64,000 nucleotides of DNA. Origin: Solirubrobacter deserti. Lineage in GTDB: Bacteria; Actinomycetota; Thermoleophilia; Solirubrobacterales; Solirubrobacteraceae. Position numbers and translations under genes: made by a program. The notes beneath the pieces were generated by a model. It worked only from the letters and a program-made list of their open reading frames with translations. It did no database searches and was not told the origin of the DNA. Positions 1 to 64,000 of this stretch are shown in pieces. The stretch lies in NCBI RefSeq assembly GCF_003344625.1, contig NZ_QPKJ02000006.1, positions 620,001-684,000 of the forward strand, written 5' to 3'. Within the stretch, counting starts at the first letter, position 1, and each line of letters begins with the position of its first letter.

Positions 1-96
1 GGACTCGACGACCGTGTCGCGACCGTCGGCGGGACGCTCGAGATCGACAGCCCGGTCGGCGAAGGGACGAGACTGATGGCGAGGCTGCCCGTATGA
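1..96 (+). CDS. Sensor histidine kinase, C-terminal fragment
   Basis: Frame 1 is open from the left edge to a TGA at 94-96. The last residues read GGTLEIDSPVGEGTRL followed by MARLPV, which is the typical end of a histidine-kinase ATPase domain: the G3-type glycine motif and last strand, as in GxGTxLxxxLP. The rest of the gene lies outside the window. Its stop overlaps the ATG of the next gene (ATGA at 93-96), so the two are translationally coupled, which suggests the kinase and the downstream sugar-binding lipoprotein act together. Family call from the C-terminus only. Confidence 0.75.
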   Translation, partial: GLDDRVATVGGTLEIDSPVGEGTRLMARLPV

Positions 97-1139
97 AGCC
101 GCCCGCCCGCACCCGAACGCCGGACCGTGGCGCCGCCCCGCGCTGGCGGTGGCTGCTGGCGTGCATGGTCGTGCTGCTGCTGGCGGGCTGCGGCGAGCCA
201 ACGGTCGTGCGCGAGCCGGACGTGACCGTCTCCGGCGAGCCGAGCTCCACGCCCGTCGCGGGCGCGCCGGCGCCCGACGGTGCGGTGCGGATCGCGGTCG
301 TCACGCACGGCCCGGCGTCCTCGAAGTTCTGGGCGATCATCCGCAACGGGGTCGACGCCGCCGCGCGCCGCCTGGACGTGCTCGTGGACTACCAGTCGCC
401 CGACGAGTACTCGCTGGACCGCATGGTGCAGCTGATCGACGAGGCGGTCGCGACGCGGCCCGACGGGCTCGTCGTCTCGATCCCGGAGGCCGGGCTCAGG
501 CCCGCGATCGAGCGGGCCGTCGACGCTGGCATCCCGGTCGTCTCGATCAACTCCGGCAGCGGGGAGTTCCGCTCGTTCGGCGTGCTCGCCCACGTCGGCC
601 AGGAGGAGCTCCGGGCGGGACGGGAGGCGGGTCGGCGGCTGGCACGCGCGGGCGTCGAGCGCGCGCTCTGCGTCAACCAGCAGGTCGGCAACACCGGCCT
701 GGACCAGCGCTGCGCGGGCATGATCGAGGCGCTGGAGCAGGCGGGCGGGAGCGCACGCGTGCTCGCGATCATGGACGACGCCCCGGGGACACCGGCGCGG
801 ATCGCCGCCGCCGTGCGCGCGGACCGCGCCGACGGGGTGCTCGCCACGAACTCGCTCGGCGGGCTCGCGGCGGCGGACGCGCTCGCCGGGCAGGACGTGA
901 AGATCGGCACCTTCGACCTCGGCCCGGACGTGCTCAAAGCGGTCCAGGCGGGCCGGATCGGCTTCGCCGTGGACCAGCAGCCCTACCTGCAGGGCTATCT
1001 GCCGATCGAGATGCTCGCTCTGCGCGCCCGCTATGGGATCTTCCCGTCGCAGGGTGACGTGGTCGCCACCGGGCCGAACTTCGTCACGCGCGGCGACGCC
1101 GCGCGGGCCCTGGAGCTGAGCGAGCGTTCGATCCGCTAG
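93..1139 (+). CDS. Sugar-type ABC substrate-binding lipoprotein (Peripla_BP_4 / RbsB-like)
   Basis: 348 residues. A basic N-terminus, a hydrophobic stretch and the lipobox LLLAGC with Cys33 mark a lipoprotein anchored outside the membrane. After a Pro-rich linker (to about residue 65) a type I periplasmic-binding fold begins at VRIAVVTHGP and includes YQSPDEYSLDRMVQLIDE, GIPVVSINS and an ending EMLALRARYG, as in ribose/galactofuranose binding proteins. No permease or ATPase gene follows; the next gene converges on it and shares the CTAG at 1136-1139. Overlap with the preceding sensor kinase makes a role as ligand sensor for that kinase as likely as transport (inference). Confidence 0.85.
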   Translation: MKPPARTRTPDRGAAPRWRWLLACMVVLLLAGCGEPTVVREPDVTVSGEPSSTPVAGAPAPDGAVRIAVVTHGPASSKFWAIIRNGVDAAARRLDVLVDYQSPDEYSLDRMVQLIDEAVATRPDGLVVSIPEAGLRPAIERAVDAGIPVVSINSGSGEFRSFGVLAHVGQEELRAGREAGRRLARAGVERALCVNQQVGNTGLDQRCAGMIEALEQAGGSARVLAIMDDAPGTPARIAAAVRADRADGVLATNSLGGLAAADALAGQDVKIGTFDLGPDVLKAVQAGRIGFAVDQQPYLQGYLPIEMLALRARYGIFPSQGDVVATGPNFVTRGDAARALELSERSIR

Positions 1140-1651
1140 GCGGCCTCCGCGGGCGCGGCCTCGGGGGTCTCGGCCGGCGCGTTGGAGTCCGAGTACTTGA
1201 TCGCCCCGAGGCCACCGGCGATGCCGGCGCCGAGGGCAGCGAGCGCCCAGGCCGTGCCCCATTCGCGTCGGTCGAGCGCGAACGAGCCAGGGCCCGAGGC
1301 GGTGACCGCGAACAGCGCCACGGTCATGACCAGCGGCAGCTCATAGCCGTTGTTCTGGCCCCATACGCCGTTCGGGCCGTGGACCTTGAGCGTGGCGACG
1401 GTCATGGAGCCGGTGAGCGCCGCGGCGGCCGCGGGGGTCGCGAGGCCGGCGACCAGCGCGGCGCCGCCCGCCGTCTCGGCCACGCCCGCCGCCGTGGCGT
1501 GGTGCGTGCCGGGGAAGAGCCCCTGGGACTCCATCCAGCCGCCCGTCCCCTCGATGCCGTAGCCACCGAACCAGCCCTTGAGCTTCTGGAGCCCATGACC
1601 GATGAAGAGGCCGCCGATGACGGCGCGGAGGATCGCGATGCCAAATCTCAT
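1136..1651 (-). CDS. DoxX family membrane protein
   Basis: 171 residues from the ATG at 1651 (MRFGIAILRAVIGGLFIGHG); the open frame extends far upstream only as high-GC antisense of the next gene. The FIGHGLQKLKGWFGG segment, about four hydrophobic helices, and the GGxxLxxGLATPxAA motif are those of DoxX/DoxD-like membrane proteins, linked in some bacteria to thiosulfate or thiol redox. The tail is acidic and Ala/Pro-rich. It is divergent from the NADH dehydrogenase with only 18 bases between start codons, so both probably have very short or no leaders. Exact substrate unknown. Confidence 0.85.
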   Translation of the reverse strand: MRFGIAILRAVIGGLFIGHGLQKLKGWFGGYGIEGTGGWMESQGLFPGTHHATAAGVAETAGGAALVAGLATPAAAAALTGSMTVATLKVHGPNGVWGQNNGYELPLVMTVALFAVTASGPGSFALDRREWGTAWALAALGAGIAGGLGAIKYSDSNAPAETPEAAPAEAA

Positions 1652-1669
1652 ACCAATAGTCTGGAGGAA

Positions 1670-2950
1670 ATGCCAAAGCATCGTGTCGTCATCGTGGGCG
1701 GGGGCTTCGGAGGCCTGCAGGCCGCTCTGCATCTCAAGGACGCCGACGTCGACGTGACGATCGTCGACCGCCGCAACTTCCACCTGTTCCAGCCGCTGGC
1801 CTACCAGGTCGCGACGGGCGCACTGGCCACCGGCGAGGTCGCGTACCCGCTGCGCGCGATCTTCCGCAGGCAGGGGAACGTGTCGGTGATGCTCGCCGAG
1901 GCCGAGGGCTTCGATCTGACCGCGAAGACCGTCAAGTTGCGGACCGCCGCGGGCGCGGAGACGCTCGACTACGACACGCTCGTGGTCGGCGGCGGCTCCA
2001 AGTACAACTACTTCGGGCACCCGGAATGGCAGGAGCACGCCGCCGAGCTCAAGACGCTCGAGGGCGCGCTGCACATCCGCGCGCAGATCCTGCACGCGTT
2101 CGAGCAGGCCGAAGTGGCGTCCGATCCCGTCGAGCGCGAGCGGCTCCTGACCTTCGTGATCGTCGGCGCGGGGCCCACCGGCGCCGAGATGGCGGGGCAG
2201 ATCGCCGAGATCGCCCGCGACACCCGCGACGAGTTCCGCGTGGTTGACACCTGGCAGGCGAAGGTGCTGCTGGTCGAAGCCGGCGACCGCGTGCTGGCCG
2301 CGTTCCCGAAGCGCCTCTCGGCCAAGGCGGAGAAGTCGCTCGGCTCGCTCGGCGTGACGTCGCTGACCAACCACATGGTCACCGACATCGACGCCGAGGG
2401 TGTGACCATGAAGACCGACCAGGGCGAGGAGAAGGTGCGCGCCGGCACGGTCATCTGGGCCGCGGGCGTGCTCGCCGCGAGCGTCGCGACGACGCTGGCC
2501 GAGGCCGCGGGCGCCGAGCAGGACAAGGTCGGCCGGCTGCTGGTCGAGCCCGACCTCACCGTCCCGGGCCATCCCGACGTGCTCGCGATCGGCGACATGG
2601 TCCAGGTCGCCGGCGGCGACCCGCTGCCGGGCGTCGCGCCGGTGGCGATGCAGATGGGCCGCTACGTCGCGCGCTCGATCAAGTCCAAGCTGCGCGGCGG
2701 GACGTCCGGGCCGTTCAAGTACAAGGACAAGGGCAACCTGGCGACGCTCGGCCGCGCGCGGGCGATCGCGGAGCTGCCGCCGGGCATCCGTGTGAGCGGC
2801 TTCTTCGCCTGGGCGCTGTGGCTCGGCATCCACCTCTGGTACCTCGTCGGGTTCCAGAACCGGCTGCTGGTGTTCATCCGCTGGGGCTTCAGCTTCATCA
2901 CCCACGGCCGCGGCACCCGGCTCATCACCGGCGAGTCGAACATGCCCTGA
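1670..2950 (+). CDS. ndh: Type II NADH dehydrogenase (NDH-2)
   Basis: 426 residues. The start at ATG 1670 is preceded by GGAGG at 1663-1667. The first Rossmann motif is GGGFGGLQAAL (FAD), the second IVGAGPTGAEMAGQIAEI (NADH), with the NDH-2 signatures FHLFQPLAYQVATG and TVIWAAGV. A C-terminal amphipathic segment around WLGIHLWYLVGFQNRLLV anchors the enzyme to the membrane. It passes electrons from NADH to quinone without proton pumping. Length and motifs match the full family. The 3' end overlaps the convergent XRE regulator by 26 bases. Confidence 0.95.
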   Translation: MPKHRVVIVGGGFGGLQAALHLKDADVDVTIVDRRNFHLFQPLAYQVATGALATGEVAYPLRAIFRRQGNVSVMLAEAEGFDLTAKTVKLRTAAGAETLDYDTLVVGGGSKYNYFGHPEWQEHAAELKTLEGALHIRAQILHAFEQAEVASDPVERERLLTFVIVGAGPTGAEMAGQIAEIARDTRDEFRVVDTWQAKVLLVEAGDRVLAAFPKRLSAKAEKSLGSLGVTSLTNHMVTDIDAEGVTMKTDQGEEKVRAGTVIWAAGVLAASVATTLAEAAGAEQDKVGRLLVEPDLTVPGHPDVLAIGDMVQVAGGDPLPGVAPVAMQMGRYVARSIKSKLRGGTSGPFKYKDKGNLATLGRARAIAELPPGIRVSGFFAWALWLGIHLWYLVGFQNRLLVFIRWGFSFITHGRGTRLITGESNMP

Positions 2951-3671
2951 ACGTCGCCTCGTCCGCGGGGAAGAACGCCTCGATCGCCAGCTCGGACACG
3001 GTGACGTCGACCGCGGTGCCGAACGTCGTGCGCGTGGAGAGGAACGTCAGGCCGTCGATCTTGAGCGGGACGAAGACGGGGTGCGCGCCGCTGTCGGCCT
3101 CCGGCCCCGGGTAGCCCGCGAGCTCGTCGTAGAGCTCGGCGAGCGCCTCATCGCCGGTCTGGTCGCGCTGGCCGGCGAGGTCGCCCAGCAGGTGAGCGCG
3201 CCACTCAGCGAGGTTCTCGATCCGCGGCGCCATGCCCTCGGGGTGCAGCGCGCACTTGAGCACGTTGACCGGTGGCTCGAGCAGGTGGGGCGCGACGCCC
3301 TCGGTGAGCAGTCGGGAGGCCGCGTTGGCGGCCACGAGGTTGCTGTGGCGGTCGACCACGACCGCGGGAAACGGCTCGTGTGCGGTGAGCAGCTGGTCGA
3401 GCGCGCCGCGGATCGGCGCGAGCTCGGGCGCGTCGAGCGGGCGTTGCGCGTAGACCGGCGCGTAGCCCGCGGCGAGCAGCATCCGGTTGCGCTCGCGCAG
3501 CGGCACCTCGAGATGCTCGGCGAGGTGCAGGAGCATCTGCTCGCTCGGCCGGCTGCGGCCCGTCTCCACGAACGAGAGGTGCCGCGCGGAGACGCCCGCC
3601 TCGAGCGCCAGGTCGAGCTGGCTCAGGCGCCGGCGCGTGCGCCACGTCTTGATCAGCGGTCCGACGGACAT
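2925..3671 (-). CDS. XRE-family regulator with MmyB-like ligand-binding domain
   Basis: 248 residues. Residues 5-65 form an XRE helix-turn-helix (LIKTWRTRRRLSQLDLALEAG, then SFVETGRSRPS). Residues about 100-240 match the MmyB-like PAS-type domain, with AVVVDRHSNLVAANAASRLL, NVLKCALHPEG and TFLSTRTTFGTAVDVTVSEL. Members of this family typically repress a neighbouring gene for a small-molecule enzyme. The start codon lies inside a perfect 17-bp palindrome (3670-3686), so autoregulation and control of the divergent SnoaL-like gene are likely. It converges on the NDH-2 gene with a 26-base overlap. Confidence 0.9.
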   Translation of the reverse strand: MSVGPLIKTWRTRRRLSQLDLALEAGVSARHLSFVETGRSRPSEQMLLHLAEHLEVPLRERNRMLLAAGYAPVYAQRPLDAPELAPIRGALDQLLTAHEPFPAVVVDRHSNLVAANAASRLLTEGVAPHLLEPPVNVLKCALHPEGMAPRIENLAEWRAHLLGDLAGQRDQTGDEALAELYDELAGYPGPEADSGAHPVFVPLKIDGLTFLSTRTTFGTAVDVTVSELAIEAFFPADEATFRACSTRR

Positions 3672-3686
3672 TACCTCAGAGGTAAT
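3670..3686. promoter_or_regulatory. Putative operator of the XRE/MmyB-like regulator
   Basis: Perfect inverted repeat ATTACCTC-A-GAGGTAAT, 8-bp arms with a 1-base centre, AT-rich compared with its surroundings. It overlaps the start codon of the regulator (ATG at 3669-3671, minus strand) and lies 36 bases before the divergent SnoaL-like start at 3722. Position between divergent regulator and target, plus symmetry, supports an operator; binding is inference. Confidence 0.65.
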
Positions 3687-3721
3687 TGAAGCAGTTACGT
3701 CGGCGCGGGATCGTACCGGGC

Positions 3722-4072
3722 ATGACGATCACCTCCGTTGTGGACACGTACATCGCCGCCTGGAACGAGGGCGACGCGGAGCGGCGCCGCGCGCTGGTCG
3801 GCGGGGCCTGGACCGAGGACGGCACCTACCTCGACCCGCTGATGCAGGGCTCCGGGCCGGACCAGATCGCCGCGATGATCGGGGCCGCGCAAGCCCAGTT
3901 CCCCGGACACCGGTTCGAGCTCTCGTTCGGGCCGGACGCGCACAACGACGTCGTGCGCTTCGCCTGGACGCTGACGGCCGGCAACGGGCCGGTGGCGCGC
4001 GGGACGGACTTCGCGACGGTCGCGGAGGATGGGCGCCTGCGCTCGGTCACCGGCTTCCTCGAGACGGTGTAG
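3722..4072 (+). CDS. SnoaL-like / NTF2-fold protein
   Basis: 116 residues from the ATG at 3722; an upstream in-frame start at 3686 would overlap the operator and lacks family similarity. The sequence VVDTYIAAWNEGDAERRRAL, then GTYLDPLMQGSGPDQIAAMI and TGFLETV, is the cone-shaped NTF2/SnoaL fold that forms a small hydrophobic pocket; members act as isomerases, cyclases or binding proteins. It is divergent from the XRE regulator and is its probable target. The ICMT-like gene follows after 2 bases, so the two probably form an operon. Substrate unknown. Confidence 0.8.
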   Translation: MTITSVVDTYIAAWNEGDAERRRALVGGAWTEDGTYLDPLMQGSGPDQIAAMIGAAQAQFPGHRFELSFGPDAHNDVVRFAWTLTAGNGPVARGTDFATVAEDGRLRSVTGFLETV

Positions 4073-4074
4073 CC

Positions 4075-4575
4075 ATGCCCCGGGATCGCACCGCGGCGGC
4101 GCTCGGCAGCTCGCTGTTCTTCGCGTTGGCGCCGGGCGTCGTCGCGGGGGTGATCCCGTGGGCGATCACGGGCTGGTCGGGCTCCGGCTGGCCTGTGCCG
4201 GGCGCGGTGGTCACGGCGCTGGCGGCGGCGGTGCTGATCCACGCGTTCGTGCGCTTCGTCATCGAGGGCATCGGGACGCCGGCGCCGGTCGCGCCGACGC
4301 AGCAGCTCGTGATCGGCGGGCTCTACCGCTGGGTGCGCAACCCGATGTACATCGCGGTCGTGTCCTGCGTGCTCGGCCAGGCGGCGATGTTCGGCTCGCT
4401 GGCGCTGTTGGAGTACGCGCTGGCGCTGATGGTCGTGTTCTTCAGCTTCGTGCGCTGGTACGAGGAGCCGGCGCTGACCCGCCAGTTCGGGGCCGAGTAC
4501 GAGGCCTACCGGCGTGCGGTGCCGGGCTGGTTCCCGCGAGCACGGCCGGCACGAGTCCCGCCAGCGACGAGCTGA
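4075..4575 (+). CDS. Isoprenylcysteine carboxyl methyltransferase-like membrane protein
   Basis: 166 residues with four to five predicted membrane helices. The C-terminal part has the ICMT/PEMT signature: GGLYRWVRNPMYIAV, then a helix and RWYEEPALTRQFGAEYEAYR ending in VPGWFPR. The RNPMY and EEPxLxxxFGxxYxxY elements form the SAM and substrate site. The last residues (RARPARVPPATS) lie past the family's usual end and overlap the tail of the convergent pabB-pabC gene (134 bases in common). Acts in the cytoplasmic membrane; methyl acceptor unknown. Confidence 0.85.
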   Translation: MPRDRTAAALGSSLFFALAPGVVAGVIPWAITGWSGSGWPVPGAVVTALAAAVLIHAFVRFVIEGIGTPAPVAPTQQLVIGGLYRWVRNPMYIAVVSCVLGQAAMFGSLALLEYALALMVVFFSFVRWYEEPALTRQFGAEYEAYRRAVPGWFPRARPARVPPATS

Positions 4576-6325
4576 CGAACAGGCGGTCGCCCGGCTCCAG
4601 CCGCAGGTCCTGCTGGATCGCGTCGGGCCGTGACGTGCCCGGCAGGATGCGACCGTCCTCGCGCGGCGTGTAGAGCACGCCTTCGCGCTCGACCAGCACG
4701 GTCGCCCAGGCCGCCTCGAGCAGCGTCCCGTCGGCGTCGAGCAGCAGCGCGTCGCCGAGCGGCAGCCGGTCGCGCCACTTGTGCGCGCCCAGGCCGCCGG
4801 GCAGGGTGAGCGGCGTGAGCACGATCGGCAGCGGCCGCGGTGTGTACTCCCGCGTCGTGAGCGTCACGGGTCGCCCGGGGACGTAGTCGATCCGCACCGC
4901 GCCGTCGAAGTCCGGCACCTCGATCTCCGGCAGCTCCTCCCCGTAGAGCTCGCGCACCGAGCGCCGCAGCCGGTCGAGGTGCGCCTCCAGGTTCTCGCGC
5001 CCGCGCAGCGTCTCGAACACGCCGAGCGCCGGGTCCGGCCGCCCCTTCACCAGCGGCGCGGCGAAAGATGAAGGGTCAGACCCCTTGACTGCGCTCAAGG
5101 AGCCGCCGATCGCGGAGATCAGCGGGCGCGCCTTGACCAGACACTCCTCGAGCTCGGCGTGCGGGTCGGAGTCGGCCACGATCCCGCCGCCGGCCCCGAG
5201 CCACAGCCGGCCCGCGCGGACCTCGAAGGTGCGGATGGCGACGTTGAGCTCGAGGCCGGCGTTCGGGCTCGCGTAGCCGATCGCGCCCGTGTAGACCTCG
5301 CGCCCGGTCGACTCCAGCTCGGAGATGACGTGCAGCGCCTGCACCTTGGGCGCGCCGGTGACCGAGCCGGGTGGGAACGTCGCGCGCAGCAGGGCGGCGT
5401 CGCCGTGCTCGGGGGCGAGCGTCGCGGTGACGTCGCTCACCAGGTGCCACACGCCGGCGTGCGGCTGCAGCGACGGCTCCGGCGGGGCGTGCACGCTGCC
5501 GTACTCGGCGACCCGGCCGAGGTCGTTGCGCATCAGGTCGACGATCATCACGTGCTCGGCGCGGTCCTTGGCGGAGTCGCGCAGCGCCTCGGGATGCGCC
5601 GCGGTGCCCTTGATCGGGCCGGTCGTGACGTGTCGGCCGGCGCGGCGCAGGAACAGCTCGGGCGAGAGGCTCGCGATGCCGCCCCACGGTGTGACGAAAC
5701 ACGCGCCGTACGCGGGGCGCAGCCGCGGCGCCGCGGCCGCGAACAGCTCGGCGACGTCTCCGTTCCAGTCGGCTTCGAGCCGCAGGCACAGGTTGGCCTG
5801 GAAGATCTCGCCGGCGGCGATTCGCTCGACGCAGTCCGCGACCGCCGCCACGTGGCCCGCGCCGCCCCGCAAGGAGAACTTCGCACTCGGAGGCGGAGAG
5901 GGATCGGGCGCCGCGGCCAGCGACTCAAGGAGGTGGTCGAGCGGCGCGGTGTCGCCCGTGAGCGACTCGAACCACCACACGTCCTCGTCGTCCATGCGCA
6001 GCACGTGGTCGTAGAACGCGAGGTGCGCGTCCGGGAGCGGGACGGGCCGCGGCGGGCGCGGCGGGATGCGCTCGACGAGCGCGCCGAGGCCGTAGCCGAG
6101 CCAGCCGAACCAACCACCGCCGACGACCGCGTCGGCGCTCGGCGCGGGCAGGTCCTCCAGCCGCGTGAACGGGTCCTCGCCGGGTGCGAGGAGCGTCCGC
6201 GGCCCACAGCCGACGATCGCGCCCCCGCCCGCCCAGCGCCCCACGAGCGCGAAGGGCCACGGCTCCTCGCGCAGAGCCAGCAGCACGCGCTCGGGCGGCA
6301 GAGAGAGGTCTAGGCGAACCCGCAC
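4442..6325 (-). CDS. pabB: Aminodeoxychorismate synthase component I fused to aminodeoxychorismate lyase (PabB-PabC)
   Basis: 627 residues, GTG start at 6325. Residues 1-405 are PabB: EIFQANLC, FLRRAGRHVTTGPIKGT, MRNDLGR, GAPKVQALHVISELE and GAIGYAS. It makes 4-amino-4-deoxychorismate from chorismate and ammonia. From about 420 (PDPALGVFETLRG to ILPGTSRP) it is a PLP-type PabC lyase giving p-aminobenzoate for folate. The linker (about 408-418) is encoded by a palindromic element at 5071-5100. The last 40 or so residues are Pro/Arg/Thr-rich, lie beyond the usual PabC end (SSSLAGLVPAVL) and run 134 bases into the ICMT-like gene, as if the original stop was lost. No pabA is seen here. Confidence 0.92.
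   Translation of the reverse strand: MRVRLDLSLPPERVLLALREEPWPFALVGRWAGGGAIVGCGPRTLLAPGEDPFTRLEDLPAPSADAVVGGGWFGWLGYGLGALVERIPPRPPRPVPLPDAHLAFYDHVLRMDDEDVWWFESLTGDTAPLDHLLESLAAAPDPSPPPSAKFSLRGGAGHVAAVADCVERIAAGEIFQANLCLRLEADWNGDVAELFAAAAPRLRPAYGACFVTPWGGIASLSPELFLRRAGRHVTTGPIKGTAAHPEALRDSAKDRAEHVMIVDLMRNDLGRVAEYGSVHAPPEPSLQPHAGVWHLVSDVTATLAPEHGDAALLRATFPPGSVTGAPKVQALHVISELESTGREVYTGAIGYASPNAGLELNVAIRTFEVRAGRLWLGAGGGIVADSDPHAELEECLVKARPLISAIGGSLSAVKGSDPSSFAAPLVKGRPDPALGVFETLRGRENLEAHLDRLRRSVRELYGEELPEIEVPDFDGAVRIDYVPGRPVTLTTREYTPRPLPIVLTPLTLPGGLGAHKWRDRLPLGDALLLDADGTLLEAAWATVLVEREGVLYTPREDGRILPGTSRPDAIQQDLRLEPGDRLFVSSSLAGLVPAVLAGTSPAPHAGRPRTRPRTGGSAPAPRTSARS
5071..5100. repeat. Palindromic element inside pabB-pabC linker
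   Basis: AAGGGTC-A-GACCCCTT (5071-5086) is an inverted repeat with one bulged base. It overlaps a second hairpin, CCTTGA (83-88) and TCAAGG (95-100) with a CTGCGC loop. It lies exactly between the PabB and PabC domains and is translated, on the minus strand, as about LSAVKGSDPSS. One of several such elements in this window. Confidence 0.5.
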
Positions 6326-6345
6326 CAGGGGAAACGGTACGAGGC

Positions 6346-7266
6346 ATGACCGACCGGCTGGCCGAGACGTACCGCGAGTTCGCGCACAGCTCGCCGCTGT
6401 ACGCCGAGCTCGGGGCCGGGTTCGCGGAGGACGCGGAGCTGCTGGGATGGCTGGAAGGCCTGCCGCCGGCCAAGCGCCAGCCGAACCTCGTGTTCGCGGC
6501 CTACCGGCTGGTGGCGGGCACGCCTTCCGGGTGGCCGGAGTTCCAGACGGTCCTCAACGACCGGCGGGACGAGGTCGAGGCGGTGATGCTCGAGCGGCGC
6601 ACGCAGACCAACGAGGCCGCGCGCTGCGCGCTGATGCTGCCGCTGCTGGCCGCCCTGCCCCAGCCGCTCGCGCTGCTCGAAGTCGGCGCCAGCGCCGGGC
6701 TGTGCCTGCTTCCCGACCGCTACGGCTTCGACTACGACGCGGGGCGCCACACCGTCGGCGAGGGGACGCCCGTCCTGCGCTGCCGGACCGAGGGTGACCC
6801 GCCGTTGCCCGACGCACTCCCGCAGGTGGCGTGGCGCGCCGGCCTGGACCTCGACCCGATCGACGTCTTCGACGAGGAGCGCATCCGCTGGCTGGAGCTG
6901 CTCGTCTGGCCCGGGCAGGAGCACCGCGTCGACACGTTGCGCGCCGCCGTAAAGGTGGCGAGACGGGACCCGCCGCGAATCGTCCGCGGCGACCTCACGA
7001 CCGGGGACCTCGACGAGCTGGCGATGGAGGCCCCGGACGACGCCACGCTCGTGGTCTTCCACACCGCGGTGCTGTTCTACGTGCCGCCGCCCGGACGGGC
7101 CGGGTTCCGCGAGCGCGTGCGCCGCCTGAACGCCACGTGGCTCGCGTGCGAGGGCCCGGACGTGCTCGGCTTCGAGCACGACCGCGTCGACGTGATGGCG
7201 CTCACCCGCGACGGCGAGCGCGTCGCCTACGCGGACGGGCACGGCGGCTACCTCAGCTGGGGCTGA
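6346..7266 (+). CDS. DUF2332 family protein
   Basis: 306 residues from the ATG at 6346. Features of DUF2332 are seen: YREFAHSSPLYAEL, RRTQTNEAARCALMLPLL, LLEVGASAGLCLLPDRYG (a SAM-methyltransferase-like glycine motif), RWLELLVWPGQEHR and VVFHTAVLFYVPP. The family is actinobacterial and of unknown function; the EVGASAGLCL motif suggests a methyltransferase-like fold, which is inference. Starts divergently from pabB with 20 bases between start codons; the 3' end overlaps the convergent GNAT gene by 14 bases. Confidence 0.85.
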   Translation: MTDRLAETYREFAHSSPLYAELGAGFAEDAELLGWLEGLPPAKRQPNLVFAAYRLVAGTPSGWPEFQTVLNDRRDEVEAVMLERRTQTNEAARCALMLPLLAALPQPLALLEVGASAGLCLLPDRYGFDYDAGRHTVGEGTPVLRCRTEGDPPLPDALPQVAWRAGLDLDPIDVFDEERIRWLELLVWPGQEHRVDTLRAAVKVARRDPPRIVRGDLTTGDLDELAMEAPDDATLVVFHTAVLFYVPPPGRAGFRERVRRLNATWLACEGPDVLGFEHDRVDVMALTRDGERVAYADGHGGYLSWG

Positions 7267-7756
7267 GCTCCTCGGCCAGCAGGTCCATCAGCAGCCCGTC
7301 GTGCCACGTGCCGTCGGCGCCGCGCTCGTAGGCGCGCATCACGCCCACGGGCTTGAAGCCGAGCGACGCGTAGGTCCGGATGGCGCGCTCGTTCGCGGCG
7401 GCCGGGTCGATGATCAGCCGGTGGTGCCCGCGCTCGGAGATCAGCCAGCGAGCGGCGACGAGCAGCGCCTCACGCCCGAGCTTGCGGCCGTGGAAGGCGG
7501 GCGAGAGGAAGATGTCCAGGCCGCCGTGGCGGTAGTCCGGGTCCTCCTCCTCGTACCAGCCGACCCAGCCCGCGATCTCCCCGTCGACCCAGATCGTGAA
7601 CGCGTCCTGGTCGTCGACCTCGGGGTCCTCGGTCCACCACTCGCGCACCTCGGGCGTGGCCAGGATCGCGTTCAGGGTCTCGACGTCCTCGGCGCGCAGC
7701 GGCCGCAGGATCACGCGCTCGCCGTGCAACGTGGGGGTGTCCGCAGGAGGGTTCAC
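7253..7756 (-). CDS. GNAT acetyltransferase (AAC(6')-like)
   Basis: 167 residues from the GTG at 7756 (VNPPADTPTLHGERVILRPL). Longer starts would add a low-complexity extension reaching the MMPL promoter region. The order RVILRPLRAEDVETL, WVGWYEEEDPDYRHGGLDIFL, then GRKLGREALLVAARWLI and NERAIRTYASLGFKPVG is the acetyl-CoA-binding GNAT fold, closest in style to the AacA4/RimJ group that acetylates aminoglycosides or N-terminal amines. There is no evidence for a drug substrate. Confidence 0.85.
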   Translation of the reverse strand: MNPPADTPTLHGERVILRPLRAEDVETLNAILATPEVREWWTEDPEVDDQDAFTIWVDGEIAGWVGWYEEEDPDYRHGGLDIFLSPAFHGRKLGREALLVAARWLISERGHHRLIIDPAAANERAIRTYASLGFKPVGVMRAYERGADGTWHDGLLMDLLAEELSPS

Positions 7757-7884
7757 GGCGGTCAACCGTACTCGGGCCGGGGCCTTGCGGGACCTCGTGA
7801 CGCCTGCTGGCCGGGCGAATTCGAACCCTCCGGAGCGGGATTCTGGAGTCCACCCCAAGACACCCTGGAGAGGACTTCCCACCC

Positions 7885-9993
7885 ATGACTCCCAAGCCCA
7901 AGGGCTTCGCCGCCCGGGCCGGGCACTGGAGTGCCCGACACCGCAAGACGGCCATCTTCGGCTGGCTGGCGTTCATCGTGATCGCGTTCGTGATCGGCGG
8001 CGCGCTCGGCCAGAAGACGCCCAGCGAAGCGAACACCTACGACGGCGAGACCCGTCGCGCCGAGACGATCCTCGCCGACGCCGGGTTCCCGAAGAAGACG
8101 GGCGAGATGGTGCTCGTGCAAGGCGGCAAGGGCCTCGAGGCCGCCGTCGACGATGTCGCCCACACGCTCGCGCAGCAGAAGAGCGTCGCCCATCTCACGA
8201 CGGACACCGTCTCCGCCGACGGTCGCTCCGTGCTCGTCCAGTTCGACCTCACGGGTGATCCCGAGACCGCCACCGAGCGCGTCGGCCCGCTGCTGGACGC
8301 CACCGCGCAGGTCGCGCAGCGTCACCCGGATCTCACCGTTGAGCAGTTCGGCGACGCGAGCATGAGCAAGCAGCTCGAGGACGCCGCGAAGGCGGAGGAG
8401 AACGGCTCGATGCTGATGTCGTTCGGCGTGACGTTGCTGATCCTCGCGTTCACGTTCGGCGCGCTCGTGGCCGCGTCCGTGCCGGTGATCCTCGCCGCCA
8501 CGGCCGTGCTCGGCACGACCGGCGTCGTCGCGCTGTTCAGCCAGCTGCTTCCGCTGAGCGACATCGCGATGCCGGCGATCATCCTGATCGGTCTGGCGGT
8601 CGGCGTCGACTACTCGCTGTTCTACATCCGGCGCGAGCGTGAAGAACGCGCGAAGGGCGCCGGCAAGCTGGAGGCGATCGACATCGCCGCCGCCACGTCG
8701 GGGCGCGCCGTGCTCATCTCCGGCCTGACCGTGATGGCCGCGATGGCCGGCATGCTGCTCACCGGCAACACGCTCTTCGTCTCGATGGGCATCGCCACGA
8801 TCCTCGTGATCGCCGTCGCCGTGATCGGCTCGCTGACGGTGCTCCCCGCCGTGCTCGCGAGCCTGGGCGAAAAGCTCGAGAAGGGCCGCATCCCGTTCAT
8901 CGGCCGCCGCCAGTCGCAGGCCCGCGAGTCCCGCGTATGGGGCTGGCTGACCGACCGCGTCATGCGCCGTCCGGTGCTCGCGACCGTCATTGCCGGCGGC
9001 GCGCTCGTCGCCCTGTCGATCCCCGCGCTCGGCATGGAGACCAAGCTGCCCGGCGTCGAGTCGCTCGACAAGTCCCAGCCCGCCGTCCAGACGTACCTGA
9101 AGGTCCAGAAGGCGTTCCCGGCCGAGGCCGACTTCGCCACCGTCGTCGTCAAGGCCAAGGACGTCAAGGCGCCCGCGGTGCAGGAGGCGATCGCGGCGCT
9201 CAACCCGTCCAACGTCGAGGTCAACCCGGGCGGCACCGTGGCCAAGGCCGACGTCGCCCTGCGCGGCAGCGGCGTCGACGACGCGGCGCTGGCGTCCCTC
9301 GAGCGCCTGCGCGAGGACACGATCCCGGCCGCGTTCGGCGGGGTCGACGCCACGGCCGACGTGACGGGCGTGGCCGCGGGCACGACGGACTTCAACGCGG
9401 TGATGAAGAGCAAGACGCCGCTCGTGTTCGCGTTCGTGCTCGGGCTCGCCTTCCTGCTCATGCTGACCACGTTCCGCTCGATCGTCATCCCGCTCAAGGC
9501 GATCCTGCTGAACCTGCTGTCGGTGGGCGCGTCGTACGGGCTGCTGACGCTCGTGTTCGGGGACACGGCGATCACTTCCTGGCTGCCGCTGTTCCTGTTC
9601 GTGATCCTGTTCGGCCTCTCGATGGACTACCACGTGTTCATCCTCAGCCGGGTCCGCGAGGCCTGGAAGGGCGGCATGTCGTCCAGCGACGCCGTCGCCC
9701 ACGGCATCAAGACCACCGCGGGCACGATCACGAGCGCCGCGCTGATCATGGTCGGCGTGTTCGCCGAGTTCGCGACCCAGAGCGGCGTCGAGATGCAGCA
9801 GATGGGCATCGGCCTCGCGTTCGCGGTCTTCGTCGACGCGACGGTCATCCGCGGCGTGCTGCTGCCGGCGACCATGAAGCTGCTCGGCGACTGGAACTGG
9901 TACCTGCCGCGCTGGCTGCGCTGGCTGCCCGAGCTCGACCACGAGGGCCCGGGCGCGACGCCGCCGCGCACGTTGGTCCCCGCGACCGCCTAG
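7885..9993 (+). CDS. MMPL/RND family exporter
   Basis: 702 residues, the short two-domain form. The first membrane helix (HRKTAIFGWLAFIVIAFVIGG) is followed by an extracytoplasmic domain (about 45-160), a helix bundle with the MMPL signature IGLAVGVDYSLFYIRREREE, a second loop domain, and a second bundle with FGLSMDYHVFILSRVRE. The two halves are the RND repeat; the GVDY and SMDY Asp-Tyr pairs sit at the proton relay. Probable proton-driven export of a lipid or hydrophobic compound. It stands alone; a hairpin terminator follows at 10001-10026. Confidence 0.9.
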   Translation: MTPKPKGFAARAGHWSARHRKTAIFGWLAFIVIAFVIGGALGQKTPSEANTYDGETRRAETILADAGFPKKTGEMVLVQGGKGLEAAVDDVAHTLAQQKSVAHLTTDTVSADGRSVLVQFDLTGDPETATERVGPLLDATAQVAQRHPDLTVEQFGDASMSKQLEDAAKAEENGSMLMSFGVTLLILAFTFGALVAASVPVILAATAVLGTTGVVALFSQLLPLSDIAMPAIILIGLAVGVDYSLFYIRREREERAKGAGKLEAIDIAAATSGRAVLISGLTVMAAMAGMLLTGNTLFVSMGIATILVIAVAVIGSLTVLPAVLASLGEKLEKGRIPFIGRRQSQARESRVWGWLTDRVMRRPVLATVIAGGALVALSIPALGMETKLPGVESLDKSQPAVQTYLKVQKAFPAEADFATVVVKAKDVKAPAVQEAIAALNPSNVEVNPGGTVAKADVALRGSGVDDAALASLERLREDTIPAAFGGVDATADVTGVAAGTTDFNAVMKSKTPLVFAFVLGLAFLLMLTTFRSIVIPLKAILLNLLSVGASYGLLTLVFGDTAITSWLPLFLFVILFGLSMDYHVFILSRVREAWKGGMSSSDAVAHGIKTTAGTITSAALIMVGVFAEFATQSGVEMQQMGIGLAFAVFVDATVIRGVLLPATMKLLGDWNWYLPRWLRWLPELDHEGPGATPPRTLVPATA

Positions 9994-10000
9994 CTCACAC

Positions 10001-10026
10001 GAACGGCCCGCTCCGGCGGGCCGTTC
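10001..10026. terminator. Bidirectional hairpin between convergent genes
   Basis: Perfect 11-bp stem GAACGGCCCGC / GCGGGCCGTTC with a TCCG loop, placed 7 bases after the MMPL stop and 5 bases after the stop of the convergent DivIVA-like gene. There is no T-run, as usual for high-GC actinobacteria. Confidence 0.75.
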
Positions 10027-10031
10027 TCGCG

Positions 10032-11048
10032 TCAGCCGTAGCGCTCCTTGCGCGCGGCCTCGACCAGCCGCTCGATCTCCCGCCGGCGCCGCTCGACCTC
10101 CTTGTCGACCTTCGCGCGCAGCTCCGCCGCGTAGTCGTCCGCCTCCCGCTCCGCGGCCGCGAGCAGGGCCTCCCGCCGCGCGGCGGCGTCGCGCTCGGCC
10201 TCCGCGAGCAGGTGCCGTGCCTCCTCCCGCGCCGCGGCCGCGAGCGAGTCACGCTCGGCGCGGGCGGCGGCGGCAAGGCGCGCGGCCTCATCGCCGGCAG
10301 CCGCGAGAATGGCGGCGCGCTCCGTGTCGGCGGCCGCGGAGCGTTCGTCGGCGGCGGCCAGCCGGCGGGCCGCCTCGGCGCGCGCGTCGGCGAGCAGCGC
10401 GTCGCGGTCCGCGTCGACCGCGGCGGCGCGCGACTCGGCCTCGGCGACGATGCGCGCCGCGTCCTCGCGGGCCGCGGCGAGCACAACCTCGCGCTCGGCC
10501 TCCATCCCGGCCGCGCGTTCACGGGCACCGGCGAGGATCGCCTCGCGCTCGGCGTCCACGCCGGCTGCACGCGTCTCGGCCTGGGCGACCAGCCGCGTGG
10601 CCTCCTCGCGCGCCGCCGCGACGATCGCGTCGCGCTCCGCGGTCGCGCGCGCCGCGCGGGCCTCGGCCTCGGCGGCGCTCGCCTCGGCCGCCGCGATGCG
10701 CTCCGCCGCGCGCGCCTGGGCGTCCGCGAGCAGGCGCTCAGCGGCCGCGCGGCCCGCCGCCTCGCCCGCCGCGAGCGCGCCCGCACGGATGCGCTCCGCC
10801 TCGGCGGTCGCCGCCGCGAGGTCGGCGTCGGCCTTCAGCCGCGCGCCCTCGAGCGTCGCCTCGGCCTCGAGCTTCGCGCCGCGCGCCTCCTCCTCGAGCC
10901 GGGTGGCCTCGCGTCGCTTCTCGCCCGCCAGGCCGCGGTTGAACCACTCCGACACCAGCTCGAGGTGGCGGTCCACCTCGTCCGGGTCGTAGCCGCGCCG
11001 CACCGTCGCGAACGTTCTTTGCACCACGAACACCGACCGCGAGTCCAT
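10032..11048 (-). CDS. DivIVA-domain coiled-coil protein
   Basis: 338 residues. The N-terminus has the DivIVA signature FATVRRGYDPDEVDRHLELV. From about residue 45 to the end it is almost pure Ala/Glu/Arg helix with repeating blocks such as AEREAILAGARERAAGMEA and DRDALLADARAEAARRLAAA, a long coiled coil of roughly 280 residues. DivIVA/Wag31 proteins bind curved membrane at poles and septa and organise wall growth. No membrane segment. The coil is longer than in typical DivIVA and the repeats suggest recent internal duplication. Role in polar organisation is inferred from the domain. Confidence 0.8.
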   Translation of the reverse strand: MDSRSVFVVQRTFATVRRGYDPDEVDRHLELVSEWFNRGLAGEKRREATRLEEEARGAKLEAEATLEGARLKADADLAAATAEAERIRAGALAAGEAAGRAAAERLLADAQARAAERIAAAEASAAEAEARAARATAERDAIVAAAREEATRLVAQAETRAAGVDAEREAILAGARERAAGMEAEREVVLAAAREDAARIVAEAESRAAAVDADRDALLADARAEAARRLAAADERSAAADTERAAILAAAGDEAARLAAAARAERDSLAAAAREEARHLLAEAERDAAARREALLAAAEREADDYAAELRAKVDKEVERRRREIERLVEAARKERYG

Positions 11049-11079
11049 CTCCGTCCGAGTGTGGCAGCGTTCGGTGGCG

Positions 11080-12003
11080 ATGCTGCAAGACCCTGAGCAC
11101 TGGATCTGGGACAGTTGGGTCGCCGACGACGGCGAGCGCTACCACCTCTTCTTCCTCAAGGCCCCCGCGGCCCTGAAGGACCCGGCGCTGCGCCACGAGG
11201 CCGCGTGCATCGGCCACGCGAGCTCCACCGACCTCACGCACTGGGAGGTGCACGAGGACGCGCTCACGCCCGCCGAGTCGGGGTTCGACGCGCTCGCGCT
11301 GTGGACCGGATCGACGGTCCGGGGCCACGACGGCGTCTGGCGCCTCTACTACACCGCGCTCAACACCGAGCACGGCCACGGCGTGCGCGACCAGCGGATC
11401 GGCGTCGCGGAGTCCACGGACCTGCACACGTGGGAGCGCCGGGGCGCGGAGATCGTCCGGCCGGACCCGCGCTGGTACCGCGTCCACGATGAGGCGTCCG
11501 GCGCGAGCGAGACGTGGCGCGATCCGTTCGTCTTCCACCACGAAGGCCGCTGGCACATGCTGCTGACCGCGCGCGACCCGGTCGCACCGCGCCTGAAGGA
11601 CGGCGTCCTCGCGCACGCGACGTCGGACGACATGCGCACGTGGGAGCTGCAGCCGCCCCTCACGGCCCCCGCCGGCTTCGGCCAGCTCGAGGTGCCGCAG
11701 ATCCGTCGCGTCGGCGAGCGTCACCTGCTCGTCTTCACCTGCCACCCGGAGGAGCAGAGCGAGGACCAGCGGCTCGCGTTCGGCGACTTCTGCACCTGGT
11801 ACGTGACCGCCGACGACGCGCTCGGCCCGTTCGACGTCGCCCGCGCCAAACCGTTCACGGCCGACCCCAAGCTGTTCGCCGCGCCGCTCGTGCAGACGCG
11901 CACCGGCGAGTGGGTGTTCATCGGCTTCCGCAACACCGAACCCGAGGGCGTCCTGAACTTCTACATCATCGACCCGCTGCCGTTCACCCCGCCGCGTACA
12001 TAG
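11080..12003 (+). CDS. GH32/GH68-type five-bladed propeller glycosidase
   Basis: 307 residues from the ATG at 11080 (a GTG at 11059 is the alternative). The three acidic motifs of the GH32/43/68 clan are seen in order: WDSWVADDG near the start (nucleophile Asp), WRDPFVF (RDP, transition-state stabiliser) and QLEVPQI (acid/base Glu). It lacks a signal peptide, so it acts inside the cell, probably on a fructoside or other short sugar. It is only the propeller; the GH32 C-terminal beta-sandwich is missing. Its last 20 bases overlap the convergent acyl-CoA ligase gene. Confidence 0.75.
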   Translation: MLQDPEHWIWDSWVADDGERYHLFFLKAPAALKDPALRHEAACIGHASSTDLTHWEVHEDALTPAESGFDALALWTGSTVRGHDGVWRLYYTALNTEHGHGVRDQRIGVAESTDLHTWERRGAEIVRPDPRWYRVHDEASGASETWRDPFVFHHEGRWHMLLTARDPVAPRLKDGVLAHATSDDMRTWELQPPLTAPAGFGQLEVPQIRRVGERHLLVFTCHPEEQSEDQRLAFGDFCTWYVTADDALGPFDVARAKPFTADPKLFAAPLVQTRTGEWVFIGFRNTEPEGVLNFYIIDPLPFTPPRT

Positions 12004-13627
12004 CGTCGATCGCGTCCGCGTGCCGCGCGAGCACCGAGCGGCGCTTGAGCTTCTGCGTCGGCGTCAGCTCCGCGCCGCCCGGCACCCACTGCTCGTCGAG
12101 GATCGTGTACCGCTTGATCTGCTCCACGCGTGCCAGGCGCGCGTTGGCGGCGGCCACCGCGGCGGGGATGGCGCCCGGGTCCGCGCCGGGCTCCAGGACG
12201 AGCAGCGCCGTGAGGTAGGGGCGCCGGTCGCCGACCGCGCAGGCGTGCGCGATCAGCGGGGTCGCGGCTTTGAGCTCGGATTCCACGCGCGCCGGGGACA
12301 CGTTCTTGCCACCGGCGGTGATGATCAGCTCCTTCTTACGGTCCACGATGGTGAGGTTGCCGTCGCCGTCGAGGGTGCCGATGTCGCCGGTGTGCAGCCA
12401 GCCGCCGGCGTCGATCGGACTGTCGCGCCCGCCGCGGTACCCGCGCATGAGCCCGCGGGCGCGCAGCAGGATCTCGCCGTCGGGCGCCAGCCGGAGCTCG
12501 ACGCCGTCGAGCGGGCGCCCCACGGTCCCGATCCGCGGCTGTCCACGGCGCCCGACGGCGCCCAGGCAGCCCGACTCGGACAGCGCGTAGCCCTCGAGCA
12601 GCTCCACGCCGATCGCGTGGAAGAACTCGAGCACATCCCGGGAGATCGGCGCCGCGCCGGAGCCCGCGACGACGACCGCGTCGAGGCCGAGCCGCTCGCG
12701 CAGGCCGGCGAAGAGCGCCGCGTCGGCCCGGTCGACCGCCTGCGCGAGCGCCGGCGGGACGGGCTCGCCCGCCTGCTCGAGCCGTACGCGCTGCAACCCG
12801 GCGGCGATCGCCGCCCGCGCCGCCTCCCGCCGCTCGGGCGGTTGGTGCTCGAGCGCCTGCTCCACGCCGGCCTTGAGCTTCTCCCACACGCGCGGGACCG
12901 CGATGAACAGGTGCGGGCGCACGCGCGGCAACTGCTCGGCGATCGTGCGCGGGTCCGAGCAGGTCGTGGTGTCGAGCCCTCGGACGAGCGCCAGCGAGTA
13001 GTGCAGCACGCGGTCCATGACGTGGGCGTTGGGCAGCCACGAGATGATGCGCTCGACGTCGTCGAGTCCGAGCGCCGCGTCCCACGCGCGGACCGCGGTC
13101 AGGATGCCGTCGTGCGTGAGCTCGACGCCCTTCGGGCGGGCGGTGGTCCCGGACGTGTAGATCACGACGGCGACGGCCTGCGGGTCGATGGTCCACCGGC
13201 GCAGCTCGATCGGCTCGGCCGCGGGCAGCCCTTCGACGAGGACCGCCGGCTCGACGCCGGCGCGGCGGACGCCGTCGCGCAGCGAGCGTTCGGTGACGAT
13301 CAGCCGGGCGCCCGCGTCACTGGCGACGAACGCGATGTCGTTGGGCGGCAGCGTCGTGTAGAGCGGGCACACCGTCCCGCCGCAGAACGTGATCGCGAGG
13401 TCGGTGATCCACTGCTCGGGGCGGTTGGTGAGCAGCGTCGCGACCGTGTCCCCCGGGTGCACGCCGAGCGCACGCAGCGTTCCGGCCGTCTCGGCGACGC
13501 GCTGGGCGAGCTGCGCCCAGGTCAGCGTGAGGTGCTCGCCACGCAGCGCGACCGCATCCGGGATGCGCGCCACCGTGTCGAGGAAGGCGGCCGGGACCGT
13601 GGCCGCGGTGGAGGGTGCGAGAGTCAT
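11984..13627 (-). CDS. Long-chain fatty acid-CoA ligase (FadD15-like AMP-binding enzyme)
   Basis: 547 residues from the ATG at 13627; longer frames upstream are antisense to the LAL gene. The ATP/AMP motif is VVIYTSGTTARPKGVELTHD, followed by ISWLPNAHVMDR, LEGYALSESG, GWLHTGDIGTLDGDG and DRKKELIITAGGKNVSP. The last is typical of the long-chain FadD15/ACSL group. It activates a fatty acid to its CoA thioester through an acyl-adenylate. No beta-oxidation genes are adjacent. Divergent from the giant LuxR regulator with a 93-base gap. Confidence 0.92.
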   Translation of the reverse strand: MTLAPSTAATVPAAFLDTVARIPDAVALRGEHLTLTWAQLAQRVAETAGTLRALGVHPGDTVATLLTNRPEQWITDLAITFCGGTVCPLYTTLPPNDIAFVASDAGARLIVTERSLRDGVRRAGVEPAVLVEGLPAAEPIELRRWTIDPQAVAVVIYTSGTTARPKGVELTHDGILTAVRAWDAALGLDDVERIISWLPNAHVMDRVLHYSLALVRGLDTTTCSDPRTIAEQLPRVRPHLFIAVPRVWEKLKAGVEQALEHQPPERREAARAAIAAGLQRVRLEQAGEPVPPALAQAVDRADAALFAGLRERLGLDAVVVAGSGAAPISRDVLEFFHAIGVELLEGYALSESGCLGAVGRRGQPRIGTVGRPLDGVELRLAPDGEILLRARGLMRGYRGGRDSPIDAGGWLHTGDIGTLDGDGNLTIVDRKKELIITAGGKNVSPARVESELKAATPLIAHACAVGDRRPYLTALLVLEPGADPGAIPAAVAAANARLARVEQIKRYTILDEQWVPGGAELTPTQKLKRRSVLARHADAIDAMYAAG

Positions 13628-13720
13628 GGCGCGATCGTCCGCGCCACCGGCCGCGCGCGCATCGTGGACCCCACCACGATCTTTTCCCGCAACGCTCACG
13701 GCTCCCCGTAGGGTTGGGGC

Positions 13721-16669
13721 ATGGGGCTGCTCGAGCGTGAAGCCGAGCTGGCCGCGATCGGTGCGGCGGTGCGGCGCGCCCACGCCGGAGACGGCAGCGT
13801 GCTCGCGTTGGCGGGTGCCCCCGGGATCGGCAAGAGCGCCCTGCTCGCCGCGGCCGTGGCCGCCGCCGACGGGCTGCAGGTCGTGCAGGCCCGCGCGGCG
13901 CCGCTCGAGCAGAGCTACGCCTTCGGGGTGGTGCGGACGCTCTTCGCGCCAATCCGCGGCAGCGCGGCCTGGCCCGCGCTGACCGCCGACGCCGCGCGGC
14001 TGGCGCTGCCGGCGCTCGACCCGTCGGCGAGCTTCGCCGGCCCCGGCGAGGAGGCGCGCCACGCCGCGCTGCACGGCTTGACCTGGCTCGTGGCCAACCT
14101 CGCGGCGCAGGCGCCCGTGCTGATCGCCGTCGACGACGTCCACTGGGCCGACGCGCCGTCGCTGCGCTGGCTCGCGCACCTGGCCCGCCGCGTCGCGGGG
14201 CTGCGGGTCCTGGTGCTGGTCGCCGTGCGCAGCGGCGAGCCGCCGAGCGACCCGGCGCTGCTCGGCGCGTTGCTGGAGAGCGCCACCGCGGTCCGCCCGC
14301 GCCCGCTGAGCCCGGCGTCGACCGCCGCGCTCGTCCGCGCGCGTGTGCCGAGCGCGGACGACGGCGTCTGCGCGGCCTGCCACGAGGCCACGGGCGGGAA
14401 CCCGTTCCTCGTCGACGCGCTCGCGACGGCGCTGTCCGAAGCGGCGAGCGAGCCGTCGCACGCGCGGATCGCGGCCTTCGGCCCGGAGGCGGTCGCGCGC
14501 GACGTCGCGCAGCGCCTGCAGCGACTCGGGCCCGACCCCGGCCGGGTCGCGCTCGCGGCGGCCATCCTCGGCCCAGGCGCCCCGCCGCGCCTGGTGTCCG
14601 CGCTGGCCGGCGTCTCACGCGAGCGGGCCGCCGAAGCCGCCGACGCGCTGCGCGCGGCCGCGGTCCTGGCGCCCGGCGCGCGACTCGAGCTCGCGCATCC
14701 CATCCTCGCCACGGCCGTCCTGGCCCAGCTGGGGCCGGGGCGCACGGCGATCTGGCACCGGCGCGCCTGGCAGCTGCTGCACGCCGGCGGCGCGGAGCCC
14801 GAACGCCAGGCGCTGCACCTGCTGCACGTCGACCCGGACGGTGACGCGCGGGTGGTCGCGACGCTGCGTTCCGCCGCGCGCGCGGCGGTCGCACGCGGGG
14901 CGCCCGACACCGCCGCGGTCTACCTGCGCCGCGCGCTGGACGAGCCGCCGGCGCCGGAGGACCGCCCGTGGGTGCTGCTGGAGTGCGGGCTCGCGCTCGC
15001 CGCGCACCGCGACCGTGAGGCCCCGGCGCGCCTGCGGGAGGCGATCACGCTGATCGCGCCGCCGGGCCTCCGGGCCCAAGCGGCGCTGCGGGCGGCGCAG
15101 GCGCTGGCGCTGGCGGCGCTCTACGACGACATGATCTCGATCTGCCACCTCGCCCTCGCGGACACGGGGGACGCCGCGCCGGAGGTGGTCGCGCGGCTGG
15201 AAGCGGAGCTCGTCGGCCTGGGCCTGACCCGCGCCGAGGCGCTGGCCGACTGCCGTGCCCGGGTGCAGCGCGCGCGGCAGTCGCCGCCGGAGGTCGAGCT
15301 CTGGCGCGTCAACGCCGCGGGACTCGACACCTTCAGCGGAGTCCCGGCGCAGGTGCCGCTCGCGCAGCTGCGCCGGCCGGAGCTGGAGCGCGAGGGCGAC
15401 TCGCTCGTGGGCACCGTCGTCCGCGGGCTGATGTTGATCTACAACGACGACCTCGAGCGGGCGCTGGAGCACTGCCAAGGGCTGCTCGAGGCGGCGCGCC
15501 CACGCGGCTGGGCCAGCGCGGTGGCGAACGTGAACTGGCTGCGTGCCATGGCCGCCCTGCGGCTCGGGCGCGTCGGCGAAGCGCTCGAGGACGCGCGTCC
15601 GGCCTACGAGTTCAAGGTCGAGGTCGGCGCGCCGCCGGACTCGCTCGCGTGGGCCACCGCGCCGCTGGCCGACGCGCTGCTCGAGCACGGTGAAGCGGTC
15701 GCCGCCGAGGCCGTGCTCACCCGCTGGGACGCCGACGCGCTTGCGCCCGGCGTGCTCACGCGGCCGATCCTGCTCGAGTCGCGGGCGCGGCTGCGGCTCG
15801 CGCAGCAGCGGCCGCGGGAGGCGCTGCGCGACGCGCGCGCGGCGGCCACGGAATGGGCGCTGCGCGACGCCGACGGCCCGGGCGTGGTCGGTTGGCGGCT
15901 GTGCGCGGTCGAGGCGCTCGTCGCGCTCGGCCGGCACGCCGAGGCTGCCGTGCTCGCCGCCGACCAGCTCGCGTGCGCCGAGCGGCACGGAACCGCGACG
16001 GCGCTCGCGGCGGCGCACCGCGCCGTGGCGCTGACGTGCACCCGGCCCGATGACGCGCTGACGGCGCTCCGCCTGGCCGTGTCCGCTGCGGGCGCAAGCG
16101 AGCCGGCCGAGCCGGCGGCACGCGGCGGCGACTCTCCCATGGCCGCAGCGCGCGGCCGCGACCCGCGCCCTGACGGGGCGAGTCACGGCGGCGAGCTCCG
16201 CACGGCCGCGGCGCGCGGCCGCGGCCCTCGCGCCGACGCGGCGCGCGGCGCCGAGGAGTTCCCCGCGCCCGCCCGGCTCGAGCAGCTGCGCGCGCTCGTC
16301 GAGCTCGGCGCCGCGCTGCGGCGCAGCGGCCGCCTGGAGGCCGCGCGTGACGTCCTGCGCGGCGCGCTGCATCACGCCGACCGCGGGGGCGCGCGGCGGC
16401 TCGCTCAGCGCGCGCGGGCCGAGCTCGTCGCGGCGGGCGCGCGTCCGCGACGCGCGGCGCTCTCGGGCTGCGACGCGCTGACGGCGGCGGAGCGCCGTGT
16501 CGCCACGCTCGCCGCGGAAGGGCGCACCAACCGGCAGATCGCGCAGGAGCTGTTCGTCACCACGCGCACGGTCGAGACGCACCTGACCCACACGTTCGCG
16601 AAGCTGGGCGTGCGGTCCCGTGACGAGCTGGCCGCGGCGCTGTGGCCCGCGACGCCGGTGCCCGCTTAA
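13721..16669 (+). CDS. LuxR-family regulator of the LAL (large ATP-binding) type
   Basis: 982 residues. Residues 1-300 carry an AAA/STAND ATPase (Walker A GAPGIGKSALL, Walker B VLIAVDDVHWAD). The middle is TPR-like helical. The C-terminus (about 917-975) is a LuxR helix-turn-helix: LTAAERRVATLAAEGRTNRQ and TVETHLTHTFAKLGVRSRDE. LAL proteins activate genes in response to small ligands, as MalT does. Residues about 790-846 are a Gly/Arg/Asp-rich low-complexity stretch with AAARGRxPR repeated twice, breaking the helical repeats. It is not next to a biosynthetic cluster, so its target is unknown. Confidence 0.9.
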   Translation: MGLLEREAELAAIGAAVRRAHAGDGSVLALAGAPGIGKSALLAAAVAAADGLQVVQARAAPLEQSYAFGVVRTLFAPIRGSAAWPALTADAARLALPALDPSASFAGPGEEARHAALHGLTWLVANLAAQAPVLIAVDDVHWADAPSLRWLAHLARRVAGLRVLVLVAVRSGEPPSDPALLGALLESATAVRPRPLSPASTAALVRARVPSADDGVCAACHEATGGNPFLVDALATALSEAASEPSHARIAAFGPEAVARDVAQRLQRLGPDPGRVALAAAILGPGAPPRLVSALAGVSRERAAEAADALRAAAVLAPGARLELAHPILATAVLAQLGPGRTAIWHRRAWQLLHAGGAEPERQALHLLHVDPDGDARVVATLRSAARAAVARGAPDTAAVYLRRALDEPPAPEDRPWVLLECGLALAAHRDREAPARLREAITLIAPPGLRAQAALRAAQALALAALYDDMISICHLALADTGDAAPEVVARLEAELVGLGLTRAEALADCRARVQRARQSPPEVELWRVNAAGLDTFSGVPAQVPLAQLRRPELEREGDSLVGTVVRGLMLIYNDDLERALEHCQGLLEAARPRGWASAVANVNWLRAMAALRLGRVGEALEDARPAYEFKVEVGAPPDSLAWATAPLADALLEHGEAVAAEAVLTRWDADALAPGVLTRPILLESRARLRLAQQRPREALRDARAAATEWALRDADGPGVVGWRLCAVEALVALGRHAEAAVLAADQLACAERHGTATALAAAHRAVALTCTRPDDALTALRLAVSAAGASEPAEPAARGGDSPMAAARGRDPRPDGASHGGELRTAAARGRGPRADAARGAEEFPAPARLEQLRALVELGAALRRSGRLEAARDVLRGALHHADRGGARRLAQRARAELVAAGARPRRAALSGCDALTAAERRVATLAAEGRTNRQIAQELFVTTRTVETHLTHTFAKLGVRSRDELAAALWPATPVPA

Positions 16670-16722
16670 GAGCCATTGGCATCCCGCCGCTGCTCACGCG
16701 CGCGGGGCAGACTCCAAGGGCC

Positions 16723-18201
16723 GTGAACCGCGTGGAACGCCAACCCGTCCTGTGGGCCGCCGCCCTGGCGGCCCTGATGGGCGTCTCGCTGCTGCTGCGC
16801 ACCAGCGCGCTCGACGCCAGCTACTGGATCGACGAGGGCATCGCGGTCGGGATCGCCTCGCACGACCTGCGCGACATCCCGGGCGCGCTCGGCCAGGACG
16901 GCAACCCGCCGCTGTACTACCTGCTCCTGCACGGCTGGATGGTCCTGTTCGGCACCACCGAAGCCGCCACCCGCGCGCTCAGCCTCGTCTTCGCGCTGGC
17001 CGCCATCCCGGCTTCCTTCTGGGCAGGCACGCGGGTGTTCACCCGCCGCGCCGGGGTGCTGGCGGCGGCGGGCGCCGCGGGCGCGCCGTTCCTGACGTAC
17101 TACGCGCAGGAGACGCGCATGTACTCGCTGGTCGTGCTGCTGTCGATCCTCGCTTCGGCGAGCTTCGCGCTCGCCTTCGTGCGTGGGGAGCGGCGGCACG
17201 TCGCGTGGCTGGGCGTGTGGCTCGCGCTGCTGCTCTACACCCACACGTGGGCGCTGTTCCTGGTGACCGCGATGGGCGCCGTGTGGCTGCACCTGTGGCG
17301 CCGCCGCGAAGTGGAGCCGCGCGACGGCGTCCGGCTCGCGATCCTGCTCGCGGTCGCCTACCTGCCGTGGCTGCCGGTCGTGCTCTTCCAGGCCGAGCAC
17401 ACCGCCGCGCCATGGGCCGAGCGGCCGTCCCCGCTGCTGTTGCTGATCATCCCGGGCGGCCTGTTCGGACACGTCGCGCTGCCGCTGCTGGCGATCGCGG
17501 TCTTCTTCGCCGTGCGCCGCCTCCCGCCGGTCGATCGCGCGGTCCGGATGCTGCTCGGCGTGGCTATCGGCACCGCGTTGCTGGCGTGGCTGGCGTCGCA
17601 GGTCGAGCCCGCCTGGGCCACCCGCTACTCGGCGGTCCTGATGGGCCCGCTGCTGCTCGCGCTCGCCTCGGTGGTCGCGCGCGGGCCGCGCTGGACGGTG
17701 CTCGCGCTCGTCGGCGTCGCGGGCGTGTGGGCCGTGAGCGGGCCGTCGGGCGCCAAGAGCAACGTGCGCACGGTCTCCACCACCATCTCGCCGTCGATCC
17801 GGCCCGGCGATCTGGTCGTCAGCACGCAGCCCGAGCAGGTTCCGGCGCTGCACCGGTACCTGCCGGGCGGCGTCGTCTACCTCACCCCGATGGGGCTGGT
17901 GCAGGACCCGCGCCAGACGGACTGGCGCGACGGGCTCGCGCGCCTGCGCGGCGGGCAGGCCCTGACCGAGTTGCTGCCGGTGATCAAGCGGCTGGACCCC
18001 GGACAGCGCGTGTTGATCGTCACGCCGGAGGCGGGCGGGCGGCTGTCGCAGTCGCCGTGGGCGCGCGCGGTGCGCATCCGCACGCGCGAGTGGCGCGCCG
18101 CGCTGGACGCCAGCGCCCGGCTGCAGCCGATCGGCGGCGTGACGACGTTCCCGTCCGGCAAGAACGTCGTGCGGGCGCGGCTGTACGAAGTCCGGCGCTA
18201 G
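16723..18201 (+). CDS. GT39-like membrane glycosyltransferase (ArnT/PMT type)
   Basis: 492 residues from the GTG at 16723, preceded by AAGGG; the longer frame would overlap the LAL gene. About ten membrane helices; the first loop holds SYWIDEGIAVGIAS with the catalytic Asp-Glu of the GT-C fold, followed by DGNPPLYYLLLHGWM, YYAQETRMYSLVVLLS and LYTHTWALFLV, as in dolichyl/undecaprenyl-phosphate-sugar glycosyltransferases. A soluble C-terminal domain follows from about residue 370. It probably moves a lipid-linked sugar to an acceptor outside the membrane. Convergent with the MepA-like gene, sharing the CTAG at 18198-18201. Confidence 0.85.
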   Translation: MNRVERQPVLWAAALAALMGVSLLLRTSALDASYWIDEGIAVGIASHDLRDIPGALGQDGNPPLYYLLLHGWMVLFGTTEAATRALSLVFALAAIPASFWAGTRVFTRRAGVLAAAGAAGAPFLTYYAQETRMYSLVVLLSILASASFALAFVRGERRHVAWLGVWLALLLYTHTWALFLVTAMGAVWLHLWRRREVEPRDGVRLAILLAVAYLPWLPVVLFQAEHTAAPWAERPSPLLLLIIPGGLFGHVALPLLAIAVFFAVRRLPPVDRAVRMLLGVAIGTALLAWLASQVEPAWATRYSAVLMGPLLLALASVVARGPRWTVLALVGVAGVWAVSGPSGAKSNVRTVSTTISPSIRPGDLVVSTQPEQVPALHRYLPGGVVYLTPMGLVQDPRQTDWRDGLARLRGGQALTELLPVIKRLDPGQRVLIVTPEAGGRLSQSPWARAVRIRTREWRAALDASARLQPIGGVTTFPSGKNVVRARLYEVRR

Positions 18202-18905
18202 CGAATTCGCACGTGCAGGTGGTCGTCGTGGTGGACCAGCGGGACCACGACGTTCTTCGGGCCCTTGAGGTTCAGCCGCGGGCCGACGAAGACCTTGACC
18301 GCACCGGCCTCGACGAACCGGTCCACGAGCGCCTGGGAGAGCTCACGATCGACCTGTGAGGGCTTGGTCGGCCGCTGCTCGGTGCCGTCCTTGCGCGGGT
18401 AGAGGATGTCGATGTCCAGCCCGTTCTGGTGTGAGGCGTGCCCCAGGCCGCCGAACTCGGGGCCGAAGCGCCCGCCGTGCGTGCGCGACAGGTCCATGAT
18501 CCCGATCCGCTGCGCGCCGTCGTGCTCGAGCCGGTAGGCGTGGATGACGCTGAGCACGAACCGGATCAGCCGGTCGGTGCCGTAGCGGCGCCACTCGCGG
18601 TTCGGGATCTGGTTCTTGATCGGGTCCCAGGTGAAGAAGTCCTCGCCCAGCTCGGGGAGCAGGACGCCGCGCACGAGCCGCCCGTTGCGAGCCCAGCTGC
18701 CCTTGGCCTGCGACCTGCGCCAGTCGATCGCGGCGAAGTCGGGCGGGGCGCTGGGCTGGTCGAGCGGCTCGCCGGAGGCGGTCGGGGTGGGCGTCTCGGT
18801 CGCGACCGGCGTCGGCGTCGGCGCCGGAACGGGCTCCGGCGTCTGGGCGAACGCGACGGCCGCCGCGGCGAGCACGAGGCCGACGATGAGCACGGCGTAC
18901 CGCAT
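18198..18905 (-). CDS. Penicillin-insensitive murein endopeptidase (MepA-like)
   Basis: 235 residues from the ATG at 18905. Signal peptide (MRYAVLIVGLVLAAAAVAFA), then a Pro/Thr linker and an LAS-type metallopeptidase domain. Zinc-site motifs are GHASHQNGLDIDILYP and LVHHDDHLHVRI, matching MepA (SHQxGLDxDI and HHDHxHVR). It cleaves peptide cross-links of the cell wall, outside the membrane. The gene is divergent from a methyltransferase with 27 bases between start codons around the GGTATACC palindrome. Confidence 0.88.
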   Translation of the reverse strand: MRYAVLIVGLVLAAAAVAFAQTPEPVPAPTPTPVATETPTPTASGEPLDQPSAPPDFAAIDWRRSQAKGSWARNGRLVRGVLLPELGEDFFTWDPIKNQIPNREWRRYGTDRLIRFVLSVIHAYRLEHDGAQRIGIMDLSRTHGGRFGPEFGGLGHASHQNGLDIDILYPRKDGTEQRPTKPSQVDRELSQALVDRFVEAGAVKVFVGPRLNLKGPKNVVVPLVHHDDHLHVRIR

Positions 18906-18914
18906 CGGCTTCCA

Positions 18915-18922
18915 GGTATACC
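18915..18922. promoter_or_regulatory. Symmetric -10-like element shared by divergent genes
   Basis: GGTATACC is a perfect 8-bp palindrome and reads TATACC on both strands. It is centred at 18918.5, midway between the divergent ATGs at 18905 and 18933. On each strand the predicted transcription start would fall 3-4 bases before the ATG, implying near-leaderless mRNAs. Promoter activity is inference. Confidence 0.5.
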
Positions 18923-18932
18923 GTTGCGCCGG

Positions 18933-19724
18933 ATGGACCCGCTCGTTGTGAACCGCGCCCACTGGGACGCGCTGGCGACCGTCCACGGCCGCGACGCCTA
19001 CTACGACAAGGATGCGCTCGTGGCTGGCCGCGACTCGCTGAACGAGTACGAGGCGGCGGCGGTCGGGGATGTGACCGGCCTGGACGTGCTGCACCTGCAG
19101 TGCCACATCGGCTTCGACTCGATCTCGCTCGCCCGGCGCGGCGCGCGCGTGACCGGCGCGGACTTCTCGCCCGGCTCGCTGGCGGCCGCCGCCGAGCTGG
19201 CGGCGCGCGCGGGCGTCGAGGCCGAGTGGGTCGAGGCGAACGCGATGGACCTGCCGGCCGCGCTGCACGGGCGCTTCGACCTCGTCTACGCGACGCTGGG
19301 CGTGCTGTGCTGGATCGGGGACCTCGACGCGTGGATGCGCAGCGCGGCGAGCGCGCTGCGGCCGGGCGGGCGGCTGGTGCTCGTCGAGCTGCACCCGCTG
19401 TTCCTGATGGTCGGCTCGGTCGAGCCGCTGCAACTCGACTTCCCGTACGCGTTCGACGGCGCGCGGACGTTCGACGAGCCTGGCTCCTACGCGGACCCTG
19501 AGGCGGACGTCAGCGCGACGGCGACCGTCGAATACGCGCACTCGCTCGGTGAGGTCGTGACGGCGGCGCTCGGCGCCGGGCTGCGGATCGAGGCGCTGGC
19601 CGAGCACATGGACGCAGCGCGCGACGGCCGCGGGCTGCTCACGCCCGAGGCCGACGGGCGCTGCCGCCTGCGCGTGAACGGTGAGGTGCTGCCGCTGCTG
19701 TACACGCTGGTCGCCCGCCGATGA
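18933..19724 (+). CDS. Class I SAM-dependent methyltransferase
   Basis: 263 residues from the ATG at 18933. Contains VLHLQCHIGFDSISLARRGA (SAM motif I variant), GADFSPGSLAAA, ANAMDLPAALHGRFDLVYAT and LRPGGRLVLVELHP. The N-terminal VNRAHWDALATVHG is usual for this subfamily. The methyl acceptor cannot be told. It is the first gene of a three-gene run: its stop overlaps the alpha/beta hydrolase start (ATGA at 19721-19724), and the GNAT gene follows by overlap. Confidence 0.85.
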   Translation: MDPLVVNRAHWDALATVHGRDAYYDKDALVAGRDSLNEYEAAAVGDVTGLDVLHLQCHIGFDSISLARRGARVTGADFSPGSLAAAAELAARAGVEAEWVEANAMDLPAALHGRFDLVYATLGVLCWIGDLDAWMRSAASALRPGGRLVLVELHPLFLMVGSVEPLQLDFPYAFDGARTFDEPGSYADPEADVSATATVEYAHSLGEVVTAALGAGLRIEALAEHMDAARDGRGLLTPEADGRCRLRVNGEVLPLLYTLVARR

Positions 19725-20458
19725 CGGAGCCGGTGCTGTTCCTGCACGGGGTGAGCGGCTCGGCCGCGACCTACCAGTGGCTCGAGCTGGAGGACCGGCG
19801 CACCGTGCGCGTGGACTTCCGCGGCCACGGCGACGCGCCCCGCCGGCCCGGCACCTACCGGCTGCCGGACTACGTGGACGACGCGCTGGCGGTGCTCGAG
19901 GAGCTCGGCCGGGCGGCGGTCGTCGGGCACTCGCTCGGCGGCGTCACCGCGTGGACGCTCGCGCAGCAGCGCCCGGACCTCGTCACGCGCTTGTTCCTGG
20001 AGGACCCGCCGCTGTACATGGGCGACCCGGTCGAGCACGAGCGCAACCCGGGCATCCCGGCCTTCCGCGACCAGCAGGCGGCGGTGCGCGCGTGGCAGGC
20101 GCGCGGAGCGACCGAGGCGGAGATCGAGGCCGAGCTCGACTGCCGCGACCTCCAGACCCCCGAGGCGCTCGCGGCGCGCGCCCATGCGCTGCGTCGCCTG
20201 GACCCCGAGGTGCTCGACCGGGTGGTCGACGGCTCGCTCCTCGCCGCCGCCGACCCCACGTCGCCCGTCGAGGTCCCCGTGCTGATCCTCGCCGCCGACG
20301 ACGCGTTCGACGCCGCCTTCCCGACCCGTCACGAGGCGCAGCTCGCCCGTACGCACCCGGACGTGCGCGTCGTGCGGTTCGCGGGCGCACCACACACGAT
20401 CCACGACACGACCGCGTTCCGGGACGCGTACGCGGCGCAGCTGCGCGCGTGGCTCTGA
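19721..20458 (+). CDS. Alpha/beta hydrolase
   Basis: 245 residues. LFLHGVSGSAATY gives the oxyanion HG motif, VVGHSLGG the nucleophile elbow with Ser, and PHTIHDT near the end the catalytic His; an acidic residue sits around LILAADDAFD. A helical cap lies at about 110-180. Small soluble esterase/lipase or epoxide-hydrolase-like enzyme, substrate unknown. Coupled by 4 bases to the methyltransferase before it and by 10 bases to the GNAT after it. Confidence 0.88.
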   Translation: MTEPVLFLHGVSGSAATYQWLELEDRRTVRVDFRGHGDAPRRPGTYRLPDYVDDALAVLEELGRAAVVGHSLGGVTAWTLAQQRPDLVTRLFLEDPPLYMGDPVEHERNPGIPAFRDQQAAVRAWQARGATEAEIEAELDCRDLQTPEALAARAHALRRLDPEVLDRVVDGSLLAAADPTSPVEVPVLILAADDAFDAAFPTRHEAQLARTHPDVRVVRFAGAPHTIHDTTAFRDAYAAQLRAWL

Positions 20459-20913
20459 CGGTCCGGCACGTCCTCGCCCACGAGGCCGACCGGCTGCGGG
20501 AGATCCGGCTGCGGTCGTTGGCGAGCGACCCGGACGCGTTCGGCTCGACCTACGAGCGCGACGCCGCCCGGCCGGCGGAGTGGTGGGAGCGCAGCGCGGC
20601 GAACCCCGAGCAGCGCACCTTCGTGGCGGTGCGCGGCGCCGACGAGTGGGTCGGGATGGCGCTCGTGCGGCCAGGCGAGGGCGCGGCGGCCGTCATCAAC
20701 GCGATGTGGGTCGCGCCCGAGGCGCGTGGCCGCGGGGCGGGCCGCGCGCTGGTGGACGCGTGCTGCGCGTGGGCGCACGAACGCGGGTTCGAGGCCGTGA
20801 TGCTCAGCGTCCGGAGCGCCAATGCGCCCGCGCGCGCCGCCTACGCCGCCGCGGGCTTCGAGTGCCTGCGCGCCGAGGGCGACGAGCTCGTCCTCAAGCG
20901 CGCGCTCGTGTGA
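20449..20913 (+). CDS. GNAT acetyltransferase
   Basis: 154 residues, GTG start at 20449, inside the end of the hydrolase gene. LTVRHVLAHEADRLREIRLR, FVAVRGADEWVGMALV, MWVAPEARGRGAGRALVDA (acetyl-CoA motif A, with R/Q-x-x-G-x-G/A) and NAPARAAYAAAGFE are the GNAT core in order. Likely acetylates a small amine or protein N-terminus. The overlap places it in one transcript with the methyltransferase and hydrolase. Confidence 0.88.
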   Translation: MALTVRHVLAHEADRLREIRLRSLASDPDAFGSTYERDAARPAEWWERSAANPEQRTFVAVRGADEWVGMALVRPGEGAAAVINAMWVAPEARGRGAGRALVDACCAWAHERGFEAVMLSVRSANAPARAAYAAAGFECLRAEGDELVLKRALV

Positions 20914-20962
20914 CCGAGAACACATGTAACGGCCTTCACAACCGGGCGTACTTCCCCCAATC

Positions 20963-21733
20963 TTGCACCCACGTCCCCCACTCATCGGCATCGTCACGCA
21001 CGAGCTCCTCGCGGCGCCCGGCACCGCGCTGGCGCCCGCCCCGGGACGTGACGCGCGCACCTGCGCGCCGCCGCGGCTGAACCTGCGCCTGACGTACGTG
21101 CACGCCGTCCAGGAGGCGGGCGGGATCGCCGTCGTGCTCCCCGCGCACGGCTTCGGCGACGACGCGCACCACCTGCTCGAGCGCGTCGACGGCCTGCTCT
21201 TCAGCGGCGGCCCCGACCTCGACCCCGGCACCTACGGCCAGGCGCCCTCCCCCGAGCTGGGCCCGAACATCGACCGCGCCGCCGACGACTACGAGCTGCG
21301 CCTGCACCGCGCCGCGCGCGAGCGCGACCTGCCCGTGCTCGCCGTGTGCCGCGGGATGCAGGCGCTCAACGTCGCGCGCGGCGGGACGCTGCACCAGCAC
21401 ATCGCCCACCACCGCCAGGCCGAGGCGCCGCACGAGGTCACCCACGCCGTGACCGCCGAGGCCGGCTCGCTCCTGCACCGCGTCACGCGCCGCCGCCGGC
21501 TCACCGTCAACACCTTCCACCACCAGGCGGTCGACGCCCTCGGCGGCGGCCTGGAGGTCATCGCTCACGCACCGGACGGTCTGCCCGAGGCGGTCTGCGA
21601 TCCCAGCGCCCGCTTCCTGCTCGGCGTGCAGTGGCACGCCGAGGTCCTCACGCACCGCCCCGAGCACGCGGCGGTCATGCGCGCGCTGGTCGACGCCGCC
21701 GCCGCGCGCCCGAGCCTGTCGCTCGTCGCCTGA
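20963..21733 (+). CDS. Gamma-glutamyl-GABA hydrolase-type class I amidotransferase (peptidase C26)
   Basis: 256 residues if the TTG at 20963 is used; no better ATG or GTG is seen before PLIGIVTHELLAAPG. Nucleophile motif LAVCRGMQALNVARGG with Cys, and the His/Glu pair in GVQWHAEVLTHRPEH, as in PuuD. LLFSGGPDLDPGTYGQ is the C26 signature. It hydrolyses gamma-glutamyl amides such as gamma-glutamyl-GABA in polyamine breakdown. The other puu genes are not present. A 49-base gap separates it from the GNAT gene. Confidence 0.85.
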   Translation: MHPRPPLIGIVTHELLAAPGTALAPAPGRDARTCAPPRLNLRLTYVHAVQEAGGIAVVLPAHGFGDDAHHLLERVDGLLFSGGPDLDPGTYGQAPSPELGPNIDRAADDYELRLHRAARERDLPVLAVCRGMQALNVARGGTLHQHIAHHRQAEAPHEVTHAVTAEAGSLLHRVTRRRRLTVNTFHHQAVDALGGGLEVIAHAPDGLPEAVCDPSARFLLGVQWHAEVLTHRPEHAAVMRALVDAAAARPSLSLVA

Positions 21734-21764
21734 CCGGTCGCCGCACGTACGCGCGATCGCCGGT

Positions 21765-22520
21765 CTAGTCGTAGTGGTTGATGAGCCGCACGTTGGCGGC
21801 GAGCATGATCGCGCCGACGACCAGGACGACGGCGAAGCCGGGCCAGATCGTGCCCCAGTCGAGGTCGTCGAGGATCAGCGAGCGCTGTGACTCCATCAGG
21901 TAGGTGACGGGGTTGAAGGTCGCGGCGATCTCCATCGGGCGGGTGAGCAGCTCACGCGGGACGAAGTTCGGCGTCAGGAACATGAGCGGGAAGAAGATCA
22001 GGCTGCCGGAGTTGGTCGCGGCGGCGTTGCGGGTCTTGAGCGCGATCAGCTGCAGCAGGCCGACGAACACCACCGCCCACAGCGCGGTGAGCAGCACGAG
22101 CAGCACGAAGCCGAGCGGGCCGCTGGCGATCTCGATGCCGAAGACCATGCCGAGCGCGATGATGGCGACGGCGATCACGACGCCCTTGACGAACTCGGCG
22201 AACAGACGGCCGAGGACGAGCGCGGCGCGCGAGACGGGCGCCGCGCGCAGCTTGTCGAAGTAGCCGCCCTCGATGTCCTCGACGAGGTACAGCGCGGCGG
22301 TGCCGAAGCTCGCCGCCAGCAGCAGGCTGGCCGGGAGCTGGAAGGCGCCGTAGCTCTGACCGTTGAGGAAGTCGGTCGAGGCGGACGGGAAGATCCGCGC
22401 GGCCTGGCCGACGTTGACCACGAGGAAGAACAACGGGATGAACAGGGTCGGCAGGATCGCTTCCGGCGTCCGCCACGCCTCGCGCAGCGCGCGCTGGCCG
22501 AGCACCCAGGTCTGGTTCAT
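21765..22520 (-). CDS. ABC-2 type transporter permease (DrrB-like)
   Basis: 251 residues with six membrane helices. FIPLFFLVVNVGQAARIF, then YFDKLRAAPVSRAALVLGRL (the ABC-2 cytoplasmic motif) and LMFLTPNFVPRELLTRPM are typical of DrrB-type exporters. It pairs with the ATPase just upstream, whose stop overlaps its ATG (22517-22520). Together they probably export a drug or lipid; no antibiotic cluster is next to it. Confidence 0.9.
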   Translation of the reverse strand: MNQTWVLGQRALREAWRTPEAILPTLFIPLFFLVVNVGQAARIFPSASTDFLNGQSYGAFQLPASLLLAASFGTAALYLVEDIEGGYFDKLRAAPVSRAALVLGRLFAEFVKGVVIAVAIIALGMVFGIEIASGPLGFVLLVLLTALWAVVFVGLLQLIALKTRNAAATNSGSLIFFPLMFLTPNFVPRELLTRPMEIAATFNPVTYLMESQRSLILDDLDWGTIWPGFAVVLVVGAIMLAANVRLINHYD

Positions 22521-23320
22521 GCGACGACCTCCGAGACCGCGCCCTCGGCCTTGGCGCGGGTGCGGCCGGTGGCGTCCAGGAACACGTCGTCGAGCGTCGG
22601 GTCGTGGCTGAGGCCGGTGCGCTCGCGCAGCTCGGCCTTCAGGCTCTCCGGGGTGCCTTCACGCACGATCAGGCCGCCGTCGATGATCGCGAGCCGGCCG
22701 CACAACTGGTCGGCCTCCTCCAGGTACTGGGTGGTGAGGAAGACGGTCGTGCCGAGCTCGTTGATGCGGCGCACCTCCTCCCACACGGTGATCCGGCTCG
22801 CGGGGTCCAGGCCGGTGGTGGGCTCGTCGAGGAACAGCACCTCGGGCCGGTGGACGAGCGCGCTGGCGAGGTCCAGGCGACGCTTCATGCCGCCGGAGTA
22901 GCCCTTGATCAGCCGGTCGGCGGCGTCCTCGAGCTCGACGAGGCGCAGGAGCTCGCCGGCGCGCTCGGCCGCCTCACCGCCGCCCATCCCGAACAGCCGC
23001 GCCTGCAGGACGAGCAGCTCGCGGCCCGTCTGGCGCGGGTCCAGCCCGGCCTCCTGCAGCGCGACGCCCATCCGGCGGCGCGCCTGGTCCGGGTCGCGCG
23101 CGACGTCCACGCCCGCAACGGTCGCGCTGCCGCGCGTGATCGTGAGCAGCGTGGTGAGCATGCGCACCGTCGTGCTCTTCCCGGCCCCGTTCGGACCGAG
23201 GAAGCCGAAGATCTCACCCGGCTCGATCCGCAGATCGACGCCCTTGACGGCCTCGACCTCGCCGCCTCTGCCCTTGTAGGTCTTGACCAGCCCCTGTGCC
23301 TCTACCGCAGCTCCACTCAT
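22517..23320 (-). CDS. ABC transporter ATP-binding protein (DrrA-like)
   Basis: 267 residues. Walker A GPNGAGKSTT, Q-loop in VALQEAGLDP, signature YSGGMKRRLDLA, Walker B VLFLDEPTTGLDP and the His-loop position (FLTTQYLEEADQL) all fit. In this subfamily the H-loop residue is Gln (TTQYLEEAD), as in DrrA. The C-terminal extension (ELRERTGLSHDPTLDDVFL) is the DrrA regulatory tail. Operon with the permease through a 4-base overlap. Confidence 0.92.
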   Translation of the reverse strand: MSGAAVEAQGLVKTYKGRGGEVEAVKGVDLRIEPGEIFGFLGPNGAGKSTTVRMLTTLLTITRGSATVAGVDVARDPDQARRRMGVALQEAGLDPRQTGRELLVLQARLFGMGGGEAAERAGELLRLVELEDAADRLIKGYSGGMKRRLDLASALVHRPEVLFLDEPTTGLDPASRITVWEEVRRINELGTTVFLTTQYLEEADQLCGRLAIIDGGLIVREGTPESLKAELRERTGLSHDPTLDDVFLDATGRTRAKAEGAVSEVVA

Positions 23321-23350
23321 AGGACCAGAGACGATCCCAGGAGCGCGGAC

Positions 23351-25288
23351 TCATCGCTTGGAAATTCTGGCAGTGAGTCGGTCGGCCGTTCGGGGGAGGC
23401 GAACCGCGAGCGTCGGCCCGGGACGCGGGTTCGTGGCCTGCGGCGTGGTGCGCAGCGCGCGCGCCGAACCGCCGGCCAGGCCGGGCAGCGTGACGGTGTA
23501 GTCGCCGAGCTCGAGCCGGACGATCCCGTCGAGCCGCACCCCGGCGCGACCCGGCGGCAGACGCACGATCCGGCCGTCGCCGTAGACGGCTTCGATCGTC
23601 GTGCCGCGGGCGGTGGGGAACTGCGCGTCGACGGTCACCCGGCGCTTGCGCGTGAGCTGCCAGGTGGTCTCGATCGCGGTCGCGGTGAAGCGGTGCGTGG
23701 CGGTGACGGTGACGTCCTCGTTCGCGATCCGCGTGGTGGCGCGCAGGTCCTCGAACGGGCCGGGACGGCGCGGATCGACCAGTCGGATCTCCCCTCTGTC
23801 GGCGGTCTGGGTGGCGAAGCGCCCGGAGGGGCCTCTGATCACCAAGCCGAAGGCCGCATTTCCCCGCCCGCCGAGGTTGATGGCGTGTCCCTCGCCGTCC
23901 AGCAGCCGCGCGGGCTCCACGCCGCCGTACGGGAACGCGCCGCGGTTGGACGCGACGATGGCGGTCGCATAGCGGGGCGTCGAGACGGCGAGGCGACCGA
24001 TGTCCGAGTCGTAGGCGAAGAACGGCGGCGGCTCGTCGGCGGGCATCGTGCCGAGGCCGAGCGTGATCGCACGGGCCGCGTTGGCCGCCATGCGGGCGGA
24101 GAACACGCGCTGGTCGCCCGTCGCCTGGTGCTTGGTGGTCGCGCCGTAGAGGTGGGGCGACGGGTAGGCGTAGGTGTTGCCGTCGGTGAGCATCGTGTCG
24201 TACAGCGCGAGCGAGCGGTCGAAGATGCATTTCGCCCAGCCGCCGTAGCGCGGGTCCTCGTGGAAGCGCGGCGTGCTGGCGATCGTGAGCAGGCCCTGCA
24301 GCGCGTACGCCCACGTCTTGGCCTTCATCCAGCGCGCGATGCCCAGGCCCGTGTCCCAGTTGAGCATCCCACTGTGCGTCCAGTAGCCGAACAGCGCGCG
24401 CCGGACCCAGGCGCGCAGGTGGGCGATCTCGCGCGCCGGCAGCGGCGTCATCCCCACCGCGAGCGCCGGCTCGTAGGCGTGCAGCGCGTGCAGCGTGATG
24501 TTCGCGTACTCGGCGCTGTCCAGGTTGGAGGGATCGTCGGCGGGGAAGTGCGGCAGGTAGTTGAAGCGGTAGCTCGGGCCGAGGTTGCGGTCGTCGCGGA
24601 TGAAGCGCCGCAGCTGGCGGCGGTAGTCGCGCCGCAGCAGCTCGGGGTTGCCGGTGAGCGTCGCGGCCGCCAGGTACAGCTCGGCGTTCCAGTTGAACTG
24701 GTTCAGGCGCACGTTCGGGAAGCGGAAGAACGAGTCCCGCGCGACGCGGTCCACGCAGAACGTGAGCCGCTCGATCGTGGCGGCGTCGAGCTCGAGCGCG
24801 TCGCGGGCGCGGTAGGCCGCGACGAGCCCTTCCGCCACCTTCGGGTCGATCGACTTGTCCTGCGGCGCGTCCGGCAGCTCGAGGTCGGCGAGCCAGCCGG
24901 GCGAGTGGTACATCTTCCCGCGCCGCCCGCGCGGGCCGGTGAAGAACACCGGCTTGTCGATCAGCTGCGCGACGAGCCGGCGCGCGCGGGCGTCGTTGCG
25001 GGCGCGCCCGCCGGTGTGGCCGACCTCGGCCGCGGTCGCGTGCACGGTGAGGATCGCGGCGTTGTAGATCGTGCCGACGTTCAGCGTCCCCGCGCTGTAG
25101 GCCTGCTTGTGGCGCACCCACGTGTGGTCGAGCCGGGCCATGATCCGGTCCGCCAGCGCCAGGTATTCGGCGTTCGTGAGCGGCGGCGCGGTGATCACCG
25201 GCCCGTCGGGCGGGCGCGCCTGCCCGAGCGCGACGCGCGGGTTGGCCGCGACCAGCGCCGCGCCCGCCAGGAACTCCCGCCGCCTCAC
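23351..25288 (-). CDS. Tat-exported protein of unknown function, toroid plus beta-sandwich-like
   Basis: 645 residues from the GTG at 25288, which overlaps the stop of the gene before it (GTGA). The N-terminus VRRREFLAGAALVAAN is a twin-arginine signal, so it folds in the cytoplasm and is exported. Residues about 60-400 are helical and rich in Trp/Tyr/His (LNQFNWNAELYLAAATLTGN, GMLNWDTGLGIARWMKAKTW), like the alpha/alpha toroids of polysaccharide lyases. From about 440 it becomes beta-rich (AIVASNRGAFPYGG). I do not recognise a named family; a heparinase/alginate-lyase-like fold is inference. Last gene of a coupled four-gene operon that includes a deacetylase-like gene. Confidence 0.6.
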   Translation of the reverse strand: MRRREFLAGAALVAANPRVALGQARPPDGPVITAPPLTNAEYLALADRIMARLDHTWVRHKQAYSAGTLNVGTIYNAAILTVHATAAEVGHTGGRARNDARARRLVAQLIDKPVFFTGPRGRRGKMYHSPGWLADLELPDAPQDKSIDPKVAEGLVAAYRARDALELDAATIERLTFCVDRVARDSFFRFPNVRLNQFNWNAELYLAAATLTGNPELLRRDYRRQLRRFIRDDRNLGPSYRFNYLPHFPADDPSNLDSAEYANITLHALHAYEPALAVGMTPLPAREIAHLRAWVRRALFGYWTHSGMLNWDTGLGIARWMKAKTWAYALQGLLTIASTPRFHEDPRYGGWAKCIFDRSLALYDTMLTDGNTYAYPSPHLYGATTKHQATGDQRVFSARMAANAARAITLGLGTMPADEPPPFFAYDSDIGRLAVSTPRYATAIVASNRGAFPYGGVEPARLLDGEGHAINLGGRGNAAFGLVIRGPSGRFATQTADRGEIRLVDPRRPGPFEDLRATTRIANEDVTVTATHRFTATAIETTWQLTRKRRVTVDAQFPTARGTTIEAVYGDGRIVRLPPGRAGVRLDGIVRLELGDYTVTLPGLAGGSARALRTTPQATNPRPGPTLAVRLPRTADRLTARISKR

Positions 25289-25812
25289 AGCGCGAACGGA
25301 GCGGGCCGCGGCAGGATCTTCGCGCCCTCGACCGTGCGCACCCACTCGTAGCCGAGCGCCTTGCAGTGCGTGAGCGTCACGCCCGCGTCACGCAGCCGGG
25401 CGAGGCCGCGCGCGTGCATCTCGCCCGGCGAGCCGGTGGCGTCCTCGACGACGATCACGCGCAGGCCGGCGTCGAGCAGCCCGACCGCGGATTGGTACAC
25501 GCACACGTCCGTCTCGAACCCGACGAGCACGGCGGTGTTGCGGTGCGTGCCGGTCACCGCTGCGAGGATCTCCGGCGTGCCCGCGAGCCCGAACGTCGGC
25601 TTGCGGAACACCGGCGTCCCCGGCTCTACGAAGCCGGGCCGGGTGGGCCCGTGCCGCTCGGGTTCCTCCTCGGTGAGGACGATCGGCACGTCCAGCGCGC
25701 GGGCGAGCTTCGTCAGCCAGTGCCCGCGGGCGAGTACGTCGGCGTCGCCGCCGAACCCGGGCTGCACGTCGATCACGACGAGCACGCAGTCCGTGTGGTC
25801 GGTCAGTGGCAC
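25285..25812 (-). CDS. Cysteine hydrolase (isochorismatase family)
   Basis: 175 residues from the GTG at 25812, inside the end of the upstream gene. LVVIDVQPGF holds the catalytic Asp, EEEPERHGPT and FRKPTFGL the Lys position, and VLVGFETDVCVYQSAVGLLD the nucleophile Cys, in the usual isochorismatase order. Members hydrolyse amides or vinyl ethers such as nicotinamide or N-carbamoyl compounds. The substrate cannot be predicted. Overlaps its neighbours by 10 and 4 bases in a coupled minus-strand operon. Confidence 0.88.
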   Translation of the reverse strand: MPLTDHTDCVLVVIDVQPGFGGDADVLARGHWLTKLARALDVPIVLTEEEPERHGPTRPGFVEPGTPVFRKPTFGLAGTPEILAAVTGTHRNTAVLVGFETDVCVYQSAVGLLDAGLRVIVVEDATGSPGEMHARGLARLRDAGVTLTHCKALGYEWVRTVEGAKILPRPAPFAL

Positions 25813-26477
25813 AGCTCGGCCATCCTGCACGGGCGCACCTGCTCGTGGTTCGCGAGCAGCTGCAGCAGCTCGCTGGCGCGCGCCATGTCCTCGGCCTCCA
25901 TCACGCCATGGTGGAACATCACGCCGACCGGCCCGCCGGTTCGCAGCTGGGCCGCGAAGCGCTCGTCCAGCGCCTGCGGCGAGAGCCGCGCGACGTCGAG
26001 GTGCACCGGCAGCTCGGGCAGCAGGCCGAACGGCTCGGCCTTGTGCTCGCGGCTGAGCAGGCTGAAGCCGAGCTCGACGAGCACCTCCGCGGTGTCGCGC
26101 GTGCAGCGGTTCCACGGCGGCGTGAAGAACGGGTCGAGCCGGTCGCCGAGCCGCTCGCGCAGCTGCGTTCGCCCCCGCGCGATGTCGTCGTTCTGCGCCG
26201 CTTTGTCGCGCGCCGGCCCGAACTCGCACTTGCGTCCCTCGACCTCGTGGTTGGTGTGCGCGTACCCGTGCTGGTGCAGACCGGCATGGCTGTCGATCAG
26301 CCGCGCGGCCAACGCGTCGTGCAGGTCGGCGGGAATCACGGCAAGATCGACGGGCAGCCCGTGCTCGGCGAAGCGCGCGAGGAGCTCGAACAGCCGGGCG
26401 TCCTCCCAGCCGGCGTCGTCGTCGCGGAAGAACACGTCGACGGGAGCGGCCAGGGCGTCGAGCGCCTCCCGCAGCAC
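25803..26477 (-). CDS. Polysaccharide deacetylase-like protein
   Basis: 224 residues from the GTG at 26477, which shares a base with the stop of the LLM gene. VFFRDDDAGWEDARLFELL carries the Asp-Asp metal motif, LHQHGYAHTNHE the second motif with His residues, FTPPWNR the substrate loop and GVMFHHGVME the last His. These are the NodB-homology motifs of carbohydrate esterase family 4 in a compact DUF2334-like form. It lacks a signal peptide, so it may act inside the cell. Substrate unknown. Confidence 0.75.
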   Translation of the reverse strand: MLREALDALAAPVDVFFRDDDAGWEDARLFELLARFAEHGLPVDLAVIPADLHDALAARLIDSHAGLHQHGYAHTNHEVEGRKCEFGPARDKAAQNDDIARGRTQLRERLGDRLDPFFTPPWNRCTRDTAEVLVELGFSLLSREHKAEPFGLLPELPVHLDVARLSPQALDERFAAQLRTGGPVGVMFHHGVMEAEDMARASELLQLLANHEQVRPCRMAELCH

Positions 26478-27241
26478 TACACGAGCCTCGCGAGCCGTTC
26501 CGCCGCCCCATCCAGCCGGCCGGGATGGATCGCGAGGTGCTCGGCCCCCGCGGAGCGCCACACCTCGACGTCCTCCGCGGTAGCGTCGCCGCCGATCACG
26601 GTCCCGGCCGACACGTGGCGCCCGTCGGCGAACTCGCGCAGCCGTGCCTTGAGCGCGCGGAACTCCCCGGGCGTGACGTTGTACGCCTGCCACAGGTCGC
26701 CGATCCGCGCCGCTCGCTTGAGCGCCGCGTCGGACTTGCCCCCGATCATCAGCGGGATGCGCGCGCTCGGCCGCGGCTCGAGCACGCCGCCGGCCGGGCC
26801 CGTTCCGGTGCGGTGGAGCTGCTCGATCAGCGCGAGCTGCTCGTCCGTCCGCGCGCCCCGCCGCTCGAACGGGACGCCGAGCGCGGCGAACTCCTCTCGC
26901 TCCCAGCCGACGCCCGCGCCGAGGATCACGCGGCCGGGCGCGAGCCGCTCGAGCGTGGCGAGCTGCTTGGCCAGCAGCACCGGTTCACGCAGCGGAAGCA
27001 CCAGCACCGACATGCCCAGCGTGACCCGCTCCGTGCGCGCGGCGATGTTCGCGAGCAGGATCAGCGCCTCGTGCACACCGCCATAGACGTCCCCGAACGG
27101 CCGCGGCGGCAGCAGATGGTCCGGCAGCCACACGGACGCGAACCCGAGCGCCTCGACCCGCTGCGCCAGCCGCGCGATCTCGCGCGGGTCCGCATCGGCG
27201 ACCTCGTTGGGCAGGACGACTCCCAGCGGCAGCTCAGCCAT
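26477..27241 (-). CDS. LLM-class F420-dependent oxidoreductase
   Basis: 254 residues from the ATG at 27241. LGVVLPNEVADADPREIARL, FASVWLPDHLL, VTLGMSVLVLPLREPVLLAKQLATL (split here only by reading) and GRVILGAGVGWEREEFAALG are the luciferase-like TIM-barrel signature of the actinobacterial F420 group. A hydride carrier of the F420 type is inferred. First gene of the four-gene operon 27241 to 23351. The family cannot be linked to one substrate; presence next to a deacetylase-like and a cysteine hydrolase gene hints at one catabolic pathway. Confidence 0.88.
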   Translation of the reverse strand: MAELPLGVVLPNEVADADPREIARLAQRVEALGFASVWLPDHLLPPRPFGDVYGGVHEALILLANIAARTERVTLGMSVLVLPLREPVLLAKQLATLERLAPGRVILGAGVGWEREEFAALGVPFERRGARTDEQLALIEQLHRTGTGPAGGVLEPRPSARIPLMIGGKSDAALKRAARIGDLWQAYNVTPGEFRALKARLREFADGRHVSAGTVIGGDATAEDVEVWRSAGAEHLAIHPGRLDGAAERLARLV

Positions 27242-27341
27242 GTCCGATCGACGGTGGTGGGTTGATTCGGTGGTGGATCGGGATACGTTCACCGCTGGTC
27301 ACGAACGACCTGCCTCAGCCACAGAAGGAAAGTACCGCCTG

Positions 27342-27890
27342 ATGTACCGCGCAGTTCTCGCGGCCGCGATCGCCTGTGTCGCGCTCGTCGCGCCCAACGC
27401 CGCGTCCGCCGCGGGTCTCACCGTGACGCCCGTCGCGCCCGCGAACGGGTCCACTTACACCGCGGGCCTCGACAAGGACAGGCTGACGCCGCGCTTCATC
27501 TACGAGGTCGACTGGCCCAAGGTGCGTGGACCCTCGTTGTTCTACGAAGTCGGCACCCGGACCACGCTCGGGCCCGACGGCACGATCGCCAACGAGTTCG
27601 TCGTCTCCGACGGGGAGCTGCGGGTCGAGAACCGTGCCGCCCCGACCCGCTACACGGACTCAGGCTTCGCGGAGTGGATGACCAAGCCCGGTTCAGGACC
27701 CGCGAGGGCCGGATCCGCGCCGGGCAGGAAACGCGGCTTCGTGCTCCCGCTCAGCCGAGCCGGCCATCGGGTGGTCAAGCGCGCGCTCCGCGCCGGCCAG
27801 CGTCCCCGCGTTCGGCTCTCGTTGGCCGTGTACAAGCCCAACAACGACATGTTCGAGCCGTTCGAGGCCACGTTCCGCCTCTACGGCTAG
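27342..27890 (+). CDS. Secreted protein of unknown function
   Basis: 182 residues from the ATG at 27342, preceded by AAGGAAAG about 8 bases upstream; the longer frame would run into the LLM promoter. Signal peptide MYRAVLAAAIACVALVAPNA with cleavage probably after ASA. The mature part has beta-rich elements (LTVTPVAPANGSTYTAG, FEPFEATFRLYG) and resembles an Ig-like surface domain. Residues about 112-135 (PGSGPARAGSAPGRKRG) are low complexity. No family recognised. Stands between the divergent LLM operon and the polysaccharide operon. Confidence 0.7.
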   Translation: MYRAVLAAAIACVALVAPNAASAAGLTVTPVAPANGSTYTAGLDKDRLTPRFIYEVDWPKVRGPSLFYEVGTRTTLGPDGTIANEFVVSDGELRVENRAAPTRYTDSGFAEWMTKPGSGPARAGSAPGRKRGFVLPLSRAGHRVVKRALRAGQRPRVRLSLAVYKPNNDMFEPFEATFRLYG

Positions 27891-27945
27891 CTAAAGATCC
27901 GCTAAAGGCGCGTGACGTTCGCGGCCGGCCCCGTGTCATCGACAT

Positions 27946-29247
27946 GTGAACGGGTCGGTCGCCTACATCCTGATGGGGTTCCCGCGGGTCTCGGAGACGT
28001 TCATCGCCTCCGAGATCCACCGCGTGGAGCGCGCGGGCGTGCCGCTGCGGCTGTTCGTGATCAAGCCGGTGGAGGCGCGCGAGCAGGGCCACGACCATCC
28101 CGTCCTGGATGCGATCGTCGCGCGGCCGGAGTACCTGCCGGATCCGGTCGGGTTGACGAAGCCGCTGCACCGGTGGCGCTGGAGCGACGTGCGGGCGTTC
28201 GTGCCGGCGCTGCGCCGGTGCGCGCGGCGGCGTCCGCACGGGGTGGCGCGGGCCACGCGCACCGCGTTCGCCCAGGCGTGGCGTGACCGGCGCACGCCGC
28301 TGTCGGGCCCGCGGAAGATCTACGTCAAGGAGCTCGTCCAGGCGGTCACGCTGGCGGACCGCCTGCTCGCCGCCCCGGACGTCCGCCATCTGCACGCGCA
28401 CTTCGCGCACGGCACGACGACGATCACCTGGCTCGCGGCCTGCATCGCCGGCCTGCCGTTCTCCTTCACCGGCCACGCGCGGGACATCTACGCGCCCGAG
28501 CTCAACCCGAAGGGCTGGTTGCAGCGCAAGCTCGACGCCGCGGCGTTCGCGGTCACGTGCACGGAGGCGAACGTCGCGCACCTGCGGCGGATCGCGCCGA
28601 GCGCGCGGGTGCACCTCGTCTACCACGGGCTGTCGGCGGACTTCACGCGGCTGCTCGAGCAGGAGCGGCCGCGGCCGCAGACCAACGGGACGCTGCGGGT
28701 GCTGGGCGTCGGGCGGCTGGTCGCGAAGAAGGGCTTCGACACGCTCGTGGACGCGTGTGCCGAGCTGCGCGAGCGCGGGATCCCGTTCGAGGCGGCGATC
28801 GTCGGGCAGGACGACAAGGACGGCGCCGCGCTGCGCGCGCACATCGAGCGCCATGGCGTGCCGGTCGCGCTGCCGGGTCCCGTCGGGCCGGCCGAGCTGC
28901 TGGACGAGTACCGCCGCGCGGGCGCGCTGTGCATGCCCTCGCGGCTGCTGCCCAATGACCGTGACGGCATCCCGAACGTGCTCGTGGAGGCGATGGCCGC
29001 GGGCGCGCCGGTGGTGGCGTCGAACGTGTCCGGCATCCCCGAGCTCGTGCAGCACGAGGTCAACGGCCTGCTCGTCCCGCCCGACGATCCGGCCGCGCTG
29101 GCCGACGCGCTCGTCCGGCTGCACCACGACCGCGCGCTCGCGCGCCGGCTCACCGACAACGGCCGCGCGACCGTGCGCGAGCGCTTCGACGGCGAGCGGC
29201 TCGCGCAGGACCTCGCGGCGCTCTTCCGGGAGGCGATCGAGCGGTGA
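27946..29247 (+). CDS. Family 4 glycosyltransferase
   Basis: 433 residues, GTG start at 27946. The N-terminal half begins AYILMGFPRVSETFIASEIH (as in colanic acid-type WcaL glycosyltransferases). The C-terminal Rossmann half has GVGRLVAKKGFDTLVDA, then PSRLLPNDRDGIPNVLVEAM with the sugar-nucleotide Glu pair and GAPVVASNVSGIPELV. GT-B fold, soluble or membrane-attached. First gene of the assembly/export operon; its TGA overlaps the next start by 4 bases (29244-29247). Confidence 0.92.
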   Translation: MNGSVAYILMGFPRVSETFIASEIHRVERAGVPLRLFVIKPVEAREQGHDHPVLDAIVARPEYLPDPVGLTKPLHRWRWSDVRAFVPALRRCARRRPHGVARATRTAFAQAWRDRRTPLSGPRKIYVKELVQAVTLADRLLAAPDVRHLHAHFAHGTTTITWLAACIAGLPFSFTGHARDIYAPELNPKGWLQRKLDAAAFAVTCTEANVAHLRRIAPSARVHLVYHGLSADFTRLLEQERPRPQTNGTLRVLGVGRLVAKKGFDTLVDACAELRERGIPFEAAIVGQDDKDGAALRAHIERHGVPVALPGPVGPAELLDEYRRAGALCMPSRLLPNDRDGIPNVLVEAMAAGAPVVASNVSGIPELVQHEVNGLLVPPDDPAALADALVRLHHDRALARRLTDNGRATVRERFDGERLAQDLAALFREAIER

Positions 29248-30755
29248 TCGTCATGCTCTCGGCCCGCCCGCGCCCCGTCTTCTGCGTCAACGAGCACGAG
29301 CACCGCGACCGGGCGCTCGCGGACGCGGTGGCGAGCGGGCGCTTCACGTTCAACGGGGAGACGCGCACGCTCGGCCTCGAGCCGGACTGGCTGGACGCGC
29401 CGCTTCCGAACGACGAGGAGTGGCGGCTGGACTGGGTCAAGTTCTACTACGGGCTCGACCTCGCGGACGCGTTCCGCGCGAGCGGCGACGCCCGCTACCT
29501 GCACGCGTGGGAGCGGCTGGTGGCGAGCTACATCCTGCAGGTCCAGCCCGGCCACGACGACAGCGAGGTCACCGCCCGGCGCGTGCTGAACTGGATCTAC
29601 GCCTGGCAGCGGCTGCCGGAGGCCGACGCCGGCGTCGCGCACGCACTGTACGAGAGCCTGGGCGCGCAGGCCCGGCACGTGCGCGCGAACCTCTCCCCCG
29701 AGCGCAACCACCGCACGCTGGAGCTGTACGCGCTGCTGATCGTCGCGCTCGCGTTGCCGGGCCTCGGGATCGAGCCCCCGCTCGCCGAGCTGCACGAGAA
29801 CCTGCTCACCGACTTCGGCCCGGACGGCGTGCACCGCGAGCGCTCCACGCACTACCACTGCATCGCGCTGCGCTCGTTCGTCGGCGCGCGCGAGAACTGC
29901 CGGCGCTTCGGCGTGCCGCTGCCCGCGGGCTTCGACGAGCGGCTCGCGCTCGCGTGCGCGTTCGCCCGCGACTGCCGCCGCCCCGACGGCACGATCCCCG
30001 CGCTGAGCGACGCAGACACCGGCGACTACACGGCGCTGCTGCGGCTCGCAGGTCGGCTGCTCGCCCGCGAGGACCTGCTCGAGCCGCAGGCCGGCGCCTA
30101 TCCCGACGGCGGCTACTTCATCCAGCGCACGCGCGACCGCTACCTGATCTTCGACTGCGGCCCGCTGGGTGACGGCGGGCACGGCCACTACGACGCGCTG
30201 AGCCTCGAGGCGTGGGCACACGGCCGGCCGCTCGTGCTGGACCCCGGGCGTTACACCTACGCCGAAGGCAAGCCGAACTGGCGCCACTGGTTCCGCGGCA
30301 CCGCCGCGCACAACACCGTGTGCGTGGACGGCTTCGACCAGACGCCGTACACGCGCTCGCGCTCCTCGCTGCCGAGCGCGCAGGCGACGTTCCTCGGCGG
30401 CGACGAGACCACCCTTGCCGGCGAGGTGCGCTCACCCTGCTACGAGGCCGTGCACCGCCGCCGCGTCACGCTCACCGACGGCCGCTGGGTGATCGAGGAC
30501 GAGCTGGAGGGCGCGCACCGCCACCGCTACGACCTGCGCTGGCACCTGCCGCCCGGGCCCGCCCACCTGCGCGCGGACGGCGTCGTGACGCCCGAGGCCG
30601 AGCTGACGATCAGCGGCGCCCGCTCCGTGGCGCTCGAGGACGGCTGGATCAGCCCTGAGTACGGGATCAAGCAGGCGGCGAAGGTCGTGAGCGCGGTCGC
30701 CGTCGGCAAGCGCGCGCGGTTCGTGACCGTATTGGAGCCGCGTGCTCGCGCCTGA
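29244..30755 (+). CDS. Heparinase II/III family protein
   Basis: 503 residues, GTG start. The N-terminal half is helical (toroid), with SPERNHRTLELYALL. The beta-sandwich half has the Heparinase_II signature in GDGGHGHYDALSLEAWAHG, LVLDPGRYTYAEG and GTAAHNTVCVDG. These residues surround the catalytic Tyr/His used to cleave uronic-acid polysaccharides by elimination. No signal peptide is seen, and the gene sits inside a biosynthesis operon, as lyases do in alginate-type systems, so it may trim or release the product. Overlaps the GT before it by 4 bases and the kinase after it by 14 bases. Confidence 0.9.
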   Translation: MIVMLSARPRPVFCVNEHEHRDRALADAVASGRFTFNGETRTLGLEPDWLDAPLPNDEEWRLDWVKFYYGLDLADAFRASGDARYLHAWERLVASYILQVQPGHDDSEVTARRVLNWIYAWQRLPEADAGVAHALYESLGAQARHVRANLSPERNHRTLELYALLIVALALPGLGIEPPLAELHENLLTDFGPDGVHRERSTHYHCIALRSFVGARENCRRFGVPLPAGFDERLALACAFARDCRRPDGTIPALSDADTGDYTALLRLAGRLLAREDLLEPQAGAYPDGGYFIQRTRDRYLIFDCGPLGDGGHGHYDALSLEAWAHGRPLVLDPGRYTYAEGKPNWRHWFRGTAAHNTVCVDGFDQTPYTRSRSSLPSAQATFLGGDETTLAGEVRSPCYEAVHRRRVTLTDGRWVIEDELEGAHRHRYDLRWHLPPGPAHLRADGVVTPEAELTISGARSVALEDGWISPEYGIKQAAKVVSAVAVGKRARFVTVLEPRARA

Positions 30756-31809
30756 CCCGGTCCTGCCGCGCCGCGACGCGCTCCTGCGCCCGGAGACGAT
30801 GGCCGGCGTGCTGTCCCAGCGCCTGCACGCGGGCGTCCCCGTCGACGCGTGCGAGCGGATGTACGTGAAGTACCGCGTGGGCGACAGCGTGCGCGTCGTC
30901 TACCGCTACCGGGTGGGAGAGACGACCGCGTTCGCCGCGGCCCGCTCCGGCCGCCGTGACGGCGTGCCCGCGCCCGAGGTCGACGCCGCGCTGTATCCGT
31001 TCCCGCACGACCGCAAGCTCGCAGCGCTGCCGCGCCTGCCGGGCCGCCTGATCGCGTGGGCGGCCGAGCAGTCCGCGACCGCCCAGCTCGACGGCGCCTA
31101 CGCGAAGGTGCAGCGCGCCGACGGCGAACGCCGCGGCCTGCGCGCGCTGGCGGACCAGGACGCCGTCCGCGTCCCGCGCCTCCTCGCCGACGAAGACGGC
31201 GTCCTCACGATCGAGGCGCTGCCGGGCCGCCCGCCGGACCTGCACGGCCTCGGCCGCAGCCTCCGCGCGCTCCACAACCTAAAGAGGGACAGTCCCTCTT
31301 TAGGAAACGCCACGGCGCAGAGCCAAAACGGCGTCGATCCGGGCGCGCGCGACATAAAGAGGGACAGTCCCTCTTTAGGAAACTTCGTGCGGCTCGACCG
31401 CGCGCGGCTCGTGACGGCGGCGGAGGTGATCGCGGCCGCGCGGCCCGAGGCGGGCGACGCCGCGAAGCGGTTCGTCGAGCGGCTCGGGGCGCCGCCTGAG
31501 CAGCCGGAGGTGCTCGTGCACGGGGACGCGAATCTCGGCAATGCGGTGCTGCTCGAGGACGGCACGGTCGCGCTGCTCGACCTCGAGCATCTGGCGGTTG
31601 GGCCCGCCGCCGCGGACGTTGGACAGGTGGTCGCGAACCTGCTGGTGGCGGGCGCGGACGCGCGGCCGTTCCTGGAAGGCTACGGCACGCTCGACCGCGA
31701 AGCGCTCAGCTGGTACACGAGGGCGTCGCTGCTCGCGCGGGTCGCGCTGCCCGCGATCAGCCGCTACCGGCCGCAGCTCATCGCCCGGCTTCCGAGGCTG
31801 CTCGCATGA
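30742..31809 (+). CDS. Phosphotransferase (APH/choline kinase-like) carrying two palindromic insertions
   Basis: 355 residues, GTG start at 30742. The C-terminal half has the Brenner-like motif VLVHGDANLGNAVL and the DLE metal motif in VALLDLEHLAVG, as in aminoglycoside/sugar kinases. The N-lobe is divergent (YVKYRVGDSVRVVYRYRVG). Residues about 179-214 are encoded by two near-identical palindromes and the 46 bases between them, reading KRDSPSLGN twice, between the conserved ALHN and FVRLDRARL. It may phosphorylate a sugar of the polymer or its lipid carrier (inference from the operon). Overlaps the next gene by 4 bases. Confidence 0.85.
   Translation: MLAPDPVLPRRDALLRPETMAGVLSQRLHAGVPVDACERMYVKYRVGDSVRVVYRYRVGETTAFAAARSGRRDGVPAPEVDAALYPFPHDRKLAALPRLPGRLIAWAAEQSATAQLDGAYAKVQRADGERRGLRALADQDAVRVPRLLADEDGVLTIEALPGRPPDLHGLGRSLRALHNLKRDSPSLGNATAQSQNGVDPGARDIKRDSPSLGNFVRLDRARLVTAAEVIAAARPEAGDAAKRFVERLGAPPEQPEVLVHGDANLGNAVLLEDGTVALLDLEHLAVGPAAADVGQVVANLLVAGADARPFLEGYGTLDREALSWYTRASLLARVALPAISRYRPQLIARLPRLLA
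31278..31304. repeat. 27-bp perfect palindrome, copy 1
   Basis: CCTAAAGAGGGAC - A - GTCCCTCTTTAGG, 13-bp arms with a single central base. It lies in frame inside the phosphotransferase gene and is far richer in A/T than its surroundings. Its inner 29 bases (31280-31308) recur exactly at 31355-31383. Confidence 0.9.
31355..31377. repeat. 23-bp perfect palindrome, copy 2
   Basis: TAAAGAGGGAC - A - GTCCCTCTTTA, 11-bp arms, followed by the same GGAAAC as copy 1. Copies are offset by 75 bases, a multiple of three, so the reading frame is kept and both encode KRDSPSLGN. Confidence 0.9.
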
Positions 31810-32870
31810 AGCCCGCGCTGCTGTTCTACTGCCAGCACTCGGTGGGCCTCGGACACCTGATGCGCTCGTACGCGCTGTGCGACCGGCTGGCGGAGCGCTT
31901 CCGGGTCGTGCTGATCGCGGGCGGGCAGCTGCCAAAGGGGATCGCCCCGCCGCCGCACGTCGAGATCGTGGCGCTGCCGCCGCTCGGCCTCAACGGCAAC
32001 GGGTTCGGCTCCGCCGATCCCCGCTACACCACGGAACGCGCGTGGGACGTCCGCCTGCACCGCATCCTCACGACGCTGCGCGACGTCAAGCCGCAGGTCG
32101 TGCTCGTGGAGCTGTTCCCGTTCGGCCGGGCGAAGTTCGCGCGCGAGATCGTGCCGCTGCTCGGCGCCGCGCACGACGCGTTCAAGGCCTGCAGCCTGCG
32201 CGACATACTCGTCAGCGGCGACCCCGAGCGCGACGACCGCGCGCGCAAGCTGGCCGACGCGCACCTGGACGCGCTCCTCGTCCACTCCGACCCGCGCTTC
32301 GCCCGCCTCGAGGAGACGTTCAAGCCGCCGACGCCGCTCAGCGTCCCCGTCCACTACACCGGCTTCGTCACCGCCCGCGACGACGAGGACGCGCCGCCCC
32401 GCGGCGACCACGTCGTGATCAGCGCCGGCGGCGGCCGGGTCGGGCGCCCGCTGCTGCAACAGGCGATCGAGACCCTCAACGGCACGCCGATGCGCGCGAT
32501 CGCCGGCCCGCTGATGCCCGAGGACGACTTCCGCGCGCTGCAACGCGCCGCGCCGCCCAACGTCGAGCTCATCCGCTCGGTCCCGGACCTGGCCAAGGAG
32601 CTCCGACAAGCCCGCGCGAGCATCAGCCAGTGCGGCTACAACACCGCGCTCGACGTCGTCCGCGCCCGCGTCCCGGCGCTGATGGTCCCGTACGCGACGC
32701 CCGAGGAGGACGAGCAGACCCGCCGCGCGCACCGACTCGAGCAACTCGGACTCGTGCGGGTCTCCGACCACGTCGACCCGGACCTGTTGCACCACGAGCC
32801 CGCACCGGCCGCGCTCGACCTCGACGGCGCCGCCACCACCCGCGACCTCCTGCACGAGCTGATCGCATGA
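31806..32870 (+). CDS. MurG-like (GT28-type) glycosyltransferase
   Basis: 354 residues. Starts LLFYCQHSVGLGHLMRSYAL, the GxGH loop of GT-B enzymes, and ends with a UDP-sugar half: HVVISAGGGRVGRPLLQQAI, then RSVPDLAKELRQARASISQC and GYNTALDVVRARVPALMVPY. Similar proteins are annotated as family 28 C-terminal domain glycosyltransferases. Probably adds a sugar to a lipid-linked or growing chain. Start overlaps the kinase stop (ATGA 31806-31809), and its own stop overlaps the ABC gene start by 4 bases. Confidence 0.82.
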   Translation: MKPALLFYCQHSVGLGHLMRSYALCDRLAERFRVVLIAGGQLPKGIAPPPHVEIVALPPLGLNGNGFGSADPRYTTERAWDVRLHRILTTLRDVKPQVVLVELFPFGRAKFAREIVPLLGAAHDAFKACSLRDILVSGDPERDDRARKLADAHLDALLVHSDPRFARLEETFKPPTPLSVPVHYTGFVTARDDEDAPPRGDHVVISAGGGRVGRPLLQQAIETLNGTPMRAIAGPLMPEDDFRALQRAAPPNVELIRSVPDLAKELRQARASISQCGYNTALDVVRARVPALMVPYATPEEDEQTRRAHRLEQLGLVRVSDHVDPDLLHHEPAPAALDLDGAATTRDLLHELIA

Positions 32871-34549
32871 GCACCGGCAGCCAGGTCCTGCGCCCGTACG
32901 TCCTGCGCCAGTGGCGCGCACTCGCCGGCGCGGGCGCGGGCGCGGCCGTGCTCGCGCTCGCCGAGCTGGCCAAGCCGTGGCCGATCGCGCTGATCGTCGA
33001 CCACGTGATCGGCGACCGGCAGCCGCCGTTCACGCCCGACGTGACCGTCCTGCTCGCGATCGGCGGGCTGATCCTCGCGATCGCCGTCGCGGAGACGACG
33101 TCCACCTACTTCACCGGCCTGTGGCTGCAGAGCGCCGGCGAGCGGATCGCCCACCAGCTGCGCGTCGCCGTCTACGACCACCTGCAGCGCCTGTCGCTCG
33201 CCTACCACCAGCGCACGCCCAAGGGCGACCTGCTGACGCGTGTGACCGAGGACGTCAACGACATGGGCGAGCTGTTCAGCGACACGCTCGGGGAGATGCT
33301 GCAGAGCGCGCTGCTCGCGTTCGGCATGACGGTCGTGCTGCTGGTCATCGACCCGGTGCTCGCGCTGTTGAGCCTCGTCACGTCCCCGCTGCTGATCCTG
33401 ATCAGCTTCGTCTTCCGCCGCAAGGTGCGCGAGCGCGCCCGCCGCCAGCGCCGCCACGAGGGCGATCTGGCCAGCATCGCGAACGAGGCGCTGTCCGCCA
33501 TGACCGTCGTGAAGGCGTTCGGCGCCGAGGACCGGGAGGCCGAGCGCGTGCGCACCCGCTCCGAACAGCGCCAGCAGCTCGGCGTCGAGGTCGCGCGCCT
33601 GCAGGCCCGCTTCGACGGCAGCGTCGGCGTGCTGCGGGCGCTCGCCACGGCGATCGTCACCGTGGTCGGCGTCATCCGCGTGTCCAACGGCGACATGTCC
33701 GTCGGCGAGCTGATCATCTTCGTCTCCTACACGCGCAAGGCGTCCTCGCCGATGCGCTCGTTCGCGCGCGAGGCGGCCAAGCTCACCGCCGCGCTCGCCC
33801 GCGCGGACCGGATCGCCGAGGTATTGACCGAGGACGACGTGCTCGAGGACCGCCCGCACGCCTACCGCGGCGGCCGCGCCACCGGCGAGATCGAGCTGCA
33901 GGACGTGAGCTTCCGCTACGGGAACGAGCGGCCCGCCCTCGAACACGTCACGGTGCGCATCCCCGCCGGCCAGCGCCTCGCCCTCACCGGCCCGTCCGGT
34001 GCGGGCAAGTCCACGCTGGCCGCACTGGTCGCCCGCTTCTACGACCCGACCGACGGCCGCGTGCTGATCGACGGCCGCGACGCGCGCGACTGCGCCCAGC
34101 AGTGGCTGCGCGACCAGGTCGCGGTCGTCCTGCAGGACACGGTCCTGTTCACCGGCACCGTCAAGGCGAACATCGCCTACGGCACCGAGGCCAGCGACAC
34201 GGAGGTCATCGAGGCCGCCAAGGCCGCGGCCGCCCACGACTTCATCGAGCAGCTCCCCGACGGCTACGACACCGAGCTCGGCCCGCAGGGCACCGGCCTG
34301 TCCGGCGGCCAGCGTCAGCGCCTCGGCATCGCCCGCACGCTGCTGCGCGACCCGCCGATCATCATCCTGGACGAGCCCACCACGGCGCTCGACCAGGACG
34401 CGGAGAACCAGGTCCTGGAAGGCCTGGACCGCCTGATGCGCGGCCGGACATGCATCCTCATCACCCACTCGGCGCGGCTGGCCGCCACCGCCGACCTGAT
34501 CCTCGAACTCGACCACGGACGCATCACGGAGGAGGTCCCCCATGGCTAG
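32867..34549 (+). CDS. ABC exporter, fused membrane and ATPase domains (MsbA-like)
   Basis: 560 residues. Six membrane helices in about 1-310 (QSAGERIAHQLRVAVYDHLQ and HQRTPKGDLLTRVTEDVNDM are the coupling-helix regions). The ATPase has Walker A TGPSGAGKSTL, signature GLSGGQRQRLGIARTLL, Walker B IIILDEPTTALDQ and His loop ILITHSARLA. This half-transporter type acts as a homodimer and flips or exports lipid-linked material. Position in the glycosyltransferase operon suggests it exports the glycoconjugate made here. Overlaps both neighbours (4 and 8 bases). Confidence 0.92.
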   Translation: MSTGSQVLRPYVLRQWRALAGAGAGAAVLALAELAKPWPIALIVDHVIGDRQPPFTPDVTVLLAIGGLILAIAVAETTSTYFTGLWLQSAGERIAHQLRVAVYDHLQRLSLAYHQRTPKGDLLTRVTEDVNDMGELFSDTLGEMLQSALLAFGMTVVLLVIDPVLALLSLVTSPLLILISFVFRRKVRERARRQRRHEGDLASIANEALSAMTVVKAFGAEDREAERVRTRSEQRQQLGVEVARLQARFDGSVGVLRALATAIVTVVGVIRVSNGDMSVGELIIFVSYTRKASSPMRSFAREAAKLTAALARADRIAEVLTEDDVLEDRPHAYRGGRATGEIELQDVSFRYGNERPALEHVTVRIPAGQRLALTGPSGAGKSTLAALVARFYDPTDGRVLIDGRDARDCAQQWLRDQVAVVLQDTVLFTGTVKANIAYGTEASDTEVIEAAKAAAAHDFIEQLPDGYDTELGPQGTGLSGGQRQRLGIARTLLRDPPIIILDEPTTALDQDAENQVLEGLDRLMRGRTCILITHSARLAATADLILELDHGRITEEVPHG

Positions 34550-35522
34550 AGCGCTCGTCACCGGTGCCGCGGGGTTCATCGGCTCGCACCTCACGGACGC
34601 GTTGCTGGAGGCCGGGCACGCCGTGCTCGGCGTGGACTGCTTCAACGACAACTACGCGCGCGCCGACAAGCAGGCGAACCTGGCGCAGGCCGCCGACCAC
34701 GACGCGTTCGAGCTGGTCACCGGCGACCTGGTCGAGCTCGACGCGCACGCGCTGATCGACGGCTGCGACGTCGTCTACCACCTCGCCGGCGAGCCGGGCG
34801 TGCGCTCCAGCTGGGGCTCGCGCTTCGAGCGCTACACGCACCACAACGTGGCCGCCACCCAGCGCCTGCTCGAGGCGCTCGTGGACTTCGACGGCAAGCG
34901 CTTCGTGTACGCGTCCTCGTCGTCGGTGTACGGCGACGCGCTCACCCTCCCCACGCCGGAGGACGTCACGCCCCATCCGCTCTCCCCGTACGGCGTGACC
35001 AAGCTCGCCGCCGAGCACCTGACCGCGCTCTACGGCGAGGAGCTGGACGTCAACACCGTCGCGCTGCGGTACTTCTCGGTCTACGGCCCGCGCCAGCGCC
35101 CCGACATGGCCTTCCGGCGCTTCTGCGAGGCGATCGTCGGCAACCGCCCGATCGAGATCTTCGGCGACGGCACCCAGTCGCGCGACTTCACCTACGTCGG
35201 CGACATCGTCGCCGCCACCATCGCCGCCGGGAGCACCGCCACGCCGCCCGGCCGCGTCTACAACATCGGCGGCGGCGGCAGCGTGAGCCTCAACCGCGCG
35301 CTCGAGACGCTCGCGGGGATCGCGGGCCGCCCGCTCGACGTGCGCCACGCCGAACGCCAGGAGGGTGATGTCGCCGACACCGGCGCCGACACCTCCCGCG
35401 CGCACGCCGAGCTGGGCTTCACCGCGCGCACGACGCTGCAGGACGGGCTCGCCGCCGAGCTCGACTGGGTGCGCGAGCGCCCGGCCGCGCTCGCGCCCGT
35501 GCGGAGCTTGACCGCTTCTTGA
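34542..35522 (+). CDS. NAD-dependent nucleotide-sugar epimerase/dehydratase
   Basis: 326 residues. ALVTGAAGFIGSHLTDALL is the GxxGxxG NAD site, VYASSSSVYGD holds the catalytic Ser, and SPYGVTKLAAEHL the YxxxK motif. RYFSVYGPRQRPDMAF and GDGTQSRDFTYVGDIV bind the sugar nucleotide as in UDP-glucose 4-epimerases and UDP-glucuronate epimerases. SVYGPRQRPDMAF is especially like GalE/WbpP-type 4-epimerases. It would provide an activated sugar for the operon. Last gene of the coupled run. Confidence 0.9.
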   Translation: MARALVTGAAGFIGSHLTDALLEAGHAVLGVDCFNDNYARADKQANLAQAADHDAFELVTGDLVELDAHALIDGCDVVYHLAGEPGVRSSWGSRFERYTHHNVAATQRLLEALVDFDGKRFVYASSSSVYGDALTLPTPEDVTPHPLSPYGVTKLAAEHLTALYGEELDVNTVALRYFSVYGPRQRPDMAFRRFCEAIVGNRPIEIFGDGTQSRDFTYVGDIVAATIAAGSTATPPGRVYNIGGGGSVSLNRALETLAGIAGRPLDVRHAERQEGDVADTGADTSRAHAELGFTARTTLQDGLAAELDWVRERPAALAPVRSLTAS

Positions 35523-35544
35523 CCTTCGCCCAACCGGGCCTTGA

Positions 35545-35566
35545 GGGGACGTCCCGATACGTCCCC
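35545..35566. repeat. Palindromic element before the chemotaxis-tip-like gene
   Basis: GGGGACGT - CCCGAT - ACGTCCCC, perfect 8-bp arms and a 6-base loop, ending one base before the ATG at 35568. It could fold over the start site of the mRNA. The preceding CCTTGAGGGGA is shared with the element at 57703, which is likewise preceded by CCTTGAGGGGA. Confidence 0.5.
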
Positions 35567-35567
35567 C

Positions 35568-35984
35568 ATGTCCCGCTTCAAGCCCAATCGCCCTGATCAT
35601 CTCGTCGCGTCCATCATCGCCCTCGCCGAGCAGTCCAACCGCCTCGCCCTCGACGCCGCCATGGAGGCCGCCCGCGCCGACTCGCACGGCCACACCGCCG
35701 CCGTCGTCGACCAGATCTGCCGCCTCGCGGTGGGTGCCGGCGTCGCCGCCGGGGAGGTCGTGTGGCTCGTCTCCGAGCTCGAGGACGTCTCCGACGACCC
35801 GCGGCAGCTGCAGGAGGCCGGCGTCGCCGTCGCCGGCATGGAGAGCTGCCTGATCGCCGTCGCGCACGCCGTCCAGGAGGTCGCGGACCGCGGTGCGCCG
35901 ATCGAGGTCACGTCTTCCGCGCAGGCGCTGCGCCGCGTCTCCGCTCAGCTCGCCGAGCTGCTCCCGCGTCTGCAGCTCGCGTAG
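35568..35984 (+). CDS. Orphan protein resembling the chemotaxis-receptor signalling tip
   Basis: 138 residues from the ATG at 35568. Residues about 14-70 read IIALAEQSNRLALDAAMEA, then ARADSHGHTAAVVDQICRLA and a further helix. This is close to the hairpin tip of methyl-accepting chemotaxis proteins ([34 protein letters not shown]). There is no membrane segment, sensor or HAMP domain, and the second half is plain helix. No cheA or cheW is in the window. It may be a soluble helical-bundle regulator; function unknown. Converges on the PucR-type regulator with 10 bases between stops. Confidence 0.65.
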   Translation: MSRFKPNRPDHLVASIIALAEQSNRLALDAAMEAARADSHGHTAAVVDQICRLAVGAGVAAGEVVWLVSELEDVSDDPRQLQEAGVAVAGMESCLIAVAHAVQEVADRGAPIEVTSSAQALRRVSAQLAELLPRLQLA

Positions 35985-35994
35985 AGGGCCCGCC

Positions 35995-37110
35995 CTAGCT
36001 ACTGAGCCGGGCCAGTCGCAGGGCGAGGTGGCAGAGCAGCCGATCCTCGCCGTCGTGCAGGTTCACGCCGGCCACGTCCTCGATTCTGCGCAGGCGGTAG
36101 TACAAGCCGCCGCGGTGAAGGGACAGCGCCGCGGCGGTGCGTTTGACGTCGCCCGCGTGATCGAGATAGGCCTCCAGCGTCCGCACGAGCGACTGGTCCC
36201 CGGCGAGCAGCTTCCGGAGCCCTTCAGGGAGATCCTCCAGCGCCGCGTCCGGCAACGCGGTGACCACGCGCTCCACGCCGAGCGCGTCCCAGCTCGCGGT
36301 CCCCGACTCCTCATGGGCCGCGACCCGCAGCGCCGCCAGCGCGCGGCGATAGGACGTGCCCGCGTCGCGCAGGTGCTCGACCGCGTCGCCCTGGCCGATC
36401 AGCGCCCGCGGTGAGGTGAGCGCTCCCAGCGCCTCCAGCACCGCCGCGCTTCCGCGCTCCCCCGCCAGGCACACGAGCCGCTGCTCGAGCTCGGCGCACA
36501 GCGCCTGCTTGGCCGCCAGCCGCGCGCGCAGCCGGTCCAGCGCCTCCGCGCTCCACTCCTCCCCCGCCGGGCCCGCCGGCGCCGCGACCCACACGCGCAC
36601 GGGGCGCAGCGGCAGGTAGTGCGCCTCGTCGAGCTCGTGCGCGGCCGCCTCGGGGTCATCCCCGAGCAGCGCGGTGACGAGCTGCTGTTCGTGGCGACGG
36701 CGCACCAGCTGCGCGTCGGCGTCCGGGCCGACCAGCGCGGCCGCCTCGGCGGCGGCGGCGCGCGCCTGCCGGAGCTCCTCCGCGGTCACGGGCGGGTCCT
36801 CGAACAGCCACAGGTAGCCGAGCCGGCGGCCGGCGCCGACGAGCGGGATGCACACCCGCGCGCGCATGCCGATGTCCGGGCGGGCGGGGATGTGAACGGG
36901 CGCCGTGGCGGTGCGGATGCCCTCGGCGAAGAGGGCGACGCGGGCCTCGTCGGGCGCCAGCCGGCCGAGGATGCTGGCGGTGCGGACGGCGTCCAGCTCG
37001 CCGAACTGGGTGCTGTACGCCAGCGGCCTGAGCTCGGCGTCGTCGATCAGGACGGGCCGACCCAGGCTCAGGGACAACGAATCGACGATCTCCTGAAGCC
37101 CTCGGTCCAC
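35995..37110 (-). CDS. PucR-family transcriptional regulator
   Basis: 371 residues, GTG start at 37110. N-terminal GAF/PucR-type sensory region (RPVLIDDAELRPLAYSTQFG), a central region, and a C-terminal helix-turn-helix of the PucR/CdaR type: SLVRTLEAYLDHAGDVKRTA, then ALSLHRGGLYYRLRRIEDVA. Such regulators usually control purine, sugar-acid or amino-acid catabolic genes. The target here is not evident. It is upstream of, but not clearly linked to, the polysaccharide operon. Confidence 0.88.
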   Translation of the reverse strand: MDRGLQEIVDSLSLSLGRPVLIDDAELRPLAYSTQFGELDAVRTASILGRLAPDEARVALFAEGIRTATAPVHIPARPDIGMRARVCIPLVGAGRRLGYLWLFEDPPVTAEELRQARAAAAEAAALVGPDADAQLVRRRHEQQLVTALLGDDPEAAAHELDEAHYLPLRPVRVWVAAPAGPAGEEWSAEALDRLRARLAAKQALCAELEQRLVCLAGERGSAAVLEALGALTSPRALIGQGDAVEHLRDAGTSYRRALAALRVAAHEESGTASWDALGVERVVTALPDAALEDLPEGLRKLLAGDQSLVRTLEAYLDHAGDVKRTAAALSLHRGGLYYRLRRIEDVAGVNLHDGEDRLLCHLALRLARLSS

Positions 37111-37131
37111 GAAGGGACCGAACTTACTCCG

Positions 37132-37902
37132 TCAGCGCGTAGGGTTGGCGCGCTCCTCCGTTTCCGGGAGCGCCAGGCGCGGGTTGCCCTCACGGAGCAG
37201 GAAGCGCGGGTTGGACTGCGTGAGCCGGAACGCCTGGACCTCGCTGACGCCGAGCCGGCGCAACGCGTCGGAGCCGAACGGCAGGATCTCCTCGCGGGTG
37301 CCCGGGTGCGTGTCCGACGCCAGGCAGTACGCGCGGCCGGTCTGCACCAGACGCGCGCCGATGCGCTGCGCGGCCGGCCCGTGGGCGCCGAGCAGGCTGG
37401 AGACGTTGACCTGCAGCAGCGCGCCGGCCTCCAGGTGCGGGTCCAGGCGCTCGAGGTCGCCGCCGACGACGCGCTCGGGGTGTGCGAGCAGCAGCCCGTA
37501 TCCGAGGCGCGTGAGCCGGTCCACCGCTGCGTCGAAGTCGTCGTCGAGCCCCGCGAACGGGCACTCGAGCAGCAGCCACTGCGCGTGCGACGGGCCCTGG
37601 GCGATCAGCTCCAGCTCGCGGTCGTGCAGCGCCAACGCGTCCTCGTGTGCGAGCTCTCCGCCCGGGTGCAGCGTGACCTGCAGGCCCTCGGCGCGGATCG
37701 CCGCCTGTAGCTCGGCGCGGCGCCCCTCCAGCTCGAGGATGTCGATGTCCGGGAAGTGCGCGCGCTTGATGTGCGACGTGCAGGCGACGTCGAGCACGTC
37801 CTCGGCGTCCAGCACGCGGGCGTAGCGGACGGCGTCGGCGAGCGTGCGGGCCCCATCGTCGAGGCCAGGCAGGATGTGGCAGTGAAGATCGACGTACGGC
37901 AT
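37132..37902 (-). CDS. CpsB/YwqE-type PHP-fold tyrosine-protein phosphatase
   Basis: 256 residues. Begins MPYVDLHCHILPGLDDGART, the metal-binding PHP motif of CpsB, Wzb-like CapC and YwqE. Further His/Asp ligands are in TSHIKRAHFP, HPGGELAHED, LLAHPERV and YCLASDTHPGTREE. These enzymes dephosphorylate the tyrosine-rich tail of capsule-chain-length kinases. No BY-kinase gene is visible here, but the position 1.6 kb after the polysaccharide operon supports a link to exopolysaccharide control (inference). Confidence 0.85.
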   Translation of the reverse strand: MPYVDLHCHILPGLDDGARTLADAVRYARVLDAEDVLDVACTSHIKRAHFPDIDILELEGRRAELQAAIRAEGLQVTLHPGGELAHEDALALHDRELELIAQGPSHAQWLLLECPFAGLDDDFDAAVDRLTRLGYGLLLAHPERVVGGDLERLDPHLEAGALLQVNVSSLLGAHGPAAQRIGARLVQTGRAYCLASDTHPGTREEILPFGSDALRRLGVSEVQAFRLTQSNPRFLLREGNPRLALPETEERANPTR

Positions 37903-37967
37903 GCCCTGTATGTGGTAACAGCTGCTGACGCCGCGTCGAGTGACGTTTCACCCGTTCAACACAACCG

Positions 37968-40900
37968 CTAACGCGCGAATCGGACCCGCACGGCCGCTTT
38001 CCTGCCCCCGCTGGCGCGGATCGAGAAAGTCCTGGATCCCGCGCGTTTGAAGGCGATGCGGGTGGTCCGCCGGCCGACCGCGATCGTCAACGTGCCGCGA
38101 CGGGTCGAGCGGTAGGTGAACCGGAGCGGGGCAGCGGTCCTGAGCGCCGCGCGGATGGCGCGGGCGAGCGCGCCCGGTGAGGCGTGCACGGGGCGCGCGG
38201 CGGGTCTGGGTGCCGCCCGGGGCGTGGGCGGGAGCGGGACGCCGGAGCGCGGCGCGACCGTTGGCTGCGGTGACGCGGTCGGGTCGGGCGTGACGCTCGG
38301 CTGCGGCGGATCGGGCGACGCGCTCGGCTGCGGCGACACGCTCGGCTGCGGGGACACGCTCGGCTGCGGCGACACCGTCGGCTCGGGCGACGGCGGCGCC
38401 GGCCCGACCCACACGTCGCGCAGCAGCGCGTGCCCGGCGTTGCCGGCGGCATCGCCCTGGCCGGCCTCGACCTCGTACCGGCCCTCCGGCAGCTTCGGCA
38501 CACGAACGGCCCAGCGGTCGCCCGCCCCGGGCAGCACGGTGGCGACGAACACGGGCTCGACCTCCGGATAGGAGCGGCGGTACGGATACACCGTCACGAC
38601 CACCGGTCCGGCCTCGCTCGCGCGGCCCGCGAGCAGCCCGCCGTCGAGGCTCGCCCGGTCGGCGGGGGTATCGATCGACACCTCCGGCGCCGTCCCGTCG
38701 ACGGTGAACCGGTGCGTGACCGGCTGCGGCTCCACGTGCCCGGCCGCGTCGATCGAGCGGATCGCGACCGTGTGCTCCCCGTCGGTGGGGGTCAGCGGTC
38801 GCCAGGGGGACGCACAGGCGGTCCACGGACCCGCGTCCGCCCGGCACTCGAAGCGCGCGCCCACGGCGGTCGAGCGGAACACGAAGGACGGTCCGTCCTG
38901 GACCAGGGCCGGAGGCGTCCACTCCATGATCGTCACGGGCGCGGAGGCGGTGACGACGAACGGCTCGGAGATGATGGACCCCAGGTTGTCCGCGGGATCC
39001 CGCTGGCTCACGCGCACCGTGCGCTCGCCGTCCTGCATCGGCGCGGCGTCGACCTGCCAGGTCCCGTCCGGGGCGACCGGCGCGGTGACGGTCATCCACC
39101 CGCCGTCCGAGCCGAGGTGGCTCACGTTCACGGTCGCGCCCGGCCAGTGCTCGGCGGTGCCGGACAGCTGCGGGGTGGGGTCGGTCGTGGTCGCCGGCAC
39201 GTTCACGGTCACGACCGGCGCCACGCGGTCGAACGTCCAGGTGAACACGGCCGGCGTCGGGTCCACGACGCCGTGCCGGACGGCGCGGACCTCGAAGCGG
39301 TGCGGGCCGTCGGCCGCCTCGATCGACCCCCACGCCGGGCAGGCGCCCCAGGCCGCGCCGTCGAGCCGGCACTCGAAGCCGGCCATCAGGTAGTCGGAGG
39401 ACCACTCGACGCGCACGTCGGGGTCCGCGACCGGCGTGGTCAACGAGGGCGTCACCGTCGTCTCGGGCACGATGCCGTCCGGCACGCTGGTGTCCACCGT
39501 GAAGCGCGAGACCGCGACCGTCTCGTTGCCCGCGTCGTCTCGGTGGGCGACCTCGACGACGTACGCGCGGTCATGCAGCTTCGGCGCCTTCAGCCCCCAG
39601 CGGCCGTCCTCGATCCGGGCCTGCTCGGTCTCCATCGGCGGGTATCCGCTGTCGTAGCTGCCGGCCGTGTACCACTGCACCCGCACGACCGCGTGGCCGT
39701 CGTCCCCGGCTCGCCCGGACGCGGTGGGCTGCGACACGCGCACGGTCCCCGCCGGGCCGTCGATCGTCAGCCCCGTGGGCGCCGCCGAGTCCTGGCGCCA
39801 GGTGAAGGCGGCCGGCGTCGGGTCCACCTGCCCGGCGGCGTCGACCGCCCGCGCCTCGACGGTGTGCAGCCCATCGGCGAAGGAGCCCGACAGCCAGCCG
39901 TCCTCGCACCCGAACCACGCGCCGCCGTTCACGCGGCACTGGAAGCTCGCGTGCTCGTCGTCGGCGTGGAGGTCGAACGACGGGCGCCCACGCTGCGCCA
40001 ACTCCCCGTAGATGAAGGTGTCCGGCGGACCGTCGACCGTGAAACGCAGCCGCGCGGGCGTCGGGTCGGCCGTGGCCTGCGCGTCGATCGCGCGCACGAG
40101 CAGCCGGTGCGCGCCGTCGGCCAGCCCGATCAGCCGGTGCGGAGCCGTGCACGGCAGCCACGTGCCGTCGTCGAGCCGGCACTCGAAGAAGCCGTCGCGG
40201 TCGGCGCCGAACGAGACGAGCGGGTCGCGGGTACGCACCGGTGAGGGCAGCGGCTCCACCGTCGTGTCCGGCGCGCCGCGGTCCGGCCCGCCGGCGCCGT
40301 CGGCGCTCTCGTACGCGACCAGCCGCTTGCGCGAGGGCATGAGCAGGAGCCCTTCGCCGGCCGCGAGTGCCTGGCCGGCGCGCGGCTCGTCGCCGGGCGC
40401 CGACGTCCACACGCGGGCACCGGTGTCGGCGTCCACGCTGAACAGGCGCCCGCTGTCGGAGGCGATGAACACCTGTCGCCCGACGACGAGCGGCGGCGAG
40501 GCGAACCCGCCGTCGCCGATCACCCGCCAGCGCAGCGGGCCGCCCGCCGCGGGCGAGGCGTCGAGCGCGCCGGCGCTGAGCGAGAAGCGCAGCCCGTGCG
40601 CGAAGGCGGGCGTCCCGCGGCTCTCCAACGGATCGCGGATCGTGTTGTCGCCGGCGTCCACGACGACGCTCTCGTCCGGGTGCGCGAAGACCCCCGCGCC
40701 CATCGCGGTGCGCGGCGAGATCGCCGGCTCGCAGCCCGAGGCCGCCGCGATCAGCTTGCGCGTCGCCAGCTCGTAGCCGCGCCACCCGCACATCGCGCTC
40801 ACCCACAGCGTGCGGCCGTCCGACGTCGGCGGGCCGGGCTGCTCGACGGCGACCTCCCACAGCGTCGCGCCGTCGGTCTGCCGCAGTGCCATGACCGCGC

Positions 40901-42458
40901 GGTCGGTCGTGACGTACACCGCGCCGCCGAACGCGATCGGCCCGCGCGAGCCACGCCGCTCCCACAGCAGCGTCCCGGCGGCGGCGTCGAAGGCGCGGAC
41001 GTACCCGCCGCCGACCACGAACACGCGGCCCGCGTCGTAGGCGGTGTCGGCGTCGCGCTGGCTGTGGAAGGACTCTGGGAGGCGTGCGCTCCAGAGCTCG
41101 CGCCCGTCGCGGGCGTCGAGGCCCAGCAGGCGGTGCGTGGAGCTGCGCGTGTCGATCGTGAAGACCTTGCCGTCGGCGACCAGCGAGCCGGAGGGCTCGT
41201 TGAGCTCGAGCGCCCAGCGGGTGCGCAGCGGCGCCGCGGGCGTGTTCGCCGCCAGCGCGCCGGAGTGCGCAGGGTCCTGCCGGTGGGCGCGCGCGTCGTC
41301 GCTCACGCCGGGCGCATCGGGGGTGAAGGGCGCCGGCGCGACCTCGGGCAGCCCTGGGCCGGACGGGCCGGCCGCGAACGCCGCGACGCCGTCGGCCGTG
41401 GGCACGACGAGCGTCCCGTCACCCGCACCGAGCCCGATCGCGCTCGCGTCCGGCACGGGGTAGCGGCCGAGCGGCGCGCCGGTCGTGGTGTCCAGCGCCT
41501 CGACGTGATCGCTGCCCGAGACGGCGAACACGGTCGTGCCCGCGATCAGCGGCGGGCTCTTGACGCCGCCCTCGAGCGGCCGCGTCCAGCGCCGCGCGCC
41601 GCTGGTGGCGTCCTCGGCGACCAGTGCGCCGCCGACCGCGAGGATCGCCAGCGAGCCGGCGAAGGCCGGTCGCTGCGAGGACTGGAACTCGCGCAGCTTT
41701 CCGCCGGTGGCCAGGTCCAGCACGTGGCCCTTGTCCGACCAGACGCGGCCCGCGTGGATCGCCAGCGCCGCCGCGTCCCCATGCGCGTTCTCGTCGTCGC
41801 GGCTCATCCATTGCGTCTCGCCGTCGACGTCGCTGAACGCGAACTCCTGGACGCCGTCGCCGAGGATCGCGTACCCGCCGCCCACGGTCGGGAGGTTCTT
41901 CGCCCACAGGTACGCGCTCCAGATGCGGGCGCCGGTGGCGCCGTCGCGGGCGTCGAAGTAGCCGTCGGCGTTCAGATAGACGCGCCCGCCGGTCGCCACC
42001 GGGATGAGGTTGAAGATCCCGTCGTTGGTGCGGAACGCCCACAGCGACGCGCCCGTCGCGGCGTCGATGGCCTGCGCGACGCCGAACCGCGACACCACGT
42101 ACACCCGCCCCGCGTCATAGGCGAGGTGCACCCCGGACGCCGCCACGGCGCGGCGCCACAGCGTGCGACCGGTCGCGCGATCGAGCGCATACAGCGTCCC
42201 GACGGTGTCGGCCCCCTCGACGATCACGAACACGCGGCCGCCCGCGACCAGCGGGAAGCCGGGTTCACCGTCGAACGTTCGCGTCCACGCGCGGGTGAGC
42301 GGCGGTCGCAGCGCCGGATCGTCGACGTACCCGTCGTGCGCGGCGTTGCCCTGGAGGCTGGTCGTCTCGCCCGAGGCCAGCGCCTGCGCCGACAGCGCGA
42401 CGCACAGCAGCAGGGTGAGAACGGGGACCCGGGGCAAGGCGCAGTGAAGATACTTCAA
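37968..42458 (-). CDS. Giant secreted PQQ-propeller surface protein with Ig-like modules
   Basis: 1496 residues. Signal peptide VPVLTLLLCVALSAQALA. Residues about 35-720 form PQQ-type beta-propeller repeats (TLYALDRATGRTLWRRAV, RVYVVSRFGVAQAIDAATGA). Residues about 740-1270 carry four modules of the kind GFFECRLDDGTWLPC, SFQCRVNGGAWFGC, GFECRLDGAAWGAC and RFECRADAGPWTAC, each with two Cys and ending in DPTPA, between Ig-like strands. A Pro-rich repeat (about 1356-1408) precedes a last beta domain. No LPXTG or membrane anchor. Probably adhesive or structural; PQQ binding itself is doubtful. The kinase-like gene lies 11 bases upstream in the same direction. Confidence 0.85.
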   Translation of the reverse strand: MKYLHCALPRVPVLTLLLCVALSAQALASGETTSLQGNAAHDGYVDDPALRPPLTRAWTRTFDGEPGFPLVAGGRVFVIVEGADTVGTLYALDRATGRTLWRRAVAASGVHLAYDAGRVYVVSRFGVAQAIDAATGASLWAFRTNDGIFNLIPVATGGRVYLNADGYFDARDGATGARIWSAYLWAKNLPTVGGGYAILGDGVQEFAFSDVDGETQWMSRDDENAHGDAAALAIHAGRVWSDKGHVLDLATGGKLREFQSSQRPAFAGSLAILAVGGALVAEDATSGARRWTRPLEGGVKSPPLIAGTTVFAVSGSDHVEALDTTTGAPLGRYPVPDASAIGLGAGDGTLVVPTADGVAAFAAGPSGPGLPEVAPAPFTPDAPGVSDDARAHRQDPAHSGALAANTPAAPLRTRWALELNEPSGSLVADGKVFTIDTRSSTHRLLGLDARDGRELWSARLPESFHSQRDADTAYDAGRVFVVGGGYVRAFDAAAGTLLWERRGSRGPIAFGGAVYVTTDRAVMALRQTDGATLWEVAVEQPGPPTSDGRTLWVSAMCGWRGYELATRKLIAAASGCEPAISPRTAMGAGVFAHPDESVVVDAGDNTIRDPLESRGTPAFAHGLRFSLSAGALDASPAAGGPLRWRVIGDGGFASPPLVVGRQVFIASDSGRLFSVDADTGARVWTSAPGDEPRAGQALAAGEGLLLMPSRKRLVAYESADGAGGPDRGAPDTTVEPLPSPVRTRDPLVSFGADRDGFFECRLDDGTWLPCTAPHRLIGLADGAHRLLVRAIDAQATADPTPARLRFTVDGPPDTFIYGELAQRGRPSFDLHADDEHASFQCRVNGGAWFGCEDGWLSGSFADGLHTVEARAVDAAGQVDPTPAAFTWRQDSAAPTGLTIDGPAGTVRVSQPTASGRAGDDGHAVVRVQWYTAGSYDSGYPPMETEQARIEDGRWGLKAPKLHDRAYVVEVAHRDDAGNETVAVSRFTVDTSVPDGIVPETTVTPSLTTPVADPDVRVEWSSDYLMAGFECRLDGAAWGACPAWGSIEAADGPHRFEVRAVRHGVVDPTPAVFTWTFDRVAPVVTVNVPATTTDPTPQLSGTAEHWPGATVNVSHLGSDGGWMTVTAPVAPDGTWQVDAAPMQDGERTVRVSQRDPADNLGSIISEPFVVTASAPVTIMEWTPPALVQDGPSFVFRSTAVGARFECRADAGPWTACASPWRPLTPTDGEHTVAIRSIDAAGHVEPQPVTHRFTVDGTAPEVSIDTPADRASLDGGLLAGRASEAGPVVVTVYPYRRSYPEVEPVFVATVLPGAGDRWAVRVPKLPEGRYEVEAGQGDAAGNAGHALLRDVWVGPAPPSPEPTVSPQPSVSPQPSVSPQPSASPDPPQPSVTPDPTASPQPTVAPRSGVPLPPTPRAAPRPAARPVHASPGALARAIRAALRTAAPLRFTYRSTRRGTLTIAVGRRTTRIAFKRAGSRTFSIRASGGRKAAVRVRFAR
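38323..38376. repeat. 18-bp tandem repeat in linker of the surface protein
   Basis: Three units of 18 bases (CTCGGCTGCGGCGACACG and close variants), with further decayed copies on the low-coordinate side. On the coding strand they read as VSPQPS repeats, the Pro-rich linker of the surface protein. Confidence 0.85.
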
Positions 42459-42469
42459 TCACTTGCAGG

Positions 42470-43090
42470 TCAGTTGAGGTTGCCGCGGAACGGCCAGCGG
42501 CGCCGTTCGTGCGAGGGCTCGGCGGCGCGCGCGAGGTCGGCCGCGAATTGGCCCGCGGACAGGTATGCACCGTCGCGCGCCCGGGTGAGCGCGAGCTCGA
42601 GCGGCGGCGAACGGCGCGGGGCCAGCTCCTCCAGCAGGCGGGCCAGCTCGGCCGCGGGCGAGACGCCGTGCGAGTGCGCGCCGAGCCCGTCGAGCAGCGC
42701 CTCGCCGCGCTCGTCGACCCAGATCCGCTCGCGGGTGATCGGCGGGACGTCGGCGCCCGCGTCCTCGAGCGCCTCGACCGCGCCCGCCAACTGCTGCACG
42801 AACGCGATCGGGTCGGGCGGCGACGCGCGGTCGAGCCGCGTGCCCGCGGGCGCCTGCAGGACCGCGACGGGGCGTCCGTCCAGCTCCAGCGCGCTGCGCA
42901 GCCGCAGCAGGTGCGGATGCTCGACGCTGCGCAGGCGGCGCGCCCGGTCCAGGTACCGCGCGTCCTCGCTCACGTGCAGGAGCACCTCGCCCGCGCGCAG
43001 CACGATCGCGTCCCTGTCCGTCCGCTCGACGGCCTCGATCCGGTACCCCGCCACGGCGCTCCCGGGCTCCAGCTTGCGCACGCCCGGCAT
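42470..43090 (-). CDS. Degenerate protein-kinase-like protein
   Basis: 206 residues from the ATG at 43090. The order SAVAGYRIEAVERTDRDAIV, VEHPHLLRLRSALELDG, PDPIAFVQQLAGAVEALEDA and ITRERIWVDERGEALL follows a serine/threonine kinase from the glycine loop region through helices C and E to the catalytic loop. The invariant Lys, HRD and DFG are not seen, so it is likely a pseudokinase or scaffold. No membrane segment. It is upstream of the giant surface protein by 11 bases. It starts only 9 bases from the divergent AhpD-like start. Call by fold similarity, moderate. Confidence 0.6.
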   Translation of the reverse strand: MPGVRKLEPGSAVAGYRIEAVERTDRDAIVLRAGEVLLHVSEDARYLDRARRLRSVEHPHLLRLRSALELDGRPVAVLQAPAGTRLDRASPPDPIAFVQQLAGAVEALEDAGADVPPITRERIWVDERGEALLDGLGAHSHGVSPAAELARLLEELAPRRSPPLELALTRARDGAYLSAGQFAADLARAAEPSHERRRWPFRGNLN

Positions 43091-43099
43091 TATTGCTGC

Positions 43100-43621
43100 A
43101 TGGCCCGCATCGCCCCGGTCGACGAGACCTCCGCCCCACCCGCCTCGCGCGAGCTCGCCGCCGCGCACGTGGCGACCGGTGGGCGCATGACCAACATGAA
43201 GTGGACGCTCGCGCGTTCCCCTGTCGCGCTCGACGCGCTGCTGCAGTGGTATCCGCTGCACGATCAAGTGGCACCCGTGCTCGGCGAGCGGCGGACGTGG
43301 TTGTTCTGCCACGCGATCTCGACCGAGAGTGACTGCTTGATCTGCTCGACGTTCTTCCGCCGCCTGTTGATCGACGCGGGTGAGGACCCCGCGGCGCTGG
43401 AGCTGGACGGGTTCGATTCGCTGATCGTCGACCTCGGGCGCCGGCTGGCGTCGGACCCGCACTCGGTCGACGACGCGCTGCACGCCGCGCTCGCCGAGCG
43501 GCTCACGCAGGAGCAGATCGTGGACCTGATCGCGTTCGGGGCGATCATGGTCGCGACCAACGTCTTCAACGACGCGATGGGCGTGGACCTCGACGACTAT
43601 CTCGAGCGGTACGCGGCGTGA
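43100..43621 (+). CDS. AhpD/carboxymuconolactone decarboxylase-like protein
   Basis: 173 residues from the ATG at 43100. The redox motif is ESDCLICSTFFRR, an ExxxCxxC-type AhpD core, inside an all-helical fold; RLTQEQIVDLIAFGAIMVAT is the matching second helix pair. AhpD-like proteins handle peroxides or act as decarboxylases. TATA-like CATTAT at 43088-43093 could serve as a -10 for a leaderless message. Its stop overlaps the next start by 4 bases, so it is co-translated with the SDR. Confidence 0.75.
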   Translation: MARIAPVDETSAPPASRELAAAHVATGGRMTNMKWTLARSPVALDALLQWYPLHDQVAPVLGERRTWLFCHAISTESDCLICSTFFRRLLIDAGEDPAALELDGFDSLIVDLGRRLASDPHSVDDALHAALAERLTQEQIVDLIAFGAIMVATNVFNDAMGVDLDDYLERYAA

Positions 43622-44403
43622 TCGCGTTCATCACGGGCGCCGCTCACGGCCAGGGCCGCGCGACGGCGCTCGCGCTCGCCGAGGACGGCTACGACATCGT
43701 CGCGCTCGACGTGGCGGCGCAGCTGTCGTACCCCGCCTACCGCATGGGCTCCAACGAGGAGCTGGAGTCGCTGCAGACCGAGATCGAAGGGCTCGGACGC
43801 GAGTGCTTGACCGTCGTCGCCGACGTGCGCGACTTCGAGGCCGTCGACGCCGCCGTGACCGCCGCGATCGAGCGCTTCAACCGCATCGACGTGCTGTTCA
43901 ACAACGCCGGCATCTGCGCCTACGGGCTCGCGCACGAGCTGACCGAGCCCGAGTGGGACGCGATGATCGACATCAACCTCAAGGGCGCGTGGATCGTGGC
44001 CCGGCAGATCATCCCGCACATGATCGCGGCCAAGTCGGGCGTGATCCTCAACAACTCCTCGATCGCCGGGCTGCGCGGGATGGGGCGGCTCTCGCACTAC
44101 GCGGCGAGCAAGTGGGGTCTCACGGGGTTGACGAAGTCGTGGGCGATCGAGCTCGCTCCGCACGGCATCCGCGTGATCTCGATCCACCCGACCGGCGTCG
44201 ACACGCCGCTCAACGACGGGCTCGCGATGATGGAGGGCAAGACGCCGCAGGAGATCGCCGAGGCGTCCGCCGGGAACCTGCAGCCCGTGCCGTGGATCGA
44301 CGCGTCCGACGTCGCCGAGGCCGTGCGCTTCCTGGTGAGCGACAAGGCGCGCTTCGTGACCGGGTCGCAGTTCGTCCTGGACGCCGGGCTGCTGACGCGT
44401 TAG
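43618..44403 (+). CDS. Mycofactocin-coupled-type short-chain dehydrogenase
   Basis: 261 residues, GTG start at 43618. FITGAAHGQGRATALAL is the NAD site with the GAAxGQGR signature, followed by a long insertion (AAQLSYPAYRMGSNEELESL) typical of mycofactocin-associated SDRs, NNAGICAYG, and the catalytic Ser with YAASKWGLTG (YxxxK). In that group the cofactor does not exchange freely and mycofactocin takes the electrons. Substrate alcohol or ketone unknown; mycofactocin genes are not in the window. Coupled to the AhpD-like gene. Confidence 0.85.
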   Translation: MIAFITGAAHGQGRATALALAEDGYDIVALDVAAQLSYPAYRMGSNEELESLQTEIEGLGRECLTVVADVRDFEAVDAAVTAAIERFNRIDVLFNNAGICAYGLAHELTEPEWDAMIDINLKGAWIVARQIIPHMIAAKSGVILNNSSIAGLRGMGRLSHYAASKWGLTGLTKSWAIELAPHGIRVISIHPTGVDTPLNDGLAMMEGKTPQEIAEASAGNLQPVPWIDASDVAEAVRFLVSDKARFVTGSQFVLDAGLLTR

Positions 44404-45311
44404 CGATAGGGCGCGACGTCGGCGGGGCGGCCGTCGGCGATGAAGCGCCAGGCGTCGGGCCGTGAGCCGTCCACGTCCGTGAAGCCATAGACCTGGGCGA
44501 GGCCGCCGCTGGAGAGCGACTCGCCGTTGAACCGGGCCTTGTCCGGGTCGGCGGCGAGCGCCGCCACGGCGCGGCCGACGAAGCGCGGCGTCTCCGAGAT
44601 CGCGAAGTCGGGGATCTTCGTGAGCGCGTCACGCCAGTTGGACTCGGTCACGCCGAAGTGCTCGAGCATCATCTCGCTGCGCAGCCACCCCGGCGTGAGG
44701 GAGACGCTGGTGGCGTCGTGCTGTGCGAGGTCCTGCGCGTGCGCCCAGCCCATGCGGTTGACGGCGACCTTCGCGAGGTCGTAGAACGGCGACTCGCGGT
44801 AGGTCTTGGCGTTGTACTCGCTCGTGCCGTCGCCGACCTCGACCAGCAGGCCGCCCGGATGCTCGATCAGCAGCGGGAGCGCGAAATGGGCGGTGATCAG
44901 GTGCGTGTCGATCCCGAGCCGGAGCATGCGCAGGCCGTTGTCGAGGTCGTGCTCCCAGACCGGCGATGCCCACTCGAACAGCTGCTCGCCGCCCCAGACG
45001 TCGTTGACCAGGACGTCGAGCCGGCCGTGATCGGCGCGGATGCGCTCGACGAGCCGTTTCACCTGCTCGTGCTCGAGGTGATCGACCTGGACGGCGATCC
45101 CGGTGCCGCCCGCCTCGGTCACGAGCTCCGCGGTCCCCTCGATCGTCTCCGTGGTGCGGTTGTACTCCGACACCTGCGTGCGCGTCGTGCGCCCCGTGAC
45201 GTAGACGGTCGCGCCCGCGGCGCCGAGCTCGGTCGCAATGCCCCGTCCGGCGCCGCGCGTCGCGCCCGCAACGAGCGCCACCTTCCCTTCCAGCGGTCTA
45301 TAAACGAGCAT
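44400..45311 (-). CDS. Short-chain dehydrogenase/reductase
   Basis: 303 residues from the ATG at 45311. KVALVAGATRGAGRGIATEL is the NAD(P) site, TVYVTGRTTR suggests NADP preference, VLVNDVWGGEQLFEW replaces the usual NNAG with NDVW, and SPFYDLAKVAVNRMGWAHAQ gives a Y-x-x-x-K catalytic pair. SLTPGWLRSEMMLE follows. The C-terminus has an added region (GLAQVYGFTDVDGSRPDAW). Substrate unknown. Divergent from the TetR gene with 17 bases between starts, so probably its regulatory target. Confidence 0.85.
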   Translation of the reverse strand: MLVYRPLEGKVALVAGATRGAGRGIATELGAAGATVYVTGRTTRTQVSEYNRTTETIEGTAELVTEAGGTGIAVQVDHLEHEQVKRLVERIRADHGRLDVLVNDVWGGEQLFEWASPVWEHDLDNGLRMLRLGIDTHLITAHFALPLLIEHPGGLLVEVGDGTSEYNAKTYRESPFYDLAKVAVNRMGWAHAQDLAQHDATSVSLTPGWLRSEMMLEHFGVTESNWRDALTKIPDFAISETPRFVGRAVAALAADPDKARFNGESLSSGGLAQVYGFTDVDGSRPDAWRFIADGRPADVAPYR

Positions 45312-45316
45312 TCGGT

Positions 45317-45322
45317 TATGAT
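45317..45322 (+). promoter_or_regulatory. -10-like TATGAT before the TetR gene
   Basis: TATGAT ends 6 bases before the ATG at 45329, so the predicted transcription start is at or next to the start codon. The 17-base gap to the divergent SDR start is A/T-rich compared with the window. A clear -35 is not seen. Confidence 0.4.
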
Positions 45323-45328
45323 TACACC

Positions 45329-45868
45329 ATGCCGCGCCCGAAGACAAGAAGCGACGATGAAGTGCTCGACGCGGCGCTGACGCTGCTGCGCGAGGGGCGG
45401 CTGACGTTCGCGTCAGTCGCCGAGGCGAGCGGGTTGTCCGGGGCGACGCTGGTGCAGCGCTTCGGCAGCAAGGACGGGCTGCGCCAGCGCGCGCTCCTGC
45501 TTGCGTGGGACCGGTTGGTCGAGCGCACGCGCGCGGCGGCGGAGCGCGCGCCGAGGACGCCGGCGGGCGCGGTCGAGCTGCTGGTGGAGCTGTCGGGCGG
45601 CTACGCGGACTTCGACCGCTACGCCGAGAACCTGCTGATCCTGCGCGAGGACCTGCGCGACCCGGTGCTGCGAGCGCGCGGCGCCGCGTGGGAGCGCGAG
45701 CTGATCGCCGCGCTCGACGCGTGCTGCGGTGACGACTCCGGCGCGCTGCTGGCGGCGCACTGGCAGGGCGCGGTGACGTGGTGGGCGTTCCGGCCGGACG
45801 ACCGGCTCGCCGACCACCTGCGCGAGAGCCTGACCGCCCTCGTCGCGCGGCTCTATCCGAGCGCGTGA
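45329..45868 (+). CDS. TetR-family transcriptional regulator
   Basis: 179 residues. N-terminal helix-turn-helix: SDDEVLDAALTLLREGRLTF and AEASGLSGATLVQRFGSKDG. The rest is the helical ligand domain with GYADFDRYAENLLILREDLR and VTWWAFRPDDRLADHLRESL. It probably represses the divergent SDR and itself. A near-palindrome (AACGA...TCGGTT, 45303-45317) is a weak operator candidate. The 3' end overlaps the nitrilase gene by 16 bases, convergent. Confidence 0.9.
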   Translation: MPRPKTRSDDEVLDAALTLLREGRLTFASVAEASGLSGATLVQRFGSKDGLRQRALLLAWDRLVERTRAAAERAPRTPAGAVELLVELSGGYADFDRYAENLLILREDLRDPVLRARGAAWERELIAALDACCGDDSGALLAAHWQGAVTWWAFRPDDRLADHLRESLTALVARLYPSA

Positions 45869-46614
45869 CGGCGGCGGTCGCCGAGCGTCGCGCGGCGATC
45901 GGTCCACATCCGCTGGGTCTCCCGGGCGGCGATGACGGCCTGCAGGTGGAGCTCGGCGATCGCGAGGCCGTCCTGTGCGCTCGCGATCTTCGTGCCGAGC
46001 GGGTCGAAGACGGCCGAGCCGCCGATGAAGGCGTGCGGCGCGCCGAGCAGCCCGGCGAACACGACGTACATCCCGTTGTCGAGCGCGCGGGCCCCGTAGT
46101 GCAGATCGCGCCGGTGCGCGCCGCCCGGGAAGTATGCGCCGCTGGCGAGGTAGACGTGCGCGCCGTCGGCCGCGGCCGCCGCGGCGTGCTCGGGGAAGTT
46201 CGCGTCGTAACAGACCGAGAGCGCGAACTCGAAGTCGCCCAGCGTGAAGCTCGTGCCACGCTCACCGGCCGTGAAGTGCGTGCGTTCGGCGGCGTAGATG
46301 TGCTGCTTGTCGTAGGCGAGCCAGGGTTCGGCCTGCGGCGCGAGCACGACGCTGCTCAGCGTGCCCCGGTCCAGCGGCGTGTTCAGGACGACGACGCTGC
46401 CGTGCGCGTCGACCGCGTCCTGCACGGGACCGATCCACGCCAGGTCCGACGACGGCAGCGCTCCGCCGAACACGGCGTCGTCGTACCCGGTGACGAACGC
46501 CTCGGGGAACACGACCAGGTCAGCCCGGGCCCGCGCGATCAACTCGGCCGCCGTCTCGAGGTTGCGCTCGACCTCTCCGGGGACCGCCTCGGCCTCGACG
46601 GCGGCGACCCTCAT
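45853..46614 (-). CDS. Carbon-nitrogen hydrolase (nitrilase superfamily)
   Basis: 253 residues from the ATG at 46614. Catalytic Glu in DLVVFPEAFVTG, Lys in YDKQHIYAAE, Cys in FALSVCYDANFPEHA: the E-K-C triad in order. The subgroup of N-carbamoyl-D-amino-acid or omega-amidase-type proteins fits, substrate unknown. Start overlaps the stop of the nitronate monooxygenase gene (ATGA 46611-46614), so the two are co-translated. Confidence 0.9.
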   Translation of the reverse strand: MRVAAVEAEAVPGEVERNLETAAELIARARADLVVFPEAFVTGYDDAVFGGALPSSDLAWIGPVQDAVDAHGSVVVLNTPLDRGTLSSVVLAPQAEPWLAYDKQHIYAAERTHFTAGERGTSFTLGDFEFALSVCYDANFPEHAAAAAADGAHVYLASGAYFPGGAHRRDLHYGARALDNGMYVVFAGLLGAPHAFIGGSAVFDPLGTKIASAQDGLAIAELHLQAVIAARETQRMWTDRRATLGDRRRHALG

Positions 46615-47657
46615 CCGGCCAGCCTCCGCACGATGTCCGCCGCGGGCGCCTCCCGCGCCAGCGGATACGCCTCGCCCGCCCACAGGTTGAAGCCGTCCGC
46701 GTCGCCGCGCGCGCGGGCCTCGGCGCGCAGTTGCGCCGTCGCGTAGTGGATCTCGGGATAGGCGATCGGCGCGTCGGGATGCTCGTCCATGAACCGGTTG
46801 CGGATGCCGCGCGCGAGCCGCCCGCTGAACGCGCGCGTGAGCCCGGTCGGCGCGTCGCCGGCCGCGACGCGCTCCCGATAGGCGGCGACCGTCCCGGCCT
46901 CCGGGGTGAGCAGGAGCGCCGTGCCGACCTGCACGGCCGCCGCGCCGAGCGCCCGCGCCGCGCGCACGGCCGCGGGCGTGCCGATGCCGCCGGCCGCGAT
47001 GACGGGCACGCCCACGCCACGCGACTCGCCTTCACCACGCGACTCGACCGCGCGACGCGACTCGCCCACACCGGGCGGCTCGTCCCCGCCACGCGACTCG
47101 ACGCCACCGGGCGACTCGCCCTCGGCGAGCAGCTGCAGCAGCGCGACCAGGCCGATCGGTTCAGTGTCCGGCGCGTCCACCCACGTACCGCGGTGACCTC
47201 CGGCCTCGGCGCCCTGCGCGACCACGGCGTCCGCGCCCGCCGCGACGGCCGCGCGCGCCTCGTCCGGGCTCGTCACCGTCACCCACGCCTCTCCGGGCAG
47301 CTCGGGCAGCGGGTCCGGGCAGCCGAACGTGTACGAGACGACCGCGACGGGCTCGGCGCGCAGCAGCGCGAGCTTCGCGTCCCAGCCGTCGTCGTCCCAG
47401 CGCGGCTCGCTCATCCCGCGCACGTAGTCGACGTACACGGCCGGGTCGGCGCGCGGGCCCGGGACGAACAGGTTCACGCCGAACGGGCGGTCCGTCAGCG
47501 CGCGGGTCGCGGCGAGCTTCTCGGCCAGTGCGTCCGCGGTCAGGTATCCCGCCGCGAGGAACCCGAGGCCGCCCGCTTCGCTCACCGCAGCGGCGAGCTG
47601 CGGTGTCGAAGGGCCGCCCGCCAGGGGGGCGCCGACGATCGGGAGGTCGAGCTCCAC
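46611..47657 (-). CDS. Nitronate monooxygenase, with an 18-bp tandem-repeat insertion
   Basis: 348 residues. LPIVGAPLAGGPSTPQLAAA, GFLAAGYLTADALAE, PFGVNLFVPG, DAVVAQGAEAGGHRG (FMN and substrate His) and VIAAGGIGTPAAVRAARALG, then AVQVGTALLLTPE are the 2-nitropropane dioxygenase family in order. It oxidises nitronates with FMN. Residues about 178-214 are Glu/Ser/Gly-rich and encoded by six tandem 18-base units (47017-47124), just before the VIAAGGIG strand where other family members have only a few residues. It is upstream of the nitrilase gene. Confidence 0.9.
   Translation of the reverse strand: MELDLPIVGAPLAGGPSTPQLAAAVSEAGGLGFLAAGYLTADALAEKLAATRALTDRPFGVNLFVPGPRADPAVYVDYVRGMSEPRWDDDGWDAKLALLRAEPVAVVSYTFGCPDPLPELPGEAWVTVTSPDEARAAVAAGADAVVAQGAEAGGHRGTWVDAPDTEPIGLVALLQLLAEGESPGGVESRGGDEPPGVGESRRAVESRGEGESRGVGVPVIAAGGIGTPAAVRAARALGAAAVQVGTALLLTPEAGTVAAYRERVAAGDAPTGLTRAFSGRLARGIRNRFMDEHPDAPIAYPEIHYATAQLRAEARARGDADGFNLWAGEAYPLAREAPAADIVRRLAG
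47017..47124. repeat. Six 18-bp tandem repeats
   Basis: Units start at 47017, 47035, 47053, 47071, 47089 and 47107. Consensus CCACGCGACTCG followed by six variable bases; two units have CCGGGCGACTCG-type starts. The period is a multiple of three, so the frame of the minus-strand nitronate monooxygenase is kept. Confidence 0.95.
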
Positions 47658-47769
47658 GGCCGCAACCGTACCGGCTGCGATCGTTCACCGCACCTAACAC
47701 GCATCTGGTATCCCAGCTGTCACACTTGGAGCTCCTCCCCTCCCCTCCCTCGCCAAGGAACTCCGTCAC

Positions 47770-47907
47770 ATGAGCAAGCTGATCAGCGCCATCAAGCGCA
47801 CGCTCGGCACGCACGCCGAGCCGCACGTGCACTTCCATCAGGGCACGCACGCGCATCTCCCCGAGGTGTGCCACGAGCACACCTGCGGCCGCCCGCGCTT
47901 GGGCTAA
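47770..47907 (+). CDS. 45-residue His/Cys-rich peptide
   Basis: ATG at 47770 to TAA at 47905-47907, with AAGGA about 10 bases upstream. The peptide starts MSKLISAIKRTLGTHAEPHV, then HFHQGTHAHLPEVCHEHT and CGRPRLG. Eight His and two Cys in 45 residues, in a HxHFHxxxHxH ... CHEHxC pattern, suggest zinc, copper or nickel binding. The N-terminal 12 residues form an amphipathic helix. I do not recognise a named family. It stands alone between the nitronate monooxygenase and MarR genes. The function is unknown. Confidence 0.6.
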   Translation: MSKLISAIKRTLGTHAEPHVHFHQGTHAHLPEVCHEHTCGRPRLG

Positions 47908-47945
47908 GGCCGCCCCGAGGTCTTCCCTGACGGCACGCGCCTGAG

Positions 47946-48356
47946 CTAGACCGCAGCCGGCTCGGCCGCGACCGCGCGGGCGAGCAGATCACGGAAGGTC
48001 GCCTGCTCCTCGGGCGACAGGCTCGCGAAGACCTCGGCCTCGAGCGAGGCCATCACGCGGTCCGCCCGCGCCAGCGCCTTCGTCCCCGCCTCGGTGATCG
48101 CCACGATGTGGCGGCGCCGGTCGGCGGGGTCGCGCCGGCGCTCGACGAACCCCTTGCTCTCGAGGTCGTTGAGCAGCAGGACCGTGTTGTTCGCGTCCAG
48201 GTGCATGCAGCCGGGCAACTCGGCCTGCGGCATCGCGCCTTCACGCAGGTTCTGCAAGAGCATGTACGCCTTGACCTTCATGCCCAGGACGTCCTCCGAC
48301 GCGCGGCGATACGCGTTGCGCGTGAGCTGGATCAGCAGCAGGATCGAGTTGGTCAT
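47946..48356 (-). CDS. MarR-family regulator
   Basis: 136 residues from the ATG at 48356 (MTNSILLLIQLTRNAYRRA). An alternative ATG at 48416 would place the start inside the operator. The winged helix-turn-helix is in AELPGCMHLDANNTVLLLND, SKGFVERRRDPADRRRHIVA and a long last helix. It is divergent from the DHA2 exporter; a perfect 23-bp palindrome lies between them. Probably a repressor of the exporter released by a drug-like ligand. Confidence 0.9.
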   Translation of the reverse strand: MTNSILLLIQLTRNAYRRASEDVLGMKVKAYMLLQNLREGAMPQAELPGCMHLDANNTVLLLNDLESKGFVERRRDPADRRRHIVAITEAGTKALARADRVMASLEAEVFASLSPEEQATFRDLLARAVAAEPAAV

Positions 48357-48402
48357 GTTGCGATTCAGAGAGTAGCGGTTGCGTGACCGTCCTTTACGCC
48401 AT

Positions 48403-48425
48403 ATAGTCACTGACATAGTGACTAT
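48403..48425. promoter_or_regulatory. Operator between MarR and DHA2 exporter
   Basis: ATAGTCACT - GACAT - AGTGACTAT, perfect 9-bp arms with a 5-base centre. It covers the GTG start of the exporter (48418) and lies 47 bases before the MarR start. AT-rich against its surroundings. Binding by the MarR protein is inferred from position. Confidence 0.7.
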
Positions 48426-49878
48426 CCCTCCACAAGTAGAAGGCGCCTCGCGGCGCACCTGGATGGCGCTGGTGGTCGTGTGTCTGGCGCAGCTGATGAT
48501 GGTCGTGGACATGACCATCGTGAACGTCGCCCTTCCGGTCATCCAGCGCGATCTGCAGTTCTCGCAGGCCGACCTCACGTGGGTCGTCGGCGCGTACCTC
48601 ATCTCCTACGGCAGCTTCCTGCTGCTCGCCGGCCGCCTCGGAGACCTGCTCGGTCGCAAGACCGTCTTCTTGGCCGGCACCGCGATCTTCACCGTCGCCT
48701 CCCTCGCCTGCGGGCTCGCCGAATCGCAGCTGGCGCTGATCGCCGCGCGCTTCGCCCAGGGCTTCGGCGGCGCGATCGCCACCTCGGTCATCCTCGCGCT
48801 GATCGCCACCGACTTCCCGCGCGTGGACGAGCGCGTGAAGGCCATGGGCGCGTACATGTTCGTCGTCACCTCCGGCGGGTCGCTCGGCCTGCTGCTCGGC
48901 GGCGCACTGGTCGAGTCCGTCGACTGGCACTGGATCTTCACCGTCAACGTGCCGATCGGGATCGCGGTCCTCGTGCTCGGCGCGCGGCTGATCGAGAACC
49001 GCCCGGGCCTCGGCCTCGAGCAGGGCGTCGACGTCGCCGGGTCGATCCTCGTGACGGCCTCGATGATGACCGCGGTCTACGCGATCATCACCGCCGCCGA
49101 GCACGGCTGGACGTCGGCGCACACGCTCGGCTGGGGCGGCGCGGCGGCCATCCTCGGCGCGGCCTTCCTGTACCTGCAGACGCGGATCAAGAACCCGATC
49201 TTCCCGCTGCGGATCCTGCGCGTGCGCACGCTGATCGGCGCGTCGGTGGTGCGCGGCTTCCTCGTCACCGGCATGTTCGGCACGTGGGTGATGGGCTCCC
49301 TCTACGTCGAGCACGTGCTCGGCTACGGCGCGTGGCTCACGGGCCTCGCCTTCCTGCCGATGACGCTGATCGTCGGCGCGCTGTCGCTCGGTACGACGGC
49401 GCGCGTGATGAGCCGCCTCGGGCCGGAGCGGACGGTCGTGGCCGGCCTGGTGCTGGTCGTCGGCGCGCTCACGCTGCTCACCACCGCGGACGTGAACACC
49501 GCCTACTTCCCGACGCTGTTCGCCGCCTTCGCGGTGATGGGTCTCGGCATGGGCACGGCGATGCTGCCGCTGATGACGATCGCGATGAGCGACGTGCGCC
49601 CGGAGGACGCCGGCCTCGGCAGCGGCATCATCAACGTCTCCATGCAGCTCGCCGGCGCGCTCGGGATCGCGATCCTCGGCACGCTCGCGTCCGATCGCAC
49701 CGCCGAGCTCACGCAGTCCGGCGCCAACGCCCTGCAGGCCCTCACCGGCGGCTACACCCTGGCCTTCCAGGTCGCCGCCGGAGCGGTCATCGTCGGCATC
49801 GTGATCGCCCTCGTGGCGCTCCGCATGCCGCGCGAGCGCGAGCCCGTCCCCGGCTCAGAGGTCGCCGTCGAGGTCTGA
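48418..49878 (+). CDS. DHA2-type MFS exporter (EmrB/QacA family)
   Basis: 486 residues from the GTG at 48418, with 14 membrane helices. MVVDMTIVNVALPVIQRDL is the DHA2 signature at helix 1, with LTWVVGAYLISYGSFLLLAG and GRLGDLLGRKTVF (motif A). The downstream GGSLGLLLGGALVE is motif C-like. Proton-driven export of a toxic compound. Gene start lies inside the operator for the MarR gene, implying repression by that protein. Convergent with the PfkB gene by 24 bases. Confidence 0.92.
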   Translation: MTIPPQVEGASRRTWMALVVVCLAQLMMVVDMTIVNVALPVIQRDLQFSQADLTWVVGAYLISYGSFLLLAGRLGDLLGRKTVFLAGTAIFTVASLACGLAESQLALIAARFAQGFGGAIATSVILALIATDFPRVDERVKAMGAYMFVVTSGGSLGLLLGGALVESVDWHWIFTVNVPIGIAVLVLGARLIENRPGLGLEQGVDVAGSILVTASMMTAVYAIITAAEHGWTSAHTLGWGGAAAILGAAFLYLQTRIKNPIFPLRILRVRTLIGASVVRGFLVTGMFGTWVMGSLYVEHVLGYGAWLTGLAFLPMTLIVGALSLGTTARVMSRLGPERTVVAGLVLVVGALTLLTTADVNTAYFPTLFAAFAVMGLGMGTAMLPLMTIAMSDVRPEDAGLGSGIINVSMQLAGALGIAILGTLASDRTAELTQSGANALQALTGGYTLAFQVAAGAVIVGIVIALVALRMPREREPVPGSEVAVEV

Positions 49879-50757
49879 GCGCCTCGGCGGACTGGCACCC
49901 GCACGCTCGCAGGTCCGGGCGGCGACGACGCACGCGAAGCGCGTCGCCGCCCGCACCGCCTCCGAGTCGTCCAGCACGCCGCGGCCGTGCTCGGCGACGT
50001 ACGTGAGGAATCCGCCGCCGAACGCGTCACCGGCGCCGATCGTGTCCACGACGGTGATCTTCGGCGCGTCCACGTGCGCCTCGTCCTCGGGCGTGACGAT
50101 CAATGCGCCGTCGCCGCCGAGCGTGACGAGCGCGACCGGCACGTCCAGCGCCCGCGCGGCGTCCACCATCCCGACGCCGGGCGACAGGTACTCGAGGTCG
50201 TCGCCGCTCACCTTCACCACGTGCGCGTGGCGCAGGACCGGCGAGAGCTGCTCGCGGTACGCGTCGCGGTCGGCGATGAACGTCGGCCGGCAGTTCGGGT
50301 CGACCATGATCAGCGCACGGTCGGCAACCGCCTCGACCACGCGCCGGAGCGCGCTCGCGGTCGGCTCCATGATCAGGCCGAGCGTGCCCACGTGGAGGAC
50401 GTCGACGTCTTGCGGCAGCGCCGCCAGCGCGGCCTCCGGCGTCAGCGCCGGCGCGCTCGTGCCCTCGGTGTAGAAGCGGTAGCTGGCCGCGCCGGACGCG
50501 TCGACCTCGGCCAGCGCGAGCGTCGTCGGCCTGGCGGTCGAGACCACCGTGTCGAGCTTGACCCGATCCGCCTCGAGCTCGGCGCGCAGCTGCCGTCCGA
50601 AGCCGTCGTCGGACAGGCAGCCGAGGAAGTGCACGTCCTGCTCGAGCCGGCCCAGCGTGCGCGCCGTGTTGTACGGCCCGCCGCCGGGGTGCGCGGCCAG
50701 GTGGTCGGCGTGCGGGACCAGGTCGACGAGCGCCTCTCCTCCAACCACGATCGCCAT
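49855..50757 (-). CDS. PfkB-family sugar kinase (fructokinase-like)
   Basis: 300 residues from the ATG at 50757 (MAIVVGGEALVDLVPHADHL). GGGPYNTARTLGRLEQDVHF is the sugar-binding GG motif, and DTIGAGDAFGGGFL the PfkB signature with catalytic Asp. Probably phosphorylates fructose or a related sugar. Next to the DUF1707 gene, with 18 bases between the start codons, divergent. No sugar transporter gene is adjacent. Confidence 0.9.
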   Translation of the reverse strand: MAIVVGGEALVDLVPHADHLAAHPGGGPYNTARTLGRLEQDVHFLGCLSDDGFGRQLRAELEADRVKLDTVVSTARPTTLALAEVDASGAASYRFYTEGTSAPALTPEAALAALPQDVDVLHVGTLGLIMEPTASALRRVVEAVADRALIMVDPNCRPTFIADRDAYREQLSPVLRHAHVVKVSGDDLEYLSPGVGMVDAARALDVPVALVTLGGDGALIVTPEDEAHVDAPKITVVDTIGAGDAFGGGFLTYVAEHGRGVLDDSEAVRAATRFACVVAARTCERAGASPPRRSDLDGDL

Positions 50758-50775
50758 CGGCACGTAGAGTTGCAG

Positions 50776-51324
50776 GTGGTGGACGTGCGAGCTTCAGACG
50801 CCGAGCGGGACGCCGTCATCGAGCAGCTGCGCGAGGCGGCCGCCGAGGGCCGGTTGACGATGGAGGAGCTGACGGACCGCATCGAGCTGGCCGCCAACGC
50901 CAAGACGCGCGGCGAGCTCGATCCGCTGACCGCCGACCTGCCCGCGCCGGGCATGACCGTGAGCGCGGCGAACGCGAGCGAGAAGACGTTGGGCGACGTC
51001 AAGCGCACGGGCGCGTGGGTCGTGCCCGCGCACAGCGAGTTCCGCTCCTGGACAGGCAGCATCACTCTGGACCTGCGGCAGGCGACGATCAGCTCGCGCG
51101 AGATCGTGATCGACGCCTTCACGCCGTTCGGCACGATCGACCTGCTCGTGCCGGTGGGCGTGCAGGTCGAGGTCCGGGCCGAGACGCGGATGGGCAGCCT
51201 CAAGCAGCAGGCGAGCGCCCCGACGCCGGGCGCGCCGCGCGTGATCCTCACGGGCGGCACGGTCTTCGGCACCATCCGGGTCCGCAACCAGCGGCTGTGG
51301 GAGAAGCTCCTAAAACGCGGTTGA
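50776..51324 (+). CDS. DUF1707 domain protein with LiaF-like C-terminal domain
   Basis: 182 residues if the GTG at 50776 is used; GTG at 50785 is also possible. The N-terminus (VRASDAERDAVIEQLREAAA, EGRLTMEELTDRI) is the SHOCT-like DUF1707 helical domain. The C-terminus (GSITLDLRQATISSREIVID and FGTIDLLVPVGVQVEV) resembles the beta-helix-like C-terminal domain of LiaF/VraT proteins linked to cell-envelope stress. No membrane segment. Overlaps the convergent RecQ by 15 bases. Confidence 0.8.
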   Translation: MVDVRASDAERDAVIEQLREAAAEGRLTMEELTDRIELAANAKTRGELDPLTADLPAPGMTVSAANASEKTLGDVKRTGAWVVPAHSEFRSWTGSITLDLRQATISSREIVIDAFTPFGTIDLLVPVGVQVEVRAETRMGSLKQQASAPTPGAPRVILTGGTVFGTIRVRNQRLWEKLLKRG

Positions 51325-53346
51325 GAGCGCGAACGGGAACACGGCGGTTGCGCCCTGGCGGCGCAACTGCCCGGCGACCATCGCGAGCGTCCAGCCGCTG
51401 AAGCGGATGTCGTCGACCAGCAGCGCGCCGGCCGGCGGCGGCGCGGCGACGACCTTGAACGCCCCGCGCACGTTGGCCACCTGCTGCGCCGAGTTGGCCA
51501 TCTCGCGCTGCGGCGGGTTGTCGCCGACGCGCTCCAGCAGCGGCTCGAACGGCAGCCCGAGCGCGGCCGCCAGCCGTGCCGCGAAGTCCGGCACCAGCGC
51601 GCCGGAGCGCTTGGACGGGATCGCGGTGACCAAGCCGATCGCGGGCCGCCAGGTGCGCACGGCCTCGGCCGCCGCCTCCACCAGCTGATCGTCGAAGCGC
51701 CCGTCGCTCCGGCCCCGCTGGACGAGCGGGTCCCAGCCCCCGTCGCCGAGCCGGGCGAGCGCGAGCCCTTCCTCGGCCCGCACGTCCTCGGGCAGCTTCT
51801 TCATCTTGCCCTCGGCGTCCGGCGCCATCTTCTTGACGTCGAGGACAATCGGCTTGGAGCGCAGGTGCAGGGCCGCGGCGCGCACCAGCGCCTCGTCCAG
51901 CGGCTTGTCGAACTTCGGCGCCGTGCACACCGCGCAGACGCCGCAGTCGCTCGGGTCGGGGTCGTCGAGCTCCTCCTGCAGCGCGCGCATGAGGCAGCGG
52001 CCGTCGGCGCCGAACGCGGCCATCGCCTCCTGCTCGCGCCGCCGCAGCGCGGTGACGTGCGCGTAGCGGTCGCCGTCGTACTCCCACGTCGCGCCGGGTT
52101 GACGCGTCCAGCGCGTGCCGTCGCGGGCCACCGCGCCCTCGACGTCGAGCACCTTGAGCATCGCCTCCAGCCGGCCCTTGCCGAGGTTGACGATGCCCAT
52201 CAGCTCGTTCGTGGTCGCGCTGTCGTCCGTGAGCGCCTCGAGCACGCGGTCGACCTGCTCGCGCCGCGGAAACGCCTGCTCGATGAAGAAGTCCTGGATC
52301 CGGCGGTCCTCGGCGCCGCGCAGCAGCACGACGTCGGCGCGGTCGATCGCGCGGCCGGCGCGGCCGACCTGCTGGTAGTAGGAGATCACCGAGCCGGGCG
52401 CCTGGTAGTGCACGACGAAGCCGAGGTCGGGCTTGTCGTAGCCCATGCCCAGCGCGCTGGTGGCGACCACGCACTTGAGCTCGTTGCGCAGCAGCTGCTC
52501 CTCGGTCGTGATCCGCGTCTCCGTGTCCACCTCACCGCTGTAGGACTGCGCGGGCACGCCGTGCGCCGAGAGGAAATCGGCGACCAAATCGGCGTCGCGT
52601 TTGGTAAGGGTGTACACGATCCCGGAACCCGGGAGGGAGGGGAGAAAAGTCGCCAGCCACGCCAGGCGGTCCGCCGGCGCCGGCTTTTCCACGACCTCCA
52701 ACCGCAGCGAAGCCCTCGACAACGGCCCCCGATACGTCCGCAACGCGCCCGCATGCCCCAACGCCAACTGCTCCGTGATGTCCGCCACCACGCGATCGTT
52801 CGCCGTCGCCGTGGTGCACAGCACCGCGACGCCCTCCGGCAGCCGTTCGAGCATCTCCTGGATGCGCCGGTAGTCCGGGCGGAAGTCGTGGCCCCAGTCG
52901 CTGATGCAGTGCGCCTCGTCGACCACCAGCAGCCCGACGCGCTCGGCGAACAGCGGCAGCATCGTCTCCCGGAACTGCGGGTTGTTCAGGCGCTCGGGGC
53001 TGATCAGCAGCAGGTCGACGGCGTCCTCGCGCAGCAGGTCGCGGACCTCGGCCCACGCGTCGCGGTTGGTCGAGTTGATCGTGTGCGCGCGGATGCCGAG
53101 CTTCTCCGCCGCCGCGATCTGGTTGCGCATCAGCGCCAGCAGCGGCGAGACGATCAGCGCGGGGCCGGCGCCGCGCTCGCGCAGCATCGTCGTCGCGAGG
53201 AAGTACACGGCCGATTTGCCCCAGCCCGTGCGCTGGACGCACAGCACGCGGGCACGGTCCTCGACCAGATCCGTGATCGCCTCGCGCTGGTGCTCGCGGA
53301 ACGTCGCGTTCGGCCCGGCCAGTCGGTGCAGCAGTTCTTCCACCAT
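51310..53346 (-). CDS. recQ: RecQ-family DNA helicase fused to a phosphoribosyltransferase-like domain
   Basis: 678 residues. Walker A RTGWGKSAVYFL (about 38-50), DEAH-box in VVDEAHCISDWGHDFRP (about 139-154), helicase motif VI-like SYYQQVGRAGRAIDRADVVL, and a Cys cluster DCGVCAVC (about 465-474) that fits the RecQ zinc site. From about 515 to the end comes a type I phosphoribosyltransferase-like domain with ALLVDDIRFSGWTLAMVAG, the PRPP-binding loop (normally DDxxTTGxT; here RFSG replaces TTG). This fusion is known in actinobacteria; its role is not clear. No HRDC domain is seen. Divergent from the acyltransferase with 14 bases between starts. Confidence 0.92.
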   Translation of the reverse strand: MVEELLHRLAGPNATFREHQREAITDLVEDRARVLCVQRTGWGKSAVYFLATTMLRERGAGPALIVSPLLALMRNQIAAAEKLGIRAHTINSTNRDAWAEVRDLLREDAVDLLLISPERLNNPQFRETMLPLFAERVGLLVVDEAHCISDWGHDFRPDYRRIQEMLERLPEGVAVLCTTATANDRVVADITEQLALGHAGALRTYRGPLSRASLRLEVVEKPAPADRLAWLATFLPSLPGSGIVYTLTKRDADLVADFLSAHGVPAQSYSGEVDTETRITTEEQLLRNELKCVVATSALGMGYDKPDLGFVVHYQAPGSVISYYQQVGRAGRAIDRADVVLLRGAEDRRIQDFFIEQAFPRREQVDRVLEALTDDSATTNELMGIVNLGKGRLEAMLKVLDVEGAVARDGTRWTRQPGATWEYDGDRYAHVTALRRREQEAMAAFGADGRCLMRALQEELDDPDPSDCGVCAVCTAPKFDKPLDEALVRAAALHLRSKPIVLDVKKMAPDAEGKMKKLPEDVRAEEGLALARLGDGGWDPLVQRGRSDGRFDDQLVEAAAEAVRTWRPAIGLVTAIPSKRSGALVPDFAARLAAALGLPFEPLLERVGDNPPQREMANSAQQVANVRGAFKVVAAPPPAGALLVDDIRFSGWTLAMVAGQLRRQGATAVFPFALSTAF

Positions 53347-53360
53347 GGTCAGGCTAGGCA

Positions 53361-54422
53361 GTGGCGCGGATAACTCGCCCCCGCTTCGAGTCCTTCGACG
53401 GCCTGCGCGGGCTCGCGTGCGTGCTGATCGTCGTCCTGCACGTCTGGATGTACACGGACGCGAACCATCCGCGGCCGGGCCGGACCGATCTGCTGGACCG
53501 CGTGATCGGCGAGTTCCGCGTGTCGCTGATCTTCTTCTTCGTGCTGTCCGGGTTCCTGCTGGCGCTGCCGTGGGCGGCGGGGAAGACGCCCGACCTGCGC
53601 CGCTACGCGGCGCGGCGGTTCGCGCGCGTGGTGCCGGGCTACTGGCTCGCGGTGGTCGGCTCGTTCCTGCTGCTGCACGGCACCGAGCACGGCCGCGCGA
53701 TCGCGCTGCACGACCTGCCGAAGTTCCTCTTCTTCATCCCGAATCTGTTCGAGGAGACGCGCAACCAGCTGGACCCGCCGATGTGGTCGCTGCACGTCGA
53801 GGTCAGCTTCTACCTCGTGCTGCCGCTGATCGGCTACGCGCTGCTGCGGCGGCCGCTGACGACCTGCGCCGGCCTGATCGCGGGCGGGCTGCTGTGGACC
53901 ACCGCCGGCGTGCTGCGCGAGTGGCCGCCGGAGGTGACCTGGACGCTCCCCTCGTACATCGGCGTGCTCACCTGCGGCGTCGCCGCGGCGGTCCTGGCGC
54001 AGCGCTCACCGCCGCGGTTCGTCGGCCTGCTGGGAGTTGCGATCGTGCTCGCCAACTCGTGGTGGCACAGCGACGGGACGGGCACACTCGGCCATGCGGT
54101 CGGCGACCTGCCCGCCGGCATCGGGTTCGGGCTGGTGCTGTGGTCGCTCGCCTACCGCGAGAGCCGCATGCTGAGCGCCAAGCCGGTCGTGTGGCTCGGG
54201 ACCGTGTCCTTCGGCGTCTACCTGTGGCACTACCCGGTCATGTACGCGCTGCAGCTGCACGAGCGGATGCCGGAGCGCTTCGTCCCGGCGGCGCTGTGGG
54301 TCTTCCCGATCACCTTCGCGCTCGCCGCGGTCTCGTGGTACCTCGTCGAGAAGCCCGCGATGCGGCTGGGGGCGCGCGTCCCCGCGCGCACCGGTCTCAG
54401 AGCGCCGCGTCGAGCTCAGTGA
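53361..54422 (+). CDS. Acyltransferase family 3 (OafA/YrhL-like) membrane protein
   Basis: 353 residues, GTG start at 53361. About ten membrane helices. RFESFDGLRGLACVLIVVLHVW is the family's first helix with the His, then FFVLSGFLLALPW and FARVVPGYWLAVVGSF. PPMWSLHVEVSFYLVLPLIG holds the conserved WSL-E motif. It transfers acyl groups to sugars of surface or lipid molecules. Adjacent gene is a MarR convergent with it (26-base overlap). Acceptor unknown. Confidence 0.9.
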   Translation: MARITRPRFESFDGLRGLACVLIVVLHVWMYTDANHPRPGRTDLLDRVIGEFRVSLIFFFVLSGFLLALPWAAGKTPDLRRYAARRFARVVPGYWLAVVGSFLLLHGTEHGRAIALHDLPKFLFFIPNLFEETRNQLDPPMWSLHVEVSFYLVLPLIGYALLRRPLTTCAGLIAGGLLWTTAGVLREWPPEVTWTLPSYIGVLTCGVAAAVLAQRSPPRFVGLLGVAIVLANSWWHSDGTGTLGHAVGDLPAGIGFGLVLWSLAYRESRMLSAKPVVWLGTVSFGVYLWHYPVMYALQLHERMPERFVPAALWVFPITFALAAVSWYLVEKPAMRLGARVPARTGLRAPRRAQ

Positions 54423-54846
54423 GCAGCGCGCGCAGGCGCGCGAGCTTGTCGGCGCCCAGCCGCGCCTCGATCAGGGCCTCCGTCTCCGCGATGAACTCGC
54501 GCACGACGGCGAAGACCTCACGCCCCCGGGCCGTCGTGCGCACGAGCTTCGCGCGGCCGTCCGCGGGGTCGGACACGCGCTCCACGTAGCCGTGCGTCTC
54601 GAGGTGCTCGACGAGCTGGGCCATCGACTGCTTGGTCATCCCGGCCCGCTCCGCGAGGACGGACACGCGCGTGCCCGCGTCGTCGAGGAACTGGAAGACG
54701 TTGCCGTGGGCGTAACGCACCTGCGGGTGCCCACGCTCGGCGAGCCGCGCGATCGTCTGCTCCGTCATGCGCCGGAACGGCTCGCGCAGCAGGATCGCGA
54801 TGTTCTCGGGCGCGTGGCGGGCGGTGGTGTCCGGCAGGCTCGACAC
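54397..54846 (-). CDS. MarR-family regulator
   Basis: 149 residues, GTG start at 54846. Winged helix-turn-helix: RVSVLAERAGMTKQSMAQLV, EHLETHGYVERVSDPADGRA. Divergent from the cupin gene. Two tandem inverted repeats lie in the 63-base gap; one overlaps the likely promoter. Likely a repressor of itself and of the cupin/methyltransferase pair. Ends inside the acyltransferase gene. Confidence 0.9.
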   Translation of the reverse strand: MSSLPDTTARHAPENIAILLREPFRRMTEQTIARLAERGHPQVRYAHGNVFQFLDDAGTRVSVLAERAGMTKQSMAQLVEHLETHGYVERVSDPADGRAKLVRTTARGREVFAVVREFIAETEALIEARLGADKLARLRALLTELDAAL

Positions 54847-54852
54847 TTGACT

Positions 54853-54873
54853 TTAGACAGTCTACCTGCCTAG
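54853..54873. promoter_or_regulatory. MarR operator, site 1 (imperfect)
   Basis: TTAGACAG - TCTAC - CTGCCTAG. The left half is identical to site 2; the right half differs from it at two bases. It starts 7 bases before the MarR GTG. Confidence 0.6.
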
Positions 54874-54875
54874 AT

Positions 54876-54896
54876 TTAGACAGTCATCCTGTCTAA
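54876..54896. promoter_or_regulatory. MarR operator, site 2 (perfect)
   Basis: TTAGACAG - TCATC - CTGTCTAA, perfect 8-bp arms, 5-base centre. It lies 13 bases before the cupin ATG and 23 bases (start to start) from site 1, about two helix turns, so both sites face the same side of the DNA. Confidence 0.75.
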
Positions 54897-54909
54897 CTGG
54901 AGTCGTCAA

Positions 54910-55290
54910 ATGGAACGCCTGAAAGTCGGAAGCGACGAGATCGCCATCCACGCCCGCGGCAGCGCGCTGCTCGCCACCGAGGTCACGATCCCGGCCGGGG
55001 GCGGCCCGCCGGGCCTGCACCGTCATCCCTCTGAGGAGCTCTACCGCGTCGAGGCCGGCCGGCTCACGATCTACCGCGAGCACGAGCGGATCGTCGCCAC
55101 GCCCGGCTCGGTGGTGCACATCCCGGGCGGCGCCGCGCACACCGTCCGCAACGAGAGCGACGAGCCGGCGCGCGCGTACGTGGTGTTCTCCCCCGGCACG
55201 GAGATGGAGGCCTTCGTGCGCGCCCTCGCCGCGAACCCCGGCGATGTCGTCGCCCTCGCCGAGGCCCACGGCATCGAGTTCGTCCAGTGA
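54910..55290 (+). CDS. Cupin-domain protein
   Basis: 126 residues from the ATG at 54910, with TGGAG about 7 bases upstream. GLHRHPSEELYRVEAGRLTI is cupin motif 1 (H-x-H, E); PGSVVHIPGGAAHTVRNESD is motif 2 (His). A single small beta-barrel, likely metal-binding. Enzyme or sensor unknown. It is under the two MarR operator sites and overlaps the methyltransferase start by 4 bases. Confidence 0.88.
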   Translation: MERLKVGSDEIAIHARGSALLATEVTIPAGGGPPGLHRHPSEELYRVEAGRLTIYREHERIVATPGSVVHIPGGAAHTVRNESDEPARAYVVFSPGTEMEAFVRALAANPGDVVALAEAHGIEFVQ

Positions 55291-56051
55291 CCGCCCAGGG
55301 CACGCTCTGGGGCGCGCGGGCGCTCGCCTGGGGCCGGACCGAGGACCAGCAGCTGGAGACCTACCGCGAAGCGCTGCGCCGGGTGCCGCTCGCCGCGGGC
55401 GCGAGCGTCCTCGACGTGGGGTGCGGCACGGGCGCCTTCCTGCGCCTCGCCCACGACCGCGGGGCGCGGGTGTCCGGGCTGGACGCCTCGCCCGAGCTGC
55501 TTGCGCTGGCGCGCGAGCGTGTCCCCGCGGCCGACCTGCGGGTGGGCGACATGGAGGCGCTGCCCTACGACGACGACGCCTTCGACGCCGTGTTCGGCTT
55601 CAACGCGTTCTTCTTCGCCCGCGACATGACCGCGGCGCTGCGCGAGGCGCGGCGGGTGGCCAGGTCCGGCGCCCCGGTCGTCATCCAGGTCTGGGGAAAC
55701 CCGGAGTGGTGCGACCTCACGCGCATGAAGGACGCGGTGTTCGCGCTCGCCCCGGGCGGGGACAGCCCGCCGCCCCCGCCGTTGTGGAGCCCCGGCGTGC
55801 TGGAGCAGATCGCGAGCGCCGCCGGGCTCACGCCGGGCGACGCCTTCGACCTCGAGTACGCGTTCCACTACGCGGGCGAGGCCGAGCTCGTCGAGCTGCT
55901 GCTGGCGCCCGCGCCGGTCGGGGCGGCGGTCCGGGCCGCGGGTGAGGACGCCGTGCGCGACGCCATCCTCACCTCACTGCAGCCGCTGCGCCGGCCCGAC
56001 GGCAGCTTTCGCCTGCGCAACCAGTGGCGGTACCTGGTCGCCTACGCGTGA
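55287..56051 (+). CDS. Class I SAM-dependent methyltransferase
   Basis: 254 residues, GTG start at 55287. SVLDVGCGTGAFLRLAHDRG is motif I, RVSGLDASPELLALARERV motif post-I, and VGDMEALPYDDDAFDAVFGF motif II. Ends NQWRYLVAYA. Probably methylates a small molecule. In one transcript with the cupin gene, hence controlled by the same MarR protein. Confidence 0.88.
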   Translation: MTAQGTLWGARALAWGRTEDQQLETYREALRRVPLAAGASVLDVGCGTGAFLRLAHDRGARVSGLDASPELLALARERVPAADLRVGDMEALPYDDDAFDAVFGFNAFFFARDMTAALREARRVARSGAPVVIQVWGNPEWCDLTRMKDAVFALAPGGDSPPPPPLWSPGVLEQIASAAGLTPGDAFDLEYAFHYAGEAELVELLLAPAPVGAAVRAAGEDAVRDAILTSLQPLRRPDGSFRLRNQWRYLVAYA

Positions 56052-56052
56052 G

Positions 56053-56721
56053 TCAGGCGCCCGTGTTGACCGTGATCTTCGCGACGCCGATCTTCAGGCC
56101 CTCGGTGAGGGCGTCGACGCCGAACGTCTGGTTGAGCAGGTCCGCGGCCTCGGCCTTGAGCTTGACGGTCGTGCCCTCGAGCACGGCGGTGCCGTTGTCG
56201 TTGGTCTCGAGCGGCTTGAGCGTGCGGCCGTCGAGGAAGAACAGCGGCGCGCTCTCGGCGGCGACCGCGCCGTCCACGGACACCTTGCCGGTGAGCACGG
56301 ACTTGCCCGGGTCGACCTCGAAGTCGGTCAGCTCGACCTTCTTGCCGCCGCCGGTGAGGCTGAGGCCCGAGCCGGCGTGGTCGATCATGCCCTGCACGTA
56401 CGGAGAGACCGTCCCCGGCTCGTAGTAGGTGACGTTGCCACCGGTGATCGGGAACTCGGCGACGCCCTGCGGCGTGATCTCGGCGTCGCCGACCGGCGCC
56501 GGCGTGAGCTTCAACGAGCCCAGCGCGTCCACGAACCCGGCGTCGAGCGTGACGGCGGTGCTGCGGCCGCTCAGCGACGGGATGTCGGCGAGGGGCGCCG
56601 GCTTGCTCTGCGTGGTGCCGGTGGTGGTGGCGGCGGTCGTCTCGTCTTCGCCGCCGCAGGCGGTCGCGGTCGCCGCAAGGGCGATCGTGGCGGCCGTGGC
56701 CGCCAGGCGCTTCAGATGCAT
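56053..56721 (-). CDS. HtaA-domain-like lipoprotein
   Basis: 222 residues from the ATG at 56721, with AAAGG about 9 bases upstream. The signal ends with ALAATATACGGEDE, a weak lipobox with Cys near residue 22. The mature part is beta-rich: ITPQGVAEFPITGG, GSGLSLTGGGKKVELTDFEV, SAPLFFLDGRTLKPL. This resembles HtaA heme-transport-associated domains or related surface domains, though I cannot confirm the heme ligands. It converges on the methyltransferase gene (1-base gap) and diverges from the second LAL gene. Confidence 0.6.
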   Translation of the reverse strand: MHLKRLAATAATIALAATATACGGEDETTAATTTGTTQSKPAPLADIPSLSGRSTAVTLDAGFVDALGSLKLTPAPVGDAEITPQGVAEFPITGGNVTYYEPGTVSPYVQGMIDHAGSGLSLTGGGKKVELTDFEVDPGKSVLTGKVSVDGAVAAESAPLFFLDGRTLKPLETNDNGTAVLEGTTVKLKAEAADLLNQTFGVDALTEGLKIGVAKITVNTGA

Positions 56722-56773
56722 CTCACTGCCTTTCGTTCGTGAGAGGAGGTTGTGAGGTATTCGCGCTAGCCCC

Positions 56774-59680
56774 ATGGCACGGATGCGTCAGCCGAATAGA
56801 TTTGGCGCGTTGGCTGCATCAGAACTCCTGGGACGGCGGGCGGAACTGGCCGCGATCGACGAGGCGCTCGCGCGGCGTGAGGGCGGCGTGCTCGCGTTCT
56901 CGGGCGAGGGCGGGATCGGCAAGACACGCCTGCTGGACGAGGTGGCGGCCCGTGCCGGCGATGCGCTGGTGCTGAACGGCCGCGCCTCCGAACTCGAACG
57001 CGAGCTGCCGTTCGGCGTGTGGGAGGACGCGCTCGCCGACCACGCCGCGTTCCTCGGCCAGGACCGGCTCGAGCGGTTGGTCGGCGATCAGCTGCCCGAG
57101 CTCGCGGCCGTGCTCGGCGGCGCGGCGACCGGCGTCCAGGACGAGCGGTACCGCACCCACCGCGCCGTCCGCGCGCTGCTGGAGGGCCTCGCGAAGCCGC
57201 GGCCCGTCGTGCTCGCGCTCGACGACCTGCAGTGGGCCGACGACTCCTCGCTGGAGACGATCGCCGCGCTGCTGCGCCGCCCGCCGCGCGGGCGCGTGCT
57301 GCTCGTGCTGGCGTTCCGCCCCGCGCCGGTGCGCCCGCTGCTGGCGACGGCGCTGGCCACGGCCGAGCGCGACGGCCGCGTGATCGAGCACGCGCTGCGC
57401 ACGCTCTCGTTCGCCGACGCGGAGGTCCTGCTCGGCGACTCGGTCCCGGCGCCCGTGCGCGGCGAGATCTTCGAGGCCGGCGGCGGCAACCCGTTCTTCC
57501 TCCAGCAGCTCGCGCGTCAGCACGCCGCGGGGCGCAGCGTCGCCGCGGAGCCGGGCGAGGCCGGCGTGCCGCGCGCGGTGCTGCGCGCGCTCGAGCAGGA
57601 GATCGCGGCCTTGAGCGAAGCCGGCCGCGCGCTCGCGCAGGGCGCCGCGGTCGCAGGCGACCCCGTCGACCTGGACCTCGCGATCGCCGCCGCCGGCCTT
57701 GAGGGGAACGAAACTCCCGCATACCGCGAGTTCGGTTCCCCGCAACGCGACGTCGCGCTCGCCGCGCTCGACGAGCTGCTCGCGGGCACGCTGCTCGTCG
57801 AGACCGACACGGCGCGCCGCTACCGGTTCCGGCACCCGCTCGTGCGGCACGCGATCTACGACTCGGCCGCGGGCGGCTGGCGGATCGCCGCGCACGGGCG
57901 CGCGGCGGCGGCGCTGGAGGCGCGCGGCGGGTCGCTCGCCGCACGCGCGCACCACCTGGAGCGCTGCGCGCGGCCGGGTGACGCCGAGGCCGTGAGCGTG
58001 CTCGTCGAGGCCGGCAAGCACGCGGCGGCCCGCGCTCCCGCCACGGCGGCGGACCGGTTCGCGGCGGCGCTGCGACTGCTGCCCGAGACGCCGGAGACCC
58101 TGCCGGCGCGGCTCGAGCTGCTGGTCGGGCTCGCGCAGGCCCGCGCCGCCACCGGGCGGCTGGAGGCGGCGCTGGAGTCCTTGGACGACGGCCTGGCGCT
58201 CGTGGGGCCGGAGCTCGCGCCGGTGCGCGCGCGGCTCGTGGCCGCGTGCGCGATGTGCGAGAACCTGCTCGGCCGCCACGCCGCCGCGCACGCGCGCCTG
58301 CTGGCCGAGCTCACGACGCAGGGCGAAGGCTCGTTCGGCGCCGCCGACCTCGAGGTCGAGCTCGCCGCGGACGCGCTCTACGACAGCGACTTCCACGGGG
58401 TGGTCTCCTGGGCGCGACGGGCGCGCGCGACCGCGTCCGACATCGGCGTGCCGGGCTTCGCCGCGGTCGCGACCGCGCTGCAGTGCTTCGGCGCGCTCGG
58501 GCTGGGCGAGATCGCGGAGGCGCAGACGCTGCGCGAGGACGCGGCCACGCAGCTCGACGCGCTCGACGACGGCGGACTCGCCGGCCGCCTGGACACCGCC
58601 TACTACCTCGGGTTCGCCGAGTTCTTCTGCGAGCGCTACGACGACGCCATCCGCCACTTCCGCCGCGGCATCACGGTCTCGCGCTCCTCCGGGCAGGGCC
58701 AGTTCGTGATCCCGATGACGATCGGGCTCGCGCACGCGCTCGAGGTCCGCGGCCGGCTCAGCGAGGCGGCCGAGGCCGCCGACGAGGCCGTGGAAGGCGC
58801 GCGCCTGTGGGGCAACGACCAGATGCTGTGCTTCGCGCTGACCGCCGACGCCTGGGTGAGCGCGCTGCGCGGGGAGCTGGACCGCGCTCGCGCTTCAGGC
58901 GCCGAGGCGATGGCGCTGTTGAACGGGCTCGACGAGAGCGTGCTCTCCCGCGCGACGCGCGTGCACGTCGCGGCGGCGCAGCTCGAAGCGGGCGAGCCGG
59001 AGGGCTGCCTGGCGGCGATGAGCGCGGGCGGCGCGCCCGAGTTCGCGGGCGTCGAACCCGGCCGCCGCGCGTGGCTCTACGCGATCCTGGCCCGCGCGGA
59101 GCTTGCACTCGGCCGCCCCGACGCCGCCCGCGACTGGGTGCAGCGGGGCGAGACCGCCGCGGCCGGCCTCGGCCTCCCGTACGCCGAGGCCGCGGTCCTC
59201 ACCGCGGGCGCGCAGCTCGACCTCGCCGCCGGGGGTGCGCGCGGCGAGCGGGCCGTCGCGGCGGCCCTCGACGCGGCCCAGCTCGCGGACTCGGTCGGCG
59301 CGGTCATCCAGGCGTCCCGCGCGCGCATCCTCGCCGGCCGTGCGAGCGACGACGTCGCCCTGCTCGAACGCGCGGAGTCCGACCTGACCGGCTACGGCGC
59401 GATCCGGCTGCGTGACGAGGCCGCGCGCGAGCTGCGCCGGCTCGGCGTCAAGACCACCGGGCGCAAGCGACGCTCCGCCGGCACGGACGGCCTCGCCGCG
59501 CTGTCGGGCCGCGAGCGCGAGGTCGCGGACCTGGTCGCGCTCGGGCGCACCAACAAGGAGATCGCGGCCGAGCTGTTCCTGTCGGAGAAGACGATCGAGA
59601 ACCACATGACACGGCTGTTCGCCAAGCTCGGCGTGTCGCGCCGGGCGGAGGTCGGCAAAGCCGTCGGGCGCGAGCAGTAG
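56774..59680 (+). CDS. LuxR-family LAL regulator, with a palindromic element inserted
   Basis: 968 residues. Walker [12 protein letters not shown] (about 44-54), Walker [16 protein letters not shown] (about 144-158), TPR-like middle, and a C-terminal LuxR helix-turn-helix: [40 protein letters not shown]. Residues about 308-324 ([17 protein letters not shown]) fall between AIAAAGL and [10 protein letters not shown], which are contiguous in most relatives; this stretch is encoded by the hairpin at 57703-57741. Targets unknown. The permease gene follows after 11 bases. Confidence 0.9.
57703..57741. repeat. Long imperfect palindrome inside LAL gene
   Basis: GGGGAACGAAACTCCCG (57703-57719) and CGCGAGTTCGGTTCCCC (57725-57741) pair at 14 of 17 positions around a 5-base loop. 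It sits in frame and codes for the extra loop in the regulator. Preceded by CCTTGA, as is the element at 35545. Confidence 0.75.
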
Positions 59681-59691
59681 CGTCCCTGCAC

Positions 59692-60957
59692 ATGTGGACG
59701 CTGCGGCGGGAAGGGCAGGTCATCGCGCCGGACGAGCGGCTGCCGTGGCCGGCGATGTTCGGACTCGGGGCCCAGCACGTGCTGGCGATGTTCGGGGCGA
59801 CGGCGCTCGTGCCCGTGCTGACGGACTTCCCAGTCAGCACGACGCTGCTGTTCGCCGGGATCGGCACGATCCTGTTCGTCCTGATCACGGGCAACAGGGT
59901 CCCGAGCTTCACGGGGTCGAGCTTCGCGTTCATCGCGCCGGTGACGGCCGCGATGAACGACGGCGGCATGGCGGAGGCGCTGGGCGGGATCGTCGCGTCG
60001 GGCATCGCGCTCGCGGCGATCGGGATCGTGATCGACCGCGCGGGCTACCGCGTCGTCGAGTTCCTGCTGCCACCCGTGGTCACGGGCGCGATCGTGATGC
60101 TGATCGGGCTCAACCTCGCGCCCGTCGCCAAGGACCAGTTCAGCGCGCAGGCCGGGATCGCGCTGTTCACGCTCGTCGTGATCCTGCTCGGCACGGTCGC
60201 GCTGCGCGGCCTGCTGCAGAAGCTCAGCGTGTTCATCGGCGTCGCGCTCGGCTACGTCTTCGCCGCGATCCTCGGCAAGGTCAACTGGGACGGCGTCCGC
60301 GACGCGGACTGGATCGGCTTCCCCGACTTCACGACGCCCGCGTTCTCCTGGCACGCGATCGTGCTGATCGTGCCCGCCGTGCTGCTCGTCCTGATCGCCG
60401 AGAACGCCGCGCACGTCAAGAGCGTCGCGGTCATGACCGAGCGCGACATGGACCCGCTGATCGGCCGCTCGATCGCCGCCGACGGCGCCGCCACGACGCT
60501 CGCCGGCGCCTTCGGCGGCTCGGGCACCACCACCTACGCCGAGAACATCGGCGTGATGGGCCTCACCCGCGTCTACTCGACGCTGGCCTACATCATCGCG
60601 GGCGGCATCGCGATCGCGCTCGCGCTGCTGCCCAAGTTCGGCGCGATCATCTCCGCGATCCCGATCGGCGTCCTCGGCGGCGCCGTCACCGTCCTATTCG
60701 GCCTGATCGCGATCCTCGGCGCGCGTATCTGGGTCGACGCCCGCGTCGACTTCCGCGACCCCGTGAACCTCGCGGTCGCGGGCGTGGCGGTCATCGTCGG
60801 CGCCGGCAACTACACGCTCACCTGGGGCGACTACCAGTTCGCGGGCATCGCGCTCGGCACGGTCGCCGCCGTCGTGATCTACCAGGTGCTCAGGCCGCTG
60901 AACGCCGAAAGGCCTTCCCCTCCCACGGACCCAGCACCAGCCCTGGACCCCCGATGA
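59692..60957 (+). CDS. Uracil/xanthine permease (NCS2 family, UraA-like)
   Basis: 421 residues with about 14 membrane helices. GAQHVLAMFGATALVPVLTD is the NCS2 N-terminal signature. IAENAAHVKSVAVMTERDMD and GGSGTTTYAENIGVMGLTRV hold the two Glu residues that bind the base and proton in UraA; TTxxENIG is UraA-like rather than xanthine-type. Proton-coupled uptake of uracil or a related base. The last 68 bases overlap the convergent GH13 gene. Confidence 0.9.
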   Translation: MWTLRREGQVIAPDERLPWPAMFGLGAQHVLAMFGATALVPVLTDFPVSTTLLFAGIGTILFVLITGNRVPSFTGSSFAFIAPVTAAMNDGGMAEALGGIVASGIALAAIGIVIDRAGYRVVEFLLPPVVTGAIVMLIGLNLAPVAKDQFSAQAGIALFTLVVILLGTVALRGLLQKLSVFIGVALGYVFAAILGKVNWDGVRDADWIGFPDFTTPAFSWHAIVLIVPAVLLVLIAENAAHVKSVAVMTERDMDPLIGRSIAADGAATTLAGAFGGSGTTTYAENIGVMGLTRVYSTLAYIIAGGIAIALALLPKFGAIISAIPIGVLGGAVTVLFGLIAILGARIWVDARVDFRDPVNLAVAGVAVIVGAGNYTLTWGDYQFAGIALGTVAAVVIYQVLRPLNAERPSPPTDPAPALDPR

Positions 60958-62464
60958 GCGGCGCCTCGGCGCCGGTCCAGCCCTCGATCTCGATCCGCAT
61001 CGAGTCGCCGGAGAAGTTGCCCAGCACGAGCAGCTCCTCGCCTTCGAGCGCGCGCGTGAACGCGTAGACGCGCTCGTCGTCGACCAGGCGCATCGTGAAG
61101 TCCCCGCGCGCGATCACGGGGAGCTGGTGCCGCAGCTCGATCAGGCGCCGGTAGTGGTGGAAGACCGAGCCCTCGTCGGTGACCGCCGCCTCCGCGTTGA
61201 TCCACTCGTGGTTCGGGTTGGCGGGAATCCACGGCTCGCCTTCCGTGAAGCCGGCGTGCGCGCCGGACGTCCACTGCATCGGCGTGCGCGCGTTGTCGCG
61301 GCCCATCTTGCGCAGCGCCAGCAGCACGTCGTCCGGTGACGCGCCCGCGGCGACGGCCTCGGCGTAGTGGTTGAGGGACTCGATGTCCCGGAAGTCCTCG
61401 ATGGTGTTGAAGAGCGTGTTGGTCATCCCGAGCTCCTCGCCCTGGTAGACGTACGGCGTCCCGCGGTGCAGGTGCAGGACCGTGCCGAGCATCTTCGCGG
61501 CGGCCACGCGGTGCTCGCCGTCGTCGCCGAAGCGGGAGACCACGCGCGGCTGGTCGTGGTTGTTCCAGTACAGCGAGTTCCAGCCGACGTCGGCCAGGCC
61601 GGTCTGCCAGCGCCCGAACGTCTCCTTCAGCGCCCGCAGCTCGAACGCGTGCAGGTCCCACTTCGACGTCGGCCCCTGGTCGATCTGGACGTGCTCGAAC
61701 TGGAAGACCATGTCGAGCTCACGCCGCGCCGGGTCGGTGTACAGCCGTGCCTGCTCGACCGTCACGTTCGGCATCTCACCCACGAGCAGCAGCCCCTCAC
61801 GGTCCGCGAACACCGACGCGTGCATCTCCTGGAGGAACTCGTGCATCCGCGGCCCGTTGAAGTACACGCCCGCCGCGAGGTCCTTGGAGATGAGGTTGAT
61901 GACGTCCATGCGGAAGCCGTCGACCCCGCGGTCCAGCCACCAGCGCATCATCGTGTGGATCGCCTTGCGCACCTCCGGGTTCTCCCAGTTGAGGTCGGGC
62001 TGCTTGCGCGAGAACAGGTGCAGGTAGTACTCGCCGCTGACCGGGTCCAGCTCCCACGCCGGCCCGCTGAAGAACGAGCGCCAGTCGTTCGGCGGCGTCT
62101 CGCGCCACCAGTACCAGTCGCGCTTGGCTGGATCGCGGAACCACGGATGCTCGTCGGAGGTGTGGTTGACGACCAGGTCGATCACGAGCTTGATGCCGCG
62201 CGCGTGCAGGCCTTCGGAGAGCTCGTCGAAGTCGGCGAGCGTCCCGAACACCGGATCGACGTCCTGGTAGTCGCTGATGTCGTAGCCGTTGTCGTCCTGC
62301 GGCGAGGGATAGAACGGCGACAGCCACACCACGTCGACGCCCAGGTGCTTCAGGTAGTCGAGGCGCTCGATGATCCCCCGCAGGTCACCGATCCCGTCCC
62401 CATCCGAGTCCGCGAACGACCGCGGATAGATCTGGTACACGACCGCGCTCTGAAACCACGACAT
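60890..62464 (-). CDS. GH13 alpha-glucosidase / oligo-1,6-glucosidase
   Basis: 524 residues. AVVYQIYPRSFADSDGDGIG and DLVVNHTSDEHPWF (region I), GFRMDVIN (nucleophile Asp), GEMPNVT (acid/base Glu, in place of the usual GEM/TPG) and NNHDQPR (stabiliser Asp). These make an AglA-type alpha-glucosidase of the GH13 oligosaccharide group. No signal peptide, so cytoplasmic. No sugar transporter is beside it. Overlaps the convergent permease by 68 bases. A hairpin at 62570-62590 separates it from the MFS gene. Confidence 0.92.
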   Translation of the reverse strand: MSWFQSAVVYQIYPRSFADSDGDGIGDLRGIIERLDYLKHLGVDVVWLSPFYPSPQDDNGYDISDYQDVDPVFGTLADFDELSEGLHARGIKLVIDLVVNHTSDEHPWFRDPAKRDWYWWRETPPNDWRSFFSGPAWELDPVSGEYYLHLFSRKQPDLNWENPEVRKAIHTMMRWWLDRGVDGFRMDVINLISKDLAAGVYFNGPRMHEFLQEMHASVFADREGLLLVGEMPNVTVEQARLYTDPARRELDMVFQFEHVQIDQGPTSKWDLHAFELRALKETFGRWQTGLADVGWNSLYWNNHDQPRVVSRFGDDGEHRVAAAKMLGTVLHLHRGTPYVYQGEELGMTNTLFNTIEDFRDIESLNHYAEAVAAGASPDDVLLALRKMGRDNARTPMQWTSGAHAGFTEGEPWIPANPNHEWINAEAAVTDEGSVFHHYRRLIELRHQLPVIARGDFTMRLVDDERVYAFTRALEGEELLVLGNFSGDSMRIEIEGWTGAEAPLIGGPGLVLGPWEGKAFRRSAA

Positions 62465-62569
62465 CCCGGCAGCCTAAGGCGCGCTGCGCACCGGCGCCCG
62501 CGAGCGTGACCAAGGGTCGCGGGCGCCGGCCGCTCGAGGCGGGCGGAGGCGATGACCCGCCGAGCGGGC

Positions 62570-62590
62570 GGGCCGCTCCGCGAGCGGCCC
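62570..62590 (-). terminator. Hairpin terminator after MFS gene
   Basis: GGGCCGCTC - CGC - GAGCGGCCC, perfect 9-bp stem, starting 10 bases after the stop of the minus-strand MFS gene. No T-run. The 135-base gap 62465-62599 shows no other clear feature; the GH13 promoter must lie here. Confidence 0.65.
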
Positions 62591-62599
62591 GGCGCAGCC

Positions 62600-64000
62600 T
62601 TAGGCGGCGGCGCCCTCCGGCGCCGCCGCAGGGACGGAGCCACGCGGGCCCCGGAAGAGGTACAGCGCCGCGATCGCGCCCACCGCGCCGATCGCCCCGC
62701 CGACGAGGAACAGCGTCTGCAGGCTGCCGACGTAGTCCGTGGACGAGATCAACGTGCCGAGCGCCGCGATGCCGACCGCGATCCCCGTCTGGCGGGCCGT
62801 GTCGTGAATGCCGGTCGCCAGGCCGGCCTGGTGCTCGGGGACGTCGAGGGCGGCCTCGCTCACGGCCGGGTTGAACAGGCCCGTGCCGATCATCGCGATC
62901 ACCAGGCCGACCTGCAGCTGCAGCCAGGACGCGTCCGCGGTGATCGTGAAGGCGCTGATCACCATGCCGATCGCCGCCAGGCCGAGGCCGCCCGCGATCA
63001 GCACGACCGGCTCCACACGCTTGCCGAGCTGGGCCGTGGCCGCCGCGCAGAACAGGTTGAACATCGTGCCGGGCACGAGGAACAGCCCGGCCTCGATGGG
63101 CGAGTACCCGCGCATCTCCTGCAGGTAGACCATGATGTAGATGAACGTCGAGAACAGGCCCGCGGAGATCGCCAGCGCGGCGATCTGCGCGCCGGCGAAG
63201 CGCCGGTCGCGGAACATGCCGAGCGGGACCATCGGGTTGCGCGAGGTGGCCTCGATCGTGATGAACGCGGTCATCAGGCCGGCGCCCGCCGCGAGCGCGA
63301 CGATCACGTGCGGCGCGCTCCAGCCGTCCTCGGCCGCGTTGAGCAGGCCGTAGACGAGCCCGAACAGGCCGCCGACGAGCGTGACCTGGCCGGGGATGTC
63401 GATCTTCGGGGGGTTCGGGTCGCTCGACTCGACGAGCTTGGACGCGGTGATCGCGAGCAGCACGACGCCGATCGGGACGTTGAGCAGGAACACCCACTCC
63501 CACCCCGCCCACTCCGTCAGCACGCCGCCCACGAACGGGCCGAGCGCGAAGGACGCGCCGATCGTGGCGCCGTAGGCGGCGAACGCCTGCGTGCGCTCGG
63601 CGGGCGAGCGGAACGCGTTGCTGAGCAGCGCGAGCGAGACGGCGAACATCAGCGCCGCGCCGAGCCCCTGCACGGCGCGGGCGGCGATCAGGAACTCGAT
63701 CGAGCCCGAGAACGCGGCGGCCGCCGAGGAGACGGTGAAGACGGCGACGCCGACGGCGAACAGCTTGCGGCGCCCGTAGCGGTCGGCCAGCGAGCCCGCC
63801 GTCAGCACGACGCTCGCGAGCGCCAGCGTGTAGGCGTCCAGGACCCACTTGAGCGCGTGCAGGTCGGTGTTGAGGTCGATCTGCAGCGTCGGCAGCGCGG
63901 TGTTCACCACCGCGATGTCGAGCATCAGGATCGCGGTGGCGGCGAGTACGGCGGCGAGCGTCCACCGCTGGATGACGCTCGTCGGTTGGGAGTCGGTGGC
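62600..64000 (-). CDS. DHA2-type MFS exporter, 5' end outside the window
   Basis: 467 codons are inside the window; the frame stays open to position 64000, so the ATG at 63925 is probably internal, because family members have about 20-30 residues and the first half of helix 1 before ILMLDIAVVNTALPTLQIDL. LKWVLDAYTLALASVVLTAG, SLADRYGRRKLFAVG (motif A) and GASFALGPFVGGVLTE (motif C) are typical DHA2. Proton-driven drug export. The C-terminus is Ala/Pro-rich. No regulator is visible; it may lie beyond the edge. Confidence 0.9.
   Translation of the reverse strand, partial: ATDSQPTSVIQRWTLAAVLAATAILMLDIAVVNTALPTLQIDLNTDLHALKWVLDAYTLALASVVLTAGSLADRYGRRKLFAVGVAVFTVSSAAAAFSGSIEFLIAARAVQGLGAALMFAVSLALLSNAFRSPAERTQAFAAYGATIGASFALGPFVGGVLTEWAGWEWVFLLNVPIGVVLLAITASKLVESSDPNPPKIDIPGQVTLVGGLFGLVYGLLNAAEDGWSAPHVIVALAAGAGLMTAFITIEATSRNPMVPLGMFRDRRFAGAQIAALAISAGLFSTFIYIMVYLQEMRGYSPIEAGLFLVPGTMFNLFCAAATAQLGKRVEPVVLIAGGLGLAAIGMVISAFTITADASWLQLQVGLVIAMIGTGLFNPAVSEAALDVPEHQAGLATGIHDTARQTGIAVGIAALGTLISSTDYVGSLQTLFLVGGAIGAVGAIAALYLFRGPRGSVPAAAPEGAAA

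Follow-up and report, generated by a model that had tools for sequence, protein, structure and literature searches.

How does the gene for an APH-family kinase in Solirubrobacter deserti come to carry two nearly identical palindromes that are translated as part of its product? The gene lies in a window of 64,000 bp, the whole stretch of DNA analysed, for which a sequence-only reading had proposed a small family of mobile palindromes, which genes can carry as a peptide linker. The kinase DNA agrees with that of S. deserti CPCC 204708 at all 1068 bases. We compared the S. deserti assembly (G000) with five relatives of the same genus (G001 to G005). The features of the locus, in window coordinates, are as follows.

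30742–31809, + strand: host gene of the APH-family kinase, 355 aa (open reading frame; Pfam PF01636)
31276–31383, + strand: palindrome-coded loop, 36 residues, directly after the LH motif (comparison with four Solirubrobacter orthologues and L131, L133 and L135)
31278–31304, no strand: palindrome copy 1, CCTAAAGAGGGACAGTCCCTCTTTAGG, 27 bp with an odd central A (self-complementarity)
31355–31377, no strand: palindrome copy 2, TAAAGAGGGACAGTCCCTCTTTA, 23 bp (self-complementarity)
31280–31308, + strand: first 29-base identical unit, the palindrome plus a GGAAAC arm (base-by-base identity)
31355–31383, + strand: second 29-base identical unit (base-by-base identity)
31309–31354, + strand: spacer of the REPIN-like doublet, with a CAGAGCC motif also present in other spacers

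The description of the palindromes that we started from is accurate: the 27 bp palindrome and its 23 bp copy are both self-complementary apart from the odd central base, the 29 bases they share at a distance of 75 are exactly identical, and both copies encode KRDSPSLGN within the open frame. Their supposed A/T-richness is true relative to the gene (74% GC) but not in absolute terms, since the 27-mer is 52% GC. The match of the kinase to PF01636 covers residues 123–317 (E 2.7e-14), and Pfam identifies a heparinase-like gene (PF07940) on one side and a glycosyltransferase-like gene (PF04101) on the other. Searching the window with GAGGGACAGTCCCTC at up to two mismatches gives four strand-matches at two places, against a shuffle mean of 0.26 and with none of 100 shuffles reaching four. 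Folded in single-stranded form, the doublet makes a single long hairpin (z −6.5 for DNA and −6.7 for RNA). A kinase structure prediction built from four sequences had a mean pLDDT of 39.5 and was left out of the evidence, and a sequence-based search of solved structures with the kinase and one transposase gave no match.

A search of the whole genome, as the sequence-only reading had advised, reveals a dispersed family, with 64 exact copies of the core GGGACAGTCCC in the 7.55 Mb assembly and none of the reversed control. A 19-base form allowing up to three mismatches gives 61 forward and 60 reverse matches in S. deserti (control 0 and 0), the two strands counting the same copies twice because the pattern is nearly its own complement. 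Among 60 relatives searched, a 23-base form was found in three of the five genomes of the genus, with 12, 26 and 56 forward matches in G001, G003 and G004, and had no match in G002, G005 or the 55 relatives outside the genus. Very A/T-rich matches in the short S. deserti contigs C12, C36, C57, C77, C94 and C190 suggest that the assembly contains foreign contigs.

A typical copy begins with TTTCC, GAACC or GAACT, continues as TAAAG-AGGGAC-A-GTCCCT-CTTTA and ends with the mirror arm. Fifteen close pairs are present in S. deserti, nine of them with a period of 75–78 bp and all with the centre in the same orientation, which counts for little because the palindromes are near-symmetric; L054 holds an additional inverted pair, of period 75, outside this pattern. 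The partly conserved spacer motif CAGAGCC recurs in the kinase, L051, L062 and L076 (G000), L230 (G001) and L209 (G003). Family palindromes are often joined to another palindromic module, GCGACANNTGTCGC (L039, L044, L049, L064 in G001, L068, and L069 in G003), and L044 is a three-module array common to G000, G001 and G003. A 43-base palindrome within a palindrome, its arms repeating with a step of 10–11 bases, recurs in G005 and G003. Nested palindromes (L064 of G005, L058 of G003) might record the moment at which one palindrome entered the tip of another, older one, but as this 43-base form recurs it may be just a subfamily.

The search for a Y1_Tnp or RAYT gene, also suggested earlier, found three IS200-like Y1 genes in S. 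deserti, two of them lying between family copies of the same core. Y1_Tnp genes number three in G000, one in G001, none in G002 and two each in G003, G004 and G005; the PF01797 matches exceed the cut-off, and HVH and Y-x3-NP motifs were seen by eye in the translation inspected. Four of these proteins (G000a, G000c, G003a and G004a, 73–79% identical over the Y1 domain) constitute clade A, and each of the four genes, one of which lies at L071:3714-4274, is flanked on either side by the GGGAC core. G000b and G004b, which are 84% identical, have GGGGTCTGACCCC on one side only; G001a is flanked on both sides by CGTCCAGGACG and G005a by GGGGCCTGACCCC, and G003b has two related cores, TAAAGCCCCAGGTCCTTTA upstream and GGCCCAGGGCC downstream. 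No palindrome was found near G005b, or near G007 and G013b outside the genus, in a flank survey that left out G013a, G013c, G050 and matches from distant orders. At L049, G003 has a transposase gene between two palindromes, and G000 and G004 have a single palindrome.

Copy number tracks clade A, with 57, 26 and 56 forward matches (up to three mismatches) in G000, G003 and G004, against 12, 0 and 0 in G001, G002 and G005, three genomes in which clade A proteins were not found. The arm pattern gives 59 forward matches in G005 against 3 for the control, and most among the matches listed share the core that flanks G005a. The one S. deserti transposase of three run against the NCBIfam model REP_Tyr_transpos (NF047646) scores 63.9 bits (E 1.4e-17), below the cut-off of 80, and in all six proteins run, of ten in the genus, Pfam gives no match besides Y1_Tnp at E 0.1 and hence none for a C-terminal HTH. 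Some transposase reading frames (L032, L138 and L137) run into their own flanking palindrome, reading ...NLKGSDPFRLLG in G000b, ...PKEGQSLFKKR... in G003a and ...NLKRDSPSLRT... in G004a.

If the 36 residues encoded by 31276–31383 were an insertion into the kinase, as the sequence-only reading had supposed, orthologues might simply be expected to lack them. They do not: in all five Solirubrobacter kinase orthologues found (G002, with a weak match only, being excluded) palindrome-coded residues stand right after LH, with differing cores. These residues are NLKRDSPSLGN and DIKRDSPSLGN in S. deserti, NIKRDSPSLS in G004, ELKRPGRLSS, from a 33 bp palindrome, in G001, EHKGPGALS in G003, and NLNPPRPPLGS and NLNGSRPALDS in G005, the former sitting earlier in the protein. 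In four of the five the core is the one beside a transposase of the same species, and the kinase-site palindromes of G001 and G003 are duplexes identical to ones beside that species' transposase. The G003 palindrome was considered as a decayed copy, but this was rejected because L072 and the flank of a G003 transposase have an identical sequence. Three distant homologues (L131, L133 and L135), which have a neighbour gene on the same loci, carry a loop of 9–12 residues at this site, the DNA of which contains no comparable palindrome (best stem 5–7 pairs).

We read the kinase site as one long occupied by palindromes in the genus and not as a fresh insertion. Because the loop is drawn from palindromes in all five orthologues and is palindrome-free in the distant homologues, a palindrome seems, from this comparison, to have replaced the native loop long ago, and the loop of S. 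deserti seems to have grown to 36 residues. The motifs HGDANLGN and DLE, which presumably have a catalytic role, are identical in the four aligned orthologues. Between species the core at this site differs in length by four bases and the left arm by one, so that a bare swap of cores would need compensating indels.

The kinase is one of several genes that carry the family. Relative to gene calls from a purpose-made codon-usage script, made without comparison to annotation, 8 of 47 palindrome groups lie well inside a gene, 20 give a gene its stop codon and 19 lie elsewhere; the stop-giving groups do so on the + strand in eight cases, on the − strand in eight and on both strands, for two genes, in four. 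When cases near gene starts are added to the in-gene groups there are 12 host proteins, kinase included, and in all 12 the reading frame is open through the copy or doublet. The frame is also kept across the site in 23 of 23 orthologue comparisons that gave a match (24 were tried, that at L034 giving none), representing nine of the 12 proteins, with L054 and L061 having no comparator. Pfam naming covered 11 of the 12, leaving out L039, and returned the APH kinase, an S9 peptidase, a zinc dehydrogenase, a histidine kinase, a PAD protein, an amidase, two Wzy_C proteins, a double ABC transporter with the palindrome between its halves, and two different GntR-plus-aminotransferase regulators (L057 and L063), which we take to be of the MocR type, with palindrome doublets between the two domains. 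The amidase gene (L034:3455-4125) contains one palindrome and is closely preceded by another in inverted orientation, 632 bases from the first; the gene had no match at the syntenic place in G003.

At some sites the palindrome is absent from relatives. L068 shows a clean in-frame difference, S. deserti being longer by 45 bp than G003, G004 and G005 and by 42 than G001, and at L043, also cleanly in frame, the palindrome is present in G000 and G003 and absent from G001 and G004. At L035 the S. deserti palindrome is cleanly absent from G003 in one frame by protein alignment, nucleotide anchors giving a difference of 38 bases, and L064 is another site that is empty in relatives. The dispersed core, the flanked Y1 genes and the in-frame copies in other genes together support the original proposal, both for the mobility of the family and for its carriage as a peptide linker.

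Orthologous sites frequently hold different cores. Among 77 species-site pairs at 35 sites the core is the same in 17, different in 19 (at 11 sites, the kinase and ten others, counting L067, where the S. deserti copy has a damaged right arm and an untyped core) and absent in 41 by a strict rule, which skipped six long segments and scored as absent at least seven diverged palindromes visible by eye. Three of the latter have the same core (L044, L059 and L069 in G001) and four another core (the kinase in G005, L063 in G003 and G005, and L064 in G005). Since 41 of 77 pairs lack a strict-rule palindrome, sites are also gained and lost. At the 16 of these sites that were located through a neighbouring gene only (of 19, with L036, L070 and L076, long or unaligned, outside the count), the 46 pairs comprise 13 with another core at the same place, one with the same core and 32 with none. 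Against the 13, random insertion within 40 bp, with 60 copies in 7.5 Mb, predicts about 0.03; the pairs are not all independent, because G001 and G003 may share inherited palindromes. For the other set, relatives' segments were selected by the presence of a close palindrome, a bias towards shared sites. At the kinase, L066 and L072 the core is CGTCC in G001 and GGCCC or GGACC in G003, and these are the cores beside the transposases of the two species, which are 80% identical.

Arms at orthologous sites resemble each other more than those at shuffled sites do. In 31 different-core pairs at 11 sites the arms match at 4.42 of 8 positions, against 3.73 (sd 0.24) when shuffled, the observed value being reached by 2 of 2000 shuffles; in 24 same-core pairs at 18 sites they match at 5.33 against 4.17, with none of 2000 shuffles reaching the observed value. 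At L072 the arms are identical in G001 and G003 and the cores different, and in the L060 doublet, as read by eye, the spacer is conserved between G000 and G001 while both cores have changed in the same way. At L053 the arms of S. deserti share 2 of 8 bases with G001 and 2 of 8 with G004. The centre base differs in eight of 21 same-core pairs (15 sites), and the other core positions differ at 6 of 294, a pattern that appears to fit in-place inversion or re-copying better than point mutation. Flips of the centre base occur at seven of ten sites outside genes and none of five within them, numbers too small to carry weight. Among the orthologous sites compared, none could be identified with certainty as having a half-replaced core.

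We propose that the palindromes are a non-autonomous element mobilised by resident RAYT/TIRYT-type Y1/HUH transposases of Solirubrobacter, and consider this account as a whole to be likely. These genomes contain dispersed copies, same-core copies flanking transposase genes, sites empty in relatives and frames kept through genes; movement by the transposase is predicted from sequence comparison. The transposase would recognise the hairpin in single-stranded DNA, probably on the lagging strand, and would cut and join either one hairpin or a doublet. Copies whose frame gives a stop codon would persist chiefly at sites where they take the place of a gene end, and those in one of the two open frames would survive as peptides in loops, linkers and termini, and for this reason the kinase with its lengthened loop probably keeps working. 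A site holding a palindrome may then stay a landing or exchange site, with its core overwritten to match the transposase active in each lineage, which would give orthologous sites species-specific cores. The resident palindrome would thus be a lasting docking site at which arms and host frame are kept, and in-gene palindromes would evolve in concert with transposase specificity over the history of the genus; this part we put forward tentatively, the balance tipping slightly against it. We are similarly hesitant about the corollary that the transposase can also insert a spacer or its own gene into a resident palindrome. Our lower confidence in overwriting than in the whole account, and the reserve we keep about both, reflect the fresh gains, the four-base difference in kinase core length with its compensating indels, and the lack of a certain half-replaced core. 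The transposase genes with a palindrome on one side or on neither, and the NCBIfam score below the cut-off, also weigh against the account.

The main rival to overwriting is independent re-insertion, by which the palindromes are mobile, cores are never overwritten, and loops and gene ends are hot spots hit separately by different families in each species. Fresh insertion at empty sites does happen (L068, L064), some orthologous pairs have few arm bases in common, as at L053, and the part of PMC3733652 available to us reports that recB of two Xanthomonas carries different REPs at roughly one position. However, arms are shared across different cores beyond shuffle expectation, and they must be element-borne because empty sites lack them; the identical arms at L072 and the spacer kept at L060 also speak against it, and we regard re-insertion as the sole explanation as rather unlikely. 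Selection for functional bidirectional terminators or stop modules, spread by ordinary recombination and with a secondary link to transposases, would accord with the 20 of 47 groups giving stop codons, four of them serving two genes, with the strong RNA hairpin of the kinase doublet and with the well-conserved cores. It is nonetheless improbable, as 12 open frames cross a copy or doublet, where a terminator should do harm, core type goes with the transposase, and G002, without a transposase, was found to have no copies.

Palindromic elements of the Rickettsia type (RPEs, CGTC REPs), which have no dedicated transposase, show the same in-frame carriage in genes in the portion of PMC3733652 that we could consult, but CGTC lies beside 12 of 64 copies against 151 of 384 control places and is therefore not enriched, and flanked transposase genes are present, leaving this explanation very improbable. 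That the two kinase copies are adjacent could point to a local tandem duplication, or to chance self-complementarity, within a single kinase; with 64 copies genome-wide and a shared period of 75–78 bp in nine of 15 close pairs, this is barely credible.

Under the transposase-mobilised account, the nearest known systems are those of the RAYT/TIRYT group; of the kin suggested by the sequence-only reading these stand and the Rickettsia elements fall away. We class the palindromes of this actinobacterium as a RAYT/TIRYT-type family. They lack the tag of classical REPs, GTAG lying near one of 64 copies against 21 of 384 control places (GTGG, 13 of 64 against 73 of 384). The comparisons that follow draw on those parts of the cited reports that were accessible to us. 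TIRtrons/TIRYT consist of a Y1 transposase flanked by inverted repeats that are unrelated to GTAG REPs and in some cases self-complementary (Di Nocera 2013, PMC3733652; Y1 subclass 2.1, PMC6006769), and TIR families are moderately abundant, with some dimers and a shared motif GGGGWSAS (PMC3733652, PMC6006769). Solirubrobacter resembles them in its palindrome-flanked Y1 genes and in the moderate abundance of the repeats, some of them dimers; the GGGGACAG and GGGGTCAG variants fit the motif and the main core reads AGGGACAG. It differs in being an actinobacterium, in its many in-gene copies and in the species-specific cores at orthologous sites, and its transposases, of about 186–191 aa and with no C-terminal HTH match, are unlike the long subclass 2.1 proteins (PMC6006769).

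With REP/RAYT systems and REPINs the family shares an HUH/Y1 transposase flanked by cognate palindromes, a similar doublet period (71 bp there, 75 here) and a copy number that goes with transposase presence (PMC3116915, PMC3686654), as well as the 'orthoswitch', in which orthologous transposases have different palindromes (PMC3686654). Unlike REPINs, most close pairs here agree in the orientation of the centre base, and there is no GTAG tag. In-frame REPs and Rickettsia RPEs are similar in that palindromes are read in frame and supply stop codons to neighbouring genes (PMC3733652), but the palindrome type and the transposase differ, and in Solirubrobacter several sites within coding sequence are retained from species to species, the core differing at some of them. 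As far as those parts go, earlier work already describes REPs that are read in frame or supply stops, Y1 transposases flanked by TIRs, and orthologous transposases with different palindromes beside them (PMC3733652, PMC6006769, PMC3686654, PMC3116915, PMC8049555).

No description of this palindrome family, or of such palindromes in Solirubrobacter, was found in the literature searched, which included few subscription papers, nor did we meet in it one of core switching at orthologous dispersed sites, a topic not queried by name. The nearest precedent seen for such switching is that of the Xanthomonas recB site, in the part of PMC3733652 available. In the published orthoswitch model, as given in the accessible part of PMC3686654, old copies decay in place, whereas old sites in Solirubrobacter carry another core; about the mechanism by which new REP classes replace old ones its authors can only speculate. 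Solirubrobacter offers fixed, alignable sites, several of them in protein genes, at which the core differs between species while arms or spacer stay alike, and at which an orthoswitch could therefore be dated and tested. In this high-GC actinobacterium, short mobile DNA is a source of loops, linkers and stop codons.
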